Shown piece after piece: positions 1 through 29,229 of a stretch of 29,229 nucleotides of DNA. Source of the DNA: a virus; IMG/VR virus record IMGVR_UViG_3300037285_000088, positions 1-29,229 of that record; one strand, 5' to 3'. The position numbers were made by a program, and so were the translations under genes. The notes under the pieces were generated by a model that was given only the letters and a program-made list of their open reading frames with translations, was not told the origin of the DNA and ran no database searches. Position 1 is the first letter of the stretch. Each line of letters begins with the position of its first letter.

Positions 1-1089
1 GCTTGTAAATACTTGCATCCGGATCAGACACAGAAGACAAAAATTCTAGAGGAATTACAACGTCCTCTAACCGAGCGAGCCACCACAGTTGCATGGCTTA
101 ACAGACAAACACGTGATGTCGCAGAACAGCGGCTATGGGACATCATGGTACACAACTCAGCTGCTGCAAAGAGATTGGTAGAATATGTTGGAACCCTTGT
201 TCCTGAACTTCGTATGGTTAGATTGGGTAGCAATCAACTTCCTTGTGCTACCCATGCTGATTGGAGTTATTTTTGGACTCGTAGTGACGTGGTTGCGTAC
301 TGTGATACCCATTACAGAAAAGTCGGTGACGCGGCGCGAGCCCTTGATGTGCGAATATCGATGCATCCTGGACAATTCGTCGTCCTTGCCAGTGATAACC
401 CGGAAATTGTTGATAGAAGTATAGCGGAGTTCGAATATCATGCGAATCTCATCAGGTGGATGGGCTATGGACAGAAGTTCCAGGATTTCAAGTGTAACGT
501 CCACATCTCAGGACGCGAAGGCCCAGCTGGTATCAAGCGTGCTCTTCGACGATTGTCTACAGAAGCACGAAACTGCATTACCATCGAGAACGATGAAAAC
601 AAGTGGGGAATTGCAGACAGCCTCGAATTATCTAAAGACTTGGCCCTAGTCCTAGATATACATCACCACTGGTGCAGAGAAGGCGAATACATATTGCCAA
701 CGGATGACAGATTCAAGCGTGTAATCGACAGCTGGCGCGGCATTAGGCCTGCTATACATTATAGCGTGAGCCGTGCAGACGTCTTAGACGGTCATAGCGA
801 CGCTGTAAGACCCGACATGCCGACTTTGCTAGCACAGGGCTACAAAAAAGGCAAACTACGCGCACACAGCGATTTTATGTGGAATCATGCAGTCAATGAT
901 TGGGCCTTGGAATTTTCTCCATATGCAGATATTATGATAGAAAGCAAAATGAAAAATTTATCCTGCGAAAGATTACATGAGCATGCACAACAAAAAACAA
1001 AAGTGGCTAAACCGACTAAAGTTTCGAATAGCGATGCTAGAATGCATGTTCGTAATGTTCGAGGAGGAAGTATTAGTGACAAAACTTGA
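1..1089 (+). CDS. uvdE: UV-damage endonuclease (UvdE/UvsE family), 5' end cut by window
   Basis: Likely a UV-damage endonuclease, a TIM-barrel enzyme that nicks DNA 5' of UV photoproducts and other distortions to start alternative excision repair. The reading frame is open from base 1, so the true start lies upstream; the TTG at 13 is only the first start-like codon. Family motifs seen in order are MHPGQFVV, CNVHISGREG, TIENDEN, LDIHHHWC and AIHYSVSRADV, supplying the His/Glu/Asp metal ligands expected of the three-metal site. About 360 residues are visible. The last ~60 residues are Lys-rich and look like a tail beyond the barrel. The 3' end overlaps the next gene by 14 bases. For a marine phage a repair role for its own or host DNA in sunlit water is a reasonable inference. 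Confidence 0.88.
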   Translation, partial: ACKYLHPDQTQKTKILEELQRPLTERATTVAWLNRQTRDVAEQRLWDIMVHNSAAAKRLVEYVGTLVPELRMVRLGSNQLPCATHADWSYFWTRSDVVAYCDTHYRKVGDAARALDVRISMHPGQFVVLASDNPEIVDRSIAEFEYHANLIRWMGYGQKFQDFKCNVHISGREGPAGIKRALRRLSTEARNCITIENDENKWGIADSLELSKDLALVLDIHHHWCREGEYILPTDDRFKRVIDSWRGIRPAIHYSVSRADVLDGHSDAVRPDMPTLLAQGYKKGKLRAHSDFMWNHAVNDWALEFSPYADIMIESKMKNLSCERLHEHAQQKTKVAKPTKVSNSDARMHVRNVRGGSISDKT

Positions 1090-1333
1090 ATCAGATAACT
1101 GGCACAACCCAACTCATCAAACTATTTGCGACTGGATGATTAAGCATCGCACAGTGGATACCAAGGACTGTCGTTGTCTTAATCCTTGTGCGTTTTGCTG
1201 GTACACTGGCAAGAACATGTTTCTACGCAAGGTAACAAAGGTGATGACAGTTGTCGAAGGACCCGGGGACATTATCCGTCAGAAATTTTACTTTAAGCCC
1301 AAATGTTATACAGTTTATATGTTGCTCAAATAA
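1076..1333 (+). CDS. Small protein with a Cys cluster, function unknown
   Basis: I do not recognise this 85-aa protein. I choose the GTG at 1076 because a strong ribosome-binding site (GAGGAGG, 1061-1067) lies 8 bases upstream; starting at the first ATG (977) would force a long overlap with the endonuclease gene and give an unconvincing leader. With the GTG start the overlap is 14 bases, a typical coupled arrangement. The protein contains a compact Cys cluster, CRCLNPCAFC (four Cys within ten residues), plus two more Cys (one early, one near the C-terminus), which suggests a metal site (inference). The rest is basic and Trp/Tyr-containing. It could be a small nucleic-acid-binding accessory to the repair gene upstream, but nothing in the sequence proves this. 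Confidence 0.65.
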   Translation: MTKLESDNWHNPTHQTICDWMIKHRTVDTKDCRCLNPCAFCWYTGKNMFLRKVTKVMTVVEGPGDIIRQKFYFKPKCYTVYMLLK

Positions 1334-1356
1334 TATTATTTGGTAATGCATGCAAG

Positions 1357-1364
1357 ATAAATAT
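1357..1364 (+). promoter_or_regulatory. T4-like late promoter motif (ATAAATAT)
   Basis: The octamer ATAAATAT matches the late promoter element of T4-like phages (TATAAATA in T4, ATAAATA in marine relatives), read by the gp55-type late sigma factor with the sliding clamp. It lies in a short intergenic gap directly before the 98-aa coiled-coil gene, with no -35 element, as expected. The closeness to the ATG at 1369 means that transcripts might begin at or just after that codon, in which case the second ATG (1387) would be used. Confidence 0.6.
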
Positions 1365-1368
1365 CAGT

Positions 1369-1665
1369 ATGAAACATATAAAACGAATGTATAGTCGCAC
1401 AAATGCACCTGCTGCACCTGCTGCCGACAAAAATCCAAACCGAATACTCGGCGGCCTTCGCGGACAAGGAGTGGACCACTACTCTATGTTAGGCGAAGAC
1501 GGCGTTGAACGCAGCGTTCCTACACAGAAATACGTGCAGGGGCTGGAGCAAAAGTTGCGAGAACAGGATCAACGAATGCAGACGCTAGAAAAAAAGATCC
1601 GCAGCGTGAGCAACGATCAAAAAGCAACTGCAACCACAGTCAACACATTGCGCAAGCCTTCATAA
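1369..1665 (+). CDS. Conserved-looking coiled-coil protein, function unknown
   Basis: A 98-aa protein of unknown function. The frame is open further upstream (to 1303), but that leader overlaps the previous gene and reads unlike protein, so I place the start at ATG 1369; ATG 1387 (MYSRTN) is an alternative because a late promoter motif sits at 1357-1364. The N-terminal half is Ala/Pro- and Gly-rich (NAPAAPAADKNP, ILGGLRGQG). Residues about 55-98 form a predicted coiled coil (YVQGLEQKLREQDQ, MQTLEKKIRSV). There is no clear Shine-Dalgarno site. The late promoter and the neighbouring virion genes suggest a structural or assembly role, which is inference. It converges on the - strand zinc-finger gene, and the two ends overlap by 6 bases. 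Confidence 0.65.
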   Translation: MKHIKRMYSRTNAPAAPAADKNPNRILGGLRGQGVDHYSMLGEDGVERSVPTQKYVQGLEQKLREQDQRMQTLEKKIRSVSNDQKATATTVNTLRKPS

Positions 1666-1947
1666 CTTGCCAATTGGTAAGTTGCTGCTAGCACTCATTG
1701 TCCAAACACTTTTACGCTCAACGCCCTTGCGTTGGGCGAATTTCTTCGTATCACATGTAGAACACACATGAAAATAATTGTTACTTAATCTCTTTGGATC
1801 CATGCTTCCACGCGATCTAGTAAATTCTGAGTTGCAATTGTCGCAACGGAAATGCACAATTGTTTTCTTTCTAATATAAGCATGCTCTCTGCCTAGCTTG
1901 CTTTTTCTCACATGCGATGTCTCTATAATACTTTGTTTGATAAACAT
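1660..1947 (-). CDS. Small zinc-finger protein (CxxC...CxxC)
   Basis: A 95-aa basic protein with two CxxC pairs: FRCDNCNSEF at about residues 33-42 and HVCSTCDTKKF at about 60-70, the spacing of a treble-clef or zinc-ribbon fold. The intervening segment RSRGSMDPKRLSNNYF and the following FAQRKGVERK are basic and fit nucleic-acid binding. From memory, proteins with this pattern recur in marine T4-like phages as unannotated zinc-finger genes; I cannot verify this here. The gene is on the strand opposite to its neighbours and lacks a clear Shine-Dalgarno site. A TATAAT hexamer on the - strand (1965-1970) precedes the ATG, without a convincing -35. It resembles the zinc part of HNH-type nucleases but has no visible HNH residues, so nuclease activity is not claimed. 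Confidence 0.7.
   Translation of the reverse strand: MFIKQSIIETSHVRKSKLGREHAYIRKKTIVHFRCDNCNSEFTRSRGSMDPKRLSNNYFHVCSTCDTKKFAQRKGVERKSVWTMSASSNLPIGKL
1664..1683. repeat. Near-perfect palindrome at the junction of two convergent genes
   Basis: AACTTGCCAATTGGTAAGTT is a 20-base inverted repeat with a single non-Watson-Crick position, which becomes a G-U pair in one strand's RNA. It covers the stop codon of the + strand coiled-coil gene and the last codons of the - strand zinc-finger gene. As RNA it could fold into a stem of up to 8 bp on either strand. No T-run follows on either side, so a rho-independent terminator is not supported; a transcript-end stabiliser or chance are both possible. Confidence 0.4.
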
Positions 1948-1980
1948 ACTGTATTTACATTAAGATTATAAAAAATAGCA

Positions 1981-1988
1981 ATAAATAT
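1981..1988 (+). promoter_or_regulatory. T4-like late promoter motif (ATAAATAT) before the IscA-like gene
   Basis: ATAAATAT in the divergent gap between the - strand zinc-finger gene and the IscA-like gene matches the T4-like late promoter element. It is followed by AGAAGGA (1991-1997) and ATG at 2004. A start site roughly 6 bases after the motif would leave a very short leader that partly removes the Shine-Dalgarno site, so the exact start matters. Its position at the head of the virion gene run supports late expression of the Fe-S carrier together with the fibre. Confidence 0.65.
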
Positions 1989-2003
1989 ATAGAAGGAACT
2001 ATT

Positions 2004-2366
2004 ATGAATATTTGCACACTAACTGAGGCAGCAAAGACACAAATTAATGCAATCTGCGACAAGAATAACGTTTACGGAATCAGTCTTAATTTAAAAGGCG
2101 GCGGATGTGCTGGATTTGAGTACGAGTGGGGAACAGTTTCCTCTGAATCCGATGTGACAGCAGGAGACGAAGTAGTCACAGCAGGCAGTGGAAAATTTGT
2201 AATTGGATCAACAAGTCTGATGTTTTTAATCGGAACTGAAATTGATTATGTTTGCAGTCTAGTAGGTTCTAATTTTGAGATTAAAAATCCAAATGCTGCA
2301 TCATCGTGCGGCTGCGGTGTTTCAGTAAATTTTGATATGGATAAGCTAGCACAACCTGCTGTTTAA
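2004..2366 (+). CDS. iscA: A-type iron-sulfur carrier, IscA/HesB-like
   Basis: A 120-aa protein of the HesB/IscA/ErpA (A-type carrier) family, which holds Fe-S clusters or iron and passes them to target proteins in the cytoplasm. The three conserved ligands are present: Cys35 in the motif GGGCAGFEYEW, and Cys102 and Cys104 in SSCGCGVS near the C-terminus, the spacing seen in bacterial IscA. Length is close to the family norm (about 107-120). A good Shine-Dalgarno site (AGAAGGA) lies 6 bases before ATG 2004, and a late promoter motif precedes it. It is followed after 12 bases by the giant tail-fibre gene, so it is probably co-expressed late with virion proteins. Whether it acts on host Fe-S targets or delivers iron to the virion cannot be told from sequence. 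Confidence 0.88.
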   Translation: MNICTLTEAAKTQINAICDKNNVYGISLNLKGGGCAGFEYEWGTVSSESDVTAGDEVVTAGSGKFVIGSTSLMFLIGTEIDYVCSLVGSNFEIKNPNAASSCGCGVSVNFDMDKLAQPAV

Positions 2367-2378
2367 TGGAGTTATAAT

Positions 2379-5300
2379 ATGGCAAAACAAGATGTTAATA
2401 CCGGAGTAGAAGGAAACGATGGCACCGGCGACAGTATTAGAGAAAGTTTCCGTAAAGTTAATGAAAACTTTACGGAACTATATGCGATCTTTGGACTTGG
2501 CGGAAACATCAGTTTTACCACTCTTAACGACACGCCGGATACACTACTAAGCAATGAAGGTAAAGTCCCTTTAGTAAAACAGGACGGCACTGGGATTGAT
2601 TTTTACGAATTAGTATCCAATGCAGGCACAAACAACCCCAGCGATCCAGCCAACACTATTAGTTTTGATGTTGTAGGAAATACGTTAGTAGTTAGTTCGA
2701 TTAATACCAACATAAGCAGTGATCCGTCGCCAGTTGTTGCTAACCCATTTAAGATTAGTGCTCCGACAGCATATAATAATTCCACACAAGCTACTTTGAT
2801 CAGCGGCGACACTAGCTCTCTTGTTACTGCATTTAATAACATACACGACGCGCCAGACATTACGGAAGATAACCTTTTGGTATCCAAAGGCTACACTGAT
2901 CTAAACTATGTAAATGTAAGTGGCGACACACTAACCGGGCCACTTGAGGCAACTGCAGGCGCATCAGGAAACCAAGTTCCGCGAGTTAACGAAGTTGTTC
3001 GCATTGCAGGCGACACAATGACAGGAGCACTGGATTTATTCGACCACCCTGCACCATTTGCAGGGCTAGGGACGCCGAACAGTCAGCAAGACCTACAAGC
3101 AGCAACAAAATTTTATGTTGACAGCAGTTCTTACAGTAGCACCGTAAATCTTTATGTTACAAAAGCAGGTAATGATGCGCAAACGCTGTCGCCGCCGGGT
3201 AAAAAAGGTCGTAGCAACAGTTATTCGTATGCTAGTGTTGAAGCAGCATGTGCCAAAGCAGCACGAATACAAGAAGCATCCAAAGTTGAAGCAGGTCCTT
3301 ATGTTCAAGTAATTCAATATCAAGACGGCGTTGATACATTTAATTCTTATTTGCTAGCCACAGATGATTCGGCGACCGGTTTTGGATACCAGACTGCAGG
3401 AAACCAAACAATTGTTGCGACAGCAATTGAGTCTGAACGTGCTAGTATTATTACAGATACAATTTCAGCTGTCAATGCAGCATTTCCTAATTTTGTTTAT
3501 TCCGAAGCAACTTGCAGTAGAGATATCGGACTAATACTGGACAGCGTTAAGTTAGACATTGAAGCAAGCACTACAACGATTAAACATAACTATTTGTCGA
3601 GATTTGCAGGACTTCGATACTTTGCAAATCCAAATTCTGAAATTGCAATTGACCCTAATGGACAATACACCGAAACAGCATTTGGCATTTTACAAGCAAA
3701 GATCCTCATACTTGCAGAAATTGCAAGTGTGTTGGGCACAACTTCTGATCAGTGGTATACTGCTGTTAGTGACCGATTTGACGATGTTTTAAATACAATT
3801 GACCAAAGTACTAACGATCCGACGTTGGTCGAAGCACCTAACTACTATAATCTGTGGGTACACAGCGGTCCAGACAAATATACTATTCAATCCGGTAATC
3901 CGTCTGATCTTGCACCAAATGCCGATCTTATTCCTGGTAAAGTTATACTAGGAAAGACCAGCGGCGCAGTTGGCAGAATTGTAACTTATACAAGAGGAAC
4001 TGACACAGTTGGTACTCCTACTTATGACACAGTTGAATTAGAACTATTATCACCAACTGAATTTATAGCCAATGAAGAGCTAGATTTTGGAAACTTGGTT
4101 AAAGCAACCCAGATTACAATTATTGTCGAATCTGGCATATACGAAGAGCAACTTCCTATACGTATTCCTAATAACACTTCTGTCAAGGGTGACGAATTTA
4201 GACGTGTAATCATTCGTCCTGCGGCGGGCATAAGTCAAAGCGCATCGGCTAGAACATATTTTTATAGAGACACAGTGTTTGACGGGATTACATTAACTAG
4301 CTCTGGTGAAGCGCAAGTAGATCCAAACACTGGTGTTACTGTTGGATATTACGGATATCATTATTTAACAGATCCAACTGATCCGTTGAGTGCTCCAAAG
4401 AACAACAACGAGATAGATGTGTTTCTGGCAAATGATAGTACTATTGTAAGAAACTTAACAGCACAACGACAAGGCGGGTTTATGATGGTTCTTGATCCTA
4501 ACGGATCGGTCCAAACTAAATCACCATACGTACAAACATGTTCGAGTTTTAGTGCAAGTAAAAATATTAAGACGTTTGCAGGAGGAATGTTTGTAGACGG
4601 ATACACCTACAATATGCCTGTTACTATTGTTAGTAAAAGCAACGACTTTACAATAGATGTCGAAGCAGCTTCAACATCCGGACTAGGAATCAGACGTCCC
4701 AAGACTCCTGCATCGTATTTTATTAACGGAGTACGATATCAAATTAATGCTATTGCAAACTATGTTGCAGATAACGGATCTGGCGTGGCTAGCGCAACTT
4801 TAATCATAAGTGAAAACAGCAACAACGGCAACGGCTTTACTGCAAGCGCATCATCTCAGCAGATTGTACTACAAGGTGCTGGCAACAAGTCAATGCTAGC
4901 AAACGACTATACCCAAATTAACGATTTAGGATACGGTATTGTAGTTGTTAATAACGCACTAGCCGAACTAGTATCTGTATTTACTTATTATTGTCATATC
5001 GGTTACTATGCAGGCACAGGTTCACAGATTCGATCACTAACTGGTAACAACAGTTACGGTACATTTGGAATGATTGCAGCCGACAGCGACCCAGACGAAG
5101 AAGCGGCGGCTATCACCCTTGCACAGTCTCATGTTCAGCCAGCTAAGATATTTGCAGTTTCGCAAGAATTAGTTTTTGCAGGCGACCTGACATCGAGCCT
5201 GACCGACGGCGAAGAAATTAGCCAAAATTCAACAGTTGGCATTCTTGCGTTTGCCAACTATGACGGAACAGATACTACATTATTCATACAAAGTTCGACA

Positions 5301-8117
5301 GGTGGCGTATTTAATTCAACTGATAGTGTAACCGAGCAAGGCGGGTCGTCATTTGGTGTGCCCGATTCGGTTGTAAATCGAGGATTTACAGGAGCAGCAG
5401 GAGATATATCAATATATGTGTACGACTTAAAAGATTATCCGTTAAATGCAAGCGAAATAGAAATCCTACACGACAGCGGTTTGTATCAACCATACGACGT
5501 GGTAAATGCATCAGAAACTGCTGTAGAAATACCAGCAGCATCAATTACATCGTTGTGCAATAGCGGAAGTGCAATTCAAGCAAAGGTTTGGAGACTTGAT
5601 CTGTCAAGTGGAGTTGTTACTGGTGATACTGGACTACAAGAAGCAACATCGTTTGGCACAATGGGTGTTTATAGATTAAAGCAAAACTTCTTAATTAATG
5701 GTATCGATTCGGATACATTTACTCGTCCGAGTACTGCACTTGTATTCGACGAGTACGATTTTACATACAGAACAATTGCTTTTGAAAACACAATTGTTGG
5801 AAGTATTCCAGTAGTCGGAATTCAGTCAAGAGTTACAGTTGATGCAAACTTTGACTACATTGACTTGTTAACTTCAAATGCCAGATCAGGATATGCAATT
5901 GGTGCCGATTATACAGTTGACTCAACTATTGGCACAGCAGCCTCAGGCGGTACTAATCTAGGCCAAACACAAGGTGACCTTAATATAGCAATTGGTACAC
6001 TTTTACCAATTGATCAAGACAGAATTCTCGGCATGGTGTTTACATGGGCAGGAAAGCTACACAAGGTTACAGGATATTCCGATGTTACTGACTCAAGTGG
6101 CACAAATGGCCTAGACGGACTAAGCTTTGGTATTGTAACATTTGAAGATGTGTACAGTATCAGCCCAGCATACAACGGCACTGGTTTAGTAGCAAGAGCC
6201 GACAGCACCATTGGCGATAACATATCCATTAAAGCCGGACTCGAAGCAGGAGAAACTGGATCAGTTACTATAAACATTTCGACATGTCGTGCTACAAGTC
6301 ATGACTTCTTGGATATCGGAACAGGCGGATACAATACTACTAACTATCCAGATAAAATTTACGGCGCACCCGCAATAAATGCAGTAACTGACGAAGAAAG
6401 TGTCGACAGTACAGGATTAAACGCTAAAGCACAAGTTCAAGAACGTACAAGAGGACGAGTGTTCTTTGCAAGCACTGACCAAGACGGATTCTTCCGTGTA
6501 GGTAGATTCTTTACAGTTGATCAAGGAACAGGAAGAATTACATTTAATGCTGCACTTGTTCTTACAAACATTGACGGAATTGGATTCAAGCGTGGCGTGC
6601 GTGTAAATGAATTTTCAGCAGATACCACATTTACAAATGCAACTGCAGATTCAGTTCCGGTTGAAACAGCAGTCGAAGGATATATCAACAATCGACTAGG
6701 ATGGGATAGAAATGGATCTTCCATTAACCCAACTGACATCATTGGCGGTGGCGGTATTAAAAAGTCTGGAGATTCAATGACTGGCAACCTTAGTTTAGGT
6801 GGCAATCAAATTACCAATCTAGCTACTCCTACTTCGGGGTCAGACGCTACCAACAAAAACTACGTTGACAATTTGTTAGATTTACAGAATGAACTTTCAG
6901 AATTAACTGATGTTACAATCAACACTCCGGTAGACGGAGACTTACTGTTGTACAACAGCGGCAGTTCTAACTGGGTAAATGCAGCGTCGAGTACTGATGC
7001 CGCTGTTTCAGACATTTCGTTTGCAGTATCAAGTGGTGAAATTTCTGCGCAGATCAACGACGGAGCAATTGTTAATAACAATGTTGGCGCAGCAGCAGCA
7101 ATCTTACAAAGCAAGCTGAATTTAAATGCAGCTACAACAAGATCTAGCGCAGCTGGAATTACAGCAGGCGACCGAGGTGTGGCAAGCTTTAGCAGCAGCA
7201 CATTTAGCGCAGATAATGGCTGGGTTAACATTGCTACCAACGGCGTATCTAATTCTATGTTGGCTGCAAGCGAATTCACATTCAGCAACGGCGTCGGCTC
7301 GAGCAACGTTGAATTAGGTAACACTGTAACAATTAGCGGTACCGCCAATGAAGTTACAGTAGATTATGCAAGTGGAACATTTACTCTAAGCTTACCTACT
7401 AACGTCAACACCAATGCAGCAACGTCAACTACTGCATCAAATGCAGCAGTGACATCGCGAAACACCACCAACGCTGTACATTATCCATTGTTTGCTACTG
7501 CAACGTCCGGAAGTCTTCCGTTGTACTCAGACACTGGGCTCACTTACAATCCTGGTACAAATACCATGGTAATTACTGGCGCAAGTAGCAAGTCGTTTAC
7601 ATTTAATGCAACAAGTGGTAATCTACTTCCTAGTGTTAATTCACCATCGGACAGCGGACAAAGCTTAGGAAGTACAGCAAACCGTTGGAATACTGTATTT
7701 GCTACAACGTTTAATGGAGTTGCAACCGAAGCAATGTATGCTGACCTTGCAGAAAACTACTTAGGCGACACAGACTACGATCCGGGCACAGTGTTGGTGT
7801 TTGGCGGGGATGCAGAAGTTACATCTACTATGACCAAAGGTGACAGACGTGTTGCTGGTGTTGTAACAACAAATCCAGCACACCTAATGAACAGCGCACT
7901 CAAAGGTGATCATGTTATAGGACTTGCACTTCAAGGCCGCGTGCCTTGCAAAGTATTAGGAAAAGTAACCAAGGGTGACTTGCTAGTGACAGCAGCCAAG
8001 ATTGGGTATGCAGTAGTTGATAACAATCCGTTAGTTGGAACTATAATTGGCAAAGCAGTCTCTGAGAAATTTGATGCAGGGTACGGTATTGTTGAAGTAG
8101 TAGTAGGAAGAGTATAA
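2379..8117 (+). CDS. Giant tail fibre / virion structural protein (1912 aa)
   Basis: A 1912-residue virion protein. Residues 1-40 carry a module (NTGVEGNDGTGDSIRESF, then KVNENFTELY) shared with the next two genes, probably an attachment domain. Phage tail-fibre-type repeats follow (SGDTLTGPLEA ~180, AGDTMTGALDL ~209, SGDSMTGNLSL ~1463), with the typical KGYTDLNYVN and ATNKNYVDN phrases beside them. Around residues 575-620 the sequence IVESGIYEEQLPIRIPNN resembles a pectate-lyase-type beta-helix, which probably extends several hundred residues. The C-terminus (about 1782-1912, starting ATEAMYADLAENYLG) is a compact domain that I recall at the ends of marine phage fibres and that may aid trimerisation or self-processing. 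The gene has an upstream GGAG and lies in the late block. Host receptor binding is the likely role. Confidence 0.85.
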   Translation: MAKQDVNTGVEGNDGTGDSIRESFRKVNENFTELYAIFGLGGNISFTTLNDTPDTLLSNEGKVPLVKQDGTGIDFYELVSNAGTNNPSDPANTISFDVVGNTLVVSSINTNISSDPSPVVANPFKISAPTAYNNSTQATLISGDTSSLVTAFNNIHDAPDITEDNLLVSKGYTDLNYVNVSGDTLTGPLEATAGASGNQVPRVNEVVRIAGDTMTGALDLFDHPAPFAGLGTPNSQQDLQAATKFYVDSSSYSSTVNLYVTKAGNDAQTLSPPGKKGRSNSYSYASVEAACAKAARIQEASKVEAGPYVQVIQYQDGVDTFNSYLLATDDSATGFGYQTAGNQTIVATAIESERASIITDTISAVNAAFPNFVYSEATCSRDIGLILDSVKLDIEASTTTIKHNYLSRFAGLRYFANPNSEIAIDPNGQYTETAFGILQAKILILAEIASVLGTTSDQWYTAVSDRFDDVLNTIDQSTNDPTLVEAPNYYNLWVHSGPDKYTIQSGNPSDLAPNADLIPGKVILGKTSGAVGRIVTYTRGTDTVGTPTYDTVELELLSPTEFIANEELDFGNLVKATQITIIVESGIYEEQLPIRIPNNTSVKGDEFRRVIIRPAAGISQSASARTYFYRDTVFDGITLTSSGEAQVDPNTGVTVGYYGYHYLTDPTDPLSAPKNNNEIDVFLANDSTIVRNLTAQRQGGFMMVLDPNGSVQTKSPYVQTCSSFSASKNIKTFAGGMFVDGYTYNMPVTIVSKSNDFTIDVEAASTSGLGIRRPKTPASYFINGVRYQINAIANYVADNGSGVASATLIISENSNNGNGFTASASSQQIVLQGAGNKSMLANDYTQINDLGYGIVVVNNALAELVSVFTYYCHIGYYAGTGSQIRSLTGNNSYGTFGMIAADSDPDEEAAAITLAQSHVQPAKIFAVSQELVFAGDLTSSLTDGEEISQNSTVGILAFANYDGTDTTLFIQSSTGGVFNSTDSVTEQGGSSFGVPDSVVNRGFTGAAGDISIYVYDLKDYPLNASEIEILHDSGLYQPYDVVNASETAVEIPAASITSLCNSGSAIQAKVWRLDLSSGVVTGDTGLQEATSFGTMGVYRLKQNFLINGIDSDTFTRPSTALVFDEYDFTYRTIAFENTIVGSIPVVGIQSRVTVDANFDYIDLLTSNARSGYAIGADYTVDSTIGTAASGGTNLGQTQGDLNIAIGTLLPIDQDRILGMVFTWAGKLHKVTGYSDVTDSSGTNGLDGLSFGIVTFEDVYSISPAYNGTGLVARADSTIGDNISIKAGLEAGETGSVTINISTCRATSHDFLDIGTGGYNTTNYPDKIYGAPAINAVTDEESVDSTGLNAKAQVQERTRGRVFFASTDQDGFFRVGRFFTVDQGTGRITFNAALVLTNIDGIGFKRGVRVNEFSADTTFTNATADSVPVETAVEGYINNRLGWDRNGSSINPTDIIGGGGIKKSGDSMTGNLSLGGNQITNLATPTSGSDATNKNYVDNLLDLQNELSELTDVTINTPVDGDLLLYNSGSSNWVNAASSTDAAVSDISFAVSSGEISAQINDGAIVNNNVGAAAAILQSKLNLNAATTRSSAAGITAGDRGVASFSSSTFSADNGWVNIATNGVSNSMLAASEFTFSNGVGSSNVELGNTVTISGTANEVTVDYASGTFTLSLPTNVNTNAATSTTASNAAVTSRNTTNAVHYPLFATATSGSLPLYSDTGLTYNPGTNTMVITGASSKSFTFNATSGNLLPSVNSPSDSGQSLGSTANRWNTVFATTFNGVATEAMYADLAENYLGDTDYDPGTVLVFGGDAEVTSTMTKGDRRVAGVVTTNPAHLMNSALKGDHVIGLALQGRVPCKVLGKVTKGDLLVTAAKIGYAVVDNNPLVGTIIGKAVSEKFDAGYGIVEVVVGRV

Positions 8118-8368
8118 TGACAAGACAAATAATTAATATCGGATCTAGTCCTAACAAAGGCGATGGCGACACACTAAGAGATTCCATGGACAAAGTAAAT
8201 GATAACTTTGTTGAACTCTACAAAGGTCCTAGTGTGTTAACCCAGACAGAAATTGACTTATTAACTGCTGAAGGAGGACTAATGGTATACAATACAACAA
8301 CTGGAAAGTTCCAAGGGTATGCCGAAGATGCAGAAGACAGTACACCTGGATGGGTAGACCTACATTAA
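8117..8368 (+). CDS. Small virion protein carrying the fibre N-terminal module
   Basis: An 83-aa protein that starts in a TAATG overlap with the giant fibre gene, so translation is probably coupled. Residues 1-35 repeat the module seen at the fibre N-terminus: IGSSPNKGDGDTLRDSM then KVNDNFVELYKG. The remainder (TEIDLLTAEGGLMVYNTT, GKFQGYAEDAEDSTPGWVDLH) resembles the short strand-and-loop segment near the ends of tail-fibre proteins in many phages, where a GLMVYNTT-like phrase is common. It may be a minimal adaptor or a fibre-tip component. No enzyme motif is visible. Confidence 0.75.
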   Translation: MTRQIINIGSSPNKGDGDTLRDSMDKVNDNFVELYKGPSVLTQTEIDLLTAEGGLMVYNTTTGKFQGYAEDAEDSTPGWVDLH

Positions 8369-8376
8369 AAAATACC

Positions 8377-8384
8377 ATAAATAT
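8377..8384 (+). promoter_or_regulatory. T4-like late promoter motif (ATAAATAT)
   Basis: ATAAATAT lies in the 33-base gap between the 83-aa and 220-aa virion genes, 17 bases before ATG 8402. A GGAG Shine-Dalgarno core (8392-8395) lies between. The motif matches the T4-like late promoter and no -35 element is present. Confidence 0.65.
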
Positions 8385-8401
8385 TTAAAACGGAGAGCAC
8401 A

Positions 8402-9064
8402 ATGACACTAGCACAGATCGATGTAGGAAATACAATAAATGACGGAACAGGCGATGACCTAAGATCTGCGTTTATTAAGATTAACCAAAACTTTCAAACG
8501 TTGGATAACGTTGCATTATCTGCTATAAACCTAGGCACAGCAGGTGCCGAAGTATATGCCGAGAATGTGAACGGAGTTGCAACCTATAGAAAACTAGTTG
8601 CAGGAACTAGTGTGGTACTAGAGCAACTTGAAAATACTATTGTTATAAATGCTACCCCAGATGATAGTAGATTTGTTGTTACAGGCGATACAAGCAGCCT
8701 AATTGCAGGAAATGGTATTAACCTTAATATTCAAGGTGCAAATGGCATAGTTGTAGGTGCTGAAGAAAATAGTAGTACTATTACAATTACCGGAGGTGTT
8801 GCTGTCCTCACAGAAACACTTGATGCAGACAGTAACACTATCGATAATGTAGGAACACTAACTGCTGCTAACATGGTTCCTACAAACATAAACGGGTTTG
8901 ACTACAATACCATAATAGGAAGATACGTCGAAGGATTTGATTTTGGAACATTTAATGTCAATTCATCTAGTATTCTTGATTGGGTAATAAGACAAGTCGG
9001 CGTTGATATGGGCACATTTACAGCGCCAAATACCATGCTAGTAGACTTGGGTAACATTTTATAA
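8402..9064 (+). CDS. Virion structural protein with the shared N-terminal module
   Basis: A 220-aa protein whose first ~38 residues (DVGNTINDGTGDDLRSAF then KINQNFQTLDN) are the best-conserved copy of the module shared by four genes in this block. The middle (GDTSSLIAGNGINLNIQG, IVVGAEENSSTITITGG) is rich in Gly, Asn, Thr and Val in short beta-strand patterns typical of phage fibres. The C-terminal ~50 residues (FDYNTIIGRYVEGFDFG onward) look like a distinct small domain. It is preceded by a late promoter motif. Its stop codon overlaps the AAGGA ribosome-binding site of the next gene, so the pair is tightly coupled. A short fibre or fibre-connector role is inferred. Confidence 0.75.
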   Translation: MTLAQIDVGNTINDGTGDDLRSAFIKINQNFQTLDNVALSAINLGTAGAEVYAENVNGVATYRKLVAGTSVVLEQLENTIVINATPDDSRFVVTGDTSSLIAGNGINLNIQGANGIVVGAEENSSTITITGGVAVLTETLDADSNTIDNVGTLTAANMVPTNINGFDYNTIIGRYVEGFDFGTFNVNSSSILDWVIRQVGVDMGTFTAPNTMLVDLGNIL

Positions 9065-9073
9065 GGAATTGAT

Positions 9074-12000
9074 ATGCTGCCAGAATGGACTGTAGCTACA
9101 AACTACGAACTAGGAATAATACAAGAACGCACTGCGGTTGACATAGCGTTGCCACTGGCCAGTACTACTGGTATAACTACATCGATTATCAGCGGGGCTC
9201 TTCCTGCCGGTCTTCGTCTTGAAGAGAATACAATCATCGGACGGCCATTTGAAGTAAAAACCGATAAACTTAGCAACTTTGTTATACGAGCATCCAGCAT
9301 TAACGGAGTGTTAGACAGAACTTTTAGTGTGATTATTCAAGGTGCCGACGACCCCCTTTGGATTACACCTGCCGGCGACTTAGGTGTTGGTCCTAACAAC
9401 GTATTCTTTATTTTAGATAGCAGTATCATTGATTATCAACTGCTAGCCACAGATCCAGATTTGCCAGCTGGCGACACATTAAGTTATTTTGTAGCCGATG
9501 GAAGCGGCGAGCTGCCGCCGGGCATCGAACTTACCCTAAGTGGAAAACTTATTGGTGTGGTTGATCCGCTGCTTGCATTGGACCGCAATATAATTAACGG
9601 TGGATATGACGTTCCTGTTTACGGATCTGTTCCTTTTGATTATGCTGTTTTAAGTGATAACGGGCTAGACAGTTACTTTTATGACACTACTTTATATGAT
9701 TACAGTGTCCCAACGCAGAATCCAAAAAAACTTAATAGGCGGTACGAGTTTGAAGTAACAGTAACAGACGGCGACAACTTTGTAAAAAGACGTTTCCAGA
9801 TATATGTAGTTGGCGACGATTTTGCAAGGGCTGACACTACTATAATGAAAGCTGCCGACGGAGTGTTTACAGCAGACATGACATATGCAAGAAAACCATT
9901 GTGGCTAACTCCGAGCAATCTTGGAGTTAAACGTGCAGACAACTATATTACTGTTTATTTAGACACGCTCGAGAATTCAAATATTACTGGGCAATTGTTT
10001 TATTTCTTGGAAGCTTACAACAACGATGGCACGCCGAGCATACTGCCCACAGGAATGGCCATCGATCAAACAACCGGAGAGATAGCAGGACGTGTTTCAT
10101 ATCAGCCTGCTGTTACAAGAGAATACAAATTTACTGTATCTGCACAACGGTTTAATGAAGGAGCAGGTATTGTTACAGTATTCGGCTCGTATAGTTACGA
10201 TGTACTGTCGGGTAACAACACTATTAGAATCGGAAAGCTTTCTGAAACACTTACTGATGGACTAAACGATTTACAGAATTTAGTTACTAAAGAAATTGTC
10301 ATCGAAGGAGTAGGATATACTGTTGAATCTGTTAATTCTAATAATTCTGAGTACGATACTATTACGTTGGCTGTTCCGCTACTCCCTACTTATATTGCAG
10401 TACCTCTAGTTGTTAGTAGACCTGCCAGCGGAACTGATTACTTCTTTGTTGAAAGTTTGCTCAACAACGATAATAATTTTTATACTGGGAAAAGTTTAAA
10501 CTTTAGCGACAGTGAGTCTTACCAGCTTGAGGATATATACCCTTACATTGAATGGAAAATTACAGCAGATACTACACTGGAGTTTAATACTAACATACTT
10601 AACGGCAACACCTTGGAACAATACCTAAGTACAGATACTCATCCAGCATATATTACCAATGTGTCGGGCACAGAAATTTTGTTGCTTGTTCCTGCAATTT
10701 CTAGAAATAGAATCACCAACGACATTAAGGATTTATTTCATACTGCAGATAGCAGCGAAGTGGTTATTAACAGCGGCGCTACAGTTGACAGAGTTAAAAT
10801 TGATAATGTATTAACAAGAGTATTTAGTACTGGGCGTGAACTAAGCTTTGCTACTTATACCAAGGGGTTCTTCTCTAAAGCATTTTCAAGAAACGAAGTC
10901 GAAGTTTCTAGTTCGAATAAGACATTTACACTTAGATTGCTAGGCGAAGTTGATAGCACTATTGCATGGGAAACCGATGCCGACCTAGGGGTATTAAGTG
11001 CAAACAGGATTAGTACCATCAGTGTTAACGCCAGTACAACTATACCTGGCGGATTTTTAAAATACGCATTAGTTGGCGGGAAACTTCCTCCCGGTATCAT
11101 ACTTAAAGGAGACGGCGAATTAGTTGGCAAGGTGCCTATCAACGGAACACCGGGCAATCCAGGATTGACTTTTTTTGATACCGGGCAGACCACGTTTGAT
11201 GGTAGTACAACTACACAGGATAGAGTCTATACGTTTACTGTAATTGCAAGAGACCGGTTTGGCTTTAGCGCAACTTCTCGAGAATTTACTTTAACAATTA
11301 ACGATCTAGACAACTTAACGTATAGTAATATCTTTGTAAGACCTTTCCTTAATCAAGAACAAGAGGAATCATTTACATCATTGATTAACAATTCAACACT
11401 AATTGATCCTACTAGTGTTTACCGGCCAAGTGACACAAATTTTGGTGTACAAAGAGATCTTAAGTCGTTGATTTATGGAGGCATCGAAACATCTAGCATA
11501 GACACCTTTGTAAGTGCTATTGCTAAAAATCACAAACGTAAGAAATTCTTACTAGGTGACTTAAAAACTGCAATTGCCAAACGACCCGGAACAAATGAAG
11601 TTGTTTACGAAGTTGTGTACATTGACTTAATTGACCCGGCTCAACCACTGACAGGAAATACTAGAACTTATTTTAATATCAATAATGGTGCAAACAAGAT
11701 TACATCAGATGCTAGTAGATACAACGTAGCCGATAGCAGTCCGGTTGTGCCACGCAAGTACAGACCAACTCCTGTGGCAAATACAATAACTGCTGACAGC
11801 GATGCAATACAAATTTCTCAAAGCAGAGATGTAAAACGTTATATTGCCAATATTGATAACATGAGAGAAAACATCAAATCAACCGGAACAAGTTCAAGAG
11901 ATTTCTTACCGTTGTGGATGAGAACTGCACAAAGCAACAGTCTTGTAGAATTAGATTATGTACTAGCTATTCCGTTGGTTTATTGTAAACCCGGAACTAG

Positions 12001-12145
12001 TGCAATTATACAACAAAACATACTAAACACAGGATTTAATTTTACTAGTATCAACTACGATATAGATAGATACATTATTGATACTACAACTGGTATTAGC
12101 CGTGAACAATACATACTGTTCGCAAATTACCAATTCAACGTGTAA
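9074..12145 (+). CDS. Large virion protein with repeated Ig-like (He_PIG-type) domains
   Basis: A 1023-aa structural protein. At least four Ig-like repeats of the putative-Ig (He_PIG) kind are visible from their LPxG...G(x)IxG signature: GALPAGLRLEENTIIGRP (~40), GELPPGIELTLSGKLIG (~144), LPTGMAIDQTTGEIAGR (~320) and GKLPPGIILKGDGELVG (~669). They are tied to another recurring phrase, W-x-T/E followed by (D/N)LGV (WITPAGDLGV, WLTPSNLGV, WETDADLGV). The last repeat ends in YTFTVIARDRFGFSATSR, a cadherin-like strand pattern. The C-terminal ~270 residues are different, with basic patches and a probable assembly function. Ig-like domains in phages often sit on the virion surface and bind carbohydrate. 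The AAGGA site at 9063-9067 supports ATG 9074. Confidence 0.8.
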   Translation: MLPEWTVATNYELGIIQERTAVDIALPLASTTGITTSIISGALPAGLRLEENTIIGRPFEVKTDKLSNFVIRASSINGVLDRTFSVIIQGADDPLWITPAGDLGVGPNNVFFILDSSIIDYQLLATDPDLPAGDTLSYFVADGSGELPPGIELTLSGKLIGVVDPLLALDRNIINGGYDVPVYGSVPFDYAVLSDNGLDSYFYDTTLYDYSVPTQNPKKLNRRYEFEVTVTDGDNFVKRRFQIYVVGDDFARADTTIMKAADGVFTADMTYARKPLWLTPSNLGVKRADNYITVYLDTLENSNITGQLFYFLEAYNNDGTPSILPTGMAIDQTTGEIAGRVSYQPAVTREYKFTVSAQRFNEGAGIVTVFGSYSYDVLSGNNTIRIGKLSETLTDGLNDLQNLVTKEIVIEGVGYTVESVNSNNSEYDTITLAVPLLPTYIAVPLVVSRPASGTDYFFVESLLNNDNNFYTGKSLNFSDSESYQLEDIYPYIEWKITADTTLEFNTNILNGNTLEQYLSTDTHPAYITNVSGTEILLLVPAISRNRITNDIKDLFHTADSSEVVINSGATVDRVKIDNVLTRVFSTGRELSFATYTKGFFSKAFSRNEVEVSSSNKTFTLRLLGEVDSTIAWETDADLGVLSANRISTISVNASTTIPGGFLKYALVGGKLPPGIILKGDGELVGKVPINGTPGNPGLTFFDTGQTTFDGSTTTQDRVYTFTVIARDRFGFSATSREFTLTINDLDNLTYSNIFVRPFLNQEQEESFTSLINNSTLIDPTSVYRPSDTNFGVQRDLKSLIYGGIETSSIDTFVSAIAKNHKRKKFLLGDLKTAIAKRPGTNEVVYEVVYIDLIDPAQPLTGNTRTYFNINNGANKITSDASRYNVADSSPVVPRKYRPTPVANTITADSDAIQISQSRDVKRYIANIDNMRENIKSTGTSSRDFLPLWMRTAQSNSLVELDYVLAIPLVYCKPGTSAIIQQNILNTGFNFTSINYDIDRYIIDTTTGISREQYILFANYQFNV

Positions 12146-12150
12146 CAACG

Positions 12151-12158
12151 ATAAATAA
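12151..12158 (+). promoter_or_regulatory. T4-like late promoter motif (ATAAATAA)
   Basis: ATAAATAA in the 34-base gap after the 1023-aa virion gene matches the late promoter core ATAAATA. It precedes AAGGA (12168-12172) and ATG 12180. It fits the same spacing seen before other virion genes in this block. Confidence 0.6.
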
Positions 12159-12179
12159 TTAAAAGTTAAGGATTAACAA

Positions 12180-12746
12180 ATGACTAGTGAAATTATTAGC
12201 ACAACAATAGACGAAAACTTTCCAGTAGCAGGACAAGATAACGACAGCCAGGGCTTCCGTGACAATTTCAACATTGTTAAAGCAGCATTAGCTGTAGCAG
12301 GCACAGAGATCACAGACTTGCAGGTTGGGGCAGTGCGCAAAGATACAAGCGACAACAACTTTGCTGGCAATTCAATTACGCAAGCTAACTTTAGAGCTTG
12401 TACGTCGGAATCAAACTTAACTAATGCTATTATTCCATTAGTGGGTGCAGACTTAACTATTGACTGGACAGACGGACCATCTGTGTATGTCGTTTCAGTT
12501 AACAATGACCGAACCTTTAATATTTCTAATTTACCAACTACACAGTACGCAGTAATGAGATTTATAATAACAGGAGATGGTACACCACGAAACGTTGAAT
12601 TTTCAATTGTTAACGGGACTGTAAAAGTTGAAAGCGGATCAACTAATCCAGTTGTAGTAACATCAGCAACTGATCCAGTTGTTGTTGAAGTGTTTAGCTA
12701 CAACAACACTGTGTTATTTCTAAGAACCATAGGCAGCTTTGCTTAA
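12180..12746 (+). CDS. Virion structural protein with a diverged shared module
   Basis: A 188-aa protein. Residues 9-45 (ENFPVAGQDNDSQGFRDNF, NIVKAALAVAGTEI) are a diverged form of the N-terminal module in the three upstream fibre genes: an acidic-Gly turn, then a helix with the R-x-N-F/N-x-N-F pattern. The rest is beta-rich (DLTIDWTDGPSVYVVSVNN, MRFIITGDGTPRNVEFSI), ending in VVVEVFSYNNTVLFLRTIG. Similar proteins, as I recall, occur in marine T4-like phages as structural genes next to fibres. It has AAGGA 7 bases before the start codon and a late promoter motif, so late expression is likely. The exact position in the virion is unknown. Confidence 0.7.
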   Translation: MTSEIISTTIDENFPVAGQDNDSQGFRDNFNIVKAALAVAGTEITDLQVGAVRKDTSDNNFAGNSITQANFRACTSESNLTNAIIPLVGADLTIDWTDGPSVYVVSVNNDRTFNISNLPTTQYAVMRFIITGDGTPRNVEFSIVNGTVKVESGSTNPVVVTSATDPVVVEVFSYNNTVLFLRTIGSFA

Positions 12747-12985
12747 TGCATCCCAACCTACACGATCTATTAGAAATGACTGACCGAGATATCGAAAGTA
12801 AGATTGCAAGGTTGAATTCTGTCTACTTCATGACAACAGACGAAGATGTGCGACACCAAATGATACTGTTACTAGATACGTTTAAGGTAGAGCAACAAAC
12901 TCGGTCACTGGCTGCAAGAAAAAGACAGGCAGAAAACCGCAAGCCCGGCGATAATGATCTTGACAGCTTAATAAAAGTAAGCTAA
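12746..12985 (+). CDS. Small helical protein, conserved-looking, unknown function
   Basis: A 79-aa protein beginning in a TAATG overlap with the preceding virion gene. It is mostly helical and charged: TDRDIESKIARLNSVYFM, then DVRHQMILLLDTFKVEQQ, then a basic stretch RSLAARKRQAENRK. The look is of a small coiled-coil or adaptor protein. I have an impression of similar ~80-aa genes in marine T4-like phages close to the fibre block, but cannot name a function. It ends 8 bases before the polymerase III-like gene. Confidence 0.7.
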   Translation: MHPNLHDLLEMTDRDIESKIARLNSVYFMTTDEDVRHQMILLLDTFKVEQQTRSLAARKRQAENRKPGDNDLDSLIKVS

Positions 12986-12993
12986 TATAAGAC

Positions 12994-13548
12994 ATGCTCT
13001 TAAAAACTGATGACCTAGGGGTCCCACGATTTAACAATCGAAATTTAATGGATATGATTTATCACGGAAACTTGGAAAAGTGCCATGTGGTACTTTGTGA
13101 TCCAAGTGATGATATTGATCTGTTCAATGAACGGGCAGAGGAACTAGGACTAGTTCCTCTTATGAAATATGTTACACTAGACGTTGATCAAAAGACGTTC
13201 GACGGAGTTTGCCAAAGCGAATGGTATATGCCAGACAAGTACAAGAATTTAGATTTATTTAATTATCTTAAGAATGCGTGCGCAGATCATCTCGGATGCA
13301 AGACAAACGAATTGGATCGTTATCCAAATTGGAATAGAGCACTACACGAATTAAAAGAATTCCAGGACAGAGGCATGGAAAAAGTGTTGCACTATATGGT
13401 CTATCTTGTGGACTTCATGCGTGAAAATGACATCGTCTGGGGTGTGGGCAGAGGCAGCAGTGTTGCAAGTTATGTATTGTTTCTAATCGGTGTGCACCGA
13501 ATTAACAGTGTCGAACACAACCTAGACTGGCGCGAATTCCTAAGATAA
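12994..13548 (+). CDS. Stand-alone fragment of DNA polymerase III alpha (DnaE-like), no catalytic aspartates
   Basis: A 184-aa protein whose C-terminal half resembles the region of bacterial DnaE between the PHP domain and the first catalytic motif. Residues ~105-148 (RALHELKEFQDRGMEKVLHY then VDFMRENDIVW) match the helix pair that precedes the palm, and 150-184 (GVGRGSSVASYVLFLIGVHR then HNLDWREFLR) match the DnaE stretch GxGRGSxxGSLVAYxLxIT...LLFERFL. In DnaE the next residues are NPERV followed by the catalytic PDxDxDF; here the protein stops exactly before them. Residues 1-100 have no clear match. It therefore cannot polymerise alone. It could bind primer-template or DNA, or mimic host DnaE to interfere with its partners; both are inference. 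No good ribosome-binding site is seen before ATG 12994. Confidence 0.75.
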   Translation: MLLKTDDLGVPRFNNRNLMDMIYHGNLEKCHVVLCDPSDDIDLFNERAEELGLVPLMKYVTLDVDQKTFDGVCQSEWYMPDKYKNLDLFNYLKNACADHLGCKTNELDRYPNWNRALHELKEFQDRGMEKVLHYMVYLVDFMRENDIVWGVGRGSSVASYVLFLIGVHRINSVEHNLDWREFLR

Positions 13549-13572
13549 AAATTGTATTCCAGATGTGCAATT

Positions 13573-13588
13573 ACTGGTTGACACCAGT
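13573..13588. repeat. Inverted repeat centred on a promoter -35 element
   Basis: ACTGGT-TGAC-ACCAGT is a perfect 6-bp inverted repeat with a 4-base centre. The centre and right-arm edge form the TTGACA -35 box at 13578-13583. The symmetry fits an operator for a dimeric regulator, or a short RNA hairpin at the end of the upstream polymerase-like transcript. No T-run follows, so terminator function is unlikely. Confidence 0.5.
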
Positions 13589-13606
13589 CATAAGTAATGT
13601 TATATT
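13578..13606 (+). promoter_or_regulatory. Strong sigma70-type promoter with extended -10
   Basis: TTGACA (13578-13583), a 17-base spacer and TATATT (13601-13606) form a near-consensus vegetative sigma promoter. TG one base before the -10 makes it an extended -10. It stands in the 72-base gap before ATG 13621, with AAGGAG at 13609-13614. A start about 7 bases after the -10 (near 13613) would cut into that ribosome-binding site, so the real start site needs mapping. It marks the beginning of the early/middle-type gene block. Confidence 0.65.
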
Positions 13607-13620
13607 ATAAGGAGATATAA

Positions 13621-14004
13621 ATGGCAATGAAACAACCTGGTCGAAAAGTCTACAGAAGTGCAAATGGAAGAAATATCGATCTCGATCTTTTAATTTCTCG
13701 AAACGAACTAACACCAGCAGTTGGCAACGCTAAAGTCAACGCTCGTGGTGACGAACTAGGCCCCGGTGGCCGAATAGTTCGTAAAAAAGAAGATGTATTA
13801 AAAGATTATTACAATCAATCTCCTGGCGTAGCAAACGAGTCTGTTACAAAAGAGATTACAGAAGAAATTGTAAGAGAAGAAACCAAGCAGCCTGTATTCA
13901 AGCCTGTGCCCACGACAACGGAACAGCTTGACAAGTGGATCGAAGACGACGAAGGAAATTTTGCGCAAAACAAATCTAAAAGTTCTACAGCTAAGAAAAG
14001 GTGA
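13621..14004 (+). CDS. Basic/acidic bipartite protein, conserved-looking, unknown function
   Basis: A 127-aa protein of unknown function. The N-terminal 65 residues are basic and Gly/Asn-containing (MKQPGRKVYRSANGRNIDLD, RNELTPAVGNAKVNARGDEL, GPGGRIVRKKEDVLKDYYNQ). From residue 75 on it is acidic and low-complexity, ending in a Lys/Ser tail (NKSKSSTAKKR). There is a strong AAGGAG Shine-Dalgarno site and a near-consensus promoter directly upstream, so it should be well expressed. It is separated by 3 bases from the co-chaperonin gene and is probably its operon partner. I recall similar proteins in other marine T4-like phages, always unannotated; an assembly-factor or substrate role for the co-chaperonin is speculation. 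Confidence 0.72.
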   Translation: MAMKQPGRKVYRSANGRNIDLDLLISRNELTPAVGNAKVNARGDELGPGGRIVRKKEDVLKDYYNQSPGVANESVTKEITEEIVREETKQPVFKPVPTTTEQLDKWIEDDEGNFAQNKSKSSTAKKR

Positions 14005-14007
14005 TTA

Positions 14008-14415
14008 ATGGCAGGAAATTTTAACAAGGTTTTTAAAGGTAATTTAAAACCCATACACGATAGAGTTATTGTAAACGACATGCACTTTGGTGAACAGAAA
14101 ACTAAAAGTGGATTGATCATAAGTGACGACGACGGCACAACGCGCGGCGTTTATGCACGTTGGGGACAAGTACACGCCAAAGGAGAAACCAACTCGGACG
14201 CCTACAATGTAGGTGATTGGATTCTGGTCGAACATGGTCGGTGGACCAGGGGATTAAATGTTGACAGTGGCGACGGTTCCAAAGAACTGCGTATGGTTGA
14301 TCCAGACGCTGTTATGGGTTGGCAGACTGAACAACCAACTGGATTAACGTTTGGTAAAGAATACAAAGACGGCGAAGGTGCAACATTTGACCCGCAAGAC
14401 TTTGTGAGAGTGTAA
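14008..14415 (+). CDS. GroES-like co-chaperonin (T4 gp31-type role)
   Basis: A 135-aa co-chaperonin-like protein. The GroES signature is visible: LKPIHDRVIVNDMHFGE (residues ~12-28, matching GroES RPLHDRVIV), a mobile-loop-like segment with KSGLIISDDD (GroES has KSAGGIVLT), then GVYARWGQV and VGDWILVEHG (GroES GEVLAVG and VGDIVIFNDG). T4 gp31 replaces host GroES in the GroEL complex so that the phage capsid protein can fold; the same role is likely here. The family is usually 95-111 residues; the extra ~25 residues form a C-terminal tail (FGKEYKDGEGATFDPQDF) that may contact GroEL or a substrate. It begins 3 bases after the preceding gene and ends in a TAATG overlap with the next. Confidence 0.82.
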   Translation: MAGNFNKVFKGNLKPIHDRVIVNDMHFGEQKTKSGLIISDDDGTTRGVYARWGQVHAKGETNSDAYNVGDWILVEHGRWTRGLNVDSGDGSKELRMVDPDAVMGWQTEQPTGLTFGKEYKDGEGATFDPQDFVRV

Positions 14416-14645
14416 TGGTAAAATTTTATAAAACATTAAATAATATTACCATTTATTCAGACAGTTCCGTTGATCGAACTTCGGGTGAAGAAGTTACTAG
14501 CTTTTTTCACATCAAGAAAAATAATACTACACAATATTTCCAGTGTAGATACGCCGGAGAGCTCACTAATATTCTAGCAGTTAATACTAGCTTAGAAGAA
14601 ATGTGTGATATAGAACTAACAGCAGAGATGGAAGCACATTTATGA
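14415..14645 (+). CDS. Hypothetical 76-aa protein
   Basis: Not recognised. A small soluble-looking protein with alternating strands (FYKTLNNITIYSDSS, FFHIKKNNTTQYFQCRY) and an acidic C-terminal helix (LEEMCDIELTAEMEAHL). It starts by TAATG overlap with the co-chaperonin gene and ends by ATGA overlap with the MazG-like gene. This tight coupling is the best evidence that it is real. There are two Cys but no metal-binding spacing. Confidence 0.6.
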   Translation: MVKFYKTLNNITIYSDSSVDRTSGEEVTSFFHIKKNNTTQYFQCRYAGELTNILAVNTSLEEMCDIELTAEMEAHL

Positions 14646-15085
14646 CCACACATTATACCGACACCGACAGTTTGCCGCCAGAAGAAGTTACAGCATTTAT
14701 AGAAGCGTACAAGCAAAAACTTGGGAATCTAACAACTCCATTTAAGGATGTTGATGATTTTCATACAGCATGCGATCAATTACCTAGTAAAGAAACCTAC
14801 GACATGTACCTTGACCTAATTGAGGAAGAATATGGCGAGTTGCAGGATGCCATCGACGACAATGATAAAGTAGAGCAACTTGATGCACTAGTAGACATTC
14901 TAGTTGTAACTATGGGTGCTATTCGAACAGGTGGATTTGACGGTGAAGGCGCGTGGAACGAAGTCATGCGCACTAACTTTGCCAAAGTAGACCCAGTAAC
15001 AGGAAAAGTAATACGTCGCAAAGACGGGAAAATATTAAAACCCGATGGCTGGCAAGGTCCAGAACTAGCACAATTTATAAAGTAA
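14642..15085 (+). CDS. MazG-like nucleotide pyrophosphohydrolase
   Basis: A 147-aa member of the all-alpha NTP pyrophosphatase (MazG / phosphoribosyl-ATP pyrophosphohydrolase) superfamily, which hydrolyses nucleoside triphosphates to monophosphates and pyrophosphate. The metal-binding EExxE...ExxD pattern is present: LIEEEYGELQDAIDD (Glu62, Glu63, Glu66) and VEQLDALVDILVV (Glu78, Asp81, Asp85). The C-terminal segment with NFAKVDPVTGKVIRRKDGK and KPDGWQGPEL is the usual tail of phage PRA-PH-like proteins. Phage MazG proteins have been proposed to alter alarmone or dNTP levels; substrate cannot be read from sequence. It overlaps the upstream gene by ATGA. Its 3' end is followed by a 71-base gap containing a promoter. 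Confidence 0.85.
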   Translation: MTTHYTDTDSLPPEEVTAFIEAYKQKLGNLTTPFKDVDDFHTACDQLPSKETYDMYLDLIEEEYGELQDAIDDNDKVEQLDALVDILVVTMGAIRTGGFDGEGAWNEVMRTNFAKVDPVTGKVIRRKDGKILKPDGWQGPELAQFIK

Positions 15086-15101
15086 ACTTCTAAACTTTAA
15101 C

Positions 15102-15130
15102 TTGACTCCTTGATGATTGCATGCTAATAT
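15102..15130 (+). promoter_or_regulatory. Sigma70-type promoter with extended -10 before the exonuclease gene
   Basis: TTGACT (15102-15107), a 17-base spacer and TAATAT (15125-15130) form a good vegetative promoter, with TG one base before the -10 (extended -10). The architecture is the same as at 13578-13606. A start site near 15137 would keep the AAGGAG ribosome-binding site (15142-15147) in the transcript. Confidence 0.65.
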
Positions 15131-15148
15131 ATGTTATTATTAAGGAGT
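15105..15148 (+). promoter_or_regulatory. Long-range RNA helix that would mask the exonuclease ribosome-binding site in readthrough RNA
   Basis: ACTCCTT (15105-15111) is exactly complementary to AAGGAGT (15142-15148), with a 30-base loop. The right arm contains the Shine-Dalgarno site of the exonuclease gene and is followed by nine T (15148-15156). The left arm lies inside the promoter -35 region. It would therefore be present only in RNA read through from the upstream operon, not in RNA started at the local promoter near 15137. Readthrough RNA could be silenced (or even terminated at the T-run) while locally started RNA is translated. The long loop lowers confidence in stable folding. Confidence 0.5.
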
Positions 15149-15156
15149 TTTTTTTT

Positions 15157-15696
15157 ATGAAAACACACGGCACAATTGACTTGGAGACATTAGATGTCAT
15201 TCCAAGCGCAACAGTACTAAGTCTAGGCGCTGTAAAGTTTAATCCTTTTAGCACAAGTTCTGAACCGCATTCTGAACTGTATCTTAAAATATTAATAGAC
15301 GATCAGGACAAACTGGGCAGGACCTCCAGCGACAGCACAATTGCATGGTGGGGAAGACAAGACCCTGCTATTATGGAAGAAACATTTGACCAGACAGGCG
15401 CTGTCACTGTCGAAGAAGCCCTTCGACAAGTAAGCAAATGGAGCATGGGAGTAGATGAGTTTTGGGGACAAGGTTATGGCTTTGATTTTACAATGCTAGA
15501 AAATATGTATCGCAGCATTGGAAAACCTATTCCGTGGCAGTTCTGGCAAGTAATGGACAGTCGGACAATTACCAGACGTATGCCCAAGGACCCGCGCAAG
15601 GATATGCAAACTTCTTTGCACAACGCGCTAGCTGATGCATACTACCAAGCAAAGTCAATTCAAATTATGTTTGATCATAACGGATGGCAAAAGTGA
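15157..15696 (+). CDS. dexA: DnaQ-fold 3'-5' exonuclease (DexA-like)
   Basis: A 179-aa DEDDh exonuclease. Residues IDLETLD (Asp8, Glu10) form Exo I, GYGFDFTMLEN holds the Exo II aspartate, and SLHNALADAYYQA (His155, Asp160) forms Exo III. The middle phrase DSTIAWWGRQDPAI resembles T4 DexA (STIEWWKNQSPEA), so DexA-type 3'-5' exodeoxyribonuclease is the best guess; related phage proteins act on RNA. I choose ATG 15157 because AAGGAG at 15142-15147 lies 9 bases (all T) upstream; the frame extends to 15121 but that leader overlaps the promoter. The family in T4 is about 227 aa, so this is a compact version. It has its own promoter and a possible RNA switch over its ribosome-binding site. The 3' end overlaps the next gene by 13 bases. 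Confidence 0.82.
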   Translation: MKTHGTIDLETLDVIPSATVLSLGAVKFNPFSTSSEPHSELYLKILIDDQDKLGRTSSDSTIAWWGRQDPAIMEETFDQTGAVTVEEALRQVSKWSMGVDEFWGQGYGFDFTMLENMYRSIGKPIPWQFWQVMDSRTITRRMPKDPRKDMQTSLHNALADAYYQAKSIQIMFDHNGWQK

Positions 15697-15869
15697 CAAG
15701 AATAGACCTTCATAATATTTCTAAAGATGAAGATAAGATACTAGAAGCACTTATGTGGATGATAGAAAATCAAGGAGCAATTGGAAGAACTAGGAGATTT
15801 AGCGACCTTAGATGGCTTGAGTTCGACGACGATAAAGAAGCAATGTACTTTATATTGAAATGGAGTTAA
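15684..15869 (+). CDS. Hypothetical 61-aa protein
   Basis: Not recognised. It is a small charged protein: IDLHNISKDEDKILEALMWM, then RTRRFSDLRWLEFDDDKEAM, ending FILKWS. ATG 15684 overlaps the exonuclease stop by 13 bases; GTG 15693 in the same frame would reduce this to 4 (GTGA type). No motif points to a function. Its place between the exonuclease and a membrane gene in an unbroken series of overlapping frames supports it being expressed. Confidence 0.55.
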   Translation: MAKVTRIDLHNISKDEDKILEALMWMIENQGAIGRTRRFSDLRWLEFDDDKEAMYFILKWS

Positions 15870-15872
15870 TAC

Positions 15873-16136
15873 GTGGATAAACACCGATTACAGGAATTAG
15901 CTGGCAACGCGCCAGTGCCACTAACTATGCGATGGTATGATTACTATGCAGCGTTTATAGTTGCTGACTGGTCAGCAGACTTGTTATTCAATGGCATTAA
16001 TTACGAAGGCACTTACTGGATTGCACCAATTCTGCTTGGAGGTGCTGCTGGTCTCTTGGTCCAAGCATGGATTAAAATTTATTGTCCACTTCGAAGAGAA
16101 CAAGAGCTAAAGAAGCTGGGCAACTCCAGTGACTAA
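15873..16136 (+). CDS. Small membrane protein, GTG start
   Basis: An 87-aa protein starting at GTG 15873, three bases after the preceding stop. Two hydrophobic segments are visible, around residues 24-39 (YDYYAAFIVADWSADLLF) and 46-68 (TYWIAPILLGGAAGLLVQAW), followed by a basic tail (CPLRREQELKKLG). This suggests a two-pass inner-membrane protein with a cytoplasmic C-terminus. No family is recognised. It overlaps the downstream zinc-finger gene by 8 bases. Confidence 0.6.
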   Translation: MDKHRLQELAGNAPVPLTMRWYDYYAAFIVADWSADLLFNGINYEGTYWIAPILLGGAAGLLVQAWIKIYCPLRREQELKKLGNSSD

Positions 16137-16575
16137 AGATGGTGTCCACACGTTTGAAACGAAAATTGAAGACCGCAGCAGTGTTATTTGTATTGATAAG
16201 ACTAAGGTAGAAACATGCTATCGTTGCAAGGGGATTGGTTGGTACACAACCGAAGAAGAAGATTTTTCAGGAGCCCGAGGCGATACAAAAACCGTTCGAC
16301 GTGGCTGTAACCTATGCAGCGGAGACGGACGAGTTGTTGTAACTACCAGGAGTATAAAATTTTATGCCGACAATCCTGAAACTAGATATGTTCCGTTTGC
16401 CGAGTTTAAAGGTGACCCGTGGGCCGAACAACAAACACAATTCAACATCAAAATAGACCGGCGCAACAAACGTTTAGAACAAAGACACCCTGCACTCAAA
16501 GCATTATCATACAACAACTATGACAGTGCGTTAGAAAGATATGAAACTCTTGATCGTATCAAAGACCCAAAATAA
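16129..16575 (+). CDS. Protein with a DnaJ-type zinc-finger (CxxCxGxG pair)
   Basis: A 148-aa protein starting at GTG 16129. It has the DnaJ cysteine-rich repeat pattern: C30YRCKGIG37 and C60NLCSGDG67, two CxxCxGxG motifs that together can bind one zinc as in DnaJ. DnaJ proper has four such motifs; here only one pair is present and no J-domain or HPD motif. After residue ~75 the protein is basic and helical (IKIDRRNKRLEQRHPALKAL) without recognised domains. Such isolated zinc fingers can bind unfolded protein or nucleic acid. Interestingly, a separate phage J-domain protein lacking this finger is encoded at 25518-26315, so the two could work together (inference). Confidence 0.7.
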   Translation: MTKDGVHTFETKIEDRSSVICIDKTKVETCYRCKGIGWYTTEEEDFSGARGDTKTVRRGCNLCSGDGRVVVTTRSIKFYADNPETRYVPFAEFKGDPWAEQQTQFNIKIDRRNKRLEQRHPALKALSYNNYDSALERYETLDRIKDPK

Positions 16576-16585
16576 AGGAACAGCA

Positions 16586-16810
16586 ATGGATAGCTTAGAA
16601 GATAGACTAACACAGTTGGCAGGCAGGCTAACAAAACTCGAAGAGCATTATACCAACACTACTAAAGAAGAGCTAACAGCCGAAGAGAAAGCACTCCTTG
16701 AGCAGCTGGATGCCACGATTAATTCATTAGATGAAGTATACAAAGAAGAAGCGGCTGCTGGGCATGAACAAGCAGCAGATCCGCAAGACAACGATAGGAA
16801 TAGCATATGA
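16586..16810 (+). CDS. Small acidic coiled-coil protein
   Basis: A 74-aa protein. The frame opens at 16541, but AAAGGAA at 16574-16580 lies 5 bases before ATG 16586, so I choose that start (MDSLEDRLTQLAG). Nearly the whole length is a predicted acidic coiled coil (LTKLEEHYTNTTKEELTAEE, LLEQLDATINSLDEVYKEEA) with an acidic tail. It ends by ATGA overlap with the clamp-loader gene, so the two are probably translated together. It may be an assembly or replication accessory; nothing specific can be recognised. Confidence 0.65.
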   Translation: MDSLEDRLTQLAGRLTKLEEHYTNTTKEELTAEEKALLEQLDATINSLDEVYKEEAAAGHEQAADPQDNDRNSI

Positions 16811-17727
16811 AAGAATTATGGACAGACAAGTACCGGCCTAAAACAATAGATGGGTATGTGTTTCGCGACGACCAGCAACACTCTCAGGTAAAACAGTGGA
16901 TAACCGGAAAGTCAATTCCGCATTTGATCTTATCCGGTACAGCGGGCACAGGAAAGACATCAATGGCTAAAATGCTGATACACGAGCTCGATGTAGAAGA
17001 CATGGATGTAATGGAAGTTAACGCTAGTAGAGAAACTGGAATTGACTTCATTCGTGATAGAATTGTTCCGTTCCTCAACACTATTCCATGGGGTGATTTC
17101 AAGGTAGTACTGTTAGACGAAGCAGACCGGTTGTCATCGCAGGGACAAGATTCACTGAAAGGTATCATTGAACAGTATTCTCCGTATGCTAGATTTATTA
17201 TGACCACCAATAAGCCTAACATGATATCTCCGCCGTTGCACAGTCGATGCTTGCAATTCCACTTTGCTAAAATTGACCAAGTTGAATTTACTGCAAGAGT
17301 GGCACATGTTCTTATAGAAGAAAAAATACAGTTTGACATCGAAACGTTGGACAAGTATGTTAAGATTACATACCCTGACTTGCGGAAATGCATCGGTCTT
17401 ATACAAGAGAATTCGATTAATGGATCTCTTACCTCTGCTGAGAAAGCCGACACCGGAATAGCTGACTGGAAAGTCAAGATGGTGGACTTATTCAAAGAAG
17501 GCAAGATACACGATGCACGAAAGTTATTGTGCGGAACTGTTCGTTCAGACGATATGGAAGAAATATATCGCTGGCTGTACGACAACATTGACTTGTTTGG
17601 CGATGAAGAAAAACAACAAAACGCAACACTTATAATCAAGCAGGGCTTGGTGGATCATACACTTGTGGTTGATCCTGAAATCAACCTAAGTGCAACCTTA
17701 ATTAGATTGGCGAGATTAGATGTCTGA
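16807..17727 (+). CDS. 44: Sliding-clamp loader ATPase, large subunit (T4 gp44-like)
   Basis: A 306-aa AAA+ clamp-loader protein equivalent to T4 gp44 (319 aa) and cellular RFC small subunits. It opens and loads the sliding clamp (gp45) at primer-template junctions and, in T4-like phages, thus also supports late transcription. Seen: LWTDKYRPKTIDGYV at the start, Walker A GTAGTGKT (residues 44-51), Walker B VVLLDEAD (100-107), sensor region FIMTTNKPN, and the SRC arginine-finger motif (146-148). The last third is the helical collar domain. It overlaps the coiled-coil gene before it (ATGA) and the small membrane gene after it (8 bases). In T4 gene 62 follows directly; no gp62-like gene is visible next to it here. 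Confidence 0.93.
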   Translation: MKELWTDKYRPKTIDGYVFRDDQQHSQVKQWITGKSIPHLILSGTAGTGKTSMAKMLIHELDVEDMDVMEVNASRETGIDFIRDRIVPFLNTIPWGDFKVVLLDEADRLSSQGQDSLKGIIEQYSPYARFIMTTNKPNMISPPLHSRCLQFHFAKIDQVEFTARVAHVLIEEKIQFDIETLDKYVKITYPDLRKCIGLIQENSINGSLTSAEKADTGIADWKVKMVDLFKEGKIHDARKLLCGTVRSDDMEEIYRWLYDNIDLFGDEEKQQNATLIIKQGLVDHTLVVDPEINLSATLIRLARLDV

Positions 17728-17977
17728 TAGAAAATTAAAGTTTATTTGGAAAACAGTATTAACTGCTATAAAGTTTCCGTTTCTAATTTATATAGGATTA
17801 CTTCCATTTATTATAATATTTGGATTTGCTCGAGGAATGCATTTTCTTCCAATCGTAGTTACATTATGCTTAATTGTTGCCATAATTGCCGAAGTAGTCA
17901 ATGCAACACTAGCAGCTAAAGATGTATTATTCCTTGAGAATAAGGATATGATTTCTATACTAAAAGGCAAGGAATGA
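17720..17977 (+). CDS. Small two-pass membrane protein
   Basis: An 85-aa protein with two hydrophobic segments at about residues 15-36 (FPFLIYIGLLPFIIIFG) and 41-66 (FLPIVVTLCLIVAIIAEVV), and a charged C-terminus (LENKDMISILKGKE). It overlaps the clamp-loader stop codon by 8 bases and ends by ATGA with the start codon of the small interrupted frame after it. It takes the position held by gene 62 in T4 but shows no similarity to a clamp-loader subunit. Function unknown. Confidence 0.65.
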   Translation: MSDRKLKFIWKTVLTAIKFPFLIYIGLLPFIIIFGFARGMHFLPIVVTLCLIVAIIAEVVNATLAAKDVLFLENKDMISILKGKE

Positions 17978-18129
17978 CTTAGCATAATGTTGCTATAGCC
18001 GAACAAGAAATACTTGCGGCAGCTGAAAAATACAAACCTAAAAAACGATTTGGAGGATATACCGAATGCATCACACATTACGTAAACATACACAAGTATG
18101 TTCCGGTCAGGACCGGCAGTCCTGTATAG
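17974..18129 (+). pseudogene. Small gene with an in-frame amber codon at codon 3
   Basis: ATG 17974 overlaps the stop of the preceding membrane-protein gene (ATGA) and has GCAAGGA just upstream, the usual signal of a coupled gene start. The frame then reads ATG ACT TAG, an amber codon at 17980-17982, and stays open for 48 more codons to the TAG at 18127-18129. The translation after the amber, HNVAIAEQEILAAAEKYKPK then [20 protein letters not shown], looks like real protein, and a single C-to-T change (CAG to TAG) would restore a 51-aa gene. No ATG, GTG or TTG in this frame occurs after the amber. Options are a recent nonsense mutation, suppression, or an assembly/sequencing error. Confidence 0.55.
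18103..18124 (+). promoter_or_regulatory. Two mutually exclusive hairpins upstream of the ferredoxin gene
   Basis: Two stems share the same central bases. CCGGT-CAGG-ACCGG spans 18103-18116 (5 bp; a CCGGTC/GACCGG 6-bp variant would have a 2-base loop). CAGGAC-CGGCA-GTCCTG spans 18108-18124 (6 bp, 5-base loop). They cannot form together. The second ends four bases before the AGGAGG ribosome-binding site (18128-18133) of the ferredoxin gene. This could be a translational control element, but both stems are short and also lie in the 3' part of the interrupted frame. Confidence 0.4.
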
Positions 18130-18145
18130 GAGGCTTTGGCGGACT

Positions 18146-18484
18146 ATGACATATATTGTAAACGACGCTTGCATTATGTGCAAGTATACTGACTGCGTAG
18201 AAGTCTGCCCAGTGGATTGTTTTTACGAAGGCGAGAACATGCTGGTGATACATCCAGACGAATGCATCGATTGCGGAGTGTGCGAGCCCGAGTGTCCTGC
18301 AGATGCAATCCTTCCTGACACTGCGCCAGGAGCAAACGAATGGGTCGAATTCAATCTCAAGTATTCTGAGATGTGGCCTGTTATTATTAGTAAGAAAGAT
18401 CAATTACCAACTGCTGCCGAAATGGACGGCAAAGAAGGCAAGATGAAATACTTTTCAGAGGAACCCGGAAATGAAGATGAATAG
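18146..18484 (+). CDS. fdxA: 7Fe ferredoxin (FdxA-type, [3Fe-4S][4Fe-4S])
   Basis: A 112-aa bacterial-type ferredoxin, a soluble electron carrier. The cysteine pattern matches Azotobacter ferredoxin I shifted by one residue: Cys9, Cys17 and Cys50 for the 3Fe cluster and Cys21, Cys40, Cys43 and Cys46 for the 4Fe cluster (motifs [17 protein letters not shown] and [14 protein letters not shown]). The C-terminal extension ([24 protein letters not shown]) is also typical of proteobacterial FdxA. I take ATG 18146, 12 bases after AGGAGG; the frame is open upstream but the family begins MTYIV. Close resemblance to cellular FdxA suggests host origin, i.e. an auxiliary metabolic gene. A possible partner is host reductases feeding nucleotide synthesis; that is inference. 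It overlaps the next gene by 14 bases. Confidence 0.92.
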
Positions 18485-18749
18485 AATATGGAAGAAATTT
18501 TTCAAAACAGTGTTTGAGACAGTAGCACTTGGACTAATGTGGATTGTAGGCTGCGGTGCCATATTTGGTGTTATTAGTTCTACACTGTATTTTGTGGTAG
18601 GAGTGCGCAATACTGACATTATAATGTCATTGTCATTTGCATTACCACTTTTTCTGGGATGTATAGTATTTGTATTGCGGCAAGTTTATACAGAGTCTAA
18701 GCGCGAAGTTGAAGAAGAAAATCGAAAATTAATGAGAGACATAAATTGA
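18471..18749 (+). CDS. Small two-pass membrane protein
   Basis: A 92-aa membrane protein. After a basic start ([14 protein letters not shown]) there are two hydrophobic segments at about residues 15-44 ([20 protein letters not shown]) and 50-70 ([20 protein letters not shown]), then a charged helical tail ([17 protein letters not shown]). ATG 18471 overlaps the ferredoxin end by 14 bases; ATG 18477 is an alternative. It ends overlapping the TTG start of the DHFR gene. It is similar in design to the small membrane protein at 17720-17977, but I see no sequence identity strong enough to call them paralogues. Confidence 0.62.
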
Positions 18750-19240
18750 TTAGAGCAATATTAGCATGTGACGACAATTGGGGAATTGGCAAAGACGGTG
18801 ACTTGCCGTGGCCGCCTAATCCTGCGGACTTAAAATGGTTCAAGGAATGCACAATGGGCGACGTTGTTGTGATGGGCAGAAAAACCTGGGAGAGCCTGCC
18901 AGTGCATCCGTTGCCAGGCCGTGTAAATTATGTGATCACATCCTCTGCGGATATTACATACGGATACCATAATAGGTTTATGTCTAAGAACTTGCCAAGG
19001 GCACTGCTAGCAGAGTCTGACAGATATGTGCCAAAACAAGATTTTTGGATCATCGGCGGAGCTCAATTAGTAGAAAGCTGTTTTCCTATAATCGACGAGA
19101 TATGGCTAAGTCGCATTGCAGGCACATTCGACTGTGATGTTGCGCTGCCAGAAGAATTAATTAAAGAAAAGTTTCTTCTAGGAGCAACAACAACTGACAC
19201 AAATATCAATATCGAGAAATGGATTAAGGACAGTGACTGA
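18746..19240 (+). CDS. frd: Dihydrofolate reductase
   Basis: A 164-aa dihydrofolate reductase, which uses NADPH to regenerate tetrahydrofolate consumed by thymidylate synthase. Family motifs are clear: AILACDDNWGIGKDGDLPWP at the N-terminus (active-site loop), DVVVMGRKTWESLP (NADPH-binding), PLPGRVNYVITS, and WIIGGAQLVESC. Length is typical (about 160-190). It starts at TTG 18746, overlapping the previous stop codon as TTGA; no ATG gives a complete N-terminal strand. It is followed by a 57-aa gene and thymidylate synthase, so the three form a thymidylate-supply unit as in T4 (frd-td). Confidence 0.9.
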   Translation: MIRAILACDDNWGIGKDGDLPWPPNPADLKWFKECTMGDVVVMGRKTWESLPVHPLPGRVNYVITSSADITYGYHNRFMSKNLPRALLAESDRYVPKQDFWIIGGAQLVESCFPIIDEIWLSRIAGTFDCDVALPEELIKEKFLLGATTTDTNINIEKWIKDSD

Positions 19241-19406
19241 TATCAACGACAAAGTAGACAAGCACGAAACGCTCTTGCGCCTAAAACACGGCGAGAAGTT
19301 TCGACAAGAAATATTTAAAAAAGCATACGAAGCAGACGCGCAGTTAAATGATGTCGAAATAAATATTGCTCTTAGGCAATTAAAAATAAACGCAGGAGTT
19401 AAATAA
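19233..19406 (+). CDS. Hypothetical 57-aa protein between DHFR and ThyA
   Basis: A short open frame from GTG 19233 to TAA 19404-19406 fills the whole gap between the DHFR and thymidylate synthase genes. It overlaps the DHFR stop by 8 bases, with AAGGA (19226-19230) unusually close upstream. The product is charged and helical: DINDKVDKHETLLRLKHGEK, FRQEIFKKAYEADAQLND, then EINIALRQLKINAGVK. It ends one base before ATG of thyA, and AGGAG (19394-19398), the thyA ribosome-binding site, lies in its last codons. The position, overlap and protein-like composition support it; no function is recognised. Confidence 0.6.
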   Translation: MTDINDKVDKHETLLRLKHGEKFRQEIFKKAYEADAQLNDVEINIALRQLKINAGVK

Positions 19407-19407
19407 G

Positions 19408-20274
19408 ATGAAGCAATACCAAGAAGCTCTAGAATTTATTCTAGCCAACGGTAAAGACCGCAACGACAGAACGGGCACAGGCACGCGCGGAGTGTTTGGA
19501 TATCAAATGCGATTTGATTTACGTGAAGAATTTCCAGCAGTGACTACTAAGAAACTTGCATGGAAAAGTGTTGTTTCGGAATTGCTTTGGTTTTTAGAAG
19601 GCAGCACTGACGAACGTAGGCTTGCTGAAATACTATACGAAAAACCAAGAGAAGAACTAATAGGCAAGAATACCATATGGACTGCTAACGCAGACGCACA
19701 GGCACGTGACCTAGGATACAAGAACACCGCCACAGAGAAGAAACTAGGGCCTGTGTATGGTCATCAGTGGCGAACGTGGGATGCGCAGCTAGGATACGTT
19801 GACCAGATAACACAAGTGCTAGAAAGCTTGCACAATGATCCGTACAGCAGAAGACATATTGTAAATTCCTGGAATGTAGATCGTGTTCCTGTAATGGCGT
19901 TGCCGCCTTGTCATACCATGTTTCAATTTTATGTACAAGATGGAGAATTAAGCTGTCACATGTACCAACGATCTGCAGATATGTTTTTGGGTGTTCCGTT
20001 CAACATTGCGTCATATAGTTTACTGGTTCATATGTTTGCACAGTTATTGAACTTAAAAGTTGGTGATTTTGTATGGAGTGGCGGAGACTGTCACATCTAT
20101 CAAAATCACATGGACCAAGTAAAAGAACAGATTACAAGAACTCCGGTAGTAGGCCCTGGTTTAAGAATGCCGTTCTTCACTAATTTAGATGAACTAATTG
20201 CTACAACAACCAGTCAATACCAGCTGGTTGGATATAATCCGATGCCTAGTATCAAAGCGCCAATGGCAATATGA
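19408..20274 (+). CDS. td: Thymidylate synthase (ThyA type)
   Basis: A 288-aa classical thymidylate synthase, converting dUMP to dTMP with methylene-tetrahydrofolate. Seen: NDRTGTGTRGVFGYQMRF (dUMP-binding loop Arg), ELLWFLEGSTDERRL, GPVYGHQWRTW, the catalytic Cys168 in LPPCHTMFQFYV, and SCHMYQRSADMFLGVPFNIA. Length is close to E. coli ThyA (264) and T4 Td (286). AGGAG at 19394-19398 is 9 bases before ATG. It follows DHFR and a small gene and ends by ATGA overlap with the first gene of a small paralogue array. No intron is present, unlike the T4 td gene. Confidence 0.95.
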   Translation: MKQYQEALEFILANGKDRNDRTGTGTRGVFGYQMRFDLREEFPAVTTKKLAWKSVVSELLWFLEGSTDERRLAEILYEKPREELIGKNTIWTANADAQARDLGYKNTATEKKLGPVYGHQWRTWDAQLGYVDQITQVLESLHNDPYSRRHIVNSWNVDRVPVMALPPCHTMFQFYVQDGELSCHMYQRSADMFLGVPFNIASYSLLVHMFAQLLNLKVGDFVWSGGDCHIYQNHMDQVKEQITRTPVVGPGLRMPFFTNLDELIATTTSQYQLVGYNPMPSIKAPMAI

Positions 20275-20510
20275 CAGGCGAAGTATCAATCAAAAACAAA
20301 TATGCATGGGCACCAAAAAAGCTTACCAGCGGCAAGTGGGTGTGGCGTTGTTGTTATATAAAAATTAAGATGACATACACTCAATGTGCTGGAATGCCGC
20401 TTCATGTAGTGACAGTGGAATCATACACACCAAATGATTATATGCTGATGTCGCTTACACGAGATTTTAAAAGAGAAGCAGAAGAAGGTGACCATGCGTA
20501 CTATTACTAG
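20271..20510 (+). CDS. Small Trp-rich protein, paralogue type A copy 1
   Basis: A 79-aa protein of unknown function, starting by ATGA overlap with thyA. It contains KYAWAPKKLTSGKWVWRCCY and KIKM, which align with RWAWLPLKSNSGKWIWRSYY and QVKI in the gene at 20936-21202. The shared pattern W-A-W-x-P-x-K-x-x-S-G-K-W-x-W-R-x-x-Y, plus a later NDYMLMSL / NEYLVWLL match, makes them paralogues. The predicted fold is a small beta structure. The 3' end overlaps the type B gene that follows. Confidence 0.62.
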   Translation: MTGEVSIKNKYAWAPKKLTSGKWVWRCCYIKIKMTYTQCAGMPLHVVTVESYTPNDYMLMSLTRDFKREAEEGDHAYYY

Positions 20511-20682
20511 TAGAGAAGAAGACAAAGCAGAGACCTGGAAAGCATTAAATGAGCTGCCAGTACAGGCGCCAATAGAGGGAGCGTTCCACTATTGTCCGTA
20601 TATTCCGTTACAAATTGTCGGAGCCCTTCCCTCATCTACGCCACCCATAAAATTTAAAACACGGTATGGGATAACACAATGA
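20494..20682 (+). CDS. Small protein, paralogue type B copy 1
   Basis: A 62-aa protein. I choose ATG 20494, 6 bases after an AGAAGG ribosome-binding site; GTG 20488 is also in frame. Residues 6-15 (TSREEDKAETW) match the start of the next gene (MSREEDKAETW), with 29 of 30 identical bases underneath. After that the two diverge: here the protein is Pro-rich (ELPVQAPIEGAFHYCPYIPL). It overlaps the type A gene before it by 17 bases and the type B copy after it by ATGA. Confidence 0.58.
   Translation: MRTITSREEDKAETWKALNELPVQAPIEGAFHYCPYIPLQIVGALPSSTPPIKFKTRYGITQ
20509..20538 (+). repeat. Direct repeat copy 1 (30 bases)
   Basis: Thirty bases beginning AGTAGAGAAGAAGACAAAGC recur at 20682-20711 with one mismatch (position 24, G here and A there). 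Both copies encode SREEDKAETW in frame at the starts of two adjacent small genes, so the repeat marks a duplication of the gene start. Confidence 0.9.
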
Positions 20683-20936
20683 GTAGAGAAGAAGACAAAG
20701 CAGAAACCTGGCGCATAATAAGTCAGCCGCAATGGCCTAATATTCAAATATTAAAACAACAAGTACATGCTAAGACGCGGCACTTGGCCGCAACATGGAC
20801 CGTTGAAGTGGAGGAAGAAATAGAGTCTCACTACGGAGTAAATGTGGAGGAAGAACTGCAAAATGCTATTATAAAGGAAATGGCCGATGAGATCGATCAA
20901 GAAATACTAAAATCATTAAAGGGGAAGTTTAAATAA
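20679..20936 (+). CDS. Small helical protein, paralogue type B copy 2
   Basis: An 85-aa protein beginning by ATGA overlap with the type B copy 1. The first 11 residues (MSREEDKAETW) are shared with that gene; the rest differs, with helical, acidic segments VEVEEEIESHYGVNVEEELQ and IIKEMADEIDQEILKSLKGK. It ends in a TAATG overlap with the second type A gene. Function unknown. The shared start suggests either a recent duplication with divergent downstream parts or reuse of an N-terminal tag. Confidence 0.6.
   Translation: MSREEDKAETWRIISQPQWPNIQILKQQVHAKTRHLAATWTVEVEEEIESHYGVNVEEELQNAIIKEMADEIDQEILKSLKGKFK
20682..20711 (+). repeat. Direct repeat copy 2 (30 bases)
   Basis: Second copy of the 30-base repeat at 20509-20538, differing at one position. 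The spacing between copies is 173 bases, which does not equal a whole number of codons (57.7); each copy is nevertheless read in the frame giving SREEDKAETW. Confidence 0.9.
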
Positions 20937-21202
20937 TGGGAGTTAATTCAGGATATACGCCAGGGCCTGCATTGCCAGAGCGTACTATTCAGCAAAGATG
21001 GGCATGGCTTCCGCTTAAAAGCAACAGTGGTAAGTGGATTTGGAGAAGTTACTATGTACAGGTAAAAATTTACCAGGATGCTGATGGTAAGACACCGATA
21101 AAAGAAATTTACTGGAATTATATGTTTACTGAAAATGAATATCTAGTATGGCTACTAAAGAATCCTGTGCGGGTATTTCAACGTCACCATCGTCAACATT
21201 AA
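20936..21202 (+). CDS. Small Trp-rich protein, paralogue type A copy 2
   Basis: An 88-aa protein beginning by TAATG overlap with the preceding gene. Residues ~23-46 (RWAWLPLKSNSGKWIWRSYY onward) match the type A paralogue at 20271-20510; the N-terminal ~20 residues (NSGYTPGPALPERTIQQ) are extra. It ends with a His/Arg tail (FQRHHRQH). It is the last gene of the + strand run and is followed after ~50 bases by a rho-independent terminator. Function unknown. Confidence 0.62.
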   Translation: MGVNSGYTPGPALPERTIQQRWAWLPLKSNSGKWIWRSYYVQVKIYQDADGKTPIKEIYWNYMFTENEYLVWLLKNPVRVFQRHHRQH

Positions 21203-21255
21203 TCATCGCATCCTGCGCCAGCTCCGGCCGCCAAAGCCAATTCGTTAACACATCA

Positions 21256-21285
21256 GCTAGGCCCCGTTAGGGACCTAGCATTTTT
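21256..21285 (+). terminator. Rho-independent terminator
   Basis: GCTAGGCCCC-GTTA-GGGACCTAGC (21256-21279) forms a 10-bp stem with one mismatch and a four-base loop, followed by ATTTTT (21280-21285). It closes the + strand block that begins near 13578. The reverse direction lacks a T-run, so it mainly stops + strand transcription before the convergent phoH gene. The 21203-21255 stretch holds no gene I can see. Confidence 0.85.
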
Positions 21286-21286
21286 A

Positions 21287-22042
21287 TTAAAAGTCGCCGT
21301 ATATTCGGAGGACTTCCTTAACAGCAGCGTGTCTTTCAATATCGCCATGTTCAAATTCAACAACCGAAATACGGGTTGAATTATAGTTTCTTACTTGACC
21401 AATAAAGTCAAACAATCCGTTGTCTTTGAGCCTATCTGCTTGTGCAAGATCACCAGTAACAGTCATCTTAGATCCTTCGCCGATTCGTGTTAGTAACATT
21501 TTCATTTGACTAGGTGTTGCATTTTGCATTTCGTCTGCAATAATATATGCATCCTTAAATGTTCTACCACGCATGTATGCAAGTGGAGAAATTTCTATCA
21601 CTTGTTCAGCAATCATATTTTCAATTTCATTAGCATAGAAGTATTCTCTAAATACATCAAAAATTGGTCTAGTCCATGGAGCCATCTTCTGCTCCAATGT
21701 GCCAGGCAAGAAACCCAGATCTTCATCTGCGCTCACTGCTGGGCGTGTAACAACAATACGATCTACGCTACCTTCTAGAAAACATTTTACTGCCACCTGA
21801 CAAGCCAACATGGTTTTGCCGGTTCCTGCAGGACCTATCCCGAAGACTATGTCTTTCTGCTCGTCCGTTAGTTGTAACACGTAAGTTTCTTGATTTCTAT
21901 TTCTAGGAATGATGTCAACAGTCTTCTTCTTCTTTGGAAGAAAATTGTTAATCTTAACAACATTATTATCGGAGTTGTTGTTAGTATTGTTTTTCGAATA
22001 GTTTGATTGTTTCTTATTACTGTTAGCTCTAGCTTTACCCAT
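21287..22042 (-). CDS. phoH: PhoH-like P-loop ATPase
   Basis: A 251-aa PhoH-family protein on the - strand. Seen: Walker A GPAGTGKT (residues 70-77), RIVVTRPAVSADEDLGFLPG, PLAYMRGRTFKDAYIIADEM (Walker B region) and KMTVTGDLAQADR. PhoH-like proteins are predicted ATPases with RNA-related roles and are widespread in marine phages, where they were once tied to phosphate stress; the function is still open. The first ~40 residues are a low-complexity Asn/Ser/Lys tract not found in the core family. Shine-Dalgarno AGGAGG (- strand, 22048-22053) lies 5 bases before ATG. A late-promoter-like motif on the - strand (22108-22114) is about 65 bases upstream. Confidence 0.92.
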   Translation of the reverse strand: MGKARANSNKKQSNYSKNNTNNNSDNNVVKINNFLPKKKKTVDIIPRNRNQETYVLQLTDEQKDIVFGIGPAGTGKTMLACQVAVKCFLEGSVDRIVVTRPAVSADEDLGFLPGTLEQKMAPWTRPIFDVFREYFYANEIENMIAEQVIEISPLAYMRGRTFKDAYIIADEMQNATPSQMKMLLTRIGEGSKMTVTGDLAQADRLKDNGLFDFIGQVRNYNSTRISVVEFEHGDIERHAAVKEVLRIYGDF

Positions 22043-22107
22043 TCAGTCCTCCTGTAGGTAGTGTGGCAGAGTGATTAGTCCTTAACAGGACATCTTCCCT
22101 GCACTTG

Positions 22108-22114
22108 TATTTAT
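22108..22114 (-). promoter_or_regulatory. Late promoter-like motif for phoH
   Basis: TATTTAT on the + strand reads ATAAATA on the - strand, the core of the late promoter motif, about 65 bases upstream of the phoH ATG. The surrounding 22054-22186 gap also contains a GTCCT-TAAC-AGGAC hairpin (22078-22091). No other gene is visible in this gap. Confidence 0.45.
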
Positions 22115-22154
22115 CCCTCAATCTCGTGTTAAAACCACGCATTGAATGCAGATG

Positions 22155-22162
22155 ATAAATAT
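22155..22162 (+). promoter_or_regulatory. T4-like late promoter motif (ATAAATAT)
   Basis: ATAAATAT lies 24 bases before ATG 22187 and matches the late promoter element. A TATAAT hexamer (22169-22174) follows but has no good -35. A TAGGA ribosome-binding site (22176-22180) precedes the ATG. Together with the - strand motif at 22108-22114 the gap looks like a divergent late promoter region. Confidence 0.65.
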
Positions 22163-22186
22163 AATTAATATAATGTAGGAACTTTA

Positions 22187-22741
22187 ATGAGCAATATTCT
22201 TGACGAATTAGATGTAATTAAAAACATCGAAGGTATGTACGAAAGCAATAGTGCATTCGAAGTATTAAAAGACTTCGAAAGAGTTCTTGATGAACTAGAC
22301 ATTTATGTTTATAAAAATTGGCAAGACGGCGAACTAGCGTCTGGGCCAAACATCGACCGACATTGGATTTCTGCTAAGTTTTTCTGGAAGAGAGATAACA
22401 TGCCGGATCCAATGGGCGGCAAGCGCCTAATTGACTATGACTGCAAAGTGTCTTATCAAAAGTCGTACATTGCAAAACCAAGAAAAGTAAGAACACCAAA
22501 CGATTTACGGCCGGGTACCAAAAAAGGTAAAATGGACAGACAACCTATATGGATTGTTGAAATTCGTATGCCTAAAAAATTACTTGCTGATATGTATGCT
22601 GCTAACTTAGACAATTTAGATGATATAACAGACGGTGATGTAGAAGAAGCGCCGCAGGATGCACTGCCCGACGAAGTGTCACCAGAGACAGAAGACCAAG
22701 CTGCGCCGGATGCAGCCGGTGATAACGGAGGTGACTTATAA
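22187..22741 (+). CDS. Conserved-looking protein with acidic tail, unknown function
   Basis: A 184-aa protein with a folded part (residues 1-145) and an acidic, Pro/Asp/Glu-rich tail (VEEAPQDALPDEVSPETEDQ). The folded part includes DVIKNIEGMYESNSAFEVLK, DFERVLDELDIYVYKNWQDG, FFWKRDNMPDPMGGKRLIDY and PIWIVEIRMPKKLLADM. I recall close relatives as unannotated genes in many marine T4-like phages, but no function. A late promoter precedes it and it is coupled to the next gene by a TAATG overlap, so the two may form a virion or assembly pair. Confidence 0.72.
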   Translation: MSNILDELDVIKNIEGMYESNSAFEVLKDFERVLDELDIYVYKNWQDGELASGPNIDRHWISAKFFWKRDNMPDPMGGKRLIDYDCKVSYQKSYIAKPRKVRTPNDLRPGTKKGKMDRQPIWIVEIRMPKKLLADMYAANLDNLDDITDGDVEEAPQDALPDEVSPETEDQAAPDAAGDNGGDL

Positions 22742-23460
22742 TGGGGCTAGCAGCACACGATCTAAAAGACATGGTTGAACAAGTTTTTGAAATTGATTCA
22801 TACAGTAGTAAAATGGGAAATGATTCAAGCATTGTTGTTATAAGTTTCACAGTACATGAAGAGGCACCTGCACAAGATCTTGTAGCATTTATCGAAAAAG
22901 GTTACGGCTTTGTGCTGGATGCCGACTGTTCTAGTGGGGAACAAAACGACGGAATGTACAGAGTGTTTGTTGAAATCGAAAGAGATCCTGGAGTTTCTGA
23001 ACAAATTATGGAATTGATGGACGGTGTATCAAAACTTGCAGGAAGAAACGATTTTAAATTTAGATACTATAAGAGTTTTGAAAGTATTCCACTTACAATA
23101 GAAGAGCTAACAACTCACGTACCGACTGACCGAGCATCGTACGAATCTGTTGTAACTGAAACAAATATGAACAACTTTAAGAATTTCTTTAATAGAAGTT
23201 ACTTAGATGAAGTAACTCTAACTACCGATCAAGAACTTAGTATAAAGAAAGTTTTTGTAGATCCGGTTGTTTTTAAAGTTAAAGGATTTGGCGAAAGTGT
23301 ACAAGTAGACAAGTCAATAAACGAAAAAATAAACGTAGATGCATACGCCGAGCTATTATTTTTAACAAAATACATAGGCGATTACAACATAACAAAGTTT
23401 GGTGATCGCACACTGACTTTTGAAAACAACGGACACATGTTAGTCCTTGAAAGAATATAA
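22741..23460 (+). CDS. Conserved-looking 239-aa protein, unknown function
   Basis: A 239-aa protein with no motif I recognise. Patterns are of an alpha/beta fold: SIVVISFTVHEEAPAQDLVA, DGMYRVFVEIERDPGVSEQI (ferredoxin-like-fold strand and helix alternation), then LTTDQELSIKKVFVDPVVFK and NITKFGDRTLTFENNGHMLV. It starts by TAATG overlap with the acidic-tailed gene and ends next to the endolysin ribosome-binding site. Late expression and the neighbourhood suggest a structural protein, perhaps forming a complex with its partner; this is inference. Confidence 0.7.
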   Translation: MGLAAHDLKDMVEQVFEIDSYSSKMGNDSSIVVISFTVHEEAPAQDLVAFIEKGYGFVLDADCSSGEQNDGMYRVFVEIERDPGVSEQIMELMDGVSKLAGRNDFKFRYYKSFESIPLTIEELTTHVPTDRASYESVVTETNMNNFKNFFNRSYLDEVTLTTDQELSIKKVFVDPVVFKVKGFGESVQVDKSINEKINVDAYAELLFLTKYIGDYNITKFGDRTLTFENNGHMLVLERI

Positions 23461-23470
23461 AGGAGATACA

Positions 23471-24298
23471 ATGACATTTAAATTTGATTTTAAAGAGAAT
23501 ATGACCATCGAGCTTCTACGTGGTAATACCGAAGCAGATGATTGGCATGATGCAATGCATGAGGTATTACCGCTTTGGGACATAGATACTGTCAATCGAG
23601 TTGCAGGATTCATATCGCAATGCAGTCACGAATCAGGAAATTTTGCAAAGCTTTCTGAAAACATGAATTATAGTGCAGATAGATTAAATGTAATATTTCC
23701 AAAGTACTTCAAGAGAGCAGGGCGCGATGCAAACTCATATCACCGACGCCCAAGAGCTATTGCAAACGTAGTTTATGCAAACAGAATGGGCAATGGCGGC
23801 GCAGCAAGCGACGACGGTTGGAAGTTTAGAGGCGGCGGCCTATTACACCTTACTGGAAGAAACAACTATACTGCATTCGGCAGAGCTGTTAGAATGTCAC
23901 CAGAGCAGGCTGCTGTATATGTAAGAACTAAGAAAGGTGCAGTTGATAGTGCATGCTGGTTCTGGGAAGAAAACAATCTCAACAAGTTTTGCGACAGCGG
24001 CGATGTTAGACAGTTATCAAAAACCATTAACGGTGGTTGGAATGGGTTAGCCCATAGAATAGAAAACTGGGATCACGCTATTGCAGTCCTCGGCGGCGAC
24101 GTTGACGTACGATTCGAGACAGTGCGCGTAGGAAGCAGAGGCCCAACTGTTCGTGCATTACAAGAAGAACTTGAAATTACAGCTGATGGAATATTTGGTG
24201 TCGGTACCGAAGCACATTTAAAAGTATGGCAAGGCGAAGCCGGTCTTGTAGCAGACGGTGTTGCTGGCCCAAATACGCTAGCAAAGATGTTTGGGTAA
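23471..24298 (+). CDS. Endolysin: GH19 chitinase-like domain plus peptidoglycan-binding domain
   Basis: A 275-aa endolysin. Residues ~1-205 form a GH19 (chitinase/lysozyme-like) catalytic domain that cleaves peptidoglycan glycan strands; Glu54 in SQCSHESGNFAKLSENMNYS is the probable acid, and DGWKFRGGGLLHLTGRNNYT is the diagnostic substrate-cleft stretch. Residues ~217-275 (VRVGSRGPTVRALQEELEIT, DGIFGVGTEAHLKVWQ, LVADGVAGPNTLAKMF) are a PG_binding_1 domain. I choose ATG 23471, 5 bases after AAGGAG (23460-23465); TTG 23447 is in frame but unlikely. There is no signal peptide, so it needs a holin. TCCTT at 23444-23448 could pair with the AAGGA, but the stem is only 5 bp. It leads the lysis cassette. 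Confidence 0.9.
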   Translation: MTFKFDFKENMTIELLRGNTEADDWHDAMHEVLPLWDIDTVNRVAGFISQCSHESGNFAKLSENMNYSADRLNVIFPKYFKRAGRDANSYHRRPRAIANVVYANRMGNGGAASDDGWKFRGGGLLHLTGRNNYTAFGRAVRMSPEQAAVYVRTKKGAVDSACWFWEENNLNKFCDSGDVRQLSKTINGGWNGLAHRIENWDHAIAVLGGDVDVRFETVRVGSRGPTVRALQEELEITADGIFGVGTEAHLKVWQGEAGLVADGVAGPNTLAKMFG

Positions 24299-24302
24299 CA
24301 CT

Positions 24303-24758
24303 ATGAAAATAGCTGGCGCATTGTTAATCGTTATTGTAGTGTTGTGTGGTGGATTTTATTGGGACAAGCAGAGATCCTTGGCCAAGATCGACGGTCTTAC
24401 TGCTGACAACTCAGTGTTAACTGTTGCAGTTGGCTTAAACGAAGAAACTATTACTTCTCTTAGAGCAGACTATACACTTGTTCAACAAGAGGGCGAGCGT
24501 ATAAATCGAGAGTTTGCAAATGTGCGTAGACAAAATAGTTTGCTATCTGAAAAACTAAGTGAATCGGACATTGGATTTTTGGCTGCTAACAGACCAGAAC
24601 TAATTGAAAGATTGATAAACAACGGGTCAGACAACGCCGCAAGGTGTTTTGAAATACTGTCTGGTGCTAATCTAACACAACAAGAAAGGAATGCAACTAA
24701 TGCGACATCTTTTAATTCTGAGTGTCCTTGGCTTTGGCCTAATGGCATGCGGCCCTAA
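24303..24758 (+). CDS. i-spanin (Rz-like inner-membrane spanin)
   Basis: A 151-aa protein with an N-terminal membrane anchor (residues 3-22, IAGALLIVIVVLCGGFYW) and a long periplasmic coiled coil (ETITSLRADYTLVQQEGERI, NREFANVRRQNSLLSEKLSE), the design of Rz-type i-spanins that link the inner membrane to an outer-membrane lipoprotein during lysis. Its end overlaps the o-spanin gene by 59 bases in another frame, the classic Rz/Rz1 layout. I choose ATG 24303 because TTG 24291 is inside the endolysin end. Identification rests on topology and context, not on close similarity. Confidence 0.78.
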   Translation: MKIAGALLIVIVVLCGGFYWDKQRSLAKIDGLTADNSVLTVAVGLNEETITSLRADYTLVQQEGERINREFANVRRQNSLLSEKLSESDIGFLAANRPELIERLINNGSDNAARCFEILSGANLTQQERNATNATSFNSECPWLWPNGMRP

Positions 24759-25077
24759 CAGGCCGCCTCTTGAAATTTCAACTACCCCAGTTGCTAGACC
24801 TACACTAGTGTTACCGGCAGTTGACGAAGTGCAGGCGCGACCAGTAGAATGGATTATTATCACAGTTGACAACTTTGAAGAAAAGATGGGCGAACTTGCT
24901 GCATCAGGAGAAGCAATTGTTGTGTTCGGCGTTACTAGCACTGGATACGAAAATCTAAGTTTGAACTTATCAGACATACGGGCGCTAGTTGAACAACAAC
25001 AACAAATTATTATAGCATACGATCGTTATTACAATCAAGCCGACAGGGCACTAGCCGGAGCAGTAATAATAGATTAA
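24700..25077 (+). CDS. o-spanin (Rz1-like outer-membrane lipoprotein)
   Basis: A 125-aa lipoprotein with a signal peptide ending in a lipobox (HLLILSVLGFGLMACG, Cys at about residue 18), followed by a Pro-containing segment (GPNRPPLEISTTPVARPTLV), as in Rz1-type o-spanins. The mature part continues with WIIITVDNFEEKMGELA and an acidic/helical end. I prefer ATG 24700 since GAAAGGA (24684-24690) is 9 bases upstream; ATG 24691 directly abuts it. The start lies inside the i-spanin gene. At ~107 mature residues it is longer than lambda Rz1 (40 aa), but comparable to separated spanin partners. The pair should fuse inner and outer membranes after peptidoglycan cleavage. Confidence 0.82.
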   Translation: MRHLLILSVLGFGLMACGPNRPPLEISTTPVARPTLVLPAVDEVQARPVEWIIITVDNFEEKMGELAASGEAIVVFGVTSTGYENLSLNLSDIRALVEQQQQIIIAYDRYYNQADRALAGAVIID

Positions 25078-25100
25078 CATAGGCATTTAGGAGGGTACCG

Positions 25101-25499
25101 ATGCCAAGAGAATTTCCAGAAGACGATCAACCTACTCATAACAGTCGCAGAGGGCAATCTGTTGAGCAGAATGACGATACTCGCGATATTGTTATTGAAA
25201 GTAGTGAAACAGGCGTTACACGAAGAATTAAACTAGATTTAGAAGTTGACGCCACTGCAAAAGATATAGGGCCGAATCCTTACAACAAATGGATACACAT
25301 GGCTAAAGCATTTGATGCGTGGCGGCCGTTTCCGCGACTGTTTATCGGCATATACATTTACATATTGTATCGTTCAATTGAATGGTATATATTGCTTGTT
25401 GACCCGACTATGGAACAAAGTGGCTTTATCTCTGTTATTATTGGAGCAGGAGCTGCATGGTTCGGGCTTTATGTCGGATCTGGCCGAAGCAACAGATAA
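25101..25499 (+). CDS. Two-pass membrane protein, holin candidate
   Basis: A 132-aa protein with a ~75-residue hydrophilic N-terminus and two hydrophobic segments, residues 80-99 (FIGIYIYILYRSIEWYILL) and 108-126 (GFISVIIGAGAAWFGLYVG), then a short SGRSNR tail. The second segment resembles small holin membrane spans in marine phages. It follows endolysin and both spanins directly, so it could be the holin that releases endolysin. The large N-terminal domain is unusual for a simple holin and might regulate timing. AGGAGGG just upstream of ATG 25101 gives a strong ribosome-binding site. Confidence 0.65.
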   Translation: MPREFPEDDQPTHNSRRGQSVEQNDDTRDIVIESSETGVTRRIKLDLEVDATAKDIGPNPYNKWIHMAKAFDAWRPFPRLFIGIYIYILYRSIEWYILLVDPTMEQSGFISVIIGAGAAWFGLYVGSGRSNR

Positions 25500-25517
25500 C
25501 CTCTAATAAGTATATGC

Positions 25518-26315
25518 ATGAACTATTACAACATATTAGGTGTTTCTAACACAGCAAGTAACGATGACATTAAACAAGCTTACCGTACGCTTGCAAAACA
25601 ACATCATCCCGATACCGGAGGCGATGAAACAAAATTCAAAGAGATCAACGAAGCATACCAAACATTAAAAAATGAAAACACGCGGCAAGAATACGACCAA
25701 CCGAAACAAAGAGTAAATGTCAATCCTGCTGATTTTGAAGATATGTTTTCGTCATTCTTTGGTCAACGGCAAGCCCAACAGCGCAATAGAGATGTCAAAA
25801 TTGCTGTTACCATATCACTGGAAGAAGTTGCAGTAGGCAAAGATATAACAGTAAAGTATACATTGGCAAACGGACAAGACACAACTGCAACTATTAAAAT
25901 ACACCCTGGGACCGAAAACGGCGAAGCAATTAGATACAAAGGCCTTGGAGACAATGCTGCCATTCAGTTGCCACGCGGTGACTTGCTAGTGTTTGTAAAT
26001 GTACTGCGACACAAACAGTTTGACAGAGACAGAAATCATGTGTATACTACATATGATATCAGTGTACTTGACCTTATACTAGGAACAAAGATAACTGTAC
26101 AATCGCTAGTAGGACATAAAATTGCAATTAACATTCCGAAAGGCACGCAATCCGGTACTGTAATGGGTGTCTCGGGGCACGGTTTGCCCAACTTACGCGC
26201 AGGAATTACTGGAAACTTTTATGTTGTATTAAAAGGAAAAGTACCAACACTTCTTACTGATGAAATTTTAACAAGGATTAAAGACATAAATGATGAAATT
26301 AATAAAAGCACCTAG
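25518..26315 (+). CDS. J-domain co-chaperone (CbpA/DnaJ type II, no zinc finger)
   Basis: A 265-aa DnaJ-like protein. Residues 1-60 are a J-domain with the HPD motif (His30-Pro31-Asp32 in KQHHPDTGGDE) that stimulates DnaK ATPase. A short linker (QRVNVNPADFEDMFSSFFG) resembles the CbpA-type link, and residues ~90-260 are the two beta-sandwich substrate-binding domains (VTISLEEVAVGKDITVKYTL, PRGDLLVFVNVLRHKQFDRD, YDISVLDLILGTKITVQSL, GHGLPNLRAGITGNFYVVLK). The Cys-rich zinc finger of type I DnaJ is absent. Host DnaK would be the partner. It overlaps the deformylase gene by 26 bases and heads a J-protein/deformylase/ClpA operon. A DnaJ-type zinc finger is encoded separately at 16129-16575. Confidence 0.9.
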   Translation: MNYYNILGVSNTASNDDIKQAYRTLAKQHHPDTGGDETKFKEINEAYQTLKNENTRQEYDQPKQRVNVNPADFEDMFSSFFGQRQAQQRNRDVKIAVTISLEEVAVGKDITVKYTLANGQDTTATIKIHPGTENGEAIRYKGLGDNAAIQLPRGDLLVFVNVLRHKQFDRDRNHVYTTYDISVLDLILGTKITVQSLVGHKIAINIPKGTQSGTVMGVSGHGLPNLRAGITGNFYVVLKGKVPTLLTDEILTRIKDINDEINKST

Positions 26316-26805
26316 TGCGATGCTTGAGTCGCCGGTGCTTCCGTTTGATCTACAACAGATACATCCAGCAGCTATTGCAGTAGACATGCTAGACTTAATG
26401 CATAAAGAGAGCGGACTAGGTCTAAGTGCTAATCAAGTAGGACTAAACGCACAAATATTTGTTATGAAAGCAATCCTAAACAAAACATACGGTTCACCGT
26501 TGGTGGTGATTAATCCAAGCATCAAAAGTATTAGCAACGAACGAGAAGAAGGCGTCGAAGGGTGCCTTAGTCATCCAGGATTATACTTAAAAGTCAAGAG
26601 ACCGTTAAGTGTTGTAGTAAAATTTGAGACCTTGACAGATGACTTTAAGTCTGTTATAAATGTAGAGACTAAGTTTGATGACATTGATGCACGAGTGTTC
26701 TTACACGAATACGATCACCTACACGGCATCCAATTTATTAATAGAGTCAGTAAACTTAAACTAACAATGGCTGAAAAGCGTAGAAACAAGAAGGAACACA
26801 TATGA
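26290..26805 (+). CDS. def: Peptide deformylase
   Basis: A 171-aa peptide deformylase, which removes the formyl group from nascent proteins on the ribosome. The three family motifs are present: GLGLSANQ (residues 42-49, Ser replacing the usual Ala), EGCLS (90-94, Cys92 is a metal ligand) and HEYDH (139-143, His139 and His143 are ligands and Glu140 is catalytic). Bacterial deformylases normally use iron. The usual size is 165-190, but many phage versions are shorter, so this one has a full C-terminal helix (VSKLKLTMAEKRRNKKE). ATG 26290 lies inside the J-protein gene (26-base overlap) and the end overlaps clpA by ATGA. Confidence 0.93.
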   Translation: MMKLIKAPSAMLESPVLPFDLQQIHPAAIAVDMLDLMHKESGLGLSANQVGLNAQIFVMKAILNKTYGSPLVVINPSIKSISNEREEGVEGCLSHPGLYLKVKRPLSVVVKFETLTDDFKSVINVETKFDDIDARVFLHEYDHLHGIQFINRVSKLKLTMAEKRRNKKEHI

Positions 26806-29054
26806 TTGACCCAAGCGACGCGTTAAAAGCAGTATTTGACCAGGCTGTAAAAAGTGCTGTAAATAGCCAACATGAGTACGTAACACTAGAGCATTTGCTC
26901 AGTGCAATGCTCGACGACGATGATTTCAAAGATGTAGTTGAAGATTTTGGCGCAAATACAGAATTTATGAAGAGCAATCTTGATAATTACATTAAGAACA
27001 AACTAGACGAGATCAAAACCACCGAAGATAATTTTAAACCTAAAAAAACAGCAACAGTAGAACGAGTGCTGAATCGCGCATTTGCGCAGATACTGTTCCA
27101 AGGCCGAGACCAGATCGAAGTAAGTGATGTGTTTATTAGTGTACTAACTGAGAAACGGTCATATGCATATTTCGTTACACAGCAAGCAGACATCGACAAA
27201 GAAAAGTTCCTTGTACATGTAGGCAACGAAGTGACACTCGGCGCCGAAGGTGAAGACCAAGAAAATGCAGGGCCGGCTAATAAAGCACTCAAGGCATTTG
27301 CGTCGGATCTTAATCAAGAAGTAGTCGACGGCAAGATTGATCCTGTTATTGGACGAACTGAAGAAATCGAACAAGTTGCACTAGCACTTGGTCGCCGTAG
27401 TAAAAGCAACGTGTTGCTAGTTGGCGATCCAGGAGTGGGTAAAACTGCCATTGCCGAAGGTCTTGCTTGGCGTATTGAAAACGGCGAAGTTCCAAAGTTC
27501 TTGCTGGAATACAAAGTGTTCAGCTTGGACATTGGCGCAATGCTTGCAGGATCCAAATACCGAGGCGATTTTGAAGAACGTTTCAAGCTTGTGCTGTCTG
27601 CATTGCAGAAAAAAGGCAAGACTATTATGTTTATTGACGAAGCACACATGATTAGTGGTGCTGGGTCGGGTGGACAAAACAGCGCAAATGATCTTGCTAA
27701 CATGCTCAAGCCGGCACTTAGCAAAGGAAACATTAAAGTTGTTGCATCCACAACCTGGGAGGAGTACCGCAAGTACTTTGAGAAAGACCGTGCATTGATG
27801 CGGCGGTTTCAGCGCGTTGGTATTGATGAACCTACAGAGAAGATGTCAGTTGAAATTCTTAGGGGTATCCGTGGGTACTACGAAGACTTTCACAATGTTA
27901 CGATCACTGACGAAGCAATTGATGAAGCAGTCAAGCTTAGTGTAAAGTATCAGTCAGACAAGAAATTGCCAGACAAGGCAATTGATCTAATTGACGTTGC
28001 ATGTTCTCGATTTAAAGTAAATGAGCAAGATGAAGATTGTGTGGTACATGCAACGAACATTCAATTCGAACTTGCTAAAATTGTTAATATCCCCGAAGAC
28101 CGAATTGCCGAGAAAGAAACTTCTAACCTCGAACACTTAGAAGATAATCTTAAAGGTAGCGTATACGGACAAGATGAGGCAATCGAAAGCATTGTTGACA
28201 AAATTCTTGTTAGTCAAGCTGGTCTAAAGCCCGACGACAAGCCAGTTGGTAGCTTTGTGTTTATGGGACCGACCGGAACAGGCAAGACAGAAACTGCAAA
28301 GCAACTTGCGCACCATCTTGGTGTGAAGCTTGTGCGGTTTGACATGTCGGAGTATCAAGAAAAGCATAGTCTTTCAAAGTTTATTGGTTCTCCTCCGGGA
28401 TACGTTGGGTTTGACGACAATGCAGGCCAACTGATCGTAAAGCTGCAAGAAAATCCCAACTGTGTTCTATTGCTGGACGAGATTGAAAAAGCACACCCTG
28501 ACGTTACGTCTGTGTTGCTCCAGCTTATGGATAACGGCAAGGTAACAGGATCCAACGGCAAGGAAGCGGATGCTCGTAACTGTGTGCTGATCCTTACTAC
28601 AAACCTGGGCGCGAAAGATGCCGAGAAGAACAGCATCGGATTTGGCAACGATCTTGAAAAAGGATATGACAGTAGCGAGATGAAGAACTTCTTTGCTCCC
28701 GAATTCCGTAACAGGCTCGACGGTACAATTACGTTTGCTAAACTTGGTAAGCCGGTGATGATGAAGATCGTTGGCAAGTTCCTCGGAGAACTTAGAAAGC
28801 AGGTTGAAGAAAAAGGTATCAGCGTTACTGTTTCAAATGAAGCACTGGACTACCTTGTTGACAAGGGATTTGACCCAAAGATGGGCGCAAGGCCATTGCA
28901 GCGTGTTATTGACAAGGACATCAAGCGTCCGCTATCAAGACTGATGCTGTTTGGCAACCTTAAGAACGGCGGCACTATTAATATCGACGTAGTTGATAGT
29001 AAGATCGATCTTAAGGTAACTGCACATGAGCAATCTGAAACTACTGGAGTCTAA
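26802..29054 (+). CDS. clpA: ClpA-type AAA+ unfoldase
   Basis: A 750-aa ClpA homologue (E. coli ClpA 758 aa), an unfoldase that feeds proteins to ClpP. Order: N-domain (residues 1-145, with HEYVTLEHLLSAMLDD), AAA D1 with Walker A GDPGVGKT (208-215) and Walker B IMFIDEAH, the GAGSGGQ pore segment, then AAA D2 with Walker A GPTGTGKT (489-496), Walker B VLLLDEIEKAHPD and the arginine-finger segment APEFRNRLDG. In D2 the loop SIGFGND carries an IGF tripeptide (612-614), the position where ClpA/ClpX dock into ClpP. No long middle domain (ClpB-type) is present. No ClpP gene lies in the window, so host ClpP is the likely partner. It is the last complete gene of the operon. Confidence 0.95.
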   Translation: MIDPSDALKAVFDQAVKSAVNSQHEYVTLEHLLSAMLDDDDFKDVVEDFGANTEFMKSNLDNYIKNKLDEIKTTEDNFKPKKTATVERVLNRAFAQILFQGRDQIEVSDVFISVLTEKRSYAYFVTQQADIDKEKFLVHVGNEVTLGAEGEDQENAGPANKALKAFASDLNQEVVDGKIDPVIGRTEEIEQVALALGRRSKSNVLLVGDPGVGKTAIAEGLAWRIENGEVPKFLLEYKVFSLDIGAMLAGSKYRGDFEERFKLVLSALQKKGKTIMFIDEAHMISGAGSGGQNSANDLANMLKPALSKGNIKVVASTTWEEYRKYFEKDRALMRRFQRVGIDEPTEKMSVEILRGIRGYYEDFHNVTITDEAIDEAVKLSVKYQSDKKLPDKAIDLIDVACSRFKVNEQDEDCVVHATNIQFELAKIVNIPEDRIAEKETSNLEHLEDNLKGSVYGQDEAIESIVDKILVSQAGLKPDDKPVGSFVFMGPTGTGKTETAKQLAHHLGVKLVRFDMSEYQEKHSLSKFIGSPPGYVGFDDNAGQLIVKLQENPNCVLLLDEIEKAHPDVTSVLLQLMDNGKVTGSNGKEADARNCVLILTTNLGAKDAEKNSIGFGNDLEKGYDSSEMKNFFAPEFRNRLDGTITFAKLGKPVMMKIVGKFLGELRKQVEEKGISVTVSNEALDYLVDKGFDPKMGARPLQRVIDKDIKRPLSRLMLFGNLKNGGTINIDVVDSKIDLKVTAHEQSETTGV

Positions 29055-29229
29055 AAAGCTACATTACAAAAAGTATCTTTACAAACTAAAAGTGTCAAAT
29101 CCGCTTGCAAATATCTTTAGAACAGAACGTCAACGTAGTGGAAACTTGGAGTTTGCAAAGTCTGAACTAGACGAGTACCATTTTAGGTACGATACAGGCC
29201 AGCCGTTGATTACTTATCGTTTTAGATCA
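29026..29229 (+). CDS. Unknown basic protein, 3' end cut by window
   Basis: ATG 29026 opens a frame that runs to the last base (68 codons) and overlaps the end of clpA by 29 bases. The visible part is basic: SNLKLLESKKLHYKKYLYKL, NIFRTERQRSGNLEFAKSEL, then DEYHFRYDTGQPLITYRF. A TAAGG sequence near 29011 is a modest ribosome-binding site. The full length and product are unknown, and I do not recognise the family. Confidence 0.6.
   Translation, partial: MSNLKLLESKKLHYKKYLYKLKVSNPLANIFRTERQRSGNLEFAKSELDEYHFRYDTGQPLITYRFRS

Follow-up and report, generated by a model that had tools for sequence, protein, structure and literature searches.

A phage gene that ends just before the catalytic aspartates of DnaE probably encodes one half of a minimal family C DNA polymerase split in two

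The DNA analysed here, hereafter the window, is the entire 29-kb record (29,229 nucleotides) of a virus from an uncultured clade. It contains a gene, which we call P1, that lies on the plus strand, begins with ATG, stops with TAA and encodes a product of 184 amino acids. The features of the gene and its surroundings are as follows.

12746..12985, plus strand: 79-aa gene directly upstream of P1, with a very weak phrog_15348 match (E 0.009)
12994..13548, plus strand: P1 (184 aa), predicted to be the N-terminal half of a minimal family C polymerase (Pol III alpha-like) in split form
12994..13212, plus strand: N-terminal extension of P1, residues 1-73, with no DnaE alignment by sequence or fold
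13213..13545, plus strand: part of P1 that corresponds, by sequence and fold, to the beginning of the DnaE palm (E. coli ~279-393)
13441..13461, plus strand: GVGRGSS motif, residues 150-156, counterpart by sequence of the DnaE GS nucleotide-binding loop
13546..13548, plus strand: conserved split point, a TAA right after ...DWREFLR, ~7 residues before the equivalent of E. coli DnaE D401
13578..13606, plus strand: sigma-70-like promoter match for the next gene, TTGACA-17-TATATT, a consensus match only (11/12)
13621..14004, plus strand: conserved downstream neighbour, phrog_14844, of unknown function, syntenic in GAP32 and Cassandra
14008..14415, plus strand: GroES-like co-chaperonin / 'head morphogenesis' gene, syntenic
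15121..15696, plus strand: 3'-5' exonuclease-type gene, phrog_255, near P1
16807..17727, plus strand: clamp loader, T4 gp44-like, syntenic in relatives

The P1 product matches PF07733 (DNA_pol3_alpha) with E=6e-11 and 42.9 bits against a cut-off of 23.9, its residues 91-183 covering profile positions 2-94 of 260, and it covers nearly the full length of PHROG_11127 (171 aa, named 'DNA polymerase') with E=9e-37. Searched with phmmer against the PDB as a single sequence, residues 114-183 gave a non-significant alignment (E=0.06) with DnaE as far as ...FERFL, while a profile built from 104 P1 relatives matched E. coli DnaE 320-392 (E=0.002). The Pfam, PHROG and profile matches bear out a sequence-only reading of the window, which had described a 184-aa DnaE-like product stopping before PDxDxD. 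Judged from its sequence, P1 is a DnaE homologue that ends at the residue before NPERV...PDFDVDF, and the catalytic aspartate is absent from P1 alone. Reading frames are intact among the relatives and key residues are invariant at 32-82% identity; within GVGRGSS, G150 and G152-S156 are invariant among the 104 relatives. Residues 1-73 are conserved within the phage family and have no DnaE counterpart, the fold match being confined to residues 74-184, and it is possible that they contact the partner protein described below or another part of the replisome.

The same reading had placed a new promoter after P1. The consensus match stands, at 11 of 12 positions, and comparable matches were read in the close relatives L002 and L007, but promoter-like hits in the region are not in excess (8, compared to 6.1 +/- 2.6 in shuffled sequences).

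The position at which P1 ends is fixed. The eight closest IMG/VR loci, which are 70-82% identical to the window P1, stop at the identical codon, and in a further set of loci from the window clade the frame closes 0-1 residue past the end of the match in 37/37. Among 167 environmental relatives, counting only loci with a closed frame and thus a stop codon in view, the stop lies 28-34 residues after GxGRGSS in every case (28 residues at 156 loci, 29 at seven, 30 at two, and 32 and 34 at one each). Stand-alone P1 proteins of 122-183 aa that share this end point are also encoded by the cultured phages Cassandra, Atu_ph07, RAS14, XaC1, GAP32, SCTP-2, Vibrio 2.275.O, KP13-7 and Alishewanella Slickus01. 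In the full-length DnaE of Bacillus phage FADO, the chain continues through FLNPDRISLPDIDIDF, the FLNPDR...PDIDIDF region. Homologues of P1 thus end alike in 37/37 window-clade loci and 167/167 closed frames, which rules out a local truncation of the window gene and upholds the earlier claim that the end is there by design and is not a random break. A broader version of the truncation idea, that P1 is what is left of a full DnaE, taken from a host and now decaying, could draw on the genome paper of phage CBB, where the homologue, annotated as Pol III alpha, is noted simply as 'truncated' (PMC5259590). Against this, the end point is shared by 167/167 loci, frames are intact and residues invariant at 32-82% identity, and P1 is widespread and syntenic. 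The conserved end point and residues refute the remnant reading, to which we assign practically no probability.

A search with PF17657 (Pol III fingers) returned weak matches, of which six fall in ORFs 192-221 aa long, located elsewhere in six of nine complete genomes that carry P1. These ORFs, here called P2, open with ..TDIDIDF or similar, followed in DnaE order by K-x-D-x-L, IRP and KKSH/KPHAxxY. A further match, in a 558-aa protein of GAP32 (L030), looks by eye like a terminase and was set aside as a chance hit. P2 is a protein of ~190-220 aa that starts at 'xDIDIDF' and retains all the catalytic aspartates in 92/92 non-redundant sequences; invariant in these environmental sequences are D2, D4, D6, K62, D64, R131, P132, K161, H164 and Y168. 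The catalytic aspartates, which the sequence-only reading had taken to be absent, are therefore carried by a second stand-alone gene that co-occurs with P1. In DnaE, the GRGS loop binds the phosphates of the incoming nucleotide, and two metal ions are bound by the DxD and KxD aspartates. Since invariant residues of this one site sit on two proteins, selection appears to act on a joint active site. P2 matches PHROG_11778, annotated 'DNA polymerase', and in the descriptions seen PHROG_11127 and PHROG_11778 are not named as halves of one enzyme.

P2 typically lies in a conserved uvsW - P2 - primase - gp41 block: uvsW, primase and gp41 surround it in GAP32, Cassandra and Atu_ph07, and primase and helicase in Phosso. 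DnaQ-type exonuclease genes are found near P2 in GAP32 and XacN1, and these, like the exonuclease gene near P1 in the window, may encode a proofreading partner.

We considered two ways in which the two products might be joined. Frameshifting is ruled out because the genes are kilobases apart. A split intein of the type found in cyanobacterial DnaE was rejected because no intein sequence is present at the ends; P1 stops 28-34 residues past GxGRGSS and P2 begins 1-20 residues before DxDxD, leaving no room for intein halves.

The two genes occur together with high regularity. P2 is present in 11/11 complete cultured phages carrying P1 that were checked (the nine first examined together with XacN1 and Phosso), at 12 kb to >100 kb from P1 and mostly in the replication block, and a P2 profile search found exactly one gene in each of 9/9 P1 phages (E 1e-62 to 1e-100). 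The same profile found no P2 in FADO, whose DnaE is unsplit. In each of the nine complete P1 phages only one gene exceeds the PF07733 cut-off, indicating that none carries a full DnaE; second PF07733 matches in GAP32 and Vibrio 2.275.O were considered as candidates for one and fall below the cut-off. In the phage collection, where 60 of 63 P2 records and 55 P1 records were compared among the matches listed, P2 accompanies 53 of the 55 stand-alone P1 records among those matches; the remaining two comprise an incomplete 86-kb record and a GenBank copy of another record in which P2 is present. Ten large contigs picked for P1 yielded P2 in eight, and contigs of >130 kb picked for P2 yielded P1 in six of seven. 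No P2 match was obtained in the large P1 contigs G076 (359 kb) and G077 (203 kb), and no P1 match in the P2 contig G048 (195 kb); these may be fragments or real losses. Distances within P1 and within P2 correlate across 20 genomes (r=0.82), a value that, without a control gene, may reflect shared descent only. Each half has at least 567-596 matches in IMG/VR. Both are present in Alishewanella phage Slickus01 (L022, L025), and since its genome of 141,644 bp is below jumbo size, the split polymerase is not confined to jumbo phages.

In addition, we compared structure models of the two proteins with known folds. The AlphaFold2 model of the window P1 has a mean pLDDT of 90.3 and a pTM of 0.68, and that of P2 from the window-clade genome G052 a mean pLDDT of 94.8 and a pTM of 0.83. 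VIA-align placed P1 residues 74-184 on E. coli DnaE 279-393 and on the equivalent ranges of the Taq, M. tuberculosis and PolC enzymes, with Z of 7.4-10.2 to 11 Pol III alpha/PolC entries and 3.4 for the next unrelated row. P2 was placed on E. coli DnaE 401-832 and its equivalents over 177-190 residues (188/190 in the best rows), with Z of 6.4-9.7 compared to 2.9 for the next unrelated row. Middling Z values are frequent with VIA-align, but here the top rows belong to one family and stand well above the remainder; Foldseek alone gave weak E-values for P1, the best being 0.026. On these models, P1 and P2 are adjacent, non-overlapping stretches of one DnaE chain, with ~7 residues around NPERVSM missing between them. 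A Pol beta-like palm with a GS loop and three catalytic aspartates is thus supplied by the two proteins jointly and not by the window protein alone. The pair is not a cellular Pol III alpha, lacking the single chain, the PHP domain, most of the thumb and the C-terminal clamp and tau parts.

These results bear on the proposal, made in the sequence-only reading, that P1 is an accessory or a decoy. As a decoy, P1 alone would inhibit host Pol III by occupying sites on the host clamp, on tau or on the template; inhibitors of host replication are indeed known from phages, and P1 on its own does lack the catalytic aspartate. However, the known clamp- and tau-binding regions of DnaE lie beyond E. coli residues 279-832, the only part to which P1 and P2 map, so that the P1 part contains neither. 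In addition, the aspartate-bearing P2 co-occurs almost always, the GRGSS loop is invariant although a decoy would have no need of it, and P1 is syntenic with phage genes in phages of many hosts. The accessory or decoy role at host clamp and tau is not supported by this comparison, and we regard the decoy as very unlikely.

We think it highly probable that P1 is the N-terminal subunit of a minimal two-gene family C DNA polymerase that is rebuilt with P2, and we infer its assembly, activity and role as follows. By analogy with DnaE, P1 would give the first part of the palm and the GRGSS loop that holds the phosphates of the incoming nucleotide, and P2 would contribute the three catalytic aspartates together with a fingers domain of reduced size. 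Because split-intein sequences have no room at either end, the two proteins would associate without a covalent link to rebuild one active site. The PHP, HhH, OB, clamp-binding and tau-binding parts and most of the thumb are missing, and with the thumb so reduced, processivity would have to come from elsewhere, if at all. The enzyme would most likely be auxiliary to a family B replicase, acting in gap filling, repair or lesion bypass, or on one strand.

The reduced size of the pair leaves room for a different activity, in which P1 and P2 assemble into a non-processive nucleotidyltransferase (end-tailing, priming or nucleotide-adding) that lacks the thumb gripping the primer-template. The spacing from DxDxD to KxD is ~150 residues in E. 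coli DnaE (D401/D403 to D555). In P2 it is ~66, from which we conclude that the thumb is largely deleted, and P1 and P2 together total only ~370-400 aa. On the other hand, both the fingers motifs and, from the dNTP/template site of DnaE, the KxxH...Y helix are conserved in P2, which is located in the replication block, so that we judge a nucleotidyltransferase to be unlikely. A second possibility concerns the split itself, which might be a functional control whereby the polymerase is formed only when both genes are expressed, for a stage-specific job. P1 lies in a co-chaperonin/structural/clamp-loader block and P2 in the replication block, and the job could be, for instance, to complete or repair the DNA ahead of packaging. 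We hold this idea to be tentative and rather improbable; if it were true, a two-subunit active site without a thumb would add a new functional type to the family C polymerases.

Since the window is the whole of its record, whether its phage has P2 was addressed via relatives. A motif search found no P2 in the 29-kb window, and none was found in 46 window-clade contigs. The 251-kb relative G001, whose P1 is 82% identical, contains P1, its downstream neighbours, the clamp loader, PhoH and a family B polymerase; a sensitive HMM search found no P2 in it, and homologues of uvsW, primase and gp41 were likewise not found. We had suspected from this contig that the window clade lacks P2, but dropped the idea given that G001 is missing the uvsW/primase/gp41 block that surrounds P2 elsewhere, which accounts for its lack of P2. 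In the 357-kb contig G052, whose P1 shares 61% identity with the window P1 across its 184 residues, P2 is found next to primase and gp41, and both genes are present in the window-clade genomes G059 and G060. Going by these relatives, the phage of the window likely carries P2 outside this 29-kb fragment. The earlier statement that a T4-like phage would bring a family B polymerase of its own agrees with the gene seen in G001, the closest long relative; no such gene lies within the window.

Two observations were made by eye in these contigs. The family B polymerase gene of G001 (131586-136670, L046) is interrupted twice, by a ~397-aa HNH homing endonuclease-like ORF and by an intein-like insertion within the YGDTDS motif. 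In G052 (L193, 4505-5570), P2 overlaps the end of a peptide deformylase-like gene, and just upstream are KdsA-like (1284-2063) and KdsB-like (2711-3385) genes of KDO synthesis.

A split minimal Pol III alpha has been described in group 2.2 jumbo phages by Iyer et al. 2021 (Viruses 13:63, PMC7824862), as two stand-alone proteins encoded by distant genes, of which the N-terminal one binds NTP and the C-terminal one binds Mg2+ and template; the phages concerned have a family B polymerase as well. These authors propose that the two proteins reconstitute an enzyme resembling an ancestral form (PMC7824862), and the paper on Atu_ph07 lists a Pol III alpha gene (PMC6102473). The window P1 is a further member of this split system: it is likewise a stand-alone N-terminal part with a GRGS loop that ends before the catalytic aspartates, but it comes from an uncultured clade whose nearest named phages are 45% identical. 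Within the literature searched, the position of the split and its constancy, the abundance in uncultured phages, the presence in a phage of 141 kb and the way the two folds complement each other are new, and no biochemical test of a split pair was found. Compared to bacterial DnaE (E. coli 2hnh, Taq 2hpi, M. tuberculosis 5lew), the pair shares the palm/fingers fold and the order of motifs, but it is split, has ~370-400 aa compared to ~1160, and is devoid of PHP, HhH, OB and clamp/tau parts. If the pair works, it would to our knowledge be the smallest family C polymerase, and two chains would contribute to its active site. Such an enzyme would test whether a family C polymerase can do without the thumb, PHP and clamp-binding parts, and also whether the phage form is the ancestral one proposed by Iyer et al. 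or one that arose by gene fission. Entries annotated 'truncated Pol III alpha' in these phages should be read as one half of a pair.

Single-chain DnaE-like polymerases of phages, such as those of FADO and of Streptomyces and Mycobacterium phages, have the core motifs in the order of P1 and P2 but are unsplit. On the minus strand of two further contigs (L306 in G070 and L307 in G062) we observed an unsplit, compact DnaE-like polymerase of ~550 aa without PHP, which in L306 adjoins a gp41 helicase gene. Both contigs also carry P2 a few kb off, and a split and an unsplit family C enzyme may exist side by side in these phages.
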